From positions 1,201,115-1,265,114 of the forward strand of contig OY253651.1 in the NCBI GenBank assembly GCA_958009055.1: a stretch of DNA of 64,000 bases, in the 5' to 3' direction. Shown in pieces: positions 1 through 64,000 of the stretch. The notes below the pieces were generated by a model. The model worked only from the letters and a program-made list of their open reading frames with translations. It did no database searches and was not told the origin of the DNA. The stretch is from Choricystis sp. odSpoLacu1. Taxonomy: Eukaryota; Chlorophyta; Trebouxiophyceae. Numbering within the stretch: the first letter of the stretch is position 1; each line of letters starts with the position of its first letter. The position numbers and the translations under genes were made by a program.

Positions 1-38
1 CACGCACGCACACACACACACACACAGCACGCACGCAC

Positions 39-86
39 CGGCTCCAAGTCGCGCAGCAGCTCGTCGTGCAGGGCCACCGCCTCCAT
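39..86 (-). CDS. 5' exon of a gene running off the left edge (unknown)
   Basis: A 16-codon open stretch starts with ATG at 86 and reads MEAVALHDELLRDLEP. A GTGCGT donor follows at 38, leading into a GT-repeat intron that leaves the window. The codon choice looks coding and the layout matches the other first exons here. The product cannot be named from this piece. It would be divergent-free, its promoter lying in the CA/C-repeat interval toward 315. Confidence 0.4.
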
Positions 87-230
87 GGTGTGAGCGGTGC
101 GATGGAGACGGAGGGAGGGGAAGGCTGCTGGAGGGGGGAGGGAGAGAGAGAGAGGCACTGGTGCGAAAAGACGTCGATGTGGGCAGAGTGCGCCGAAACA
201 TTGGCCCTTTTTTGGGTCGATGAAATTGAT

Positions 231-236
231 CACCCC

Positions 237-267
<31 letters not shown>

Positions 268-271
268 ACAC
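231..271. repeat. Poly-C tract plus (CA)n microsatellite
   Basis: A run of 21 C (233-253) passes directly into (CA)9. The rest of 87-315 holds GA-rich sequence and no gene; another (CA)n lies at 1-26. It separates the cut-off left gene from the 3' end of the YbeY-HAD gene. Confidence 0.9.
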
Positions 272-315
272 GGGCGAGAGAGAGAAGCGTACAGAGTCGA
301 CACCATCGTTCTTCA

Positions 316-2123
316 TCACAGCACAAACCTTTCCACCGCCTCCACCACCCCCCGCTCATCATTGGCGGCGACGACCGCATCCGCGACGGCACGCACTGCC
401 GCCCCCGCGTTGCCCATCGCGACGCCGACGCCGGCCGACGATAGCATCTCTAAATCGTTGGCCCCATCCCCCACCGCCACCAGGTCGGACGGGGTGAGGC
501 CCAGGTCGGCCAGGACGGCGGCGACGCCTGTCCACTTGGTGACGCCGGTGGGGACAAGCTCTAGCATGTCAGCCACAGCGCGCGCAGTCGACGCGTCACT
601 CCCTTCCAATCTCTCTGTCCATTCAGGCACGATCAAGCCGTCCACAGTCGCGGGTGGCGCCAGAAAGATCAGCTTCAAGATCGGGGGGCCAGACAGCAAG
701 GCATCCAACGAGGGTGTGATCACCGCCCGTGGTTCGTGGTAGACAGAGTGCAGCGAGGCCACCTCGTCTCCGCCCACCAACGCAACGCACGCGTCCCCCG
801 TGAAGCCGACGCAGGGTGTGGCGGTGTCCAGGCCGTATTGAAAGGCGGCAGAGACGACGGAGGCAGGCAGCGCGGACCGAGGACCCACACGTGCCCCCGC
901 CTCCCCATAACTCGCCAACCCCTGCAAAAACACGCCGGGCAGGTGGTCGCCCACAATGACGCCACCCAGCCCCGCGTGCGCCAGGGCGGTGCGGGCGGCG
1001 GGGCGGGCTTTGCCGGTGGCGGGGAAGACGCGGCACCCGACCGCGACGGCGGCACGCAGGGCGTCGGCGGCGGCGGAGCAGGGGAGGGAGGCAGACGTCA
1101 GCAGGGTGCCGTCCAGGTCCAGGGCGAGGGCGGCGGCACGTGGGGGGCGGCGGCGGGAGGGCGTGGGTGAAGGTGTGCGCGGCGCGGCAGGCGTGGGTGC
1201 AGAGGCGCCAGCGTCACCACCGTCGTCGTCGTCTCCTTCGCCTCCTGCCGCTTCGATCAACCCGGTGCCACTCCACCCCAGCTCCGCCAGGGCGGTGGCC
1301 TCCGCGGCCGCCATGGCGGCTGCTTCAGCGGGGGGCACGTTTTCATGGTCAAAGCCAACAAGGTGCAAAGCCCCATGCACCAGCAGCACACGGCACTCGG
1401 TGAGCAGGGGGTGGGAGCGGGCGACTGCCTGGCGGGCGGCAGTGTCCAGGGACAGGACGAGGTCGCCCAGGGGGCGGGGCGGCAGCGCGTTTTCTTCGTC
1501 GTCGTCGTCGTCGTCGTCGCCAGCTGCTGCCAGCGCGGCCAGCACGCCAGGCGGCAGGTCGTCCATGGGGAACGACAACACATCGGTAGGGCCGGTCACG
1601 CCCCTCCACTCTGCGTTGAGGGCGGCGATGGTGGCGTCGTCGGTGAGGACGAGGGAGACTTCTGCAGGGCGGGACGGGAGAGGGGACGCGACCCCTCCAC
1701 TCCCTGCCTCCCTCTCCGCCGCCAGGCGCAGCGCGATGGAGGCGGCTGCCGCGGCATCCGCGGCCAGCGCGTCCGCCAGGGCGGCGACGTCGGTGGAGCT
1801 GTGGTGGGGAGTGGGGGGAGGTGGTGGTGGTGGCCGTCGCGCGAGGAAAAAAAGACAGCGAGACACTTTTTTCTCTTCCCCATCAAACCAACACACTCTC
1901 ACCTGTCCCCTGACAACGGCTCTCCCTCCACTCGCACGTCTGCCGACACTGGGACAGTGGGGCGAGGGGTGGCTGCTGCTGCTGCAAAGGAGCGACGCGG
2001 CGGCACGCCGACTGTAGGCCGGGGCCGGGGCGCGGCCAGCCGGGGCAGCAAGACACGGGCGCGTGTCGAGAGGCTGCGGCTGTAGGCCAGCGCCGCCACG
2101 CGGCGCAGGGCTAGCAGGCGCAT
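316..2123 (-). CDS. YbeY endoribonuclease fused to a Cof-type HAD hydrolase, organellar
   Basis: Two exons, 2123-1903 and 1798-316, with a 104-nt GT-AG intron (phase 2); about 567 residues. Exon 1 encodes a basic, Ala/Arg-rich leader (MRLLALRRVAALAYSR), typical of a plastid or mitochondrial transit peptide. The YbeY part carries the zinc motif HGALHLVGFDH (H-x3-H-x5-H) and GDLVLSLDTA, so it should act in rRNA 3' maturation. An acidic linker leads to a HAD phosphatase with motif I DLDGTLL and the C-terminal GDGANDLEML. The same YbeY-HAD fusion is known as a chloroplast protein in land plants, which argues for plastid rRNA processing. The HAD substrate is unknown. The 159-bp upstream interval is shared with the lipase gene. 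Confidence 0.9.
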
Positions 2124-2282
2124 GGGCGCGCCGAGGGAGACACAATCTAGCGCAGAAAAAGAGAGACGAGCAGTGTCTGCAGCGTCAACGCCTGTCACAC
2201 ACTGCTTTTCGCGGAAGGGTGTGTGTTGTGGGGAGCCTCGCTGCGACTTTCGGATCGACGCGCCCCCGCTCCAGCACCTCCC

Positions 2283-4307
2283 ATGGGCCCCATCCGACCT
2301 CGCCCGACCGTGCACGCGGTTCGCCGCCGCGTGCCCCGCGTGCCGTCGGCCGGCACGCTGCCGCGCCCGCGCGCTGAGCCCGAGGGGCGTGGCGCGGCCG
2401 GCGTGGCCGAGTCTGCCAACGATGTGAGTTGATTGGAGTGTGTGTGTGTGTGTGTGTGTGTGTTTGAGAGTGGGAGAGAGGGGCAGCGCGTGCGCGGTCT
2501 CCCCCAAACCGCGCACACAAGGCGAGCGGACGCGTCTTTTTTTGGTCATGGGAGGGGCACACGCGCCTCGCGCCCCCTCCTCTCCGTCGGACCCGCCCTG
2601 CACGCGGGCCCTGACTTGTCCAAGCTGACCTGTGCATGGCGGTGGGGCGCGGTCGGCACTGGGGAGGGGAGCGCCGATGTGCTTTTTTTGGTCCGGAAAG
2701 GAAGCGAAAAAAAAAAACGCCTGCAACCGCCTCCTTCGACGAACCCTCTCTCCCTCCCACCCTCCCACACACAGCCGTCCTCGTCGACCGCCCCCCCCTC
2801 CACCTCCTCCCGCACCGTCCTGCCCGCCCCCCTGCGCGCCCTGCTGGACGCCGCCCCCCCCGTCGCCATCAGCGCGACCCGCGCCCTGGGCCCGGTGGCC
2901 GCGACGGCGGCGGGTGCCGCGCGCAGCGCCGCCACCTCGGTCGCCGCCAACGTCGTCCCCATCGCGCGGGCGGCGCTGCCGGAAGCCGCCGCGTCGGCGC
3001 AGCGGCGCCCGCGCTCCCCGCGTCGCTCGCCCTCGCCCCCCCGGTCGCCGCCGCGCGCGGCCGCGCCGCCGTTGCCGACCCGCCAAACGCGCCGACTCAG
3101 ACTGGAACGCGCTCGCGCCCCTCCACCCCCCCCTCCCATTGACCACGGGCACCCAGTGCTGGCCCTGGTGCGGGAGCGGGCGGCGGCGGGGTCCAAACCG
3201 GGGGCGCGGTCCGACGGCGCGCACTTGGCCCTCGTCGTCGAAGGCGGCGGCATGCGGGGCGCCGTCTCGGGCGGCGCCCTCCAAGCCCTGCACGACCTCG
3301 GCCTGCGCGACGCGTTCGACGTGGTGTATGGCTCGTCCGCGGGGGCCATGAATGCGACCTATTTTCTCGCGGGGCAGAGAGACGGCGTCAACATTTATTC
3401 AGACCACATTGCCAACGACCGCTTCTGCGACATGCGCCGCCTGCTGCGCAAGAGGAAAGGGGGCTACGGTGGCGTCGACGGGTCCAGAGGGTACCGGTCG
3501 ATGGATGGAGGAGGGGGGGATGGTGTCGCGGCAGCCGCTGCTGCCGCAGCCCTCGCCTCCACCTCCTCCTCCGACGCCGCCGACCCTCCTCCCGCCCTCG
3601 ACCTGGACTATCTGATCGACTACGTGATGTCGGAAGTGATTCCGCTGGACTGGGACGCTGTCGTCCAATCAGACGTCCCCCTGAAAGTCGTGGCGTCCTG
3701 TGTCGACTCGCTCGCCCCTGTCGTCTTGGACGCCTTCACCGACGCCGCCGACCTGGCCGCCTGCCTGCGCGCCTCCGCCCAAGTGCCTGAAGTTGCGGGT
3801 GGGCCTGTTCATCATCGTGGCCGCAGGCTGGTGGACGCCGCCGTGTTCGAACCCGTCCCTTTTCGCGCCGCGATCAACGACGGCGCAACCCACGTCCTCA
3901 CCCTCTGCACCCGCCCCCCCCCCTCCGGCCGCGTCGCCCGCATCGTGGGCGGCGTCGTGGAGAGGGTCGTCAAGCGGGCCGTCATGTCGCCCGACTACAT
4001 GAAGCCAGTGTGGCGGCGCGAGGTGGAGCTGGTGTCCTCGTTTGGTCTCGGCGACTTTGACATGCTGCAGCTCGGGCTCGACCGCCACGCGGCTGCCGCG
4101 CGCCCCGAGTTTGGGGGGGCCCACCTGTACCCCGCCTTCCCGGGGGCGGGGGCCGCGTATGCGCCTGTGTGCACTGATGTGCCCACCATCAGGGGCGGCA
4201 TTGCTGAAGGCCGGGCTGCAGTGGAGCGGCTGTTTTCGGCCGACGCGCTCGCAGAGGCCGCGACGCAAGCGCGCGCCGAGGCGGAGGGTGGTGAGGCGCC
4301 CGCCTGA
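2283..4307 (+). CDS. Patatin-like phospholipase
   Basis: Exons 2283-2423 and 2775-4307 flank a 351-nt phase-0 intron containing a long (GT)n run; about 557 residues. The patatin fold is marked by the oxyanion loop GGGMRGAVSGG, the nucleophile elbow GSSAGAMN (G-x-S-x-G) and the catalytic Asp in VDAAVFEPVP, where the usual DGG/DGA reads DAA. This predicts a Ser-Asp dyad acyl hydrolase acting on membrane or storage lipids. The first 200 residues are Ala/Pro/Arg-rich and may target the protein to an organelle. A low-complexity insert (poly-Ala, Ser, Asp) sits between the elbow and the later core. The start is the first ATG in frame with the donor; a cryptic extra exon inside the large intron cannot be excluded. 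Confidence 0.85.
2434..2463 (+). repeat. (GT)n microsatellite in the lipase intron
   Basis: A GT dinucleotide run lies just downstream of the donor of the patatin-like gene. Several introns here start with GT- or GA-repeat sequence. Confidence 0.8.
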
Positions 4308-4633
4308 AAGACAAAAAAACGTACGCATGCATTGTTTGTTGTTTGTTGTTTGCCCCTCACCGAGTGAACCATTCTTGGGGAGAGCGAGAGCGAGAGCTGA
4401 GAGAGCACACTGTTTTTTTTTACGGGGAGAGAGAGAGAGCCCCCCGAGTGACGAGCGAACCCCCCACACAAACGAGCCCTTGATTCTTTTGATAGAGCCC
4501 CCCGAAAATACATCCACCCCTGTTTCCCGTGTAACACCCCCCCCCCCCCCCCTGCAAAGCGACGGACAACCCGATTGAAAAAACGAAGACAGCATTTTTT
4601 ACACACACACAACCAAAAGACTAAGCCGCCCCA
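4308..4633. other. Convergent intergenic region, no gene seen
   Basis: This 326-bp interval between two 3' ends holds short TTTG repeats, two GA-rich stretches and a C16 tract (4537-4552). I see no ORF with coding character, no RNA gene and no clear hairpin. Confidence 0.6.
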
Positions 4634-5623
4634 TCAGCCTGCTGCTGCCTTCCTCTCTGCCGCCACGCGCCGCACCAGCGCGCCCAGCGCGGCCGCGCTG
4701 CCCAGGTCGCTTGGTGGCCCCGCGCCGAGTGCGGTGGCGAGGGCGGCAGGAGATGGTGGCGCTGCACACGGCGCCCGTGGCGCCAACGCCAGCCTCCACG
4801 CCAGCGAATAGCGTGGGCGGCCGGCGGCGGGGGAGACGGGCACGAGACGGTGCATTACGTCGCCATCGAACAGGACGACGCGGCCAGGGGCGGGGGCCAC
4901 GATGGCGCCCACGCCCACGGCCGCGTCGCGAAACAGCGTCTCGCCCTGCCAGTCTGCGCCCCACACTGAACAAAGGTGCACCACCAGCGTCACCAGGCGG
5001 GGGCGCCCCACGTCACCATTGACGTAGCGTCCATAGGCGGCGGCCCAGGGCGTGGAGGCCGGGGTGGAGGAGGGGTCCGCATCGGTGTGCCACGAAAAGG
5101 CGTCGCCGTGAACAGGCGCGTTGGCCAGCAGGGGGGCGAACACACTGCCGTCGCTCTCACCCCCCATGTCCCTCGACGGCAGCAGCAACACGTCGCAAGA
5201 TGGGAAGAGGGTGGCCAGGCGACCGCCCAGCACGCCGGCCGGGCTGGCGGGAGGGGAGTGCGTCAGTGCTGCAAGCGGCCCATCGCGCAGGCCCCACGAT
5301 GCAGCCGCCCCCACCGCGTCCGCAGTGGCGCGCTCCCATAAAGTGCCAGGGGGCGTGGGGTCGGTCTCGGCGGCGTCAGGGCCTATAAGGGTGGCCAGCA
5401 GGGAAGCGCGCAGCGGGGCGTCAACCACACCATCCAACGCGATCACGTGGGTTCGATCCACGCGGGGGGGGGAGCCAGGGACAAGCCGTCCATCCAGGCG
5501 GATGTTGAGGGCAACGCTGACGGCGGCGGGGTTCCAGTCGTCGGGCGAGGGCGACAGTGGGAAGCGCGTCCAGTGGATGCCGGCAGCGGCGCCAGCAGCC
5601 GCGACAGCACCCAAACCATCCAT
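4634..5623 (-). CDS. Fe(II)/2-oxoglutarate dioxygenase-like protein
   Basis: A single 329-codon frame. The double-stranded beta-helix signature is visible: HTD (H-x-D) in FSWHTDADPSS, an internal strand around GADWQGETLFRD, the distal His in GDVMHRLVPVSP and the 2OG-binding Arg in PRYSLAWRL. These resemble prolyl-4-hydroxylase-type oxygenases, but the substrate is unknown. The N-terminal 120 residues are not recognised. The ATG is only 7 nt after the TGA of the same-strand mL59-like gene, so it has almost no leader of its own. Either the two share one dicistronic mRNA or the oxygenase starts inside the upstream transcript. Confidence 0.75.
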   Translation of the reverse strand: MDGLGAVAAAGAAAGIHWTRFPLSPSPDDWNPAAVSVALNIRLDGRLVPGSPPRVDRTHVIALDGVVDAPLRASLLATLIGPDAAETDPTPPGTLWERATADAVGAAASWGLRDGPLAALTHSPPASPAGVLGGRLATLFPSCDVLLLPSRDMGGESDGSVFAPLLANAPVHGDAFSWHTDADPSSTPASTPWAAAYGRYVNGDVGRPRLVTLVVHLCSVWGADWQGETLFRDAAVGVGAIVAPAPGRVVLFDGDVMHRLVPVSPAAGRPRYSLAWRLALAPRAPCAAPPSPAALATALGAGPPSDLGSAAALGALVRRVAAERKAAAG

Positions 5624-5630
5624 CTCTCTC

Positions 5631-6197
5631 TCACTTTTTCCCGGGGCCAGGCGCGGGGGCGCGTCCCACCCGCTTCCTCAGCTCGGCCGGCCGCGTCAGC
5701 AGCACGTCCAGCGGGGACGCGCCGTGCGCACGGCGTGCGGTGCGGTAGGCCTCGACTTTCGCGTCCATGCCCGCCACCGCGTCCGCGATGGCGACAGCGC
5801 GGGCGGCGGCTTCTTTGTCGTGTTCGTGGCCTTTGAACCGGCGGAAGCCAAAGGGTTTGGGGGGGCGGGTGGGGGTGGACGAGGACGAGGGTGACGGGCT
5901 GAGGAAGGGAAAAAAAAGGGGGTCTGTTTTTTTGGCTGCACGCGCTACCCGCTCCAACGATCCAAGGCTTGCAGCGATGTCTCCAGAGGTTGACCAAGCC
6001 TGCAGGCTTGGACGCCGCCCCAAAAAACACCCCGCGCCACCCCCGATTCCCCAGACTCACGCGTCGTCGCCGTCGCCCGCCAACAGTTTGCGCGCCGCCG
6101 ACGCGGCCCGCCCGCTCAGGGCGGGCTTGCGCCAGACGCCGTCTTTGAGGGTGGGGCGGACCGCGTCGCCGAGGACTTTTCCGAGCGTGGTGGCCAT
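5631..6197 (-). CDS. Putative mitochondrial large-subunit ribosomal protein mL59
   Basis: Exons 6197-6061 and 5898-5631 with a 162-nt phase-2 intron; 134 residues. The N-terminus carries GVWRKPALSGR, then a linker and FGFRRFKGHEHDKE, and a helix ending VEAYRTARR. This WxKPxLSxR plus K-GHxxDR plus YRxxRR layout resembles my recollection of the mL59 (mL59/64) mitoribosome family in plants. No enzyme motif is present. It is divergent from a helicase with a mitochondrial-type leader, with 164 bp between starts. The TGA stop is read as GTGAGAGAG, which also looks like a splice donor, so a longer product joined to the downstream oxygenase cannot be fully excluded. Confidence 0.55.
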
Positions 6198-6310
6198 TCG
6201 GGCGTGAACGGGCGAGCGAGAGTGCGGGGAGGCCGACGACTTTCTTTTCATTTCACTCTTCTCTCCCCCGTTCACACTCTCCTCCGCTGGTCCAACACAC
6301 CAGCCCTCCT

Positions 6311-6331
6311 AGTTTCACGCCCAGTGAAACT
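6311..6331. promoter_or_regulatory. Interrupted palindrome in a divergent promoter
   Basis: AGTTTCAC and GTGAAACT, perfect 8-bp arms around a 5-nt spacer, lie 31 bp before the helicase ATG and 114 bp before the mL59-like ATG. The symmetric form suits a dimeric DNA-binding protein serving both genes; this is inference. Confidence 0.5.
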
Positions 6332-6361
6332 GCAGGCCCCACCCGCGTGTGGTGCCCTTGG

Positions 6362-8224
6362 ATGCGCGCGCTGAGCGTCGCGTCACGCCGCTTCTTCGCT
6401 CCGTCTGCCATGCAACAAGCCGGGGCAGGCGCCAGCGCCGCCCGCCGCCGCCGCCCCCGCGGCGGCGGCAAGCGCGGCGCCAGTGGTGGCGCGGGTGAGG
6501 GCGGATGTCATGGGGGTGGTGGCGGTGGCCCCGCGCCGCCGGCGCCGCCCACAGCCACCGCGCACGCGCTCGGTGCTGCGCCGCCGCGCGCGGCGGCCGC
6601 GCCGCTGCTGTCGTCGACCACAGTCGCGCACCTCACCGCCACCCGGTTTGCCGACCTCCCGATCGCGGCCCCCACCCAGCGCGCTCTGGCCGACGTCCTG
6701 CGCTACGACACGTGCACCAAGGTGCAGGAGGCGGCCGTGCCGCCCGCGCTGCAGGGTGCGGACCTGGTGTGCAAAGCCAAAACCGGCACCGGCAAAACAC
6801 TCGGCTTCCTCATCCCCGCCTATGAACGCCTGCTCGCCTCCCCCGCCGGCCCGGGCAAGGTGGGCGCCCTCATCGTGTCCCCCACCCGCGAACTGGCCCA
6901 CCAGATCGCGGTGGAGGCCAAGCAGCTGGCCACGTTCCACAACGGCGTGACTGTGGCGTCCGTCGTTGGCGGCACCAACGTCAACTCGGACGTCGCCATG
7001 ATGCGGGACCGCACTCCCACCGTGCTCGTCGCCACCCCGGGCCGCCTGAACGACCTGCTCCAGCAGGGGGCGGCGGCCAAGCTGTCCTCGCTGCGGGTGC
7101 TGGTGTTTGACGAGGCGGACCGTCTGCTGGACATGGGGTTCCGCCCCGCCATCGACGCCATGTTGAAAGCGTTGCCGAACAAGTCGACCCGCCAAACCAT
7201 GCTGTTTTCGGCCACGTATCCCTCCGACATCGCGTCCCTGTCGGCGTACGCACTGCGGCCGTCCCCCGCCTTTGTGGACACAGTGGGCGAGTCCGAGACT
7301 CAAACAGCCGAACGTGTGGACCAGTCCTACGCCATCACGCCCATGGACCGCACCGCGCACGCGCTGTGGGCGGTGTGCCGCGCCCACGCGGCGGCGGAGC
7401 CTGATTTCAAGATCATCACGTTTTTCGTGACCGCGCGGTTGACCCAGTTCTACTCTGAACTGTTCGAAGCCCTGGGCGCCCCCGTCCTGGAGATGCACTC
7501 CCGCAAGAGCCAGCCGGCCAGGACGAAGGCGGCGGCCGCGTTCAGGGCGGGGTCCCGCCAAATCATGTTTTCGTCCGACGTGTCCGCGCGCGGCGTCGAC
7601 TACCCTGACGTCACCCTGGTCATCCAGGTGGGCCTCCCCTCCGACAAAGCCCAGTACATCCACCGCGTGGGGCGCACCGCGCGCGCGGGGAAGCGGGGGG
7701 AGGGCGTCCTGCTGCTGGCTGAGCATGAGGCCCACTTTGTGCAGCGCGACCTGCACGGCGTCCCCATCACGCGCGCGCCCGACGCGCTGCTGTCCACCCT
7801 CGACACCGTCGCCCCCACCATCGATGCCGCCCTGGGCAGGGTGCCGGAGGAGACGAAAGCGTCCGCCTACCGCACGTGGCTGGGGTACTACAAGGGCTAC
7901 CTCAAAGCGATGCGCTGGACGCCCGACGTGCTGGTCGCGGAGGCCGAGCGCTGGGCCGTCATCCAGCGCTGCCGCGACGTGCCCCCCCCCATTGGCGCCC
8001 GTGCGGTGGGCATGATGGGGCTGAAAGCGTACAAGTCGCGCCTCAACCTGGTGGCCGACACCGGTGGCGGTGGCCGCGGCGGCGGTGGTGGGCGCGGCGG
8101 CGGCGGTGGCCGGGGCGGTGGCGGTGGCGGTGGCGGCCACCCCCGCCCCAGCGGGGTTGGCGGCGGCGGCCCCGCCGCCAAGAGACGCGGCGGTGGCGGG
8201 GGTGGCGGGGGTGGCCACTACTGA
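6362..8224 (+). CDS. DEAD-box RNA helicase, probably mitochondrial
   Basis: Single exon of 620 residues. All core motifs are present in order: AKTGTGKT (I), PTRELA (Ia), TPGR (Ib), DEAD (II), SAT (III), ARGVDYP (V) and HRVGRTAR (VI), plus an upstream Q-like segment (TKVQEAAVPP). The leader MRALSVASRRFFAPSA is basic and amphipathic, as in mitochondrial precursors. The C-terminus is a GGRG-rich RNA-binding tail of about 60 residues. Overall it resembles the MSS116-type group of plant organellar helicases used in intron splicing and RNA remodelling. The start is the first ATG of the frame. Confidence 0.92.
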   Translation: MRALSVASRRFFAPSAMQQAGAGASAARRRRPRGGGKRGASGGAGEGGCHGGGGGGPAPPAPPTATAHALGAAPPRAAAAPLLSSTTVAHLTATRFADLPIAAPTQRALADVLRYDTCTKVQEAAVPPALQGADLVCKAKTGTGKTLGFLIPAYERLLASPAGPGKVGALIVSPTRELAHQIAVEAKQLATFHNGVTVASVVGGTNVNSDVAMMRDRTPTVLVATPGRLNDLLQQGAAAKLSSLRVLVFDEADRLLDMGFRPAIDAMLKALPNKSTRQTMLFSATYPSDIASLSAYALRPSPAFVDTVGESETQTAERVDQSYAITPMDRTAHALWAVCRAHAAAEPDFKIITFFVTARLTQFYSELFEALGAPVLEMHSRKSQPARTKAAAAFRAGSRQIMFSSDVSARGVDYPDVTLVIQVGLPSDKAQYIHRVGRTARAGKRGEGVLLLAEHEAHFVQRDLHGVPITRAPDALLSTLDTVAPTIDAALGRVPEETKASAYRTWLGYYKGYLKAMRWTPDVLVAEAERWAVIQRCRDVPPPIGARAVGMMGLKAYKSRLNLVADTGGGGRGGGGGRGGGGGRGGGGGGGGHPRPSGVGGGGPAAKRRGGGGGGGGGHY

Positions 8225-8401
8225 AGAGAGAGAGAGAGAGAGAGGAGACCGTGAGGAGAGAACGCAGGTTTTTGTCTTACAAATGTTTTGCCCATTCCCC
8301 TAAAAAAAAAGGAATGCAGAGAAGAAAAAAACGCACTGTGTGTGTGTCGTCTTGTGTAAGAAACCAAACGCTGCAATTTTTTGGACGCCTTTTTTAACAT
8401 T

Positions 8402-9733
8402 TCATGCCAGCACTCGCAACATAATCGTCGCCACCGCTGGCAAGGTAACCGCTCCCGCCACGTACGAATAAAACAGCAACGCAGCCATGGCAGCCGGCTG
8501 GGCACCATGCTTGACAGCCAGCGTGGCCAGCATGGCGGCAGAGGGCGTGGACCACGCGAGTTGCGCCACCAGCGTGGCGAGCGGAGTGGAGAACTTGATG
8601 GTGCGCGTAGCCAGCAGGGCCCCTCCCAGCGCGGGCATGACCAGCAACCGCGTCGCAACAGCAGCGACAGTCGCGCGTGCGGGCACGCGGGCGGCGCCGG
8701 GGCCGGAGGCCAGCTCTGCTCCGAGCACGAGGAGGAGGGACGGAATCATCGCTCCACCCAGCGCTTCCAGAGAGGACGTGACGAGAGCCAACGGCGCGGC
8801 GTCGCCTGCGAGGGCGGCCCGCAGCGGAGTCGCGCCCACGATGAGGCCAGCGACGGCGGCCATGGAGGGTGGGACGGCGGCGACGCGCAGGACGCGCGTG
8901 GCGAGGGTGGCGGCACGAGCGGGGGCGATGGTGGGCGGCGCTGCCACCGCCCCCACACCGTCTGGGCGGGGGGTCGCCGCCTCGGCAGCGGTGAGCAGGG
9001 CGTCCGCTTCCGTCGCGGTGGCCTCCTCCTGGGCTCGGTGGGCCACCACGCCCGCCGCTTCGTCGGCCAGCGCTTTGGCCAGCTTGGAGTCGTCGCGCGA
9101 AAGGGACGGCCGCCGCAGCGGGGCCAGCTCAGTGGCAGGCGGCGGCGGCTGGGGTGGCGCCTCCACACTCTCGCCTCCATCGCGCGGCCGCAACAACGTG
9201 TCCGCAATCAAAAACTGGAGCGTGGACGCGACCCAGACGGGGGCCAGCACCAACGCGGCTCCAGTTTCAGAGCACTCGCGCGCGCTGACGACGGCGCCAC
9301 CGCCGCCGCCGCCGCCGCCAGTCGCAGGCAGCAGAGCAGTCCTCGCTTCATTGCCCTGGCACAGAGCGTGGACCACAACCAGTGGAAGGTTTGCCTGGTT
9401 TCCCAAGGCCGCAGCCGCAAACACGAGGGGGTGCAGGCTGGGCGACACGCGGCACGCGCGCGCTGCCACATAACCACACGCCACCCCCACCGTCACAGCG
9501 ACCGCCATGTTGACGGCCAGTGCGCCGGCAGCAGCGCCCAGCTGGGGGGACGTGGCGAGACGCACAAAGGAGAGGGACGGGATGAACACATAGTACGAAC
9601 ACTGGCTGAGCGTGTGTCTGCCGCGCGCGTCCAGTATGCCGGCGCGTGCCAACGCTGCGCCCACTGCGGCCAGGAGGCCTATCTGAGCGGAGGCAGCGAG
9701 GGATTCCAGCACGATTGCGACGTCGGCCGACAT
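8402..9733 (-). CDS. Auxin efflux carrier family membrane protein (PIN-LIKES type)
   Basis: Single exon, 443 residues. Hydrophobic bundles occupy the first 150 and last 170 residues, separated by a charged cytosolic loop (about 190-270), as in PIN/PILS carriers. Family-like segments include FIPSLSFVRL, AALGNQANLPL and, near the end, AWSTPSAAMLATLAVKHG. In plants PILS proteins sit in the ER and control auxin compartmentation; the substrate in an alga is unclear. It is divergent from a MATE transporter across 167 bp and convergent with the helicase gene (177 bp, with a GA repeat). Confidence 0.8.
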   Translation of the reverse strand: MSADVAIVLESLAASAQIGLLAAVGAALARAGILDARGRHTLSQCSYYVFIPSLSFVRLATSPQLGAAAGALAVNMAVAVTVGVACGYVAARACRVSPSLHPLVFAAAALGNQANLPLVVVHALCQGNEARTALLPATGGGGGGGGAVVSARECSETGAALVLAPVWVASTLQFLIADTLLRPRDGGESVEAPPQPPPPATELAPLRRPSLSRDDSKLAKALADEAAGVVAHRAQEEATATEADALLTAAEAATPRPDGVGAVAAPPTIAPARAATLATRVLRVAAVPPSMAAVAGLIVGATPLRAALAGDAAPLALVTSSLEALGGAMIPSLLLVLGAELASGPGAARVPARATVAAVATRLLVMPALGGALLATRTIKFSTPLATLVAQLAWSTPSAAMLATLAVKHGAQPAAMAALLFYSYVAGAVTLPAVATIMLRVLA

Positions 9734-9762
9734 TTTTGTGTTCGGCCCCCCGACAATTGTGT

Positions 9763-9777
9763 TGTTTTGTCAAAACA
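9763..9777. promoter_or_regulatory. 15-bp palindrome between PILS-like and MATE genes
   Basis: TGTTTTG-T-CAAAACA is perfectly symmetric and lies 30 bp upstream of the carrier start in a divergent promoter of 167 bp. It is a candidate shared operator-like element; no factor can be named. Confidence 0.4.
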
Positions 9778-9900
9778 CTGTTTTCTTTGTTTGTTGTTGG
9801 GCGCGCCCTCCTGCCCACACGAAACAAACGCGTGCACACCTCCGACCGCTCGTGTTGCCCACTCACCGGAGCGCGTGGGGCCGTCTTTACAGTGTGGGAG

Positions 9901-11587
9901 ATGGCAGCTGCGCCCACACACACACACACCATGCCATCGACCGGCAGCCCACCCGCGCCTGCGCCCGCCGACGCGGACGCCTGGCTGGAGCGTGAGGCAG
10001 ACACACCTTCGGTTAGCGTGGAGCTGAAACGGTGAGAGGCAGAGTGTGTGTGTGGCGCGCGGGACAGCGATGGGGCACCAAAACGGCCACGCGAAAAAAG
10101 AAAAAAAAAACATCGACCCCCCCTCCCCACACAGCCTCCTCACCCTCGCCATCCCCCTGGCCACCGACCAAGCCGGCTCCTTTGCCGCCTCCATCGTGTC
10201 CGCCGCCGTCATTGCCGCCACCCTGGGCCCCGCCGCCACGGCCGCCCTTTTTCTCGGACGCACGCTTGTGTCGGCCACAGGGCTCGCCCCCGTCCTGGGC
10301 TCCCTCACAGCCATCGAAACCTTCGCCGGAGCCGCCCACGGTGCCGCTACCGTGGAGGGGCAGGGTGGGGCTCGTGCTGCGTTGGGGCTGACGCTGCAGC
10401 GGGCGCTGGCGTTGGCGACGGGGGCGGGGTGTGCTGCCGCCACCCTCTGGACGCTGGGCGCCACCCCCCTCCTGTTGTCCCTGGGCCAGGACCCGTCCCT
10501 AGCCGCCCCCGCCGCCCGGTTTACGGTGCGGTGGGTGCCCGCCCTGCTGCTGTGGGGGACGTCGGAAGCGTGCAGGCGCACAGCGGTGGCCCAGGGAGCT
10601 GTGCGTGCGTGCGCGTGCGTGTCGCTCTGTGTCCTCGCCTCCTCCCGGCCTTTGACGTCTTTCCTGACCGCCCGCTCCGGCCTGGACGGCGCCGACACAG
10701 CGGACGCGCTCATGGCGGCCCTGTCCCTGTGCGGTATGGCGGCCGTGCTGGCAGCGTTTGACGCGTCCCGCCCCCCCTCCGACCGCGCCCTGCGCCACGG
10801 CGTGTCCCCCGCCCGCGCCCTCCACCCCGTCGCCCTCGCCGCCCACGCCGCCGTCGCCGCCCCCGCAGCCGTCATGGTGTGCCTGTCCTGGTGGGCGGGC
10901 CAGGCGGCGGTGGTGGTGGCGGGCACACTGCAGAATCCTGGGTCTGCCCTCGCCGCTGCAGGTGTCGTGCTCAACATGAGGGCCGCCTCGTATATGTTGG
11001 CCGACGGCCTGGCCACCGCGGCCGCGGTGCGGGTGGCGGTGGAGTTGGGGGGGGGGAGGCCAGCGGCCGCGGCGACGGCGGCCAAGCTGGCGACAACCGC
11101 TGGTGCGGTTGTCGGCGGCTGCGCCGCGGTCGCCGTCGTCGCGGCGCGCCACGCCTGGTCGGTCGCCCTCTGCCCCGCGGGTTCCGCCTGCTCCACCATC
11201 GCCGCCGCGTCAGCCCCTGCCCTGGGCGTGGCCATGCTGGCTGAAGCGACGGCGGGGGCGGCGGCGGGCGGGCTGCGCGGGTGCGGGCGCCAAGCGCGCG
11301 TCGCGGGAGCGAGCCTCGCGATGGCGTGGGGTGTCGGCCTCCCTCTCCAAGCCTGGCTCGCGCTGGCCCCTCCCGCTGTCGCCGTCAAACTGGGGCTGGG
11401 ACCCGGCGTCCCCGGCCTGCTAGCAGGTGGCGCCGCCGCCTCGTCCGCGCTGGCGGTGTGGATGGTGGGCGCGGCGACCGCGACGCGGTGGCGCGAGGAG
11501 GCCAACCGCGCGGCGGCCGCGGTCGCGGCGGCGCACGGTGGGGGGGAGGAGCCGTTTTTGCGGGGAGAGGGGGAGGCAGACTTTTGA
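9901..11587 (+). CDS. MATE family multidrug and toxin extrusion transporter
   Basis: Exons 9901-10031 and 10135-11587, 103-nt phase-2 intron; 527 residues. The mature region begins ELKRLLTLAIPLATDQ, the standard MATE opening, and is followed by about 12 hydrophobic segments in two halves, with TSEACRRTAVAQG in the first half and ALGVAMLAEATAGAAAGG in the second. MATE proteins exchange protons or sodium for organic cations or acids. Segment 6 to 7 contains an unusual Cys/Ser/Arg-rich stretch. ATG 9901 opens the frame; a second ATG lies at 9930. Confidence 0.85.
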
Positions 11588-11706
11588 TTCAGTGTTTTTT
11601 CGTGTAGGGTGGGCAGGAAAACCTGTGCAACACTCTGGTGTGGGTCCCCGTCGGAATAGAAAATGAGTGAGGGTTGATCGACACAAAAACTCGAAACAAA
11701 ACGCAA

Positions 11707-12713
11707 ATGCCATCCGTTCTCCCCGTGCCGCACGGCGCCGTCAGCGCCCCGCGCAGCGCACAGCGCTTGGCCAGCAGCAATCAACATGCCCACATGCGTT
11801 GCGTCGCGGCGCGCGCCGGCCCAATGCACGACCAACCGCCACCCAGGGACGACGGCGCGGGCGCCGCTGTCCGTCGCCGGCTCGCACTGCTCTCCCTGTT
11901 TGCCCGCCCAGGCGCCGCCACCGCCGCCACCAAGTTGACAAACTACAAGCCACCACCCACCGGTTGGTCTTATGAGCAGCCCACTCAGTGGCCTGCCACC
12001 TGGCCCGCGTGCGGGGTGGCTGGCTCTGCAACCCCGTTCCCGCTCGCGCCTCCCTTCACCCCCGCCCCCCGCCGCCGCCTCGTCCCCGCCTACCGCCCCG
12101 CCTCCTTCATCGCCCTGGATGCGGGGACTACGGTCCATTTTGTGGCGCCGACAATAGAAGGCGAAAACCCGGCGGGCGGGGCGGCGGGGGGCGTGATCAC
12201 GATCGACGACGACGGGCGCGAACACCGCTTCACACTCACTCAATTCCACTTTCACCGCCCCGCCGAAGAGTTGCTGCCCAACCGCGAGCAGCGAGCTCTG
12301 CTGGGCGTGCACCTGGTGCACGTGGCTGATGAGCCGGGGGACGGCAACGCGGCGCGCGTGTTGGTGGTGGCGGCGTCGATCGAACAGGGTGAGACGCCCC
12401 ACCGACACTCGCGACTGCACTGACCGTGCTGGTTGGTGGCACTGGGCGCCCAGCCAAAGGCGTGCGCACACACCCCCTGGACCCGCGAGGGTTGTTGCCC
12501 GCGGGCGTGGATGCAGGAGGGAGGGTGCTTTACTTCAAAGGAGGGTTGAGCACGCCACCCTGCTCCACAGGCGTGGACTGGGCTGCCTGCCTCGCCTCCG
12601 CCGGCACGGCCACCCTGGACCAAGCGCGCGCGTTTGACGCGTTTGGGGACAATGCGCGGCCACTGCAGGCGAGGGGGGGGAGGCGGGTGTGGATCAGTGG
12701 GGGAGGAGGGTGA
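11707..12713 (+). CDS. Alpha-type carbonic anhydrase with bipartite leader
   Basis: Exons 11707-12388 and 12454-12713, separated by the shortest intron here (65 nt, phase 1); 313 residues. Zinc ligands are QFHFHRP (two His) and the third His in LLGVHLVHVAD. Late family motifs are DPRGLLP and GGLSTPPC. The first 65 residues are rich in basic and Ser residues, then comes VRRRLALLSLFARPGAATAA, an RR-containing hydrophobic stretch ending in a small-residue cleavage-like site. That arrangement resembles a Tat-type thylakoid lumen signal behind a transit peptide, as in the lumenal algal enzyme CAH3. It would hydrate CO2 or dehydrate bicarbonate, possibly in carbon concentration. Confidence 0.85.
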
Positions 12714-12834
12714 GAGAGAGAAGAGAAAAACGTGTGAAAAAAACTGGCCAACCAATTTCAGCATTTTCTCGGGGGGCGCCCGCTCTCGCTCCCCCCTCCT
12801 GCCGCGCATTTCACTACGCACGCACACACAAATC

Positions 12835-13809
12835 ATGCTCCCGTCCACAGCCCACGTACTGTCCCGCCTGGGCGCCCGCGCCGCGTCCACCGCCCCGCGG
12901 TCCGCCCCGCGCCGCACACCCAAGCACGCCGCCCGCGCCGAGTCGCTGGCGCGCGCGGTGGCGGACGCCAGTGCGTCCACGTCTGGCGGGGGTGGTGGTG
13001 ACGCTGCCAACGACGCCCTGACCACCCTGGACGTGGCGGCCCTGGGGCTGCCCCCCCCGCACGACGTGCGTGTGAAGAGTGCTCGCTACATCACCTCCTC
13101 TGTCGACCCAAAAGGCTGCCCCCCACCGAACATGCCCGAGTTTGCGTTCATTGGGCGGTCCAACGTGGGCAAGTCGTCGTTGATCAACGCGCTGACGGGG
13201 ACACCCGGCCTGGCCCAAGTCTCCAAGACGCCCGGCAAAACGCGCTGCATCAACCACTTTTTGATCAATGATGCTTGGTACCTGGTGGACCTGCCGGGCT
13301 ACGGCTACGCCAAACAGTCGCGCACTGACCGGGACGCGTGGGCAGCGTTCACACAAGCCTATTTTGTGGACCGGCCCTCCCTCGCCTGCGCCTTCCTCCT
13401 GGCCGACGGCTCCGTCCCCCCCCAACCCGCCGACGTGGAGGCGGCCGCCTGGCTGGCGGAGGCGGGGGTGCCGTTTGGGGTGGTGCTGACCAAAGCTGAC
13501 AAGAGGAAGAAGGGGGCGCCGTCGCCTGAGGAGAATGTGGCTGCGTTGAAGGCCGCGTTTTTGACGCAACTCGAAACGCTGCCCCCCATGTGGGCCACGT
13601 CGTCCGTCACCGGCACCGGGCGCAAAGAACTGCTGGCCTACATGAGCCAGTTGCGGCAGGTGGTGGAGGCGGCGTTGAAAGCGGAGCGGAGTGGGGGGGG
13701 GGGGGGGGGGGGGGGAAGGGAGGCGCGTCGGACGACGTGCCGGATGACGAGTGGTATTGAGAGAGCCGCTGCTGGGGTGAGAGAGAGCACTTGTGAACAC
13801 AACCCATAG
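12835..13809 (+). CDS. engB: EngB/YihA-type GTPase, organellar, frame disturbed at a poly-G tract
   Basis: The G domain shows GRSNVGKSS (G1), SKTPGKTRCIN (G2 region), DLPGYGYAKQ (G3), TKADK (G4) and ATSSVTGTG (G5), as in EngB GTPases that assist large-ribosomal-subunit assembly. The leader is basic and Ser/Ala-rich, so a plastid or mitochondrial location is likely. As read, 324 residues end at 13809 with a Cys/Arg-rich tail of poor coding quality. A run of 23 G (13693-13715) precedes it. If the run were 24 or 21, the frame would instead end KGGASDDVPDDEWY at TGA 13758-13760, an acidic tail of better quality. Confidence 0.85.
   Translation: MLPSTAHVLSRLGARAASTAPRSAPRRTPKHAARAESLARAVADASASTSGGGGGDAANDALTTLDVAALGLPPPHDVRVKSARYITSSVDPKGCPPPNMPEFAFIGRSNVGKSSLINALTGTPGLAQVSKTPGKTRCINHFLINDAWYLVDLPGYGYAKQSRTDRDAWAAFTQAYFVDRPSLACAFLLADGSVPPQPADVEAAAWLAEAGVPFGVVLTKADKRKKGAPSPEENVAALKAAFLTQLETLPPMWATSSVTGTGRKELLAYMSQLRQVVEAALKAERSGGGGGGGGREARRTTCRMTSGIERAAAGVRESTCEHNP
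13693..13715 (+). repeat. G23 homopolymer inside the EngB coding region
   Basis: Twenty-three consecutive G encode a Gly run near the C-terminus. Its length decides which of two C-terminal frames is read. Confidence 0.9.
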
Positions 13810-13900
13810 ACATGAAAAAAAAACACGGTGCCGGGTGGTGGGGGATGGATAACAAAAACACACAGAGGCGACACTAAAAACGCTCGCTCCTCTCCTCGTC

Positions 13901-15025
13901 TCAACCACCAAACGATGCCCGCCGCCCCTCAAACCCGGGCCGCAACAGCTTGGCCTCCCGTTTGGCCTTCTTTCTCGCCGCCTTGTCCGCACTGCGCGCC
14001 GCCAGGTTGTCAGACCGTTTGGCTTGGCGCGCCGCGGTCGCGTCAGTGGCAGCAGCCGTCCTCTCCTCCCATGCCGCCCGCCGCTTGTTCCTGGCTTTGG
14101 CGTCCCGCTTCATGCTCTTGCGCAGCAGGCGGGGGTCGTCCAGCACTTTTTCGCCGGCGGCACGGGCCAGGGCCGCCTTCCAGTCGTCAGCCGCGACAGT
14201 GGCCGTGTCGCCCGCAGCCACCGCACGCTCCCGCCGCGCGGCCGCCTTCTCGGCCGCCACCAACAGGTCGGCCTTGGTGGGCTTTTTCTTCCTAGGACCG
14301 TCGGCGGGAGCGTGGGCGGGAGTGGGCAGCCGCACCACGCCAAACTGAAAGTCGTCTTGGACTGGGGTGCGGTCGTTGCCACCACCCGCCTCCGCTGCCT
14401 GTTGCTTCTTGCCGCCCACCGCTTTCTCGCGCCACGCTTTGGCCTCCTTGGCCGCCGACCGGGATGCAGCAGCAGCAGCCTTGGCAGCGGCTTTCTTGCC
14501 GGCCGCCCCCTTTTTATTGGGCGCCCGTTGATTCGCAGCCCGCTCATCCGCCTTGCGGTCGCCACGCAGGGCGGCCAGTTTGGCTGCCAGCCTGCTGCGC
14601 AGATCGTCCACAGACGGCGCGTCCCCCAGGCTGACGCCCGCAGCGCCGCGCGGCGGCGCGGCATGCGGCGCCGCGCCAGCCGCCGCGCCACCCTCGGCCG
14701 CCGCTTCACGTTGCGCCTCCAACGCGGTGGCAGGCACAGCGTCAGGGTCCAGCTTGGCCCGCTTAGCGGCGCGCGCCGCGGCCGCGGACGCCGCGCGCAC
14801 GGCCGCCGGCGCGCGCGGGTTGGGCGCGTCGCCGTCCACCCAGTGCTTGGCGGGCACTGTGGCGGCCAGGCGGTCGAAGAAGGCGGAGTGTGACCGCAAG
14901 CGGGCGGAGATGGAGGGCGGTGGCGTGGCGGGGGGAAGGGGGGCAGCGGCGGCCGAGGTCGGCGGGGCCGACGTCGCGGGGGCGTCGGCGGCGCGCTGCC
15001 GTTTGGTGGGGGCGTGTTTCGGCAT
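13901..15025 (-). CDS. SURF6: SURF6-family nucleolar protein
   Basis: Single exon, 374 residues, Lys/Ala/Arg-rich. The C-terminal half carries the SURF6 domain: DDFQFGVVRLP, then KADLLVAAEKAAARRER and KVLDDPRLLRKSMKRDAKAR, followed by AWEERTAA and a basic tail. SURF6/Rrp14 proteins act in the nucleolus in pre-rRNA processing of both subunits. ATG 15025 starts MPKHAPTKRQR. It is divergent from RRP36, another nucleolar factor, with 174 bp between the two starts. Confidence 0.85.
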   Translation of the reverse strand: MPKHAPTKRQRAADAPATSAPPTSAAAAPLPPATPPPSISARLRSHSAFFDRLAATVPAKHWVDGDAPNPRAPAAVRAASAAAARAAKRAKLDPDAVPATALEAQREAAAEGGAAAGAAPHAAPPRGAAGVSLGDAPSVDDLRSRLAAKLAALRGDRKADERAANQRAPNKKGAAGKKAAAKAAAAASRSAAKEAKAWREKAVGGKKQQAAEAGGGNDRTPVQDDFQFGVVRLPTPAHAPADGPRKKKPTKADLLVAAEKAAARRERAVAAGDTATVAADDWKAALARAAGEKVLDDPRLLRKSMKRDAKARNKRRAAWEERTAAATDATAARQAKRSDNLAARSADKAARKKAKREAKLLRPGFEGRRASFGG

Positions 15026-15064
15026 GGCGTGAGAGGGGTGTGGGCTTGTGTGAGAGGACACAGG

Positions 15065-15083
15065 CGCACACACACACACACAC
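15065..15083. repeat. (CA)n in the SURF6/RRP36 divergent promoter
   Basis: A short CA repeat lies 40 bp upstream of SURF6. The 174-bp interval also holds a C/T-rich stretch before the RRP36 start; no TATA box is seen. Confidence 0.6.
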
Positions 15084-15199
15084 GAAGACAGCGGGCGCGC
15101 AACCGGGAGACAGAAGCAGCGCCGAGAAGTGTGTGAATGCGTGCTTTTCTAGCCATCACCACACACATTTCTCGCCCCTTTTTGTCCTCAAAAAACGAC

Positions 15200-16199
15200 A
15201 TGACGGACTCGGCGTCCCCCACGCCGTCCTCCTCTGAAAGTGACGGTCCACCTGCAGCTTATGGCGTCGACCGCGCGCGCGGCGGGTCGTCGTCGTCCAG
15301 CGACGGCGACGACGCATCCTACAGCAGCGACGCGGGCAGCAGCGGCAGCGACGCGCCACCACCAGGCGTCCCGCGGAGTCAGGTAGGGGCAGTGTGTTTG
15401 TGTGTGCGAGGGAGAGAGAGAGCGCGCGGGGTGAGACAGCCACGCCATGCGCAAACACCTCCCCGCCACCACCTCCCCTCTACAGCCCTTCCTGCCTTCC
15501 CACCTCCCCCTCGGCACCCTGGCCGTGCACACCGCTGCCGGCACAGACGGTGGGGCCGCCGCCGCCGCCGTCAAGGCGCGCCGCGCCGCGCGCCGCGCCG
15601 ACGCGGGCCCATCCAAGCGCGCCAACAAAAACAGGCCCACCGAGGCGCCAGTACATGTGAGGCCACCCCGGCTACGCCAAATCATTCAGACGGCGGCCCA
15701 TGAGCGCCGTGATCCGCGATTCGACCCCCTGGTCACGGGGCGGGACGCCGCCGCCGCCAAGGTCGCCACCCGCAAGCGCGGCGCGGCGGTGGCGGCTGCC
15801 TCCGATCCCGCCACCCGGCGGTACGCGTTTCTGTATGATGAAACGCTGCCCGCGGAACGGGACGACATTGTGGCCCAGCTGAAGAAGGTGAAGTCGCCTG
15901 CCGCGCGCAGCGCGCTGCAGGCGCGCCTGACTCGCATTTCCCAAGCACTGGCCGGCGAGCGCGACCGGCGGGCGGCAGCCGCACGCGACAAGGAGCGTCG
16001 GTCCACGGAGCGTGCCGCCGTGCGGGCGGGCAAGAAACCGTTCTATCCCAAAGCGTCCGCACTGCGGGAGGCCGCGCTGGCGACTCGGTTTGAGACACTC
16101 AAGTCGACGGGCGAACTGGACGCCCACCTGGCCAAGCGGCGGCGCAAGAATGCGGCCAAGGACCATCGGTATGTGCCCAGCGTGCGGCGGGAAGGGTGA
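15200..16199 (+). CDS. RRP36: RRP36-like rRNA processing protein
   Basis: Exons 15200-15382 and 15486-16199, 103-nt phase-0 intron; 298 residues. Exon 1 is a Ser/Asp-rich acidic N-terminus. Exon 2 carries the RRP36 hallmarks: KRANKNRPTE, RRDPRFDPL, YAFLYDE, a helical KKVKSPAARSALQ segment, KKPFYPKASALRE and the closing KRRRKNAAKDHRYVP. RRP36 is part of the early 90S pre-ribosome needed for 18S rRNA processing. ATG 15200 is the only one compatible with the donor. Confidence 0.88.
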
Positions 16200-16325
16200 T
16201 GAGTTTGTTTTTAAGTGCAAAGAGAATGTTTTTGCTTAAAAAAGGGAAAAACGCGTGACGCCTCTCTCCATTCTCTCTCTCCAACCCCCATCCACGCACA
16301 CAACACACACGCTCTCTCTCTCTCT

Positions 16326-17296
16326 TCACCCAACCGGCTTCACCCCGGGCGCTGCGGCGGACGGCGCCCCCAGCGCCCGGATGAGCCACAGACTGGCCAA
16401 CAGCGAGGCAAAGTGGCACAGCGCTGTATTGGTGGAGGCTTGCACCAGGAAGACGTCCAGCGCGAGCACGGGGGAGTAGGCGCCCGCCCCACCCGCCAGG
16501 AAGGGGTTGGCGGTAGCGTTGGTGAGTGTTTTGGCAACGAGGAGACCCACGGTCGCTTGCAGGCCCAGGAGTGTCGCAGCCAGCCCCGCAATATTAACGT
16601 AGCATCCCGCCCTCAGGGTGGCCACCACGTCCCCCTTCCTCACCATGTCGGCGGGCAGGGCCCCCCCCCGCGCGGCGGCGGCGGCCAGCGCGCGCAGGCG
16701 CCGCGCGAGGCGGGTGTACCCATACGCCCAAAAAGTGGACAAAAAGGCGGCCACCACGCCAAACAGGGTGGCGTACAGGGAGACGGCGGGCCCGTTTTGA
16801 GCGGTAAAGGCGACGGAGAAGAGGAGGATGCCGGCCGAGGTGAGGGAGAGGGAGAGCTGGGTCCAGAAGGACGCCCACCCGACGCGGCGGGTGACGTCGG
16901 CCGCGCGGAACAGGGCTTTGCGGGCGGCTTCAGAGAAGGCCGCGGAGGGGGGGGGGTCGTCGGGGGTGGCGTAGCCGGAGGGGGTGACGTTGGCGGCGTA
17001 GGAGAGAGGGAGGGTGGGGAGGCGGGTGGTGGGCTGGAGAGGTGGGGACGGGGGGACGGGATGTGAATGGTTCGGCCGTAAAAAAAAAGTTGCGACCGCC
17101 TCACTGCCTCCACTCCACCAAGGGCAACACACACGCTCTCTCTCCAACTCACCGCTTCCCGCGGTGCCGGCGGCACGCCGCGGCGGGGCGCCAGCAGCGT
17201 GCGGCGCACGGCGCGCGGCGCGGCCGCGGCCGGCGCGACGGTGCAGACAGCGCGGGCGACGGGCCGCCTCGGCGTGGCGCTGGGCAGGGCACGCAT
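16326..17296 (-). CDS. TIC21: TIC21/PIC1-like chloroplast inner envelope protein (DUF3611)
   Basis: Exons 17296-17153 and 17033-16326, 119-nt phase-0 intron; 283 residues. Exon 1 is an Arg/Ala-rich transit peptide. The mature part has four hydrophobic segments: WTQLSLSLTSAGILLFSVAF, SLYATLFGVVAAFLSTFWAY, a segment around YVNIAGLAATLLGLQATVG, and the C-terminal CHFASLLASLWLIRALG. These match the DUF3611 family, which includes TIC21/PIC1, linked to protein import and iron transport at the plastid inner envelope. The second exon opens PTTRLPTLPLSYAANV. Confidence 0.85.
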
Positions 17297-17398
17297 TGGG
17301 GCCGTGTGTGACGGGGAGAGGCACTGAGCGAGCGGCCCGCGGGGAGAGAGAAAGAAACGACAGATGTGTGTGTGTTGCAGAGTGCTGTTTTCGTTTCC

Positions 17399-18970
17399 TC
17401 AAAACGGCACCGGCTTCCTCCCCACCGGCGTGATCGCCATCCCCACATACGTGTCCCCCATGCCGCTTTCAGCGTCGGGCGCCACCAGCCGGGTGGCGCC
17501 CTGCACCAAGGCGTCCACGGCGGCGTCGTCCGGGGCGGCGTCTGCCAACGCGTGCAGCCGCTCCGTCAGCCCTAACCCCCCCAACAACGCGGCCTGGGTG
17601 ATGGGGCCGTGGGAGCAGGCGCCAGGTACGTCGGCCACTGCGTCTGCCAAGGCCCCAAAGTCGACGCGGGCGGACAGGTCGGCGGTGCCAGGCGCGGCGA
17701 GTGGAGGGACTGCGCCGTGTGACCGCAGCGCAACCAACGAGTCGCCGTAGGGGGGTCCTCCCCGCCCATAGTCCATGATCAGGGCAGAGCCACCGGAGGT
17801 CGCCACGCGGGCGGCTAGATCGGCCGCAAACGCGGCGCCGGCGGGGCAGAGTTCGAGGGCGTCCAGCGCGGGTGCTCCTCCCGCCCCCAGCTGCGCCAGC
17901 CGCCGGGGCAGCAGGGTCCGGCTGGCGGGCGTGTCCCCGGGGGCCAGCACCCAGCGCAGGCCGTGGCCAGAGGGGCGCACATCCACGAGGCGCTCCCGCC
18001 AGGCGGCGGTGTGGGGCAGGCGGGGGAGGGGGCCGCTGCCGCCGCTGCCGCTGCCGCCGCTCCCGCGGGAGGGGGGGGTGGCCACCCGCACAAACTGGTG
18101 CACGGGCAGCGCATCCACAAACTCGTGCGCTATGTAGAGGGTGGGAGGGGCGGCGGCAGGAATGGTGGCGAGGGACGTGTGCCACCGCACGGGGACGGGG
18201 CGCCCGCCCGCGTGGGCCACGGCTCGCGGCTCCCCATCCAGGCTGGGGGGAGGGGGGGATGGTGTGGTTGAGCTGTCCAGACCACACCCCAGCGTCGCCC
18301 ACTGGGCGGCGCGCAGGGTGGGGGAAACCTCGACCAGGTGCAGTGTCGCCCCTCCCAAAAACCCGGGCACGTGCCCCACGCCGCGCAGCATGTCGGCCGC
18401 CAGCGTGCCTCGCCCCGGTCCCACCTCCACGATGCGGCAGGAGGGCGGGGAGCCGGCTGCCATCCACTCCAGGGCGGCCCAGACGCCGACAAGCTCGCCC
18501 AGCAGTTGGGAGACGTCGGGGGCGGTCACAAAATCGCCTTGTGCCCCGAACACGGTGTCCCGCGTCGAGTAGTACCCCGCGTGTGGATTGGTGAGAGCTT
18601 CCTTCATGTATTCGGCGACGGTGATGGGGCCGCCACGGAACTGGAGGGAAGGGAGAGAGGGTTTGGGGAGGGTTGATAAAATCAACGACAACACAACGCG
18701 ATGCTCTTTCTTCACTGCCGCTTCATCCCACACACTCACCTTGATCAACGCTTCCAAGTGCTTCAACAACGGCGTGTCCTCGTAGCCGGGCGGCAGCAGC
18801 GCGTCATCGCCGTTGTTGCCGGCACCATCACTCCCACTCCCACACACCAGCCCACTCCTGTCCACCGACACAAGCCTCCACTTGTCGGCGGGTGAGCCAG
18901 CCCTGTCTGACGGCAAGGCACGTGCGTGGCGGGCGGACAGGAGGGCGGTGTGGAGGGTGCGGCGCAGCAT
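17399..18970 (-). CDS. NDUFAF7: NDUFAF7/MidA-type methyltransferase, mitochondrial
   Basis: Exons 18970-18740 and 18640-17399; 490 residues. The leader MLRRTLHTALLSARHARA fits mitochondrial import. Family motifs: FRGGPITVAEYM directly after the splice, the SAM loop EVGPGRGTLAADML, LVEVSPTLRAAQ, HEFVDALPVHQF and ALIMDYGRGG. NDUFAF7 symmetrically dimethylates an arginine of a complex I core subunit during early assembly. The 99-nt intron is a multiple of three with no stop in frame, so retention would insert 33 residues after LEALIK. It is divergent from LETM1. Confidence 0.9.
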   Translation of the reverse strand: MLRRTLHTALLSARHARALPSDRAGSPADKWRLVSVDRSGLVCGSGSDGAGNNGDDALLPPGYEDTPLLKHLEALIKVSVWDEAAVKKEHRVVLSLILSTLPKPSLPSLQFRGGPITVAEYMKEALTNPHAGYYSTRDTVFGAQGDFVTAPDVSQLLGELVGVWAALEWMAAGSPPSCRIVEVGPGRGTLAADMLRGVGHVPGFLGGATLHLVEVSPTLRAAQWATLGCGLDSSTTPSPPPPSLDGEPRAVAHAGGRPVPVRWHTSLATIPAAAPPTLYIAHEFVDALPVHQFVRVATPPSRGSGGSGSGGSGPLPRLPHTAAWRERLVDVRPSGHGLRWVLAPGDTPASRTLLPRRLAQLGAGGAPALDALELCPAGAAFAADLAARVATSGGSALIMDYGRGGPPYGDSLVALRSHGAVPPLAAPGTADLSARVDFGALADAVADVPGACSHGPITQAALLGGLGLTERLHALADAAPDDAAVDALVQGATRLVAPDAESGMGDTYVGMAITPVGRKPVPF

Positions 18971-19304
18971 TTGGGGAGGGTGGGTCTGTGGACGGCAGCC
19001 AGCCGGCAAACTAACGCATTGTGTGCTTGTAGGCGAGGAGCAGAGAGTATGGCATACACTTCTTGCGTGGGCGGCGGCCGCCCTGCGCGGAAAAAAACAA
19101 AACTAAACACTGACTGGCCTGCAATCGCTCGACCTCCACTCTTTTTCGTTTTCTTCCCCTTCCACGCCCCTCTCCTCCCCCTCCTGGCGCCTAGCGCGCG
19201 TGTGGGCGCACCCAGCGCTCCAGTCTCTGAAGCTGGACGCGTGGCAGGCGCCAATCACAGCGACTGACACACACACGCATCACGCCCTCGCCCCCCTTTC
19301 TCTC
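18971..19304. promoter_or_regulatory. Divergent promoter region of NDUFAF7 and LETM1
   Basis: This 334-bp interval has no coding-quality ORF. It contains a purine-rich AAAAAACAAAACT patch near 19091 and pyrimidine-rich sequence before the LETM1 start. No TATA box or clear palindrome was found. Confidence 0.5.
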
Positions 19305-21961
19305 ATGTCGCGCGCCGCGGCCACCCGCGCCGCGGTCGCCGCCTACCGTTCCCTGCTGGCCTCCCACGCAGCTGCAGGCCTGGCGTCGGAGTGTGGCTGG
19401 GCGGCGACCGCGGTGCCGCGTGCGGTGCGCGCTGTGACGGCGCCGCGCTGGGCGACCGCCGGCTGGCCGCGCAGCCTGACGTCGAGCGCACCCCTGTGTG
19501 ACGGCGGGGTCGGCGGGGCGGTTGCGGCAGCAGCCCCTGCGCAGCGTGCCGCTGCCACCATCGCTGACGCGGCGTTGGAGGCCACTCGCTCTGCGGCTGC
19601 GACTCCCCCGCCCCCGCCCCAACCCACGGCCGACCTGTGTGACTTTGCACTGTCCGAACTCGACGCCGCGCGCTCGGTGGCTGAATCCTCCACACGCACG
19701 ACAACCTACAAGCCTCAATCCGTTGGCCAACGGCTGGGGGGTGGGCTGAAGGCACTGGCCACTGGTTCCCTGTCCCTACTCGCCACCATCACCACCATCC
19801 CCGGCCGCGTCGTCCACTTCTTCACCTCCACCACGCGCGCTGAGCGCAAGGCCACGTATGCCGGGTGGTGGTCCCACGCCAAAGCCGAGGCGCGGCACTA
19901 CTGGGCAGGGTTGAAGCTGCTGGGCGCGGACGTGCGCATCGCGGGGCGCCTAGTGCGCGCGGCCGCCAACGGGCGCGCCCTCACCCGCCGCGAACGCCGC
20001 CAACTGACGCGCACCATGGCCGACATGTTTCGGCTGGTCCCAGTGGCCGTGTTCCTGGTGGTACCGTTCATGGAGTTTTTACTGCCCGTCGCGCTGAAAC
20101 TCTTCCCCAACATGCTGCCCTCAACTTTCGAGACCAAGCTGCAGCGCGAGGAAGCCCTAAAACGGCGCGTCCAGGCCAAGCTGGAGGTGGCCCGTTTCTT
20201 GCAGGACACAGTCGCAGAAATGGCCAAGGATATGACGACCAGCGCGGCCGCGGGCGACGCTTCGCGCGCGAGCGCGGCCGATCTATACGCTTTTATGAAG
20301 CGGGTGCGCGCAGGCGAACCCGTCTCCCCCGCCGACGTCACCCGCTTTGCCGCCCTGTTCAAGGACGAACTCACCCTGGACAACCTGGACCGTGCCCAGC
20401 TCGTGTCGCTGTGCCGGTTTGCGGGAATTCAACCCTTTGGCACGGACGCCTTCCTCGCCGCCCGCCTGCGCGCCCACCTGGCCCGCATCAAGTATGATGA
20501 TCGGGCCATCAGGGAGGAGGGCGTGGCATCGCTCACAGACGATGAGCTGCGGTCGGCGTGCCGCGCGCGCGGGATGCGGGCGCCGTTTGGCGACGGCGCG
20601 CGCGCGTTTAATGAACGCCAGCTGACTGATTGGCTGGACTTGTCCCTCAACCACGCCCTGCCTTCGTCCCTGCTGCTGCTGTCCCGCGCGTTTGCGGTGA
20701 CAGCGCCGTTGACGCGGGTGCCCGCCGCACCCCAAGCCGCCGCCGCGCCGCCCGCGCCGACGACGACCGCGCCGCCGTCGACGGTGGACCGGCTGCGCGA
20801 GACGCTGGGCGTGCTGCCTGATGAAGCCATCGAAGCGGTGTCGTTGGAGGCGCCATTAGAAGCGGGTGGCGGCGCCGCCGAGCTGGAGCGCAAGCTGGAG
20901 AGTCTGCGGCGCGAGGAGGAGTTGATTGCGGAGGAGGCAAAGGAAGCAGCTGCTGCCGCGGCCGCCGCCCAAGCCGACGAAGCCGCCGCCGCTCAAGCAG
21001 CTGCCGCGTGCGCCGTCGACTCGAGGGATGCAGTGGCTCGCAGGTTGACGCCGCTGGAGCATGCGAGTCCTGCGGCTGCGGTGGCTGCCAGCGCCGCAGC
21101 CGCCGTCGTGCGCGAGGCCGCTGCGTCGGCCGCAGCGGCCGCCCTGACTCCCGACGCCTCCACCGCCCCCCAGCACGACATCGATTTCGTCGGCGGAGAA
21201 TCCGCGGAAGAACGTGCCGCCCGGGCGGCCGCCGCCAAGGAGGAGCGCATGCGCCGCGTGCTGCGCGCGCTGGCCGCCCTCGCGTCCACGTCCGGCGTGT
21301 CTGCGGAACGCTCTGAATTCATGGGGCTGGTGCGCACCGAGATCGACAGGCTGAATGCTGAACTGGCGGCTCGCGGTGCATCCTCCCTCGTGTTCTTTGG
21401 GGGGGCGGCCCAGGTGGAGCGGCCGGCCGAACTGACCAAAGCGCTCGGCGCGGAACGCCTCGCCGGCCGTGTCCCCGCCATTCTTGCCCGCATCGAGGCC
21501 GAGCTGGACACCGTGGACGCGCGCATCGGGGAGAGGATGCACGTGCTGGACGCTGACAATGATGGCATTGTGTCAGAGGTGAGCAGTTTTTTGGGAGGTT
21601 GGGTGAGGAGTATTGTGATCCCATACAAAAGCCGTTAGCGTCCCAAACAGCAAACATTGCCATAAAAACGCCCCACCCCCCCCATTCCAAACCACCCCAC
21701 CCCACCCCACAGGCCGAACTCACCACCGCCCTCGGCTTCCTGAAGGAGCAGCTGGGCGAGGACGAGCTGCGGAACCTACTGGAGCGGTTGGAAGACATGC
21801 GAGTCGCCGCGGTTGCCGACGCGGCAGCGGCCGCGACGGCGGACACACCCTCTGCGTCCACCGATGCTGTTCCTCCTCCCACCGATGGCAAAGCCATTGA
21901 CGTGGCCAAACTGATGGCGCTGGCGGAGGCGGGGCGCGCGGAGGCGGCTCGTGAAGAGTGA
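19305..21961 (+). CDS. LETM1: LETM1-like mitochondrial inner membrane protein with EF hand
   Basis: Exons 19305-21578 and 21713-21961, 134-nt phase-0 intron; 840 residues. The LETM1 core is clear: GWWSHAKAEARHYWAGLKLL, LTRRERRQLTRTMADMFRLV, the membrane span PVAVFLVVPFMEFLLPVALK with the conserved LFPNMLPSTFE, then the ribosome-binding-like domain (FGTDAFLAARLRAHL). A long Ala/Glu coiled coil follows. The EF hand DADNDGIVSE|AEL is split by the intron. LETM1 mediates cation/proton exchange across the inner membrane and supports mitochondrial translation. The first 130 residues include the targeting leader. Confidence 0.92.
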
Positions 21962-22023
21962 ATGGTGGGTTTGGTGTGTGTGTGTGCAAACAAAACGAAA
22001 CCAGCGTTTTTTCTTTTACACTC

Positions 22024-22749
22024 TCACTCTCCCTTCCCCTGACCCAGCACCACTGCCGCCCTGTCCCTCCAGTACGCCACCGCCGCATCGTAAGCCGCCC
22101 GATCAATGGGCACCCCCGACCCTCCCTGCTCCCGCCCCAGCGCGTTGCGCATGGCCGTGATCGGCTGCATCGGCGTCTCGAAGCCCTCATCCTGCGCCTT
22201 GATGGAGATGATGCCCCAGGGCACGTTGGTGGGGAGTGGGACCCGCTCTGAGGCGGGCAACGCTTCTGCCTCCAGCGCCAGCTGGTCGCGTGAGTACAAA
22301 ATCACATCCAGCCACGCGGCAGGCCGCAGCTCCCCCTCCACATCCCCCCTCTCAAACCAGCGCGACAGGACAGCCAGCTCTTCAGGCCGGCGGGCGGTGT
22401 AGCCGGTGCGCAGCAGGTGGCGGTTGGCGTCGGTGATGGTGAGGACGCCCGGGAACACATCAAACCAGGCCTTGACGAAAACGTGTTTGCAAAACGGTGC
22501 GTAGCCGTCCACCAGGGGGGCGTTGCCCTGTGCGTACGCCTCCTCCACGCGGGCCAGCACGTCGGTCGAGGTGACGGTGGGGGGCAGCACGGTGCCCGAC
22601 GCGTCGGGGCCCCACTGGCGCAGGAGAAAGGTATCGATGAAGAAGGTGGAGCCTGCTGGAGGTGGCTGAGACGACGCCATGGCGCGTGGACGAGAGGCGG
22701 ACGTCACCACGTGGCGGGCAGGGCGCAGGGCGGCTCGAGCTAGCCTCAT
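22024..22749 (-). CDS. DUF3228 family protein
   Basis: Single exon, 241 residues. The body follows the DUF3228 pattern: FKHVFVKAWF-like HVFVKAWFDVFPGVL, YTARRPEELAV, AWLDVILYSRDQL, WGIISIKAQDEGFETPM and MRNALG. DUF3228 proteins occur in plants and protists, with unknown function. The N-terminus (MRLARAALRPARHV) looks like an organellar leader; a second ATG at 22680 would give a shorter, leaderless form. An AGTGTAAAAG sequence with TGTAA lies a few bases past the stop. Confidence 0.7.
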   Translation of the reverse strand: MRLARAALRPARHVVTSASRPRAMASSQPPPAGSTFFIDTFLLRQWGPDASGTVLPPTVTSTDVLARVEEAYAQGNAPLVDGYAPFCKHVFVKAWFDVFPGVLTITDANRHLLRTGYTARRPEELAVLSRWFERGDVEGELRPAAWLDVILYSRDQLALEAEALPASERVPLPTNVPWGIISIKAQDEGFETPMQPITAMRNALGREQGGSGVPIDRAAYDAAVAYWRDRAAVVLGQGKGE

Positions 22750-22797
22750 TCGTGAAAAAAACTGAGGGATTTGCGGCCGTCTCGCCCACAAAAAAAA

Positions 22798-22828
22798 CCT
22801 TCCGGGTGTGTTTCGCGCGCCCGGAGGG
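22798..22828. promoter_or_regulatory. Imperfect palindrome upstream of tandem-array copy 1
   Basis: CCTTCCGGG and CCCGGAGGG, matching at 8 of 9 arm positions around a 13-nt spacer, lie in the short interval between the DUF3228 start and array copy 1. Confidence 0.35.
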
Positions 22829-22882
22829 CTCACGCTCGCCACCCAAAACCTGCTCCACTGGCTGCAACTATTGGGCGCCACC

Positions 22883-23889
22883 ATGGCGGGCGTGGCGTCG
22901 ACGACGACCACGCCGTGGCGCCGGCGCCACGGTCGCCGCCGCGGTTGCCAATGGAACCAAGCGCATGGGCCGTCGACACGCTGGGCGGCAGTTTTCGGTC
23001 GCCAGACGTTGAGCACGCGTTTTGGGTGCACTTCACACCAATGTGCGCGGGTGAAGGGTGGTGGAAAGTTGGGGCAGTCGCGTGTTTTGGCCAACGTTAT
23101 CTTCTCCGCCTCCCCTAGCACCACGGCTTGGACAGGGGGACAAACAAGGCAGGGAGAGGATGGGCAGTGACATGTTGATCGACCAACGAAAATCTTTCCC
23201 ACGCTGCCGGGTGGTCATCGCCTCGCACGCGGGTGGGCGCCCTGGTGACCGCGCGCGTGCTGGTTGCCGCGGGCACCACGCTGCAGGAGTGGTTGCGCCG
23301 GCTGTCCATCCTGCCCCCCGCGACCGTGGTGGCGCGCGCACACACCGGCGGCGCGGTGCCGTTGCTCGCGGTCAGCCTCATGCCGCGCACGCACGCGCTG
23401 GCGCTGCCCGCCCTCGGGTTTGTGCTGCCCGCGCGCGCCAACGCGCTCGCGTCTGTTCTGTCCATGGCCATTGTCATGACGGCTCACCGGTCCACTGTGA
23501 CTGTGCGGGAAGCCTACTTTGGGCGGGAGACACATGTTGCCATCGCGCAAGTGTTTTCGGCGGCCACGCGCGCCGTGTTCCACCCGACCGGGCCGCCGCC
23601 GCGTGCCCTGTCCGATGCGCGGTGCACCCTGTTTGTGACGTGGGTGGTGCACATCATTGCTGGCCTCGTGGTGCCGTGTCTGGTCACGCGCTGGTGGCTG
23701 TGCGGCGCGCGTGCGCGTTTCCGCAAGCTCGCGGGCCCTCCGCTCCCGCTCCCAGACCCCTGCATCCAGTCAGTGCTGCACGACACAGCCACCCTGGACA
23801 ATGCCACACTGTGCGTGGCAGTTGTCGCAGGATCGTCACTGGCGGTGTGGAGTGTGCTGGAGTGGGTGGACGCGGTGCTGCCGGCTTAG
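22883..23889 (+). pseudogene. Tandem-array copy 1: degenerate multi-pass membrane protein gene
   Basis: This copy is homologous to the next gene on the + strand. The start block ATGGCGGGCG is shared, but the distance to the shared LPM codons is 68 nt here against 72 in copy 2, a net 4-nt loss that puts the original ATG out of frame. The frame can be re-entered at ATG 22951 (MEPSAWAVDTLGGSFR, then SPDVEHAFW), and the exon ends at the same place (AT|GTGCGC at 23042). The next exon, from 23120, hits TGA in the expected frame; the homologous reading frame resumes after another in-frame TGA (23176-23178) and runs to TAG 23889 with RTHALALPALGF, AHRSTVTVREAYFGRE and LEWVDAVLPA. The first membrane segment is missing. 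It is most simply a decaying copy, unless splicing differs from copy 2. Confidence 0.6.
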
Positions 23890-24006
23890 CGATCGAAAAC
23901 ACAAAAACAGGGGTTTTGTGTGGGTTTTTTCGATTCCTTTCTTTTCGTGATTGTTTCGGCTTGATCATAACAATCCAACATTGGTGGCGGCTGAAGCGGC
24001 CACCTC

Positions 24007-24029
24007 GTTGAGCTTGCAGCAAGCTCAAC
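24007..24029. promoter_or_regulatory. Perfect 23-bp palindrome upstream of array copy 2
   Basis: GTTGAGCTTGC and GCAAGCTCAAC are exact reverse complements around one A. It lies 146 bp before the copy 2 ATG. A CACGTG core (within ACACGTGT) follows directly at 24027-24034, and a 6-bp-arm repeat GGTGGC/GCCACC precedes it at about 23983-24004. Confidence 0.55.
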
Positions 24030-24174
24030 ACGTGTGTTTGCAAGCCAGGGGGAGGGGCTTTTTGTGCAAGCTTTTGGTGACAGCGAGAGTGAAAAAAATG
24101 AAGCGCGGGTTCCATGTTTCCACACCGCGCCTCCCCTCTCTCCAAATCACAGCCCCCGCCAACCAGCGCACCCC

Positions 24175-25251
24175 ATGGCGGGCGCCGCCTCGACATTGGT
24201 GGCAGCCGGGGAGGAGCCGCCCGAGCGCACGCAGGCGAGTCTGCCAATGCGACGGTCGGCGTGGGCCACCTCCCCACTGGGAGGCAACTTCAGGTCGCCC
24301 GACGTGGAGGCCGCATTCTGGGAGTACATGATGCCGATGTGAGAAAGGGGTGGTGGAGGGGAGGCGAACGCAGCGAACGATTGGGTGACGCAAACACCGG
24401 TTTCGATGTCCGCGCCCAAACACCCCACCCCAAACAGCACTGCTCCCTTTGACGCGGCCACAGCCACGCTCTCGGGCTTCATGTTCTTGTTGGCCATCGT
24501 CCAGATGTCGCCCAAGGGCGCAGATCCGCTCCCCTTTGTGGCGGCAGCCCTCGCAAACTTTGCGTGCGCGGGCGCGGCGGCGCGCAGCTGGCGCTCGTCG
24601 CGCGCGCGCGTGGCCGTCCTGGCCGCCATCCGTGTGTGCACTGCCGCAGGCACGACCGCCAGTGCATGGTTGCGAAGTCAGACCGATGTGCCAGAGCACT
24701 GGAAGCCGGCGCCCGGCGCCAAAAACCCGCCCTGGTGGGCGCTGCTCAAAACGCCGCGCACGCACGCGCTGGCGTTGCCGGCGCTGGGGTTCATGCTGCC
24801 CCCGCGGGAGCACGTGATGGCCTCTTTGTTTGCTTTGGCCGTCATTGCGTCCGCCCACCGGTCGACGGTGGTCGGGCGGGAAGCCTACTTTGGGCGCCGA
24901 CCGCACGCCATCCTTGGCGCCGCCTTCTCCACCGCCGCGCGCGCCCTGTTCAACCCGTTGGGGCCGTCCACCTCCATCTCGGACGCGCGCGTCACCCTGT
25001 TTGTGTGCTGGGCGGTGTACGTGGCGGGCGGCTGCATCGCGCCCTTTGTTGTCAGCCGCGCCTGGTTGCGCGGCGCGCGCGCGCGCTTCCGTGCGGTCTC
25101 GGGCCCCCCCAAGCCCGCCCTGAGGGGCGACCTGGCGGGCCTGTACCACACCGCCACCTGGGATAACGCCACCCTGGGTGTGGCCAGCGTGGTGGGTGCG
25201 TCGCTGGCGGTCTGGTCAGCGCTGGAGTGGGTGGACGGGTGGCTGGGGTGA
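24175..25251 (+). CDS. Tandem-array copy 2: seven-segment membrane protein, unknown family
   Basis: Exons 24175-24338 and 24438-25251, 99-nt phase-2 intron; 325 residues. A 50-residue soluble N-terminus ends SPDVEAAFWEYMM, then about seven hydrophobic segments follow, around LSGFMFLLAI, PFVAAALANFACAG, RVAVLAAIRVCTAAG, THALALPALGFMLP, VMASLFALAVIASA, RVTLFVCWAVYVAGG and ASVVGASLAVWSALEWV. Conserved loop motifs shared with copy 1 are KTPRTHALALP, AHRSTVVGREAYFG and YHTATWDNATL. There is no signal peptide. I do not recognise the family and see no catalytic motif. It is the intact centre of a three-gene, same-strand array. Confidence 0.8.
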
Positions 25252-25562
25252 GACAGGGACATGGGTTTTGTGTTTGTTTGTTTTTGTGTTTTGATTTTGT
25301 TTGGCCCTGTAGTTTTTTTTTTTCTTTTTTTTTTTTTCTTTTTTTTGTTTCCAGTGCTTGAAAGAGAGAGCGGGTTTGGCGGCTGGTGGGTGGGTGCTCT
25401 GCGCTTTTGGTTTTGACCAAAAGAGCAAAAAACTCGACGCACTCGCGTCGGCTTTTCTTTTTGCGGTTGGAAAAGAACACGCATCGGGGGTTGGTGTCGA
25501 CCCGCGGTTCCGCCACGCCAGCCGCCGCGCGTGGAGGCTGCCAAACTAAGGCGTCTCACACA
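25252..25562. other. Intergenic T-tract and paired palindromes before array copy 3
   Basis: The interval holds two long interrupted T-tracts (25312-25349), then two perfect inverted repeats: CTTTTGGT-tttg-ACCAAAAG (25404-25423) and CGACGC-actc-GCGTCG (25435-25450). No coding ORF is seen. The T-tract could serve 3'-end formation of copy 2; the repeats lie 110-160 bp before the copy 3 ATG. Confidence 0.55.
25404..25450. promoter_or_regulatory. Two adjacent perfect inverted repeats upstream of array copy 3
   Basis: The first has 8-bp arms and a 4-nt loop, the second 6-bp arms and a 4-nt loop, 11 bp apart. Different sequences but similar geometry to the palindromes upstream of copies 1 and 2. 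Confidence 0.45.
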
Positions 25563-26447
25563 ATGCGGGCGCGCACGCAGTCACTCGCGGCCACGCGGCG
25601 CGGCGCGGCCGCGCACGACGAGGCCGCGTTTTGGGACCACACCCACGCCGCGGCCGCCCGCACCTACGACGTCCTGGCCATGGCCGTCCTGGCCTTTGGC
25701 CACGCCTTCGCTGGCGTGCTGTACGAACCACGCGCCGTCGTCATCGTCGCCTCCACTCTGTGGACCTCGCTCGCCCTGTTCTGGTTTGCCCGCCCCAAGA
25801 CCGCCGCCCGCGTGCGCACCGTCGTCCTGCCCCTGGCCATGCTGACTGTGCCCGCCCTCGGCACGGCCAACATACTGTACCGCCACGCGCTGGACCTGCC
25901 CTTGGTGGCGTTCTCGGAAGCGTCCGCCCCCGGCTGGCGCGCGTTTCTCAAAACGCCGCGCGCGTCGGGGTTGGCCGTCATTCTGGCCGGCTTCATTCTG
26001 CCGCCCCGCGTGCATGCTGCTGCCACGGTCGCCCTGATCGCCGCCGCCCTGGCCAGCGCCCGCGTCTCGGCCGACGCGAGGGCCGCGTTTGTGGGGCACG
26101 GCCTGCACGCGCGCGCGGCGGCCGGGTTGAGCGGGGTGCGCGCCTGGCTCGGCCTCCCCCCCGCCCCCGCGCCGGGGGGCGACACTGATGCCGCCACCGC
26201 CACCCTGGCCGTCACCCTGTTCCTGAAGCTCGGGCTGGGCGTGGGGGGTGGGTGTGCGAGGCACGCCCTGGTGGCAGCGTCGCTGAGGCGCGGGTTTCGA
26301 GCGCGCGCGCGCGGCCCGCCTCGGTCCGAGGCTGCAGCCGCCCTGGATGCCACCGCCCACGTGGACACGCTGGTGCTGGCGGTCGCCGTGGTGGCGGGCG
26401 TGGCGGTGGTGCTGTGGTGGGGTCTGGAGCATGTGGTGCTCGGGTGA
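25563..26447 (+). CDS. Tandem-array copy 3: divergent seven-segment membrane protein
   Basis: Single exon, 294 residues, no intron. The order matches copy 2: a short soluble N-terminus ending HDEAAFWDHTHAA, then about seven hydrophobic segments (DVLAMAVLAFGHAFAGVL first, VLAVAVVAGVAVVLWWGLEH last). Shared motifs are AFLKTPRASGLAVI, GFILPPRVHA and RRGFRARARGPP. The REAYFG loop of copies 1 and 2 is altered to ADARAAFVGHG. Loss of the intron and low identity suggest an older duplication. Function unknown; membrane location is inferred from hydrophobicity only. Confidence 0.75.
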   Translation: MRARTQSLAATRRGAAAHDEAAFWDHTHAAAARTYDVLAMAVLAFGHAFAGVLYEPRAVVIVASTLWTSLALFWFARPKTAARVRTVVLPLAMLTVPALGTANILYRHALDLPLVAFSEASAPGWRAFLKTPRASGLAVILAGFILPPRVHAAATVALIAAALASARVSADARAAFVGHGLHARAAAGLSGVRAWLGLPPAPAPGGDTDAATATLAVTLFLKLGLGVGGGCARHALVAASLRRGFRARARGPPRSEAAAALDATAHVDTLVLAVAVVAGVAVVLWWGLEHVVLG

Positions 26448-26900
26448 GCAGAGGGGTGGTTGATCTCTCCGCCGTTCGAAGCACACTTTCCCTCTTTGTG
26501 TTGGAGTTCGTGCCCCCCCTCCCCTCACGAATCTTTTTGCTGTCCCTCCTTGCCGCCACTCAAGCTGGCTGACGGATCGTTGGAGCGACACCATCCAACT
26601 TATGACACTGCATTTTTGCGCGACCCGACAAAAAGCAGCCCCCCCCCCCCCTCAAACAACTCTACTGCGATTGAACGCGGCCTCCCTACCCCCTCCGGCA
26701 CGACCTCCAGGGGGTCGTGGCAGGCAGGAGTGGTTCTGGCGTTTCTCTATGTGTATAGTATGGCAACTAACGGATGAAGGCGGGGTGAGGGGGACAGCGG
26801 CGGCGACCGCTCAGAGCACAAAACAAACACTTCTTCACCCATTCGCTGTCCCCGCGCGTGTTACCCCCTTGTCGGCCGTCTCACTCTCCTCCCCCCCGCG
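26448..26900. other. Intergenic region before the phytocyanin-like gene
   Basis: This 453-bp interval has stop codons in all frames and no recognisable gene. It holds a C13 tract (26639-26651) and a perfect hairpin, CACGACC / GGTCGTG with a 7-nt loop, at 26699-26719. AT-rich TATGTGTATAGTATGG lies at about 26748. Confidence 0.5.
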
Positions 26901-27586
26901 ATGAAATCAGTGATCTTCTTGCTTGCCCTGGTGGCCGCCGTGAGCGCCAAAGGTGTGCGCTAGAGTGGGAGCCAGCGGGCGTGTGCCGCGCACACGCGCA
27001 GTCGCATGTGTGTGGCGCTTGCCTGCCGCCCCGCCGACGCCTCTACACCCCTGCTCACTCTCCTTCTCTCTCCCGTCTCTCTCACCCACATCCACAGAGC
27101 ACAAAGTCGACTGGAAGCTGCCGTCCCTGCAGTCCCCTCCGCTCGACGCGTTTGCCCCGCTGTCCGTCGCGGTGGGCGACACCATCGTCTTTGAGTGGAA
27201 GGGAGGGCTGGCCTACATGCTGTACCGCGTGAGCAAGCGTGAGTGTTGTGTGTTTTGGGAAAGGGGTTCTGTTCGACGGCGGGGATCACACAGACAAGAT
27301 CAAAACAGAAAAGTGCTCACCCTCTGCCCTTCCCCCCACTCCAGCCCTCTGCCTCGAGTCCGAAGCCGCCTTTGAAAAGGAAAAGGGGCTCGTCCTCAAG
27401 GAGTACAACCACGCCAAGACGTCGGGCAAGCTGACTTGGAAGGCGGACAAGGCGGGCGACTTTTATTTCGTCGACCCAGACAAGTGTGGCAAGGGCATGC
27501 TGCTGACGGTGACCGTGGAGGAGGACGCCAAATCGGTGACCTCGGCTGCGGCGCCGGCTGCGGCGCGCAGGCTGCTGGCTGTGTGA
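26901..27586 (+). CDS. Secreted phytocyanin-like (cupredoxin-fold) protein lacking copper ligands
   Basis: Three exons, 26901-26952, 27098-27238 and 27345-27586, introns 145 and 106 nt (both phase 1); 144 residues. MKSVIFLLALVAAVSA is a clear signal peptide. The rest follows the plastocyanin-like fold of plant phytocyanins: KVDWKLPS, SVAVGDTIVFEWKG, YRVSKPLCLES, GDFYFVDPDKCGKGMLLTV. Two Cys fit the family disulfide (LCLES and DKCGKG). The expected copper ligands are absent: the first His site reads Tyr/Met, the ligand Cys reads Val and the second His reads Lys. It resembles copper-free early-nodulin-like proteins of the cell surface. Confidence 0.65.
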
Positions 27587-27751
27587 GTGGGAAAGGCGTG
27601 TTTGTAATGTTTTGTGACGGATAAAGACGGGTTTTGACCCCTTTTCTTTCCCTCGTTGATCGAGCTGTGGCTGGCGTTTGTGTTTTTTCAACGGACGCAA
27701 AAACACTGAGCAACATTTATAACGAAAACGATCTCTCTCCCTTTACCCTCC

Positions 27752-30064
27752 TCACTCTTTCATCGCGCCCTCTGCCAGCGCGCGCGCGCTCACCGCCCCC
27801 GCCTCCAACCTCTCCCACTCGCGCCGCATCCCAGGCACGTGCGCCGTCCCCACCACCGCCACAATGGCGCGCGGTGTGGGCGGCAGCGCGTACTCGCCCT
27901 CCCCCACGCGGGGGGGGGCGGCTCCCTTGATGGCGGCCGCGGCCGCGGGCGCCGCGTAGCGCCACACACTCGGACCGCTGCCTCCCTTGTCCCTCGCGTA
28001 CGCGGGGGCCAGCGCCTCCCCGCCCGCCGCCGCGTGAGCCACGGCCGCCATGTAGGCGTCCCGGTCGTCGATGAGGGGTTGGGTGGCGCCCGGCCACCCC
28101 AGCAACGCGTCTTCGCCCCAGTAGCGAGAGCGGGTTGTGATCGAGAGTGGCTCGGTGGGAGCCACCAGCGCCTCCAGCTCGGCCGCGGTCTTGGATGCAA
28201 AGGACCGCACCTCCACCAGGGGGGCCACAAACGGCCACACGCAGGCAGAGACACCCGCCACGGCGGCAGCGCGGACGGCGGTGATGGCGGCGTCGCCCTC
28301 GACGAGTCCTCCATCGATTGCGGTGGCTGCAGCCGCCACAATGCCCACCGCGGCCGCCGCCGCCACCGGCACAGCCAGCGCCACTCTGGCCGCCAGTTTG
28401 CGAGCGACGCGGGTCGAGGGCGCGTCTGCGACCACGACTGCAGCCGTCGTGCGCGTCGCGTCGGCGGCCGCGAGCGCGGCGCGCCATGCGGCGCCGTCTT
28501 CCACGCCCGCCTTGTCGCCGGCGGCGGATTGATAACGTGCGTAACGTTTGGTCAGGGTGCAGGCCAACCAGTCCAGGGCGGGGGTGAGAGGGGAGGAGGA
28601 GGAGGGGGTGGAGGAGGCGTCTTCGTCGTCCTCTTCGTCGTCATCGTCGCCCGTTTTCGGCACGCGCGGCGGCGGCCACCTCCCCACAAACGACGTCGCC
28701 ACGTCGCCACCCCGCTCCCCCCCCGCCGCCGCCGCCACATCATCCACCGACACCGTCTCCACGGGCAGCACGTCCGCCAGGTTGTCCACACGCATCGTCT
28801 TGGTGAGGGGGAGGGGGCCGCGATACGGGACGAAGGGTTCGATGCCCGGGCCGACACCCCCCACGGCAGACTCTTCCAGGCCGGTCAACAAGGAGGGCGA
28901 GGCGTGGAGTGATTTGCCACCCTCGCCCTCACCCTCACCATCCAGTTTGAACACAATCTCCAGGCGGCCGGTCTCGATGCCTGAGTACGAAACGCGCGCG
29001 CGCCTCCCGGGCGGCACGCCCGCCACCAGGGCCGCCAGCCCCGGGGCCGCCCCCGCCAGCACGCCCACCACGGCGCCCCGCTTGCCGGTGGCGGCAGCCG
29101 CGTCTGTGCCAGTTGCCAGGCGGGCGGCCGCTGCATCCGCGGCCGCTGCGTCGACGGTCGCGCCCGCGGCCTCCACCCCTGAATCCAGGCGCCACGCGAC
29201 GGAGGTAGGCGGCGGCAGGTCGCGCGGCGTGGTGGCAAACACAACATCGCCTAGAGGCATGGCAGGTGCCATCGGAGGCGACGAGGAGGCGGTGGCCAGG
29301 TAGGCGGGCGCGGCACCGCTCCGCGGCATCGTCGTCGACGGGCGCACACTGCGAAACAGGCCCGTCGCCTGCAGCGCCACACAGTCGGCCTCAATGTCGG
29401 ACGTGGTGACGGGCACACCCGGCGAGGTGCGGCACACGGACAGCAGGGCGTCGGTGGATGGCCACCCGTCGACGTCGGACGGCGTGCCGTCCAGCCGCAC
29501 GCCGCTCGTGTGCCAGACTTGGGGGGTGGGGGCGTCCTTGTCGCGGGGGGGGAGGAGTAGGCCGAGCCGGTCGTTGCACACTTCCACGAGGACGGCGTCG
29601 GGGGCGACGGCAGAGATGAGGGCGGCGGTCTGTGGAGCAGGGGGAGTGGATAGGGTGAGGGTCGCGGCCGCTCGCCATCGTCGAGCCGGCTTGTTTGTGC
29701 TGTCCTCTCGCGCGCCTTTCCCTCCGCCCCGCTCCCTCCCCCCACACCACCCTCCCTCCTTCTTCTCTCTCACCTGCTCCACCGACACAGCCGACACGTG
29801 GGACACGCCCAGAATGTAGACGGGCACCCCCCCCCTGCGCACGACTGCCACCGACCGCGCCAGGGACGGCGGCAGCTGGTCCAGCTCTGGCGGTGGAGGC
29901 AGCTGGGACCGCGTGTCTTTGGCTGTCACGGGAGCCGCGGCCAGCGACACGGCGGGCGACGGCGGCGGCGCGGCGCGGCGCGTTTGGCCGGCGCGTGGGG
30001 TGGTGGCTAGAGGGCGACCGCGCCGCGCAGGGCACGTGGGCCGGCGTGGTGCGAGGGCCCGCAT
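27752..30064 (-). CDS. TraB/PrgY domain protein, probably organelle membrane
   Basis: Exons 30064-29774 and 29629-27752, intron 144 nt; 722 residues. The TraB start VYILGVSHVSAVSVEQ continues after the splice as TAALISAVAPDAVLVEVCNDR, and the terminal GTAHVPGMRREWE is the second family motif. The central 350 residues are an Ala/Asp/Pro-rich insertion. Near residues 530-620 are two or three hydrophobic stretches (ALAVPVAAAAAVGIVAAAAT). Plant TraB proteins sit in the mitochondrial outer membrane. The N-terminal 60 residues are Arg/Pro-rich and may target the protein. The intron is a multiple of three without stops. Confidence 0.82.
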   Translation of the reverse strand: MRALAPRRPTCPARRGRPLATTPRAGQTRRAAPPPSPAVSLAAAPVTAKDTRSQLPPPPELDQLPPSLARSVAVVRRGGVPVYILGVSHVSAVSVEQVREKKEGGWCGGRERGGGKGAREDSTNKPARRWRAAATLTLSTPPAPQTAALISAVAPDAVLVEVCNDRLGLLLPPRDKDAPTPQVWHTSGVRLDGTPSDVDGWPSTDALLSVCRTSPGVPVTTSDIEADCVALQATGLFRSVRPSTTMPRSGAAPAYLATASSSPPMAPAMPLGDVVFATTPRDLPPPTSVAWRLDSGVEAAGATVDAAAADAAAARLATGTDAAAATGKRGAVVGVLAGAAPGLAALVAGVPPGRRARVSYSGIETGRLEIVFKLDGEGEGEGGKSLHASPSLLTGLEESAVGGVGPGIEPFVPYRGPLPLTKTMRVDNLADVLPVETVSVDDVAAAAGGERGGDVATSFVGRWPPPRVPKTGDDDDEEDDEDASSTPSSSSPLTPALDWLACTLTKRYARYQSAAGDKAGVEDGAAWRAALAAADATRTTAAVVVADAPSTRVARKLAARVALAVPVAAAAAVGIVAAAATAIDGGLVEGDAAITAVRAAAVAGVSACVWPFVAPLVEVRSFASKTAAELEALVAPTEPLSITTRSRYWGEDALLGWPGATQPLIDDRDAYMAAVAHAAAGGEALAPAYARDKGGSGPSVWRYAAPAAAAAIKGAAPPRVGEGEYALPPTPRAIVAVVGTAHVPGMRREWERLEAGAVSARALAEGAMKE

Positions 30065-30262
30065 TTGAGCGAAGGAGAAGTTTGTGCGGCAGCCCGGGCC
30101 GCGCACCGCCAGTGGGAGGGATGAGGGGCGAGCGTGTGGCGGGCGGGCCAAAAAGTTGCGGGAGTTGTTCTCGCCCTTTTCGTCCTCTGCCCCCCACCTT
30201 TTCCCCCTGAGTGTCGTTTGTGTCTGTGTGAAGTTGAATACAGGCACTCCCCCACTCTTCTC

Positions 30263-31091
30263 TCACCCGCCCTCCACGCCGCCAAAGGTCGCCGCGTGAT
30301 CCAGCAGGTCCGCCACGTCACTCGCCGCATTGCTCTGGCAGAGGTTCAGCTTCGCCCACTCCTCCGGTCCGGCCGCCACCAACGGACAGCTTGGCAAGTA
30401 CGCCCGCGTGATCAAAGCGTTGACGCCGTCCCCCGTGATCGCGACGCCCGAGTTGCCCTTGAACTCACGCGTGCGCGTAAAAACACCCGCCGCCAACTCG
30501 TGCGCGCGCGTCCACGCAGCCTCCGTTGTGATCTTGTTGTTGTCCAGCCACACAGCGTAGTGCGCGTCGGCGTAGTCCAGGCAGTCGAGCAATGAGCCCA
30601 GGGTGCCGGCTTTCGCGTCGCCGAAGGCTTTACAAAAAAAGATCTCGTCGGCGCGCGCCTTGCCGACGGCCGCGCGCAGCACCTTGTGGTAGCGCACGGG
30701 CACTTTCTCGTTGCCCCGCGCGGCGCGCGTCGCCCTTGGGGCGGCGTGTAGGTGAGCCCGTCAGAGGGGGCGTGCTTGGTGCGGGCGCTCGCGCTGACGG
30801 CGACGCGCAGCGGTTCGACAGCCAGCAGGGTGGCGTAGCCCTTGGCAAAGGCGGCTTCCACGGCTGCGACTGCCGCGCGCCGGCGCGGGCGCGGGGAGCG
30901 GTGTTTGGTGTCGCCACCACCGCCACCCTCCACCGAGGCCTGAGCGTCGCCGCCGGCCACGTCAGCGCGTTGGCTTCCCCAGGCGTCAGCGGCGCAGGGT
31001 CTTCCGTCAGCGCGCGCGCGAGGCACGCCCCAAACTCGGCGGGGCTGCGGTACACCAGGGCATCGGCAAACCGGGCGGCAATGCCGGTTTG
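30263..31091 (-). pseudogene. DGD1-like C-terminal fragment, frame broken twice
   Basis: On the minus strand three overlapping frames continue one another. Frame A reads RFADALVYRSPAEFG and TPGEANALTW, resembling the end of the glycosyltransferase domain of digalactosyldiacylglycerol synthase DGD1. Frame B, from about 30960, continues GYATLLAVEPLRVAVSA, resembling the DGD1 tail. Frame C, from about 30740, reads RGNEKVPVRYHKVLRAAVG and runs 150 residues to TGA 30263. Adding one base at each junction would join them. No ATG and no catalytic N-terminal domain lie upstream; a TGA stands near 31113 and the SHG1-like gene follows. It is best seen as a truncated copy. The last 150 residues are not recognised. 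Confidence 0.5.
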
Positions 31092-31267
31092 GAGGTGAGA
31101 GAGGGGTCGGCCGACAGTTTTTCACACACTCCGCTCGCAATTCGCTCGCAGCCTCTGTGTGCGTGGGCAGCGCGCGCGCGCCTCGTGCCTCCCGCGTGTG
31201 GCGCGTGTGTGTCTGTGTGTGCACAGCCCCTCACACAACCCTCGCCCCTCCCCCGCGGGGCAACGCA

Positions 31268-31784
31268 ATGGCGTCCCCGCCGCGCGCGCCGTCACGGAAC
31301 GCGGCCGACGTGGACGCCGTGCTCAAAGCCCTGGTCGAGGACGGTGCGTTGATCCTGTGTGTGTGAAGGACAGTGCGTGTGTGTGCGTGTGCGATCAAAA
31401 ACTCAGAAAACTCACCCCCCTTTTTTCCCCCTTTTGCTAGGCACCTTTGACGCACTCCGCCGCCGCCTTGACGCCGCCCTCGCCGCTGACCCCGCCGTCG
31501 TGCGCCGCGCAGACAGTCTGGCAGCAACCGTCGCATCCGCCTCACAGCCCACCGCCCCCTCTCAACCTCCGTCCCAGCCCGCCCTCGCCCCCGCCCGCCC
31601 ACGCGCCGACGTCGTCGCGTCCGCGCTCGCCCACGGCGGCGCGTCCGCCATCCTGGACGACGCCCTGGCGGCTGCCTGGCGAGCGTTGGCGCCTGGCGGT
31701 GACCTGGGGGGCGACGTGGAGGCAGCTGCTCAGCGTGGGCTGGGGGTTGTGTGGGACGAGAGGGACGGCGAGAAGGGAGAGTAG
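31268..31784 (+). CDS. SHG1/BOD1-like small protein (COMPASS component family)
   Basis: Exons 31268-31343 and 31441-31784, 97-nt phase-1 intron; 139 residues. The segment VLKALVEDGTFDALRRRLD resembles the start of the Shg1/BOD1 domain, which opens with a helix, GxFDxxRK and an acidic stretch. An Ala/Pro/Gln linker and a second helix pair (LAHGGASAILDDALAAAW) follow. Shg1-type proteins belong to Set1/COMPASS histone methyltransferase complexes; BOD1 also acts at kinetochores. The match is short, so the call is tentative. It stops with TAG. Confidence 0.4.
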
Positions 31785-31971
31785 AAAAAAGGTGTTTTTT
31801 GTTTTCTGTGGGTTTCAACACTCTTCAGCTTCTGCCTAGCACAATGAAAACGTGCGCTCTACTTTCTCTCTCCCGCAGGGGTGGGCGGCACCGGGAGGGT
31901 GGCGACCACCGTGCGTCATTGTTTTTGTCTCTCCACCCCCTAGTTTTGTGTCATCCCTCTCTTCCTTGCCT

Positions 31972-32849
31972 TCACAGCTCGTACGGGCCGCGCGCCGGGT
32001 AGTCCGCGCTCGTCAGGAAGCGGCACGACTCCAGCAGGATGGCCAGGTCGGGGCGGGTGAAGGGGGAGGAGGCGACGTCGACGGCGTAGACCGCGCCATC
32101 GGCATCCAGAATGATGGTGGCGGGCTCCGGGATGATGCAGGCGTCCGTGCCGCCGCCACGGGGAGTCGAGGGCGTGGAAGCGTACAGCCTCCACGCCGCC
32201 ATGGCCGAAGGGGGCAGACCGTAGCACGCTTTCATGCCGAGAGTTTCCTTCGACCCGCCGCCCGCGGGGCTGGCCTCCGCCACGCGGTCGCAGAAGGAGG
32301 CGGCCCGGTCGGCGCCATCCGCGGTCACCGTCACAATCTCAAACCCACAGTCCGCAAAGTCGGGGGCGAGGGAGGCGAGGCCGGCCACGTAGGCGCGCGA
32401 AATCGGGCACGCGACGCCGCGGTGGACCACGAGCAGGGTCCAGGTGCCGCCCGGGGCCCCGATTTCAAGGTGGCCGCCCTGTTGTGTGTGGGTGGTGTGT
32501 GGGTGTGGATGGGTGGGGGTTGGGGTGGGTGTGGGTGTGGATGGGTGGGGGTTGGGGTGGGTGTGGGTGTGGGTGTGCGTGGCGTGGTGGGTTGAAAAAA
32601 CGACGCAGCAGCGAAAATCACCTGCACCGTCGGCAGCGTCACGTGGGGCAGGCCCATGCCCGGAATCAGGCGGCCCACGCCACTGGACCGGCCCATCATG
32701 CCGCCACCCCGGTTGATGCCGGCGGCGGCAAACGCAGCCTTGGTGCGGTCGGCGATGGAGGGGGTGCCGCCCGACGCGGCGGCGGGGGACGCGGACGCGA
32801 ACGCCGTGCCAGAGCGGCGGCGGCGGGTGAAGGGCAAGAGGGAGACCAT
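31972..32849 (-). CDS. Peroxiredoxin-like (AhpC/TSA fold) protein
   Basis: Exons 32849-32622 and 32478-31972, 143-nt phase-0 intron; 244 residues. The thioredoxin-like core shows TWTLLVVHRGVACPISRAY, where the redox motif CPxC is CPIS, followed by FEIVTVTADGADRAASF and ATIILDADGAVYAVDVAS. Related bacterial and algal redoxins have RGxHCPxC. Only the first Cys is kept, as in a 1-Cys peroxidase or an inactive relative. The N-terminus (MVSLLPFTRRRR) may be an organellar leader. It is divergent from THOC5 over 190 bp. Confidence 0.7.
32497..32592 (+). repeat. GT/GGG minisatellite within an intron, 32-bp unit
   Basis: A 32-bp unit starting GTGTGGGTGTGGAT is repeated at 32497 and 32529, followed by partial GGGTGT copies. 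It lies wholly inside the peroxiredoxin-like intron. The + strand is rich in G-triplets and could form G-quadruplexes. Confidence 0.8.
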
Positions 32850-33039
32850 TGGTGTGTGCGCGGGGTGGGTGGGTGGCGCGGGTTGGTGCGGGTGGGCGAG
32901 GGTGAGTGGGAAGAGCGGAGAGAGAAGTGAGTCGACAACGAAAAAACCAAGCACACAAACCGGCGGGATTTGCGCGGGCGGCACCGCGGCATCGCCCTCC
33001 CCGCGCCGCGCCCCCTCCCTCTCTCTTCCCACCCCTGCC

Positions 33040-34251
33040 ATGGCCAACCTCACCACCGCCACCGCCGCCCTGCGCGCCATGGCGGCCGACCTGGCGGCCG
33101 CTGCCGCTGCCGGCACCCCCCCCCCGCCCTCCACCCTCGACGGCGGCACCCTGCTCGCCGCCCTCAAAGCCGCTACCACGGCCGACGTGGTCGCCCTGGA
33201 GGCTGCTCGGACGGCTGCTGCGTCTGCCGCCTCCGTCGCAGACGGTGTCAGTGCCCACGTGTCTGCCCTCGCGTACCGCGCTGCCCACTACTCGCGCGAA
33301 GTCGGCGCGGCAGCCGCCTTTCACTCAGCCTACGACGACGCGTCCATCGACCTCATGCCAGTGGCCGACTTTTGGGCTACCGCGCCCCCCGACCTGGTGG
33401 CGGCTGCCCAGGCGTCGGCGCATGGACTGGAGCGCGCGCGGTTGGAGCACGAGCGCGCGGCGCGTGTCGCGGCTGTGGACGCGTTGCGTGTCGCCCGGGC
33501 CGACCTCAAATCTTCCCAATCAGAGGCAGCAGCCGCCCGTACCGCCCTGGCTGAACTGGCGGGCGATGCAGCCTCCGTGGCTGCCGCGGTGGACGCGGTG
33601 CGCGCGCGGTTGCGCCTGCCGCGCGCGCCGCGGCCGGGGGCTGCGGCTGCGGCTGCGGCTGACGCGGCGGTGGGCCTGCCTCCTCCGCTCTACACTGTCT
33701 ACTCCCAGCTGGCGGGGGCGGCTGGCGGCTGGCCAGAGGTGAGGGCAGTCGTGGAGAGCGCGGCGGGCGGCGACGCGAGCGGGGACCACGCGCCCGCTGC
33801 TGGCAGGGTGCACGTGAGGCTGTTGGCTGATGGCAGTGGTGAGGATGACGACACAATCCCTCCCCTGGCCGACATCGAGTTGGCCTACATCCCGTCCCTG
33901 CGCGTCGTGACGGCGGGGCCACGCCCTGGCACGGCCCCCGCCCTCGCCACCGCCACCGCCACCGCCCTCGCCACCGCCTTCCCTGATGACGACGGCACCC
34001 GCCTGCCCACTGAAGCCGCGCACCAGCTGGCGGGTGGGGAGGGTGCCTGGCCGGCTGGCATGGCCGGGAAACCCTACCGGTGGGCGCAGGCCTTGGCGGG
34101 GCTCGACCTGCACCCTGCTGACGGGGGGGCGCCGCCACCGGGCGTCCTGGCCGCGCTGCGGTCCCAGACCCGGGGGTACACAGCGTTGCGCGCGTTGAGG
34201 GATGGACTGGTGGGCGGTGGTGGGGGGCGGCAGCGCCCCGCACAGCTGTGA
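33040..34251 (+). CDS. THOC5: THOC5-like subunit of the THO/TREX complex
   Basis: Single exon, 403 residues. THOC5 features: YRAAHYSREVGAAAAFHSAY (the HYxREI..C..F pattern), PVADFWATAPPDL, a coiled coil (about 125-190) and GLPPPLYTVYSQLAGA, the LPPPLYxLYxQL signature. The C-terminal half includes ADIELAYIPSLRVV. THO couples transcription with mRNA export in the nucleus. It is shorter than animal THOC5 but comparable to compact plant forms. A 15-bp GA/GGTGG repeat lies just past the stop. Confidence 0.85.
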   Translation: MANLTTATAALRAMAADLAAAAAAGTPPPPSTLDGGTLLAALKAATTADVVALEAARTAAASAASVADGVSAHVSALAYRAAHYSREVGAAAAFHSAYDDASIDLMPVADFWATAPPDLVAAAQASAHGLERARLEHERAARVAAVDALRVARADLKSSQSEAAAARTALAELAGDAASVAAAVDAVRARLRLPRAPRPGAAAAAAADAAVGLPPPLYTVYSQLAGAAGGWPEVRAVVESAAGGDASGDHAPAAGRVHVRLLADGSGEDDDTIPPLADIELAYIPSLRVVTAGPRPGTAPALATATATALATAFPDDDGTRLPTEAAHQLAGGEGAWPAGMAGKPYRWAQALAGLDLHPADGGAPPPGVLAALRSQTRGYTALRALRDGLVGGGGGRQRPAQL

Positions 34252-34384
34252 AGGGGTGGAGGGTGAAGGGGTGGAGGGTGGGGAAGCGTGATGACAACAA
34301 AAACATAGACAAAGGTTTGGGAGTCTGTTTCAGTGTGGTGTGGTGGTGGAGGTTTGCCTCTCTCTCCCCCTCTCCCCCCCCCCC

Positions 34385-35105
34385 TCACACCATTCGCCTG
34401 GGCGGCGCGGGCGACCCATGGTGCAGGATCAAGCGGTACCGCCCCCCCTCCCGCCGCTCAAACACATTGGTCGCCAGCACGCGCCCCCCCGTGTCGCCCG
34501 CGTCCACCCGCTCCACACACGTGACGACCGCCAGGGCGCTGTCGGGGGGCGCGTGCACCCGCACGTCTGCCAAATCGATGGCCAGGCCGCCCGGGGCGGA
34601 GGCAAAGATGAGGCGCCACGATTCCAGCACCGCGTCGCGCCCAGCGATGCAGCCGGATCCAGGGTGGATGCACTGCACGTGGTCGCCGTCCCCCAGGAGG
34701 GAGGCCATGACGTCGATGTCGGCGGCACGAAAGGCGGCGTAGAAGCGGTCGTTGGCGGCGGCGGCGGCGAGGGCGTCGTCGTCTTCGAGAGCGCTGAAGA
34801 GAGAAAATGTGTGTGTGTGTGTGTGTGAGTGCGATGATCCGACCCACCCCACCCCCGCCTTCCACCTCCATTCTCTCTCTTCTCTCTCACTTCAACTGAT
34901 CGCGCAGCTGGGCGGCGCGGCCATAGTCCTCCGCGTCCACGGCGGCCGACAGCGCGGCGCGCAGGGCGTCCAAGTCTGCCGGGTCGGCGCGCGCGATCAG
35001 GCGGCGGCCACGGGGTAGGGTGTGCGCGTGCCGCTGGTGGGCGCCCAGGGAGGCGGCGCGAAGGGGGCGGACAGCTCGCGGCGGGGTCTGCACGACGACG
35101 CGCAT
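34385..35105 (-). CDS. UVR motif plus NTF2-like (SnoaL_3) protein, probably plastid
   Basis: Exons 35105-34891 and 34793-34385, 97-nt phase-2 intron; 207 residues. The leader MRVVVQTPPRAVRPLRAA is basic. Residues about 42-72 form a UVR motif (LDALRAALSAAVDAEDYGRA then AQLRDQL), as found in UvrB/C and in Clp-related plastid proteins. After the intron an NTF2-like fold follows: ANDRFYAAFRAADIDVMASL, CIHPGSGCIAGRDAVLESW, VTCVERVD and ILHHGSPAPP. The same two-domain plan occurs in plants, in proteins of unclear role. Confidence 0.75.
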
Positions 35106-35293
35106 TGGTGGACTGGGAGGCAGACACGGGGCGTGCAACAACCACTGAAGCTTGGGTGCAGCTGTGTGCGTGCTTGCCTGCCCATAGAGGGCACACAGTG
35201 AAGGAAAAGAAAGGGGAGAGTGACCGGCAAGTGTTTCGCTTTGGTTACAAAACACGGACGGCTCGACCCCCAACCACCCTCCCTCCCCCTACC

Positions 35294-36319
35294 CTACGCT
35301 CTCGGCGGCTCGCCGTCCCTGCTGGCCACCCGGTACGGCAGCTTGGCGCCGTGCACCGAGTATGTGGCTCCCTCCTCCCGCACGCGCACACCCTCCCGAT
35401 CGAAGAAGCGGCCGCCGGCGATCGCTTGGCCTCCGCGCGTCGCAAACGCGGCCAGTGCGCCCGACGGCGTCAAGTACTCAATGGCGCCACGGCTGCCGGC
35501 AGCCGCTCGCACGCGTGGCACCAAGTCCCGGGCCACGGTGGCGGGTTCCTCGGCCAACACATTAAAAATGCGGCGCGCGACGGGGGACGTCGCACCCTCC
35601 AGCAGCAGGTCAGTGACCACCAGCCCGGGGGACAGCTGCCAACACCCAATGTTGTGTAGACCAGACGCTTGCAGCTCGTCCGCTATGGCGTCGATGGCGA
35701 CGGTGACGGCGGCTTTGCTGGCTTTGTGGGTGGCGGACGTTTTTGAGAGCGACCGCCCCCACGACGAAAATCCGTACGAAAAAACGTGATAGGCGCGGTC
35801 GGAGGGTTGTGTCTGAAACAGAGAGATGGCGGCCCGGCACCCCAGCAGCGTGCCGGTCACGTTGGCGGCCACCGCGTCGGCGATGCGGCGCGGGTCGATC
35901 TCTGTCAGTGGCAGCGTGGGTGTCGACGCGCCTGCATTGTTGAGCCAGCGGTCGACGATGTGGATCTTGTCCTTTGCAAACGCAGCCAACTCATCGGCTG
36001 CGCCGGGGGCGCGGACATCGCACACGATGGCGTGCACGGTGGCTGTCGGGTGGCGCGTTTTCAGTTCGGCCAGCGCAGCAGCCACACGATTCTCTTCACG
36101 GCCACACACGACGACACGGTCGCCCGCTTGGAGAAACCCGGACGCCAGCTCGAAGCCCAGGCCACGCGTGGCGCCTGTGATGACGACACCGAGGGAGGCG
36201 TGGGTCACTGTGCGGCGTGCGCGGCGGTGTGTGCGTGTGGGGCGGCGTAGTGGCAGCGACAGCAGCCGTGACACGCATGGTGTCGGCGGCGTGGCGGCCA
36301 GGGGCAGAGGCCGCGCCAT
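35294..36319 (-). CDS. NOL: NOL/NYC1-like short-chain reductase with altered catalytic Tyr
   Basis: Single exon, 341 residues, with an Arg-rich transit peptide (to about residue 40). SDR motifs: TGATRGLGFELASGF (cofactor binding), NNAG, and LSPGLVVTDLLLEGAT followed by FNVLAEEPATVARDLVP, which closely resembles the chlorophyll b reductases NOL/NYC1. Those reduce chlorophyll b to 7-hydroxymethyl chlorophyll a in plastids. The catalytic YxxxK is replaced by HKASK (Tyr to His), so activity may be changed or lost. A Ser is present in GFSSWGRS. It stops with TAG. Confidence 0.75.
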   Translation of the reverse strand: MARPLPLAATPPTPCVSRLLSLPLRRPTRTHRRARRTVTHASLGVVITGATRGLGFELASGFLQAGDRVVVCGREENRVAAALAELKTRHPTATVHAIVCDVRAPGAADELAAFAKDKIHIVDRWLNNAGASTPTLPLTEIDPRRIADAVAANVTGTLLGCRAAISLFQTQPSDRAYHVFSYGFSSWGRSLSKTSATHKASKAAVTVAIDAIADELQASGLHNIGCWQLSPGLVVTDLLLEGATSPVARRIFNVLAEEPATVARDLVPRVRAAAGSRGAIEYLTPSGALAAFATRGGQAIAGGRFFDREGVRVREEGATYSVHGAKLPYRVASRDGEPPRA

Positions 36320-36488
36320 GGCGGTGGGGGAGAGGAGGGGAACGCCCGGTCGCAATTGGTGCCGTTCGAGAGAGTGTTCACCCCTTTCACCCAGCCCCCT
36401 CAGGGTCCAAACCTGCGTTTAAAGCACACACAAGCACAGCTACAGGGACACAACACACACCACAACACCAAACATTCACGTTTCCCAA

Positions 36489-39400
36489 TCAACACGGCTC
36501 CACGACAACCACACCGCCCGCCGTCGCATCAAGCGTCGCGCCCCCACCATCCAGCGTCAGCGTCACGCTGGGCAGCGTCAACGCGCCCGCCGCGTGCGGC
36601 ACCAGGGTCAGCGTCTCCGTGACTGTGCGCCCAGGCAGCACATCCACCCACGCCCGGCGCCTGCCGTCGATGACAAAACCGTGGCCGTCTGCAACAGCCA
36701 CCTCGACGCGCGCACCCGGCGTCGCGCGTCGCGCGGCCAGCGTCAGCGTGAGAGGCAGGGGGGCGCCTGCCACAGCACGGGGAGGCCAGTCTGCGTGGGC
36801 AGACAGGAACGGGTGGGCGAACGAGAGGGCGGGCAGGGGGAGGGAGGTGGTGGTGGGTGAGGGCGAGGCGTCGTACATGGTCTCTCCGCCCCCCGCGTCA
36901 CCCGCCACCACCACCAGCTTGACTGGTCCAGACCGCCTCCACGTCACGTTGAGAATGCCGGGGGAGACTGCCTCTGATGGCCCGTCCCGGCACACGCGGA
37001 ACAGGGCGGTGACGGCATCGCCAGAGGCGAGGCGCACGGGCACCGCGACCGCGTCGCCGCCGCAGCGGCGCACGCCGGGGGCGGCTTCCAGGTCCAGGGC
37101 CGTCACCTCCAGCGCCGCGCGCGCGGCCAGGGTGACGATCAGCACACAGTCCTGCCCCGTGGGCAGGGGTGGGTCGGGCGGGGGGGCGGGGGAGGAGGGA
37201 GTGGTGGGTGGGGCAGCGTCGGCGTCGAGCGCCACCGCGTGCAGCGCCGCGTGCCCGGGCGGTCCACACCCCGCCACCCGCTCCACATCCAGGGCGGGCG
37301 CCACACCAAAACACGCGGTCAGCACATCGTGCGAGGGGGCCACCCCGGCCCCCGCCTCCGTGTGGGTCAGAGTGGCGGTGAGTGTGCGGCGCCCCGCGCC
37401 GCGCCACGAGACGCTCGCGTCGACGCGCGCGGTCCCGCCTGCCGGCGTGTCGGGCAGCGGGATGGGCGTGCTGGGCGGGAGAACGGCTCCGTCACCACTC
37501 AGCACGTCGCCTCCATCGGATGCGGTCAGCGTGACAGCGCCACCGCGCAGCGGCGCGGACGCCGCGGCGACCGCGACGACCAGGGGCGCGCGCTCCCCCG
37601 CCAACACGACAGCCGGCGCCCGCAGGCTGACGCGGGGCCGGCCGCCCGCGGGGGCGACATCCAGGGCCCACCCAGTGGTGGACAGCGCGGCCCGCGGCCA
37701 GGGCGGGCGGGTCAGAGGGGGGGGCGGGCGGCCGACGAAGGGCGGCACGCGCGCCGCGACCGCGGACGGTGGGTCACCAGGGTCTCCTGCTGGCGCAGCA
37801 TCCAACGCACGCCACGTCAGGCACACGGAGGGTGTCAGCCACAGGCGCAGCGCTGCCACGTGGGCGGCGCCGGGAGCGCGCGGCGTCCAGGAGGCGGCGA
37901 GGCGGGTCCAGGAGGCGGGGGCGAGTGTGACGGGTGTCGTCGGCGTGAGTGCAGACGACGACGGCTCGCACGCCGCCACCGTTTCAACCACGCTCGCCAC
38001 GCCACGTGCCTCCACCCAGCACACGCCCGCGCCGTCGACCACTTCCAGCGTGGCGCCAACAATCGGCAGGTCAGCCGGCAGGTGGCTCCACACCGCGCCC
38101 ACAAACGACGCGCGCGCGCCCGGCGCGCCTGCGCACGCGGCTGCAGGGGCGGCCCTCCCATCCGCACTGGCCCACAGGCCGAGGGCGGACGCCAGGCCGG
38201 TGGCTGAGTCGATGGGCAGGTCGAGCGGGGTGGCCGCGGTGTCAGCTGCGGCGCGGGTTGCCGCTGTCTGCAGCTCACACCGCTTTGCTTTCGGCAGCCC
38301 ACCCTCCAGCGATGCAGCTTCCAGCCCCGTCGCCACCCCTGCCGCCACGTCGGGGGGAGTTGACGCCGTCGCCGCGTCACGTGCATCCAGCAGGACGCGG
38401 GCCAGGGGGCCGTGCCAGCGTTCTGCACGATACACAGATGCTGCTGCCGCCAGATCCTCCCGCCCACCCACGTCGCCAGCCGCCACCCTCTCCCGCCCCG
38501 CCAGGGCGGCCAGGGAGGCACTCTCACGGACAGCAGTGGCCCCGGCTGCAGTGGCGGCGGCGCGGGCTGCAATCAGGGCGGTGAGCGCGGGCGCGGCGTC
38601 AGCGTTGGCAGTGGACGCGAGGTGGGCCTCATGCTCCGCCTCTGTCAGGCGGCGGGGAGGGGGGCCCGTCACCACGCACTGGCCCACGTATGCGCCTGGC
38701 ACGATGGAGGGTGGTGGCGGCGTGGCTGTGTTGCGGGCCTTGTCCGCCGCTCGCCGCGCGGCGACCGCAGCGCGCGCCGCGTCCACAAGCAACCGCACGC
38801 GGGCCGCGTCGGGGGGCGCAGGCTGCCCGGCATCATCTCTGGATGCCACCAGATCCGCCATGATGGCGTGCTGCCGCGCCGTGAAGGCGGCCGCGCGCGC
38901 GGTCGCGCCCGGCGGCGCGCCGCGCGGCGCCCCTCCAAACGCACGCACGTGCGCGGCAAACAGGGCAGCCGCGTCACCGCCACGACGTTGGTGGAGCAAC
39001 AGGGTGGCAGCTTTGACGTGGGCGATTTCAGCGACAGACGCCAACTCATCAGCGCGTTGAGGAGAGGGGGCGGGCGCGTCGTCATCCAACCCACCCGCCA
39101 CGGCAGCCACCAGGTGAGCGTGAGCCGCCACGTAGGCTGTGACGGCGGCCCGCCAGTCCCCCCTAAACTCGGCCAGGGCTCCCAGTTTGAGGAGCAGGCG
39201 GGCCGCGGCGGCGGGAGGGGGAGGGGCGCCGCGCGCGCCGTCGCGTGCTGCGGCAGCAGACCGCCGCCGATCAGCGTCAGCCTTGTAGTGTGCGCAGGCG
39301 GCATCGTATAGAGCATCACCGAGGCGACGTACACCTGCGTCCCCGGGTTCCGCAGGATCAAATACGACAACACAAGACGGCGGCACGCCCGCCGCGCGCG

Positions 39401-39848
39401 CGACCGCGGCCGCGCGGTCGTCCGGCAGAGGCGGCGGCGATGAAGCCGAGCCACCACCCACCACGCCGATGACGACACGTGCACCACGTCGGCCTGCCGC
39501 CGTCTTGACAGCGTCCAGGGCGGCGGCGGTGGCCGCCCACGCGGCCGCGCCGCCCGCAACATCGTTCCGCGCCACCAGCACCGCCGCCACCGCGGGGCGC
39601 CGGGTGCGGTGCTTGCCGTACCAGTCGGCCTTGAACACGCCCGCCACCGCGTCCGGGTCGACGGCGGCGGGCTTGCGGGCGGGGAATAGGCGGGCCACGG
39701 CACCCGCGTCCACCGCGACGACGGAGGTCAGCGGCGGCCGCCGCCCGGTGCGCAGGTGGGAGGCGACCGCGTCTGCAGCGGGCGGCACGCCCAGCAGGGC
39801 GACCAGGGGCAGGGGAGGGGTGGACAGTTCGGGAGGGAAGGCGTTCAT
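36489..39848 (-). CDS. TRAPPC11: TRAPPC11 (Foie gras) trafficking complex subunit
   Basis: Single exon of 1119 residues, the longest gene here. The N-terminal part reads LVALLGVPPAADAVASHL, WYGKHRTRRPAVAAVLVARND and VVFDPAEPGDAG; the Foie-gras-type helical region includes LLLKLGALAEFRGDW and FTARQHAIMADL. The C-terminus is beta-rich, Gryzun-like, with LNVTWRRSGPVKLVVVAGD. TRAPPC11 belongs to TRAPP III, acting in ER-Golgi trafficking and autophagy. ATG 39848 opens MNAFPPELSTPP; in-frame sequence upstream to 40109 is of low coding quality and was excluded. Confidence 0.85.
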   Translation of the reverse strand: MNAFPPELSTPPLPLVALLGVPPAADAVASHLRTGRRPPLTSVVAVDAGAVARLFPARKPAAVDPDAVAGVFKADWYGKHRTRRPAVAAVLVARNDVAGGAAAWAATAAALDAVKTAAGRRGARVVIGVVGGGSASSPPPLPDDRAAAVARAAGVPPSCVVVFDPAEPGDAGVRRLGDALYDAACAHYKADADRRRSAAAARDGARGAPPPPAAAARLLLKLGALAEFRGDWRAAVTAYVAAHAHLVAAVAGGLDDDAPAPSPQRADELASVAEIAHVKAATLLLHQRRGGDAAALFAAHVRAFGGAPRGAPPGATARAAAFTARQHAIMADLVASRDDAGQPAPPDAARVRLLVDAARAAVAARRAADKARNTATPPPPSIVPGAYVGQCVVTGPPPRRLTEAEHEAHLASTANADAAPALTALIAARAAATAAGATAVRESASLAALAGRERVAAGDVGGREDLAAAASVYRAERWHGPLARVLLDARDAATASTPPDVAAGVATGLEAASLEGGLPKAKRCELQTAATRAAADTAATPLDLPIDSATGLASALGLWASADGRAAPAAACAGAPGARASFVGAVWSHLPADLPIVGATLEVVDGAGVCWVEARGVASVVETVAACEPSSSALTPTTPVTLAPASWTRLAASWTPRAPGAAHVAALRLWLTPSVCLTWRALDAAPAGDPGDPPSAVAARVPPFVGRPPPPLTRPPWPRAALSTTGWALDVAPAGGRPRVSLRAPAVVLAGERAPLVVAVAAASAPLRGGAVTLTASDGGDVLSGDGAVLPPSTPIPLPDTPAGGTARVDASVSWRGAGRRTLTATLTHTEAGAGVAPSHDVLTACFGVAPALDVERVAGCGPPGHAALHAVALDADAAPPTTPSSPAPPPDPPLPTGQDCVLIVTLAARAALEVTALDLEAAPGVRRCGGDAVAVPVRLASGDAVTALFRVCRDGPSEAVSPGILNVTWRRSGPVKLVVVAGDAGGGETMYDASPSPTTTSLPLPALSFAHPFLSAHADWPPRAVAGAPLPLTLTLAARRATPGARVEVAVADGHGFVIDGRRRAWVDVLPGRTVTETLTLVPHAAGALTLPSVTLTLDGGGATLDATAGGVVVVEPC

Positions 39849-40177
39849 CGGGTGTTGATGGGGGTCGGCGTTTGTTTTGGTCGGTGCCGCCTCCACGCAC
39901 ACACGCGTGCTCTGTGCGATGTGGTGTGTGCTTTGCACCGGCGCACGCAGCCGCCCGGGCAACGTCGGGGCACGCGCGCGCGCGATGGGGGCGAGACCAC
40001 TGCGCGAGAGAAACAATCGGCGCTCCTGCCTTTTTGTTGCGAAGGCCGTCGTCTCTGTTTCACCCACACACCTGTCTCTCTCCTTTCCTCCTCCGCGCAC
40101 ACCCCCCACTCGCCGCCGCGTGGCTCGCGCGCGTGCGGCCCCTGCTTCCCGCCCCTACACCCCACCCCTTCCCCCAC
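39849..40177. promoter_or_regulatory. Divergent promoter region of TRAPPC11 and threonyl-tRNA synthetase
   Basis: This 329-bp interval has no gene. It contains CA/CG alternating tracts (ACGCACACACGCGTG, CACGCGCGCGCGCG) that are possible Z-DNA, and pyrimidine-rich sequence before the synthetase start. Confidence 0.45.
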
Positions 40178-42468
40178 ATGCCAGCAGCGCCCACGCCGAC
40201 GACTATGCGGCGTGCGTGCGCGCGGCTGGCGTCGCGGCTGGCGCCGCCCTCGGGGCGCGTGTTGGTCGCGTCTGCCCCCGCATTTGGTACATTGGCGCCT
40301 CAATGGCGGCCTGCAGGCAACCAGGCTCACACGCGCGCCGTCGCTGGCCGCCCTGGCCCCCTGTCGCTGCCGCCGCGCCGGTCGCTGGCCGCGGCCGCGG
40401 TGCAGGCCGCCGACGCGGCGGCCGGCGCCGCCTCCAAGATGGGGGGCGAGGCCACCACCCCTGGCAAGGGGAACGCGGTGGCCGCCGCCACCGCGGTGGA
40501 GCTACCCACGAGCGACGAGAGCGACGAGCTGCTGCGCATTCGGCACAGCGTGAGTGGTTTGGGAGGGGTGGGGGAGTGTGTGTGTGCGTCGTTTGTGCGT
40601 GCGGTGTCGGGCGAGAGGCGGCGTGGGAGAGAGAGAGGGGAGGGGACGCGCGAAAGAGGGCAAAGCCTTCTCCGCCGGCCGCGTGGCGTTTTTCCACCCC
40701 ACTCACACCACCACCCTCCCCTCCACCACAGTGCGCCCACATCATGGCCATGGCCGTCCAACGCCTCCACCCCTCCGCCCGCTGCACCATCGGCCCCTGG
40801 ATCGAGCGCGGCTTCTACTACGACTTTGCGACGCCTGACGGTGCGGCACTCACCGACGCCGACCTGCCCGCCATCAAAAAGGAGATGGCGACTATCATCA
40901 AGGCCAAGCTGCCCTTTGTGCGGGAGGATGTGACGGTGGATGACGCGAGGGCCCGCATCCAGGCGGCGGGGGAACCCTACAAAGCCGAAATCCTGGACTC
41001 CATTGTGTCTCGCGACCCGGCCGCCCCCATCACCATCTACCACATTGGCGAACCCAACGCACCAGGCTCCTGGTGGGACCTGTGCGCCGGCCCCCACGTT
41101 GCCAACACGGGCGACATCAATGCGGGAGCCATCGACCTGGAATCCGTCGCGGGCGCCTACTGGCGTGGCGATGAAGCCAAGCCCATGCTGTCCCGCGTCT
41201 ACGGCACCGCGTGGCGGGACAAGGGCCAGCTGAAAGCGTACAACGCGTTGAAAGCTGAAGCCGCGAGGCGCGACCACCGCAAGCTGGGCGTCGAACTGGA
41301 CCTGTTTTCGATTCGCGACGAAACAGGCGCCGGCCTCGTCCTCTGGCACCCCGCCGGCGCCCTCGTCCGCTCCATCATCGAAGACTACTGGCGCAAAGTG
41401 CACGCGGACGCGGGGTACGACTTTTTGTACACCCCCCACGTCGCGCGCCAGCAACTGTGGCGCACGTCGGGGCACTATGAGTTTTATGCTGATGCGATGT
41501 TTGATGGCATGGACGTCGAGAAGGACGTCTACCAACTGCGCCCCATGAACTGTCCCTTTCACATCGCCATCTACCAAACGTCGCAACGGTCGTACCGGGA
41601 CCTGCCGCTGCGGTGGTGTGAGCTGGGGACGGTGTACAGGTATGAGCGCAGCGGCACCATGCACGGCCTCTTCCGTGTGCGCGGCTTCACCCAGGATGAT
41701 GGCCACATCTTCTGCCTGCCCGACCAGATTGCGGGCGAGATTGAGGGCGTGCTGACGTTGGTGCAGACGGTGATGGGTGGGTTTGGCTTCCACGAGCTGG
41801 AGGTGAATTTGTCGACCCGCCCCGAGAAGGCGGTGGGTTCGGACGACATCTGGGACACTGCTCAAACCGCCCTCATCGCCGCCCTGGACGCCAAAGGCCT
41901 GACATACAAAGTGGACCTAGGTGGTGGCGCCTTCTACGGCCCCAAAATCGACATCAAGGTCAAAGACGCGCTCGGCCGCAAGTGGCAGTGCTCCACCATC
42001 CAACTCGACTTCAACCTGCCCTCCCGCTTTGGCATGGAGTACGTCGCCGCCGACGGCACCCGCCGCCGCCCCATCATGATCCACCGCGCCATTTTTGGGT
42101 CGTTGGAACGCTTTTTCGGCATCCTGGTGGAAAACTATGGTGGCGCGTTCCCCCTGTGGCTGGCCCCCGTCCAGGTGCGCGTGCTGGCGGTGGCGCCCGC
42201 GTTTGAGCCGTATGCGGCGTCTGTCGTGGACAGGCTGAAAAAGGCGGGCATCCGGGCGACGGTCGTGTCGGGCGACCGCATCAACAAAATGATTCGGTCG
42301 GCCGAAAAGGCCAAAACCCCCATCATGGCGGTCGTGGGGGAGCGCGAGGTGGAGGGCGGCACCCTTGCCCTGCGCACGTATGCGAGCGGGGACGCGGGCA
42401 GCATGGCGGTGGACGACTTTGTGGAGAAGGTGGTGGGCGCGGTGGCGGAGAGGAGGGAGAGTTGGTGA
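40178..42468 (+). CDS. Threonyl-tRNA synthetase, organellar
   Basis: Exons 40178-40549 and 40732-42468, 182-nt phase-0 intron; 702 residues. The first 105 residues are an Arg/Ala/Pro-rich leader in place of a TGS domain. The editing domain follows: HSCAHIMAMA (HxxxH) across the splice and CAGPHV. Class II motifs: MNCPFHI, RYERSGTMHGLFRVRGFTQ (motif 2), and RRRPIMIHRAIFGSLERF (motif 3). An HGTP anticodon domain ends the protein. It charges tRNA-Thr and should serve plastid, mitochondrion or both. A second in-frame ATG lies at 40205. Confidence 0.93.
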
Positions 42469-42589
42469 ATGTTTTTTTTCTTTTTTGTGACGAGATTGGA
42501 CGACAAATCACTTTCCACCAATTTCGCTTGTTTTCTCCGCGCCGACCGCGCCCGTCCCTCCCCACCCTCCCTAAAACATCACCACACCC

Positions 42590-43343
42590 ATGCCGCGCAC
42601 CCTGTACTGGGGCTCCGGGTCGGCCCCCGCGTGGCGGGTGCAGGTTGCGCTGGCCGAGAAGCAGCTGCCGTACGACAGCAAAAAGGTCGAGTTCTCCAAG
42701 CTGGAGCACAAGCAGCCCGCCATCCTGGCCGTCAACCCGCGTGGCCAGGTGCCCACGTTCATTGATGAAGACGGTGAGAGAGGGGGGAAAGGGTGGCGGT
42801 CTTTTTTGATGTTGTTCTGCACCCCGCCACTCACACTCTTCCCCACCCACACAACCCCACCCAGGCACCGTCGTGTGTGAATCCTTGGCAGCCATCCTCT
42901 ACATCGATGCTCGCTACCCGGACGCCGGCCCCCGCCTGGTGCCGGCTGACGCCACCAAGGCCGCCCCCGTCCTGCAGCGCGTGTTTGAAGTCGCCAACCT
43001 GCACGGCGCCTTCCGCGACTGCGTCTACCCCAAGATGCGGGGCCTGCCGGTGACGGATGACGAGTGGGCGGCCAAGCTGGACGCCCTGCGGGCCGAGCTG
43101 GCGCGCTGGGACGCGTACGCGGCGGCCGCGGGCGGCGGCTGGCTGGCGGGGCCCGACTTTTCGGCGGCCGACATCGCTGTGGGTCCGCTCGTGCTGGCCG
43201 CCATCCGGTTTGGCGCCAGCCTGGATGCCACGCCCGCCCTCAAAGCGTACGCGGCCAAGATGGCGGCGCGGCCGAGCGTGGCAGATGCGTGGCCGCCGCA
43301 CTGGAAAGAGAGCGAGGGCCCAGGGTTTTTGACTGAGGTGTGA
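42590..43343 (+). CDS. Glutathione S-transferase
   Basis: Exons 42590-42773 and 42865-43343, 91-nt phase-1 intron; 220 residues. The thioredoxin-like N-domain reads LYWGSGSAPAWRVQVALAEK, with Ser residues in the usual active-site region, then NPRGQVPTFIDEDG and CESLAAILYIDARYP, the GSH-binding cis-Pro and E-S motifs. The helical C-domain contains WLAGPDFSAADIAVGPLV. It matches eukaryotic cytosolic GSTs for detoxification or redox work. It follows the synthetase gene on the same strand after 121 bp. Confidence 0.88.
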
Positions 43344-43510
43344 GAGAGAGAGAGAGTGAGTGTGTTGGCTCTGCGCACGGAGATGCACCTAGGGTTTTTG
43401 TTTGATGGGGGGTTGATTTTTCGCACACGCCTTTATTTTTGCCTCTGCAAAAAAATAAACAAAAAAAACGCCGCTGCCTGACTTTTGCGCACACCTCTCT
43501 CTCCCTCCTC

Positions 43511-45266
43511 TCACTTGGCCGCCTGCTTGGCCACCACGCCCGCCGCCTCCTTGGCAAACTCGTACCCGTACTCCACGCACTTGCCCAAGGCGACGCCCGA
43601 CACATAGTTGCCGCCGAGGCGGACACCCGTCCACCCGGCCGCGTCCAACCCCGCGCGCGCAGATGCCAGGGCGGTGTCGTGCCCCACATTGAACTGGGGG
43701 ATGGCGCGCGGCCACACGCGCACCCCGATGGTGCGGGGCGGGGGGGCGTCGGGCTTGATGAGCATGGCACGCAGGTCTGTGTCGACTTGCGCCACGATCT
43801 TGCTTTCCTCCATGTCCTTGATGCCGCGGTTGGTGGCGCCCCCAATATAGCACAGGAGTTCGACCTGGCCAGACGGCGCACGCCCAGGGAACAGGGATGA
43901 CGAATAGATAGTGCCCAGGGTGACGATGGACTGGGAGCGGGGGTGGAGCTGGCCAAAGCCGGGGAGCGACCCGTCTGGGGCCAGGCGGTCGGTCCGCACC
44001 GCGGTGGCAGGATACGCCACCGTCACCGCCGCCACGGGAGGGTAGTCAAATGAGGCCAGCGCGTCCGCGGCGGCGGGGGCGGCGGGGCGCACCAGGTCGG
44101 CGGCCACGTAGGCGGGCACAGTGAGAGCGACGGCGCGGGCGCGCAGGGTTGTTGATTCGCCGGCCGCCGTTTTGTATGACAGCTCGTACCCACCCGCCAC
44201 CGGCGTCACCTTTTCCAGCACCCACCCCAGCTTGACGCGGTCGCCCAGCTTGTCAGCAATGGCGGACGGCAGCGTCTGCAGGCCCTTTGCAAAGGAGCCG
44301 ACCGTCTGGCCCGCGGGCTTGGGCGGCAACCGCGCGTCGCGCGGGGGCGGCGGGTTGGCTTTGCGTTCTTTCAACAGGGCCAGCACGCCCCCCACAATGG
44401 ACCCACCCTTCTGCTCCAGGTCGTACACCTTGCCAAAGGCGGCCTTCATGGACAGTTTGGAGGGGTCGCCCGCGTAGACACCAGAACAAAAGGGTTCGAT
44501 CAACCGTTCAAAGACTTCGGCACCCAGGTTGCGCCGCACAAACTGTTCCACCGACTCTTCGTAGGGTGGGGGGGACGCTTTGAAGCCGGCAGCCCCCAGC
44601 CCCGCCCGAATCTTGCCCAGGATGGACATCAAATCAAAGGTGACGACGTCGAGCCCCGAGGGTGTCGGGCGCAGCTTGCCCTCCCACCACACAAAGCGGG
44701 GGGCGGTGGGGTCGCCCAGCACAAGTTTGTCGGCGACGCCAGCGTCGACAGCCGCCTTCAACATGGAGTCGTTGGGCTGGCACGAGTTGGGGCCTTCCTC
44801 CCAGAGGTAGCCGTCGCCCGACCGCGTCGTGATGTTGCCGCCGACGCGGTCGCGGCCCTCCGTCACCACAATGGATTGCACGGTGTCCGCGTGGTCGGTC
44901 AGCAGGGCTTGGGCGGTGACGAGGCCGGAGATGCCGGCGCCCACGACGACGACGTCGAGGAACTGAGGATAAGAGATGGGTCGGGTTGGCGAAAGCTCGA
45001 GCCGGCGAACACGCATTTGTCGCCGCGCTCGCCTCCTCTCTCCCTCCCTCCTCCACCACACTCACCTCGCCATCGCTGCCCGTGGTCGTGGTGCCGGGCG
45101 CCCCCGTCGTAACGCTGGACGCGGCGGCCACGACGGAGGAGCGCGGGGCCAGCAGGGGGGCGGCACGGGCGGCGCGTGCGCTGGCCGACGGCGCGCGGCG
45201 CGCGGTGGCGGGCGCGCGCCGGGGCAGGGCGGCGGGCACGGCGCCGCGGACGCGGTGGGCGTGCAT
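43511..45266 (-). CDS. PPOX: Protoporphyrinogen IX oxidase, plastid
   Basis: Exons 45266-45066 and 44962-43511, 103-nt phase-0 intron; 550 residues. Exon 1 is an Arg/Ala/Ser-rich transit peptide. Exon 2 starts FLDVVVVGAGISGLVTAQAL, the FAD dinucleotide fold, then RVGGNITT, WEEGPNSCQPND, FCSGVYAGDPSKLS, and ends GVRLGGNYVSGVALGKCVEYG, all typical of plant-type PPOX. It oxidises protoporphyrinogen IX to protoporphyrin IX, the branch point to chlorophyll and haem, and is FAD-dependent. Confidence 0.95.
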
Positions 45267-45392
45267 TGGGGGTGGGAATGCGAGTTGAGAGGGGGCAGGA
45301 GGGGGGGGAACGGCTTGCGAGAGGGTGACGACAAAACTCTCCGACCCGCGAAAGTGTGAGCAAGTCTCCGTTCTTCACCCACCCTCTCCTCT

Positions 45393-46626
45393 TCACTTCT
45401 TCCCCAGCTGCAGCCACTTGGGCACCGCCTTCTTGCCTTTAAGGTCGTCGCCCGTGGGCGGGGCGGCGGGCGGCGGTGCAGCCTGCCGCTGTGGCGGCGG
45501 CGCACCGGCGCCCTCTGCCGCACCCCCGCCACCCCCACCCACCCGCGGCACACCGCGCGCCGCCGCCACCAGGCCCTCCCTCAACCGCGGCACCCTCACC
45601 CTCGCCGACGCCGCCCCCACGTGCACATTGGCCGCGGGCGCCAGGCCCGCTGTGTGCAGGGTGGTGGCGTCACCAGCAGCGCGCAGCACCGTTTTGGGCG
45701 GCGCCGTGTACACCTCCCACTCGAACAGGGCGGGCCCGTCGGGCGCCATGCAGCGTTCGATGATGGTGCGCAGGGCGGCGACAGGGGCTGCAGCCGGCAG
45801 TTGGAACTCGGCGACCGCGCCGTCGGGCCACAGCGTGCGCAGGCGCACGCTGCCTGCTGCTGCGGCTGCTGCCGCCGCGTCAGCCGCCCGCTGGGCCGAT
45901 GTGCGCAGCCCTCCGCGCTCGGTGGAGGCTGCCGCCGCCGCGCGGGCAGCGGCCAGGCGACGGTAGTCGTCGACGGTGAACTCAAAGAACGAATCGTCGT
46001 CATCATCGACGGGGGGGCCTCCTCCCGCCCCGCCCCCTCTGGCGGCTGCCCGAGCCGCCTCCAGCTCTGCCCGCGTGTAGATGAGCACGGGCACGCCCAC
46101 GCCGTGCGTGTCGGGGGACGGAGGCGGCAGTTGGTAGGGGGAGGGCAGTGTGGCGCGCGGCAGCGGCGGGCGCGGCGCGGAGGGAGGAGGCGGAGGCCGT
46201 GGGCCGGCGGGAGGCGGCGGCGGCTGCGAGGGCACAGATGCTGCTGCTGCGGGTGGCGGCGGGCGGGCAGCGGGTGGCGGGCGGGCAGCGGGTGGTGGTG
46301 CAGCCGGCGCTGGCTGGACAGCCGGCGCCGGCGCCGTGGGTGTCGCCCCCCCCCCCCCCCCCCCCATGAAACCCCAGCACCCGCGCCCGCCCCGTGACCA
46401 GCCCCACTTTGGTGGTGGTCGTCCACCCAGCAAAGCGGAGGGGAGTGTCCAGGTCTCGGTCACTCACGGGGGCCCCGTTGACGGTCAGCCGACACGTGCC
46501 CGCCTCCAGCGGGGGATCCAGGGACGCAGCCGCGGCGGCAGCCACCGCGCGCAGCGTCATCATGGGCGTCGTCTGCAGGGCGAGGCGGGTGCCGTCGTCG
46601 GCTTGGAGGACGAGTTTGGAGGCCAT
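45393..46626 (-). CDS. TUG/ASPL-like UBX protein, frame broken at a poly-G tract
   Basis: From ATG 46626 the frame gives a ubiquitin-like TUG-UBL1 domain: MASKLVLQADDGTRLALQ, CRLTVNGAPVSDRDLDTPL and GWTTTTKVGLVTG. It then meets a tract of 20 G on the coding strand (46365-46346) and continues in a poor frame to 46003. One G fewer (19) would join the better frame, Pro/Ala-rich at first, then DDSFFEFTVDDYRRL, VRLRTLWPDGAVAEFQLPA (UBX) and KGKKAVPKWLQLGKK at TGA 45393. Total would be about 410 residues. TUG-type proteins such as plant PUX1 bind and disassemble p97/CDC48. The split is likely a tract-length effect. Confidence 0.75.
46346..46365. repeat. C20 homopolymer inside the TUG/UBX gene
   Basis: Twenty C on the + strand (Gly codons on the minus strand). 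Its length sets the frame linking the two halves of the gene. Confidence 0.9.
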
Positions 46627-47518
46627 TGGAGGAAAGTGGGGGAGCGTCGGGATCGGGCAGGGGCGCGGTGTGCCCCCACTCGACGACGCTGGTTGCTGTG
46701 TGAGAGCGTGTGTGGCTCGCACAGCACACGCGGGTCGTGCGACCACACACCCTGCGTAGACAGCGGGGCAGAAAAAAGAAGCAGCAGCGCGAAAGTCTTT
46801 CTCACTTCGTTCTGCGTCTCTTTTTTGTTTCGCGACTCCCCGCACGCGCGATGGCGGCCGACGCTGCAGCCGGCCAGCCGGCCGCCGCGGCTGGCTGCTT
46901 GGAGGATGAAACGCATCCACGGGCACCGCGCTACCGTCTGCGCGCGCAGCCACGTTGCCGACCGCGGTGGGGGCCGCCAAGGCTGGCCCCGGCCGTGCAG
47001 CATCCGCGTCACGCCTTGAATGCCTAAAGGAAGCATACACCTGGGCCGCGGGGTCGGTGGGGGCGACGTCAAAGGGCAGCACGCGCGGCGGGGAGAAGTC
47101 GATGCACCTCCACACCGTCACCTGTTGCGACCTCCACTTGCGGGTGGCGGCATCCCACACGCGTTTGGAGCGGTCGAAGCCGAGGAAGGCGGCGTGCAGG
47201 GCGACAGTGGCTTTTATTGATGATGAAACAAAACGCACGAAATGCAGACATGAACACACACACACACACACACACACACCGGGGTGGCGGGCGGGCCACG
47301 TGTTAATGGGAGGGTGGGGGGTCGGGCAGAGGGAGGGGTTGTGGCCGTGCGCACGCGCATTAGGGAAAAGGAAAAAAAACACAAAAACACGCACACCCGA
47401 AAAAAACATTCAATAACGTCGGTCGTCGTGTGTTTTCAGTCTTCGTCGTTTTCGTTTCCATTGCGTGCGGGGGCCGCCTCTCTTTTCCCCACGCGGCCCG
47501 GGGAGGCTTACCGTCTAC
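46627..47518. other. 892-bp region between TUG/UBX and Sec23-like genes
   Basis: Apart from the possible copia relic and the CA repeat, it has no supported gene. It serves as the upstream region of both flanking divergent genes. AT-rich AAAAGGAAAAAAAACAC sequence lies near 47370. Confidence 0.5.
46900..47250 (-). mobile_element. Possible Ty1/copia retrotransposon relic
   Basis: On the minus strand an open stretch reads ALHAAFLGFDRSKRVWDAAT followed by RKWRSQQVTVW. This resembles the C-terminal part of copia-type integrase, where FLGYS...G+R+WDP.T+K...SRDV is typical. No protease, reverse transcriptase, RNase H, LTR or target duplication is visible, so at most a short remnant survives. A (CA)n run (47248-47279) flanks it. 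The match is short and from memory. Confidence 0.3.
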
Positions 47519-49905
47519 ATGGACACCTCCCCCACCTCTCCGGCCTACGCGCTGGCCGCCTCCGTCGACGCCCGCCTGACCGACCTGCTGCAGCTGACGG
47601 CTGACGAGGTGCGTGGGAGGAGGCGAATAAGTGTGTGCAAAACAGGCGGGCGCGCTGATTGCCCCCCCATACAACCATCAAATCACCCCCCCAACCCCAG
47701 GTCCTGGACGCCAAAGCCGGCTCTGCCCCGCTGGGCGCACCCTTGGGGGCTCTCATCATCCCCATCCCTCGACACGACACGACGCCGACCACCCCGTCCA
47801 TCGCACGCTGTGCCGCGTGCGCCGCTGCCGCGTGCCCATTGTCCCCCGTCCGCCCTGGCGGGGGCGGCTGGTCGTGCGCTTTCTGTGGCGCGGGCAACCC
47901 TGTGACCGGGGACGATGTGCGGGCGCGGGGGCCTGCGGCGGCATGGCCTGAAATCATACACTGGGACGCAGCCTGTGTCGACACACCACCTGCCGACGAC
48001 GCCACCGGCCTGGCCACCCCGCCCACGCCCGCTGTGGCGCTTGTGGTGGATGTGGCGGGTGGGAAAATGGTCACGGCTGAGCTGAAGCGGGAGCTGACGA
48101 CTGCTCTGGCCGCCGCGCCGCCACGAACGCGCGTCGCTCTGATCCTGGTCGGCCGCGCCATCACCATCGTTGATGTGGCGACCACCCTGGATGGCGACAG
48201 TGGTGCCTCTGCTGCCGCTGTGCTGCCGGGCGGCGTGGTGCCGGCCGCCGACCTGGTGGCCCCGTTGGCGGCGTCCGCGCTGGCGCCTGTCGGCGGTGAC
48301 GCGCGAGCGGCGGCCGCGCTGGCCGCCCTGGTGCGCGCCGAGCCTGGGGCGGGAGTGGCACGCTGTGACCGCCCGCGCTGCCTGGGGGCAGCGGTGGCGG
48401 TGGCGTTGGATGTGGTGGAGGCTGCCAAGGCTGCGTGCGGGGACGACGCACGGTCGCCACGCTCCGCAGGCGCACCACCCGCCCCCCAAGCCATGGCCCG
48501 CCCCGTGCCGCCCGTCGTGCTGGGGCACGTGGTGGTCATTGCGACGGGGCCTCCGTCGCGGGGTCCGGGCGCCCTGGCTTCGAAAGCGTGTGGAGCGTTT
48601 TGGGAGGGGGTTGTGCGCCGAGCAACATCCTCTGGCACCACCCTGGACGCCATCTGCATCGGCGGAGACGGGGCGGTCGCGGCTCCCGTGCTGACCCGGG
48701 TCTCCTCTGCCACAGGAGGGCGTGTCTTGCTCAACAATGATGGCGCGACAGGCATCGCTGCCCGCGTCGGCGCTGCGCTTGCCGCGCGGTCGGCGGTCGA
48801 CGCCACCCTGCAGCTGTGGTGGTCGCCTCCCCTGGTGGCGGTGCCTGTGGCGGTGCCGGGGAATGATGTGAGAGTGGATGCATGCGCATGCTGTGCCGCC
48901 ATCACCATCCCAGCGCCGCGCGCGGGCGACTGTGCCGCGGTGCGCCTCGATGTCGCCTCCCCACTGGCAGGAGCAGCTGCCGCCATCCAAGCCATCGCCA
49001 CCTGGACCGATGTCGCCACTGGGGCGCGCGTCACCCGTGTGGCTACGCGCACGGTGGCGCCCGCGGCCGATGCGGAGTCTGCGTTGCGCGCCGTGCGCGC
49101 AGATCTCACAGCCCTCCTCCTCGTCAAAGGCGGCGCCGCCACCGCCCTGGCGGCGGGCGCCACCGAGGCCGCCTGCGCGGCTGCCGAGGCCGCCTTTGTG
49201 CGGCACGTGGCGGACGCGGCAGCCGCCACCAACCAGCGCGCGACGCGCGTCGGCTCGCGCCGCTGGCTGCGCCCCTCCTCCCGCCTGCACCGCCTGCCCG
49301 CCGCCCTGCTGCCCCTGGCGGACGCGCTGTATGGGGCGGCCCGTGCGCCCGCCTTTGCGGCTCCAGACGCGGGGGAGAGGGCGAGGTCGCTGGCCGTGGT
49401 GGCGGCGGGTGGGCCCGACGCGGCGCTGCGAGGGGTGCGGCCGGGGATGTATGTTTGTGACCCCACCCGCCCTGACACCGACCACGCCTCCCTGCTGCCT
49501 GTGCCGCCCGCCGACCTGGTGCTGGCCGCCTCCCCCGCCGCCCTGTTGGATTGCGGGGACACCGTGTTTGTGTGGGTGGCCCCGGGCGCGCCGCAGAGTG
49601 CGCGGGCCGCCGTGCACTCGGCCGCTGCTTCACTCGCGGCCGCGCGCACGCCGCCCCCTCAACTGCGCGTCGTGCGCGTCGACTCGGCTGCCGCCAGAGC
49701 CGCATCCTGGCGCCTGGCCCCGCTGCACCGCGACTCGGACGCGGAGGCGGCGCTGCAGGCGCCGGTGTGGGGGAGGTTGACCGAGGCGCAGCGTGCGACA
49801 GCTCGCCACCTCGTCACGCGCACGGGCGACCCCTCATTTGTGGAGTGGTGCCGCGAGGCGGGGGCGGAGCCGCTGTTTGATTTGGACAGGGAGAGCTTTG
49901 TTTAG
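47519..49905 (+). CDS. Sec23/Sec24-family protein
   Basis: Exons 47519-47608 and 47701-49905, 92-nt phase-0 intron; 764 residues. A zinc finger RCAACAAAAC...WSCAFCG opens the fold (CxxC, CxxC). It is followed by a trunk-like domain with VALVVDVAGGK, ALILVGRAITIVDV and GHVVVIATGPPSRGPGALA, a beta and helical region, and a gelsolin-like end (DLVLAASPAALLDCGDTVFV). Sec23 is the GAP subunit of the COPII coat for ER export. The sequence is divergent and Ala-rich, so a plant-specific Sec23-like role is possible. It stops with TAG. Confidence 0.75.
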
Positions 49906-49969
49906 ATTCAGTGTGAAACAGAACTGGCGTGTTTTGCACGTTTTCTGTTTTTTCCTCTCGCCTTCCTTC

Positions 49970-52793
49970 TCACACCCCGGGCGGAAACATGGCCCGCCGC
50001 ACCTGGCCCCGACGCCGGGCCCGCCCCACCGCCCCCACCATCTGCAGCTCGGCCAGGGCGCGCTGGAAGCGGGCCACAACTTCAGGGACCGGCGTCGCGC
50101 CCGGCAGCGGCGCGGCCGGGACGGCGGGCGCGGGCGGCGCGCGCGGGCCCAGAAGAGGGGACGCGGCCCGCGTGGTGGCGCCGCGGTCGCCGACGCCGCC
50201 ACCACCACCTTTCTTGCGGCGCCGGGCGGCGGGTGCGGCGGCGGGGGCGACCGCGGGGTCGTCCCCGGGGGCGGGCGCATAGCCGTGCAGTGCGGCAAAC
50301 CTGGCCAACAGTTCACGCGCGTCATTGGTTTCATCGCACTGCAGCAGGATGCGGTACAACAGGACGGCGTCGTCATCGCCACACGCGACCGCGGGGGGGA
50401 GGGAGGCATCGGTTTTGGAGGCGGCCGACGCACGCAGCCCCAGGTAACGGTCTGGATCAGTCAGCGCCCTGTGCACCGCGGCCCGGGGCGCCCCCGTCAG
50501 AGAGCGCGCCACCGCGCCATTGTAGACGACGCGGATGGGGGCGGCGTCGGGGCGGGAGGTGGGGGGGGACGCCAGCGCGCGCGCCGCGACGCGGGTCAGA
50601 AGGGCAGCAGCCGCAGCGGCCGCGGGGTGCGCGCGCGCGGCGGTGGCGGCGGCCGCGGCGGCGGCCGCGTCGCGGGCGCCGGTGGCCAGCATGGTGAGGC
50701 GGCCGGCGGCAGATTTGGTGCGTTTGGTCGGGGGGAGGGTGGTGGGCAGAGAGGCGGCGGCAGGAGCGTGTGTGTTGTCGTCACCACCACCTTCCTCCTC
50801 CACGCCACCCTCCACAATGCCTTGCGCCTCCTCCAACTCCCCACACACCGCCTCCTCCCCTCCATCCACGGCGGCCGCCGCTTCAGCCAGGGCGGCGCAC
50901 ACGCCGCGCGCCGCGCGCGCGCCGCCCGCGCGCACACGCGCCACGACCGCCGCCACAGCCGCCTGGCCGTCCTTGGCCCACCACGCCGGGTCGGCAGCAT
51001 CACGCACCAGTTCGCGCATGCTGTACCCATCTCCCGCCCCCGCAAAGCCGAGAGAGGTGGCGGCGACATGCAGCGCGCGCAGCCCCGTCGCCCACAGCGA
51101 CCACGCGGCGTGCAGCGCATTCAGCGCGGCAGCCGTCGTCATGGAGAAGGCGTGGGAGGAGGGCGCGATGTCCAGGGAGAGTGCGTCGATGAGCGCGGCC
51201 CGCACAATGGGCGGCGCTGCACGCGCTGCGTCCACGCACGTGTCAAACGGTCCCACCCGCGCCAGCGCCGCCCCAAACGGGGCCAGCAGGGCGGCGCGCG
51301 CGTGCTCCGCGATGTGGGCGTCCAGAGCGCGCCCCAGCCCCGCCGCCGTGAAGTCGACGTGGGTGAAGCGGTCGTCCACGGCGGCCGCGGTGGCGGCGTC
51401 GGGGAGGGCGCCCGGGAAGTGGGCCCCGGCGAAGGCGGCCGCCAGGGCGGCATCCGCCCGCCGCGCGGTGCGGGCCAGGCGAAAGGTGGCGATGTCCATG
51501 GCGCGCACGGCGGAGGGGGGCAGGCGCTCCGTGGCGAAGAGGGAGGAGGTGGCGACACCGAGGACAGCGACGACGGGGAGTCGCTCGGCTGCATGTGCAA
51601 AGCGCAGCGTCCTCAGCAGGTCGCCCAGCACGTGCGGGTCGCACGCTTCCACCGACTCAATGACGAAGACGAGGGGGGGCCTGCCCGCGGGGGCGACGAG
51701 GCGGTGGGCGGTGGTGGAGGTGTCGAGCGTGGCGGCAACCGCGGAGCGCGCGGTCGACCGCGCGCTGCGCCCGCTGGCCACGGCGGCGCGAACGGCGACG
51801 GCGGCGGCAGCGGCGTCACCTTCAGCTTCGAACGCGATGTCTGCGTACCAGGTGACGAGGGCGGTGACGTCGTCAGCGTCAGTGGTGGGGGCTGCCAGTT
51901 GGCGGAGAGAAGAGTTGAGCGCGCGCGCGAGGCCGCCCCGTCCCTCCACGTCGGCCGGGGCCAGCAGGGCGACGTGGCAGCCTGCGATGGTGAGGCCGGC
52001 CGCTAAGCGGCGCACCGCCGCCACGTGGTCGACCGGGTTGACGCCGCCCGCGACGGCAAGGGCGGCGGGCAGGCGCGGCGCGAGCGGGGGGAGAGTTTTT
52101 GTGGTGGTGGAAAGGCCACCACCCTCCCCACCCTCCGCCTCTGGCCGAGGCGCTGCCGCAGCCGCCTGCAGCACAAACCGGGTGACAGCGTCAAACGAGG
52201 GTCCATCAGCCGCCGCGACTGCGGCCGCCGCGCACTGGGTGACGTGGGCCGCCACCGCGTCCGCGGTGGCAGCGCGGGCCAGGCGCCAGTCGCGGGGCTC
52301 GCCGTCGATGAGGGGGGGGTAGGAGGCGAGGATGGCGTTGGCTGGAGAGGGTGGGAGTGGGTGGATTGAGCGATGGCATCTTGCTGTTTTTTGTTCGGTG
52401 GCGGACGGGCGGGCGGCGCGCGGTGTGCCCCTGTTTTCCTGTGCAGCGATGGCTTCCAATCCACACAGTGCACTTGGCCTTGGCGGGGAAGGGGACCCGC
52501 GCGCTCGCACGCGAGGCGCGGGAGCCTCTCGCCCTCGCGCGCACCGAATTTTCGGCAACGAAGCGGGAAATCGGAAAACGCACGCACGCCGCCTCCCCAC
52601 CTGCCCTCCTCCCCTCCCACACACAATACACACCTGTCTCCGCATCCATGCTCTTGTGCGACTTGGTGCGGGCGGTGTCCTTGCCGGGGGCGGGGCGCAG
52701 CAGGCGGTAGACGTCGGGCGCGGCCGCGTCGTCCTCCTCGATGGCGGCCGTCGACTCCACCCACAGGGCGGCGGTGGGAGGGGGGAGAGCCAT
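49970..52793 (-). CDS. ORC3: Origin recognition complex subunit 3
   Basis: Exons 52793-52634 and 52341-49970, 292-nt phase-1 intron; 843 residues. The AAA+-like region includes ALAVAGGVNPVDHVAAVRRL, CHVALLAPADVEG and PPLVFVIESVEACDPHVLGD. A helical insert with DGYSMRELVRDAADPAW follows. The C-terminal winged helix ends RFQRALAELQMVGAVGRAR then RRGQVRR, a characteristic ORC3 ending. ORC marks replication origins in the nucleus. The intron is long for this window; a small exon hidden within it cannot be ruled out. It is convergent with the Sec23-like gene by 64 bp. Confidence 0.82.
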
Positions 52794-53158
52794 GGTGAGG
52801 GTGTGTGTGTGTGTGTGTGTGGGAAGCAGAGCCCGATGTCGCTCGTTTCTTCTTTCTCTCTCGAGCGTGTGTGTGTGAAGAAGGCTGCGCCAAAACCCTC
52901 CGCTGTTTTAGTCTTCACAAACGCAGGGGCGAGCGGCGCACTCTTCCCCACGCCCCTGCGCTCATGCGTGTGTGAACCAAGCGCTCGACTCCGGACTGTC
53001 GGGACCTGTTCTGCGCCGCGCCTCGCGCCCGCGAGGAGCTGCGCGCGCGTGTGTCGTGGGAGAGAGTACTGCTCCTTTCCCTCCCCGCGCACCGCTCCCT
53101 GCTTTTTTGCCTACCCTCTCTCCTTTGTTGGTGTCAAGTCACCCCTCTGAATCCACCC
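52794..53158. promoter_or_regulatory. Divergent promoter region of ORC3 and the LRR kinase
   Basis: This 365-bp interval begins with (GT)n at 52801-52820 just upstream of ORC3 and ends in C/T-rich sequence before the kinase start. CTCGAGCGTGTGTGTG occurs near 52860. No gene was found. Confidence 0.45.
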
Positions 53159-56100
53159 ATGCCCCCAGTGCGGCTGGCCACGCTGCTGGTTGTGGCCGCA
53201 GCGGCCGCATTCGCGCCGCGTGGCGCGCGCGCCGACGACACGGCCAGTGACGGTGAGAGAGTGGGGTCGGGTGTGTGTGGGGGGCGTTGGAAGTGCGTGT
53301 GTGAATGGTGTGGACCTGTGTCCAGGGTTTGGGGAGCGCGAGAAGCGGCAGAAGGCGGGAGCGCGGGGCGAAACCGCCGCCATTGGAAGCCCTCATGTTG
53401 CCGCCTTTTCTCCCTTTTTCCCACCCCCGCCAGAACGCGCCCTGCTCGACCTCAAGGCCTCCATCACCAACTGGGACGACTTCCAGGCCGCCAACAAGCT
53501 GCAAGGCTGGAGCGAGAGCGAAAGTGGCAGCAATGACACCACCACCGTCTGCGCGTGGACGGGCGTCACCTGCGACGCAGACCACCGCGTCGTCGCCCTG
53601 GACCTCGGCTGTGCCTCTTTGCCGCTTTGCAGGGTCAAGGCAAACGGATCCTTACCCTCCACGTTAACGGGTCTGTCCCACCTGCGCCTCCTCGCCCTGA
53701 CAAACCAAAGCTTCCGCGGCGCCCTGCCGCCCGCGTGGGGCGCGGCGGGCGCGTTTCCGCATCTTGTCACCCTGGACGTGTCCCTAAACCACCTGTCGGG
53801 CGGCCTGCCCGCCTGGGGTGGTGGCGACGGCCTGCACTCGTTGACGACACTGGCCCTTGCCCGCAACGAGTTGGCGGGGGGCGTGCCGCCCGAGTGGGCT
53901 CACCTGACCAGCCTCAAAACGGTGGCCCTGTACCACAACGGCCTGTCGGGCGCCCTGCCCGCATCAGTCACGCATGCACTCCCCAACGCCACGCTGTGGA
54001 TCAAGCCGGGCAACTGGATGATGTGTGATGGGAAGGGTGGTGTGGCGGGCGCGGCCGCGCGCGTGTGCTCAGTCGATGGTTCGCGCGCCACCACGGTGGC
54101 ACCCATGTCCCTTACAGACACCGACTGCGACCGTGTGCCGTCGTTGGGGCGGGTGTGTCGCATGAATGGGGCGCCCCCCACGCGCGCCGCGATGCCGGCG
54201 AGCCCGCAGCACACGACGACGGGCATGGATGCTGCGCTGGGGGCGGTGCTGAGGTTGAGGGGGACTGAGCTGCTGCCTTTTGGCACACCGCGTGAAACCG
54301 ACGTGGAGGACGCGCTGGCGGGCGTGCTGGGAGTGCGTAGAAGTGCGGTGTCGGTGACGCAGGCTCTGGCGGTGGACGAAGGCGGCACCGCCCCCGCGAC
54401 CGCGCCTGGCGTGGCTCAACGGCGGTTGAAGCAGGCTGACAACGACAGCCAACCTCCCCTGGACCCACTGATCCCTGGCGACGGTGGCAACGCTGAGACC
54501 GCGCCTCCAACGCCCGACAAAACCGCGGTCGACGTCTCGGTGCGCGTGCTGCTGCGCACGGGCGCCCCCGACGCCGCAGCCTCCCTGGAGCGCGCCCTGG
54601 TGACGGCGGCAGAGGATGGCAGTTTATTGGCGTCGCTCAAGAAGGCAGGGCTGCCTGATTTGGATGCGGTCCAGCTGTTGGTCACGCTGCCGCTTCAACC
54701 CGAGCCACTCACGGCGGCCGACGCGGCCGCCCTGGCCGCGTCGCACGGCGTGAGCGGCGGCCAACGCCGTGTCGGCTTGATCGCGGCTGTGGTTGCAGCC
54801 GCTGCTGCGGCAGGCTGCGTTGCTGGTGTCGGCGGTTGGGCTGTCGTCCGCGCGTGTGCCGCGCGCCGCGCCGCGGTTGCGGACGATGGTGGTGGCGGCA
54901 AGACAGCGGAAGCAGGTGGCCGGCCGACCGCCACCCTCGCTCTGGCGCCCGCTGACTCGGCGTCCAGCAAGGATGCGGGCGGAGGCAGTGGTGGCAGCAT
55001 CGCGCCCGGCTCGCTGGCAGCAGCTGCTGCTGCAGCCGCAGCCGCAGCAACCACCACCCCTTCCCCACCTCCCTCCCTGCCCTCCCCCCACCCCGACTGG
55101 TCCACCATCCCTGAATCCGACCTTGCCATCTCCTTGCGCCCGGACGGCACCCCCTGGCTGCTGGGGGAGGGTGCCTACGGCCGCGTCTACCGCGGCACCC
55201 TGCGCGGCGTGCAGCCCGTCGCCGTCAAAGCCCTGCACGCGGGCGGCAGCGCTGAATCGTTTGCCCAAGAATGTGCCCTGCTGCGCGACTGTCGCTGCCC
55301 CAACGTGGTCGCCTTCCTGGGCATGTGCTGGCCCGCGGGCGGGGGTCCCCTCCTCGTAACCGAGTTTTGTTCCGGGGGCGATCTCTTCCGCGCCCTCGCC
55401 CGCCCCAACGCGGCCGCCCTGTTTGCGTGGCACAAATGGGGGCGGCGCGTCGCTGCCGACGTGTCGCGGGGCCTGGCTTTCCTGCACGCACGCCGCGTCG
55501 TTCACTTTGACCTGAAAAGCAACAACGTGCTGCTGACGTCGTCGGGGGAGGCCAAGATCGCTGATGTCGGCCTGGCGCGCGCGTGTGCCTCCAGTTACGT
55601 CAATCGCACCGACGGCGCCATCGGGACACTGTCGCACTCGGCCCCCGAACTTATTCTGGGCTTGAAATGCTCCGAAAAAGCCGACATGTTTTCATTCGGG
55701 GTTGTCTTGTGGGAGATCGTGACCCGCCTTCGCCCTGTGCGCGGCCAGATGCGGGACTTGGTGCCCGGCGAAGTGCCGGACGAGGTGGCGGCTTTGTTGA
55801 GGCAGTGCCTAGACCCCGACCCGCGCGCCCGCCCGACCGCGCGCGAAGCGTGCCGCGTGCTGACCGGCCACCCGGGCGACGCCATCGGCGTCAACGTTGT
55901 GGCCGGGTTGGCTCAGGCTGGTCAACATGCTCAGTCTGTCGCGCGCGAAGCGGCTGCTGCTGCCGTGGCTGCTGCTGCCGCGGCCTCCACATCCGACAGT
56001 GCTGCGCCGCCCACCCCGTTTGCGGCGGCGTGCCAGTCTCCATTTGCCAGTGGGGGCGGCGTCGGCGCCAGCAACCCTCGCGACGCGCCGCTGGCGCTGC

Positions 56101-56201
56101 GCGTGGCGGCGGCTGCGCGGGCGGCGCTGGCCCGGGCCAGGCGAAAGAGAGAGGGTGAGGACGACGATGAGGATGTGGGAGCTGTGGCCGCGTTTTTGTG
56201 A
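53159..56201 (+). CDS. Leucine-rich repeat receptor-like kinase
   Basis: Exons 53159-53252 and 53434-56201, 181-nt phase-1 intron; 953 residues. Exon 1 is a signal peptide (MPPVRLATLLVVAAAAAFA). An LRRNT-like cap (ALLDLKASITNWDD, CAWTGVTCD) and about five plant-type LRRs follow (LTTLALARNELAGGVPPEW). After a 230-residue linker comes one transmembrane span (VGLIAAVVAAAAAAGCVAG). The kinase shows GEGAYGRVYRG, VAVKAL, HFDLKSNNVLL (HRD reads HFD), DVGLA (DFG reads DVG) and SAPELILG. The Lys, catalytic Asp, Asn and metal Asp are kept, so it may be active. The layout is that of plant LRR-RLKs for external signals. Confidence 0.88.
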
Positions 56202-56369
56202 GAGAGTTGCGTGTGTTTGCTTGTTGCTTGCCTTGCTTTGTTCGTGCTTCAGTCGAGACACACGCGTTTGTTGCTGATTGTTTTTTTTGTGTCTACACAG
56301 AGGAGAAAGTGTTTGGTGGTACACAAGTGTTGTTATGTTTTTTTGGCGTTCCGCCCCCCCATACCCTCA

Positions 56370-57748
56370 TCAAAACCGCACCGTCTCCAGCACAGCATCC
56401 ACCACCCGCTGCTGGCCCGGCACATACGCCGACTCCAGCACACACGGAAACGGTGTGTCCCACCCCGTGACCCGGGCTGGGGGCGCCTCCAGCCGCGTGA
56501 AGCACACGGCTGCCACATGCGCCGCGATTTCAGCCCCAAACCCACTGGTCAGCGGGGCTTCGTGGGCCACCACCAGGCGGCCTGTGCGGTTGACTGATGC
56601 CTCTATGGTGGCCACGTCCCAGGGCAGCAGGGTGCGCAGGTCGATGACTTCAGCGGAAATGGAGTGGTCGCGCGCGAGAGCATCAGCGGCAGCCAGCAGC
56701 ACGCCCACCTGCTGGCCCCACCCGACCAGGGTGACGTCGGTGCCGGGGCGAGGGATGGACGCGACGCCTAATGGTAAGCGGTAGGGGGCGGAGGGGACGG
56801 CTTCGACTGCCGTGCGGTACAACATTTTGGGCTCCAAAAACACGACGGGGTTGTCGTTCGCGATGGAGGCCAGCAGCAGCCCCTTTGCATCCGCAGGCCC
56901 ACTGGGCATGACGACTTTGACTCCCGGAACATGAGTGAAAAAAGCTTCCGGCGATTGAGAGTGGTAGTGGCCGCCGTGGCCGACCGCGCCGCACGGCGCG
57001 CGCACGGTCAGGCCGCCACACGAGAAGGCGCCGCCCGACCGGTACCTCATCTTGGCGGCTTCATTGACGATCTGGTCAAACGCGGGGAAGATGTAGTCCG
57101 CGAACTGAATTTCAGCGACCGCGGTCGCGCCGGCTGACGCAGCGCCGATGCCGAACCCGACGATGCCCTGAAGAGGGGGTGGGTAGGTGATGAGAAGTTG
57201 GGGCGATGTGCCTCTGCGTTCTCTTGCGAGGACGCGGCGTCTGAAGAAAAGAGGTCTGCGCGTCGGAGTCAAGCGCCCCCCCCTTTCCTTCCCAACCACT
57301 CTCTCTCTCACCTGCTCACTCAGCGGCGTGTTGAACACGCGGGCCCGGCCGTACCGGTCGGCCAGGCCCGCCGTGCACCGAAACACGCCGCCAAAGGACA
57401 CGTCCTCGCCAAAGATGATGGCGCTATGTGGGGGGAGAGGAGTGGGGGCGAGTGTTGTTTGGACGGCGCGTCACGATGTTTTTTCATTCCGGTTGCGCCC
57501 CCTGTGGTTGACCTGTCAACCCACACAGGGCACAACAAACTCTTCCCCCTCTCTCTCGCACACACTCACCTGTCATCCCCCTCCAGCGCGGCCGCCAGCG
57601 CCGCGTTGACCGCGGCGCACATGTTGGTGTCGGGCGCGTCCCCGCCCACGTCGGCCGCGGCCAACACGGCGGGGATGGAGGCTGCCACGGCGGAGGACGC
57701 GTGGCGGCGGCCGGTGGCGCGCAGCAGGGAGAGCGTGGTGGAGAGCAT
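56370..57748 (-). CDS. BCKDHB: Branched-chain 2-oxoacid dehydrogenase E1 beta subunit
   Basis: Three exons, 57748-57570, 57423-57312 and 57167-56370, introns 146 and 144 nt; 362 residues. The leader [19 protein letters not shown] targets mitochondria. Family motifs: [88 protein letters not shown] and [12 protein letters not shown]. With E1 alpha it decarboxylates branched-chain keto acids using thiamine diphosphate. It is complete and divergent from the cold-shock protein gene by 345 bp. Confidence 0.95.
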
Positions 57749-58093
57749 GGGGGTTTTGATGCGTCGTCGTCGGGGCGCGTGCGTTTTTCTGTTCCGAGGG
57801 CCCGCCCGCGGCGCCGGAGTGCCAGCAGCCGAACCACACGGGAGCGTGAGTGTCGCGCGTGAGGGCAGGGTGTGTGCACGGGGGGGCGCGCGCCACCCCC
57901 GAGAAGAGAGACAACAAACAACGAAAAACACTGTCCTCGTCAATCGAGCTCTTCTTCGCTCTCTCTTCACAACCTCCTGAATTTTTCACCCCGCTTCGCC
58001 ACAAGGGCAAACGGTTGTCTCCAGTTTCAGCATTGTGACACACACACGTGTGTGTTTCACTGTACTCTCTCTGAGGCAAACACCCACGACAAA
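57749..58093. promoter_or_regulatory. Divergent promoter region of BCKDHB and the cold-shock protein
   Basis: This 345-bp interval contains ACACACACGTGTGTGT (about 58038-58053), an almost perfect CA/GT palindrome around CACGTG, 45 bp upstream of the cold-shock protein ATG. No gene was found. Confidence 0.5.
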
Positions 58094-61000
58094 ATGGCCA
58101 ACAGCGCTCCCCCCGCCGACAACACCGCCTCCGCCCCCCCTCCTCCCCCCCGCCGCAACGCTCCCCCCACCGCCAACTGGGGTGGTGGCGGGCGCGGCTT
58201 ATCGGCACGCGGCTATGCTCCCGGCCGCGGTGGCGGCCGCGGCGGCGGCGGGCGTGGTGCGTTTTCCGGCGGGGGACAGCCGCCCCCCCCGCGTGGCGCG
58301 CGGTCGGGCACGACGCCGCTGGCGGATGTGCCGGTCGGCACCGAGTGCACAGGGGTCGTGGTGACAGTGCGCGAGAGCTTTGGGTTCATTCGGTGAGTGG
58401 TGGTGGGTGGGGGAATGGGTGCATCGGGCCGCCGCGGGCTAGATTGGTCGGGTGCTAGCGCGACGGCGTGGTGGCCAGTGTACAGTGCGGTACACGTGCC
58501 GTACGTGTATGTATATAATGCCTGCGCACTATATACCAGGAGGGCAGGACCGCGATCCGTCCGTACACACACCCGCTCACCCTCCACCCACCACCACCCA
58601 CACCACAGCTCCCCCGACTTTGACGACCAAATGTTCTTCCACGCCTCCGAAGTCACCCCCCTGGGCGGCGGCCCCGCCCCCCCGCGCGGCGTCAACCTGG
58701 CGACCGTGGTGCCCACCGGCGCCGACGTCTCGTTCTGCGTCGGCGCGCCGTCGGGGCGCGCGGGCAAGCAGGTGGCGGTGCGCGTCACCGTGCTGCCCCC
58801 CGGGTCGCGGTGCCCGTTTACAGTGGATGAGACGCGCATCGTGGGCGTGGTGGATCGCGAGCTGCGGGGTGGCGATCGTGGCGGGTGGGGACGCAGCGCG
58901 CCGCCCGCGCCGGGCGCGCCGCCGCCGACCGACACCGGCTACGGCGGCCGCATCCTGCACCGGCCCGAGAATGGGCCCCCCGTGACGTACTCGTTTGATG
59001 GGAGCGACCTGGCGGACGCGGGGGCGCCCCGGCCGCGTGTCGGAGAGGGCGTCGAGTTTTGTGTGGCCACCGACAAAGCCACGGGCGCGGTCCACACCAC
59101 CCGCGTGTCCCGCCTCCGGGAGCGGGGCGTCATCGCCGCCGTCAAACGCACAGACAGGGGCGTGTACGGGTTTGTGCGGTGCCTGGACAGGCCGGGGCAA
59201 GTGTTTTTTCACGGCAGCTCGGTGACGGGTGGGGCGGGCGCGGCCCTTGCACCCGGCGCGGAGGCGACGTTCGCGGTGGCTCTGGACGATGGCGGTGGGC
59301 GGCCTGCCGCAGTCGCGCTGGAGCTGCTGCCTCCAAACACCCTGCCTGAGACGGTCGATGTGCCGGGCGTGCTGGCGGGGCGGGTGGTGCCCCTTGCCAA
59401 CGGGGGCCTGGCCATCTCCTACCCTGAAGCCGACGGCCGGGACAGGCGGGTGGCGTGGAAGGGGGAGCTCAAGAAGAAGAAAAAGAAAGAGGTTATAGCG
59501 GAGGAGGTGGAGGGTGAGACGGCGGAGGCGGAGGATGAAGAGGCGGCGAGTGATGACGACGGCGGCGGCAACGACGACGCTGCGCCGCCAGCCGACCAAG
59601 CTCCTTCCGCCCCTGCCATCACCACCACCCCTGACAACGAGCCAACCGACCCCGACGCCGCCGCCCCCTACAACGACGTCTTCTTCGAACTGTGCATCGT
59701 CACCGCCACGGGCGAGCGGCGCGCGCACCGCGTCGCCATCGTCACGCGCGCGGCCGACCGGCGGGAGCTGGGGGCAGTGGCCAGCCTGAAGAGTGGGCAC
59801 GGCCTCATCAAGTGCTGTGACCGGCCGGGCGACATTTTGTTCCGGTTTGAGGATGTGGTGCTGGGGGATGGTGTGGAGGAGGAGAAGGCGGCGGGTGCGG
59901 CTGCAGACGCTGCCGACTCCACCACCGCCACCACCACCACCTCCCCTCCACCCTTCGCCATCAACGACGACGTCGAGTTCTCCATCGCCCGCGACGCCAC
60001 CGGCCGCACCATCGCTGTGCGCGTCACGCGCGCCCCCCCGGGTGCCGCCGTGTTTGAGACGGTGGACGACACGCCACGCTGTGGCTGGGTGGTGGACCGC
60101 CTCCAGAAGAAGGGGCCTAAGACAACACTGGCCACGGGCGTCGTCGAGTATGTCGCCCGCGACGGCGACCCCGCCCCCGCCGCCGCGCGCCGCCCGGGCG
60201 TGCGCGCGCGGTTGACGTTTGGCGCGGCCGACCTGGATGATGCGGCCGTGAATCCTCGCGTGGGTGATTGCGTTGTCTTCCACATCGCCACGGACCCGCG
60301 CATCGTGACGGCCGCTAAAAAAGCTGGCTCTTCGGCCGCCGCGTTTGCGGGAAGGCGCGCGACGCGCGTGCGGCCAGTCGTCCTAGACGGCACCATCATC
60401 GTGGCCAAGCCCACGTTTGGGTTTGTGGAGTATGATTTGCAGGCTGCCATTGACGCGACGGGCGGGGAGCTGGTGCTGGTGCTGTCGGGGAAAGGGGGGG
60501 ATGGCGATGGCGATGATGACGACGCGCGTGGCGACGCGGCTGCCGTGGATCAGCAGCCACCGGCTGCTGAATGGGCTGCCAAGCTGGCTGATAAAGCGAT
60601 GGCTGCTGCAGTTGCTGCGGCTGGCGTTGCGCCAGCTCCTGCTGCTGCTCCACCAGCCGACGCTCCCGCCGCGCCGCCGACGCCCGCACCCGGCGGCGAA
60701 GCCGCGGCGGCGGCGGACGACACTGAAAACCCCACCCCCGCACCCTCCACCACCACAAAAAAACCACCCCCCACCACCAAATCCCGCCTCTACTTCAACG
60801 CGTCTGAAACCAACGGCACCGACGTGCGGCGCGGCGACGGCGTCACGTTCACCCTGGCCGAGCGCGCCGCCACGCGGGAACCCGTCGCCCACCGCCTGGT
60901 GCGCGTCAAGGACGCGCCCAGCCGGTCGCGAGGGGAGCTGATTGCCGAGAAACGGCCGGACGGCATGAACGTGTTCACAGGAGGGGCGGCGGGCGCGGCC

Positions 61001-61204
61001 AGCCGCGGCAACCTGGGCGTGCGCCAGGCGACGCGCCCCGACGGGGGGCGCGGGTTCACGGTGGCCACCAGTCCGGGGGGGCGGGGCAGGCTGCTGGCCC
61101 AGATCGCGGCGGCGGCGGCGGCGTCCAGGGTGCCGGGGCAGGGAGGGGCGGAGGAGGAGGGTGGCGGGGTGCTCAACCCGGGTGCGGCCGAGTTTGTGCC
61201 GTGA
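58094..61204 (+). CDS. Multi-cold-shock-domain RNA-binding protein (CSDE1/UNR-like)
   Basis: Exons 58094-58392 and 58609-61204, 216-nt phase-2 intron; 964 residues. An RGG-rich N-terminus precedes cold-shock-like domains: GVVVTVRESFGFIR (split by the intron) with MFFHASEV; RGVIAAVKRTDRGVYGFVR with VFFHGSSV; GAVASLKSGHGLIK with ILFRFEDV; and DGTIIVAKPTFGFVEYD with LYFNASE. Between them lie RV/VxF strands typical of CSDE1/UNR. An acidic, Lys-flanked linker lies around residues 385-430. Such proteins regulate mRNA translation and decay in the cytoplasm. Confidence 0.8.
58491..58509. other. Inverted repeat in an AT-rich intronic island
   Basis: TACACGT-gccgt-ACGTGTA has perfect 7-bp arms inside the cold-shock gene intron. 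It is followed by GTATGTATATAATG and ACTATATACC, unusually AT-rich for this window. Confidence 0.5.
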
Positions 61205-61591
61205 GTGACAACGGGGGGCGTGTTTTGTTTTTCTTTTCCTGTGTCAAGAGCCAGCCCTGTGCTATTTCTGATTCCGCACAGGAGGGCCCCCTCGTCTCAA
61301 CGCGGGGCGGTGTGTTTGTCGGGCGCGGCGAACAAGGGGCGTGGGTGCGTCGGCTCGTTCGCGGCACTCCCCGCTTTCCTTTTTCTTCGCACACGCGCGC
61401 AGCGCCCACCTCTCCTCCCTCCCCTCCTCCTCCTCCTCGCCTGTCCGCGCACTGCCGGCTGCCCGGCAGCTTGGCGCGGCGACGCGAGTGAGAGAGAGGG
61501 AGTGTGTAGTGCGAACGAGGCGCGCGCGGCACTTTTTTTCTTTGAAATCCACGATTCGTGTGGGCGTGCTTCGTTTTTCACCCCCACCACC
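61205..61591. other. Intergenic region before the B3-domain gene
   Basis: This 387-bp interval has no supported gene. It holds C/T-rich sequence (about 61400-61440) and GTGAGAGAGAGG-like repeats; it should contain the cold-shock gene 3' end and the B3 promoter. Confidence 0.45.
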
Positions 61592-62544
61592 ATGGCCAAC
61601 CTCACCCTGGAGCAAGCGCTGGCCATCCTGGTGGCGGCCTCGGTGAGTGCGAGGGTGGAGAGAGAGAGAGGGTGGCGTGGGGCGCACCACAATCCGCCGT
61701 GCATCGCGTTGCAATGTGGCGAGTGCGTGGTGCGGGGTGGGAGGGCGCGCGCACGGATACACGCACACACCACACCGCCCCACAAGCCACCCAAAATGAG
61801 ATGCAGCAGCTGCACGCGCGTGGCGGGCCGAGGCGCGCTGACTCCCGCCATCCCCTCCTCTTCCTCCCCCAGGCCCCCGCTCCCCCACCCCCTCCTCCGC
61901 CTCCGCCCCAGCCCACGCCCAGCGACGCCGGCATCGCAGTCACGGATGTACTCACCCTGATTGCTCTGCTGCGCGAGCTGCAGCCCGCCCAGCCGGCAGC
62001 TTGTGCGCCCGCGCTCGCGCCGCCGCCCCCCGTTGCCCACACCCCGCTACACCAGCTGCCGCCCGGCGCCTGGACCACGGGCCAGCTGACCATGGGGACG
62101 GTGGGGACGGCGCACTCCCCGCCCCCTCCCCACTCCAACGCCACCCGCGTCGTGCGGTCGCTGATGTCGGCCACCTACCTGCGCCGCCTGTTTGTGACGC
62201 GCGACCTGTCGGCCATCCTGGGGGTGGTGCCGCCCCCCCGCCAGCCCACGATCAGGCGGCAGGCGGCGCCCGGGGAGACGCTGCGCCCGCTGCGCGTGGA
62301 TGCCGACCCGCTGCCCGAGGTGCCACTCACCGTCCTCGACGAACACGACCGCCTGTGGCGCATCGCGTACTCGCCCCGCCGCCTGAGCCCGGCCACCGGG
62401 CGCCTGGCCACGGGGTGGTCCAAACTGTGCGCGTCCATGGGGGCGGTTGTGTTTGAGAGGCTGGTGACGCGGTCGTGTTTGAGAGGCTGCCCGGCGTCAA
62501 CGCGGCCGTCGCGGCTGCGTCGGTGGCGCCCACCGCGCGCGTGA
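61592..62544 (+). CDS. B3 DNA-binding domain protein, frame disturbed by a 26-bp duplication
   Basis: Exons 61592-61642 and 61873-62544, 230-nt phase-0 intron; 240 residues as read. After a Pro-rich linker a B3-like fold appears: YLRRLFVTRDLSAILGVV, PLTVLDEHDRLWRIAYSP and LATGWSKLCASMG, matching the LTxSD, DxxGxxW and LTxGW patterns of plant B3 factors. A 21-bp block (GCGGTTGTGTTTGAGAGGCT start) at 62443 is repeated at 62469 with one mismatch, a 26-nt period that shifts the frame. As read, the end is an Arg-rich tail. With one copy the frame would run VVFERLPGVNAAV to TGA 62577-62579, as expected for B3. It is the last gene before the telomere. Confidence 0.7.
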
Positions 62545-62579
62545 CGCTGCTCAAAGGGAAGGCTGGAGTGGCAGAGTGA

Positions 62580-63713
62580 TGATGTGCTGGAAGGTGCTGC
62601 GGTTGCAGGCGCTGCAGATGCTGCCGCCACCGACGGTGGTTGCGCCGCTGCCGCCGCTGCAGACGCCGACGCTTGCCGCTGTCGAGGCTGCGGCCACCAC
62701 CACCACTACCACCATAACCCTCCTTCGCCATCCGACGCCAACATTTCGCCACCCTAAAGGGCGATGGCGCCCGTGCCGCCATCGCCACGTGATGCTGCTC
62801 GGAAGAGGCTTCCATCGCCCCGTGGTTGCGTGGGAAAATGTGTTGCCCCGCCGCGGCGGCTCAACATAAATTTTTCCCCTTATTTCTTGCTAGCCCCCCT
62901 ACTACATCATAACGGCTGTGCCCTTTCTTTGGCATGGCCCTTTCTTTTTTTCACTGCTCACCCCTTTTTTTTCTTCCCCCTTTCTCTTTCTTCTTCTAGT
63001 GCGCTCGCACCCCCTCCTTCCTGCTCAAACCGTCGCACTTTGGTCAAACTGCAGCTCCGGTCGGAGACACACGGAGAGAGAGGGTGACGGGCAACTAAAC
63101 GCGGGTGTGACTAGACGACGGGGCACGAGTGCTGCCGCGCACTCCCTGCATCTGGCGTAACACATAGCGGGGATGTTTCCACACTGGACCATAAATGCAT
63201 TCACACTTCTTTTCCTTCTAGGCTGGCGTCCGTGCCCGAGCGAGTGAGATTTTTTTTTTTTTGGTTTGTGTGTGTCGTGGGGTGGGGGAGACCACACCTA
63301 GAGAGCGCGCGCGTGGGGCTGTAAAACAATTGCGCGTTGTTTTTTGGCTTTTTCACTATGCAGCGGGGGAGGGGGTGGTGCGAGGGCAAGGGTTTTGTTT
63401 TGAGGAGGTTTTTGGAGAGGAAGGCGACACAGAAAGGTTGGCTCGGACTCAGTCCACTAACATTCCTCCTGCCAGCCTAGCGTGCGATCAAACAGGCCAC
63501 CGCTTCCCGGCTGGGACGATGCGCTGGCTAGTGCCTGCCTGGCTGGGGTGTTTTGGGAGGTGAGACGGGTGGTCTGGGTGCAGAATCAGGTGGTCAAACA
63601 GCCAGGGAGGGAAAAAGCTTTAGGGTGTCAGTCGCCCATGCCGCACTGTTCTCTCTTCACTTAAATTTTAGGGTTTAATTTGACTCTTAGGGTTATCGTA
63701 TGAGCACGCGACC
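62580..63713. other. Subtelomeric gene-free region
   Basis: About 1.1 kb with no coding-quality ORF and no RNA gene found. It is more AT-rich than the rest, with T-tracts (62945-62995, 63251-63262) and a CCA repeat (62693-62712). Isolated telomere-like units, TTTTAGGGTTTAA (63667-63679) and CTTAGGGTT (63685-63693), precede the array. Confidence 0.7.
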
Positions 63714-64000
63714 TTAGGGTTAGGGTTAGGGTTAGGGTTAGGGTTAGGGTTAGGGTTAGGGTTAGGGTTAGGGTTAGGGTTAGGGTTAGGGTTAGGGTTA
63801 GGGTTAGGGTTAGGGTTAGGGTTAGGGTTAGGGTTAGGGTTAGGGTTAGGGTTAGGGTTAGGGTTAGGGTTAGGGTTAGGGTTAGGGTTAGGGTTAGGGT
63901 TAGGGTTAGGGTTAGGGTTAGGGTTAGGGTTAGGGTTAGGGTTAGGGTTAGGGTTAGGGTTAGGGTTAGGGTTAGGGTTAGGGTTAGGGTTAGGGTTAGG
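63714..64000 (+). repeat. Telomere, (TTAGGG)n
   Basis: 287 bp of perfect TTAGGG hexamers, about 48 copies, running to the window edge with no variant unit seen. The G-rich strand points rightward, so the chromosome end is at or beyond position 64000. Confidence 0.99.

Follow-up and report, generated by a model that had tools for sequence, protein, structure and literature searches.

What kind of membrane protein is encoded by three related genes that stand in tandem near one end of a green algal chromosome? The window analysed here, by which we mean the whole stretch of 64,000 nucleotides, corresponds to C3:1201115–1265114 of a Choricystis sp. genome of 14,593,115 bases in 19 contigs. With C3 being 1,265,114 bases long and closed by a TTAGGG array, the window takes in the end of chromosome 3 with its telomere. 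In the published assembly report, a span of 14.6 Mb is given, with 16 chromosomes plus plastid and mitochondrion; chromosome 3 is listed as 1.27 Mb at 70% GC and chromosome 5 as 1.22 Mb (C5 here has 1,219,714 bases), and the alga is described as a cobiont of the sponge Spongilla lacustris (PMC12141999). TTAGGG telomeres are also described for the related green alga Medakamo hakoo (PMC9871001).

Gene structures of the array

Table 1. Features of the array and its surroundings, in window coordinates
Feature	Positions	Strand	Description
YbeY/HAD frame	319–2184	-	YbeY endoribonuclease and HAD hydrolase domains, single open frame
Copy 1 (subfamily A)	22883–23889	+	Decayed; exon 1 frameshifted, segments 1–2 gone, final 236 codons open
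Copy 2 (subfamily A)	24175–25251	+	325 aa, intact, single predicted intron
Copy 2, exon 1	24175–24338	+	Soluble N-terminus with FRSPDVEAAFW; ATG at 24175
Copy 2, intron	24339–24437	+	GT–AG, 99 bases, predicted from DNA
Copy 2, exon 2	24438–25251	+	Hydrophobic segments; stop codon within range
Copy 3 (subfamily B)	25563–26447	+	294 aa, intronless, one open frame; stop codon within range
Small gene adjoining array	26901–27586	+	Apparently with introns; first exon hydrophobic, signal-like; last frame without Pfam match
LRR receptor-like kinase frame	53151–56198	+	About 7.5 kb ahead of telomere array
TTAGGG telomere array	63714–64000	+	Closes contig C3, about 37 kb past the gene array

The gene structures read from the DNA agree with the sequence-only reading, in which copy 2 is intact, copy 3 lacks introns and copy 1 is broken (Table 1). 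The intergenic gaps within the array are about 0.3 kb. In copy 1, the frame that begins at the ATG (22883) differs from the frame containing SFRSPDVEHAFW, the region equivalent to hydrophobic segments 1 and 2 of copy 2 is absent, and a 236-aa frame (23179–23886) is open to the gene end, the last part of which shares 52% identity with copy 2 across 209 aligned residues. The match of the related protein P0008 over the copy 1 region runs through one TGA and one TAG. Copy 1 is a decayed gene.

The motif order that had been proposed for all three copies stands for the AFW motif before the segments (VEAAFW, EAAFW and VEHAFW), for the GFxLPPR-type motif and for EWV or EHV, all of which are present in the array proteins. 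KTPR is found in copies 2 and 3 and is LMPR in copy 1, and the GFxLPPR-type motif occurs as GFMLPPR, GFILPPR and GFVLPAR.

Searches of the Choricystis genome with copy 3, P0008 and P0002 recovered this array only and no fourth copy; a weak extra row (E 4.17) is exon 1 of copy 2. The description of the rest of the window as single-copy housekeeping genes holds only roughly, as the window also contains an LRR receptor-like kinase frame. This frame consists of an LRR N-terminal cap, repeats, a single hydrophobic helix near residue 541 and a kinase domain at residues 671–901, and its LRRs match structures of plant FLS2 and PEPR1. There is no Met ahead of residue 290, and an upstream exon is therefore likely.

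A lineage-restricted family with two subfamilies

The relatedness of the array genes is borne out by alignment statistics, which leave no room for a lack of significant similarity between copies 2 and 3. The exon 2 frame of copy 2 (P0001) aligns to copy 3 with a local score of 234 versus at most 141 among 500 shuffles preserving local composition, and with an E-value of 7e-10 in BLASTP. Across the five pairs tested, the observed score was never equalled in 500 such shuffles per pair. By these scores, copies 2 and 3 are homologous beyond composition.

Three protein searches, each of which scored about 8,000 candidates with the most words in common and may miss remoter relatives, yield a family of eight proteins: P0001, P0004 and P0005 from the window, and P0002, P0003, P0006, P0007 and P0008 from other contigs. 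Identity to P0001 is 80% for P0002 and 68% for P0003, while identity to copy 3 in the alignment is 77% for P0006 and 63% for P0007. In the tree, subfamily B (copy 3, P0006 and P0007) is split from subfamily A plus P0008 with a support of 100/100, and copy 2 pairs with P0002 (90/98). P0008 sits on a long branch with an unsure placement, and the branching of copy 1 relative to P0003 is uncertain. In Choricystis, copies 1 and 2 (subfamily A) adjoin copy 3 (subfamily B). P0002, the orthologue of copy 2, and P0006, the orthologue of copy 3, are probably on one 43.9-kb contig, since each comes from a 43,899-base contig of the same source; A and B are probably side by side in a relative too. The lineage-restricted membrane family, with a length of about 300 residues, is real.

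Searches against known families and the cyclase lead

The library searches support the view that the array belongs to a family with no recognised name. Pfam assigns 0 families to the three copies and gives one stray match (E 1.7) across the eight members, with no catalytic domain in any of the eight (E ≤ 1). The best match among sequences of solved structures is not significant (E 0.41), and NCBIfam contributes a single weak row (E 0.14). Three PHROGs families were matched, the best at E 0.012 and each in one or two of the eight members, which we take as chance. No relative was found among viral and prokaryotic contigs in scans with one or two short patterns, and nothing significant was found in the Foldseek viral library. 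Profile and structure searches with Pfam, NCBIfam and Foldseek returned no confident match of copies 2 and 3 to a transporter or receptor family. Literature queries in which all terms were required found nothing on a lineage-specific seven-transmembrane family in Trebouxiophyceae or on the six-transmembrane MASE membrane domain.

A lead towards cyclases comes from the AlphaFold model of copy 3, itself weak (pLDDT 57, pTM 0.53): in a second-look structural aligner (VIA-align), cyclase membrane domains, namely those of adenylyl cyclase 5 and ImcA, are the top rows among the matches listed. The model of copy 2, also weak, gave no cyclase rows with this aligner. Bacterial six-helix sensors carry an F..LExxF helix ahead of helix 1. 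One such protein, L022 from a Smithella bin, has an LExxF motif before PAS and GGDEF domains; the bacterial six-helix sensor domain before PAS–GGDEF is found in L022 (8–700) and loci L023–L052, and a search of 297 genomes from the bin's phylum gave matches to it in 28, counting the starting genome. No Pfam model matched this domain in the one protein scanned.

Kinship of the array family to these LExxF sensors was rejected: the domain is real, but hhalign scores the family at 14.7 against 29 L022-type domains, versus a maximum of 17.1 for reversed or permuted controls. The set comprises 30 loci minus the partial row L036 and represents one bacterial family, with other cyclase membrane domains outside the comparison. 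Because this profile comparison is negative, we do not file the family as a cyclase-type domain, and what is left is that it might act in the manner of such a domain. A second candidate is the sole PF00211 cyclase match recovered from the genome (C5:713314–713610), which continues in frame into a long hydrophobic tail rich in alanine. This tail is alike by eye, but kinship was rejected on an hmmsearch score of −33.2 bits, which falls within the shuffled range of −26.6 to −41.9 (about 20 shown of 300 made). On plasmids, tblastn with the LExxF consensus gave no match, and six cyclase loci of Sinorhizobium meliloti pSymB (frames for five of the six, L010 left out) showed no six-helix cyclase. L018 and L019, from two of the eight plasmid records examined (out of 60 listed of 153 matching), are six-helix cyclases, which were scanned against Pfam and lie outside the profile comparison.

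One alternative to a cyclase-type reading is an orphan algal membrane family that acts, for example, as a transporter, a channel or a lipid enzyme, in which case the fold would be of a non-cyclase type and the structural match a general helical-bundle effect. None of the libraries searched gave a significant sequence match, both structure models are weak, the hhalign comparison is negative and the copy 2 model has no cyclase rows. All of this points towards such a family, and we consider this explanation about evenly poised between right and wrong.

Constraint at a subtelomeric locus

The genes could instead be fast-evolving subtelomeric accessories under weak constraint, with no fixed biochemical role and kept by duplication and decay. 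This would fit the proximity to the telomere, the decay of copy 1 and the dN/dS values, which are 0.60 between copies 1 and 2 (218 codons) and 0.87 between copies 2 and 3 (208 codons), although the latter pair, with near-equal codon positions, says little. However, orthologues elsewhere are 74–80% identical, the motifs persist at about 32% identity, and between copies 1 and 2 conservation is highest at second codon positions (0.69 versus 0.55 at third positions). An explanation by weak constraint appears improbable to us.

Segments and topology

The sequence-only reading counted about seven segments and compared the proteins with 7-TM receptors. The count holds in part: a hydropathy scan finds seven segments in copy 2 and seven in copy 3, yet the two sets differ by one segment, as the scan of copy 2 takes in 212–230 and skips a short stretch ahead of LPPR, whereas that of copy 3 does the reverse. 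Six to eight hydrophobic segments is the honest range. When the seven segments are placed according to the copy 3 model, the net charge over the eight members is +57 on the N-terminal side versus +29 on the other side, where P0001–P0004 are without exon 1 and so have incomplete N-terminal loops. The N-terminal side is the more positive in seven of the eight members, with the exception being P0004, and is ahead in four of the eight by K and R count alone. When segment 4 is left out, the values become +28 versus +37, and without segment 7 they are +50 versus +39. These charges weakly favour a cytosolic N-terminus.

The receptor comparison is not supported. A divergent receptor, whether a GPCR or another 7-TM type, whose N-terminus is extracellular would account for the roughly seven segments and for GPCRs making up the majority of the 50 listed Foldseek rows, but those rows are non-significant (best E 0.2, TM-score about 0.2) and the 7tm model of Pfam matches none of the three copies or eight members, making such a receptor highly improbable. 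GPCR identity in particular is unlikely because the charge pattern leans weakly towards an N-terminus in the cytosol and an exon-wise search for G-alpha in the Choricystis genome, which is no proof of absence, gave three matches with 0 above the cut-off. Microbial rhodopsins have a Schiff-base lysine in helix 7, and a segment 7 lysine is absent in all eight members. Separately, class C GPCR (7tm_3) exons were observed at locus L053 on C17, a contig of 26,000 bases with 37–40% GC in the 9.5 kb read versus about 70% in the chromosomes; C17 may represent DNA of the host sponge that contaminates the assembly of the alga.

A possible membrane domain without its enzyme

Our proposed explanation, put forward tentatively and with more doubt than belief, is a stand-alone cyclase-type six-helix membrane domain in the lineage-restricted A/B family, acting as a sensor or partner subunit. 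Each array protein would be a free version of the six-helix domain that precedes cyclase enzymes, with the ExAFW N-terminal helix and the basic RxRxR stretch behind helix 6 both predicted to be cytosolic and the seventh helix standing where the enzyme domain would otherwise be. The helix bundle might bind a lipid or membrane ligand, and the resulting change could reach another protein by way of the basic stretch in the cytosol or be relayed through A–B pairing. That A and B pair as a free-standing cyclase-type receptor without an enzyme domain, the sensor half of a cyclase having turned into an independent receptor, we think unlikely.

Whether the membrane domains of cyclases act as receptors by themselves is posed as an open question in PMC12414865. 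If the cyclase-domain reading is true, the array would offer a natural test of that question, because the receptor here would stand without the enzyme. If it is false, this is still a real membrane family, absent from the family libraries covered, in a small-genome, sponge-dwelling green alga.

Comparison with known systems

When compared to the six-helix domains of the class III adenylyl cyclases AC5 and Rv1625c, the array family differs in having no catalytic domain, an extra seventh helix and long loops. No sequence match to adenylyl cyclase membrane domains was found, the comparison being through the PDB sequence search alone. In the diguanylate cyclase ImcA (PDB 8wcn), the six-helix domain is accompanied by a GGDEF domain that the array family lacks, and no sequence relation between ImcA and the family was found. 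Although hhalign does not place the L022 sensor domain above the reversed or permuted controls, this domain and the array family have in common, by eye, a Glu-x-x-Phe at a similar distance ahead of segment 1.
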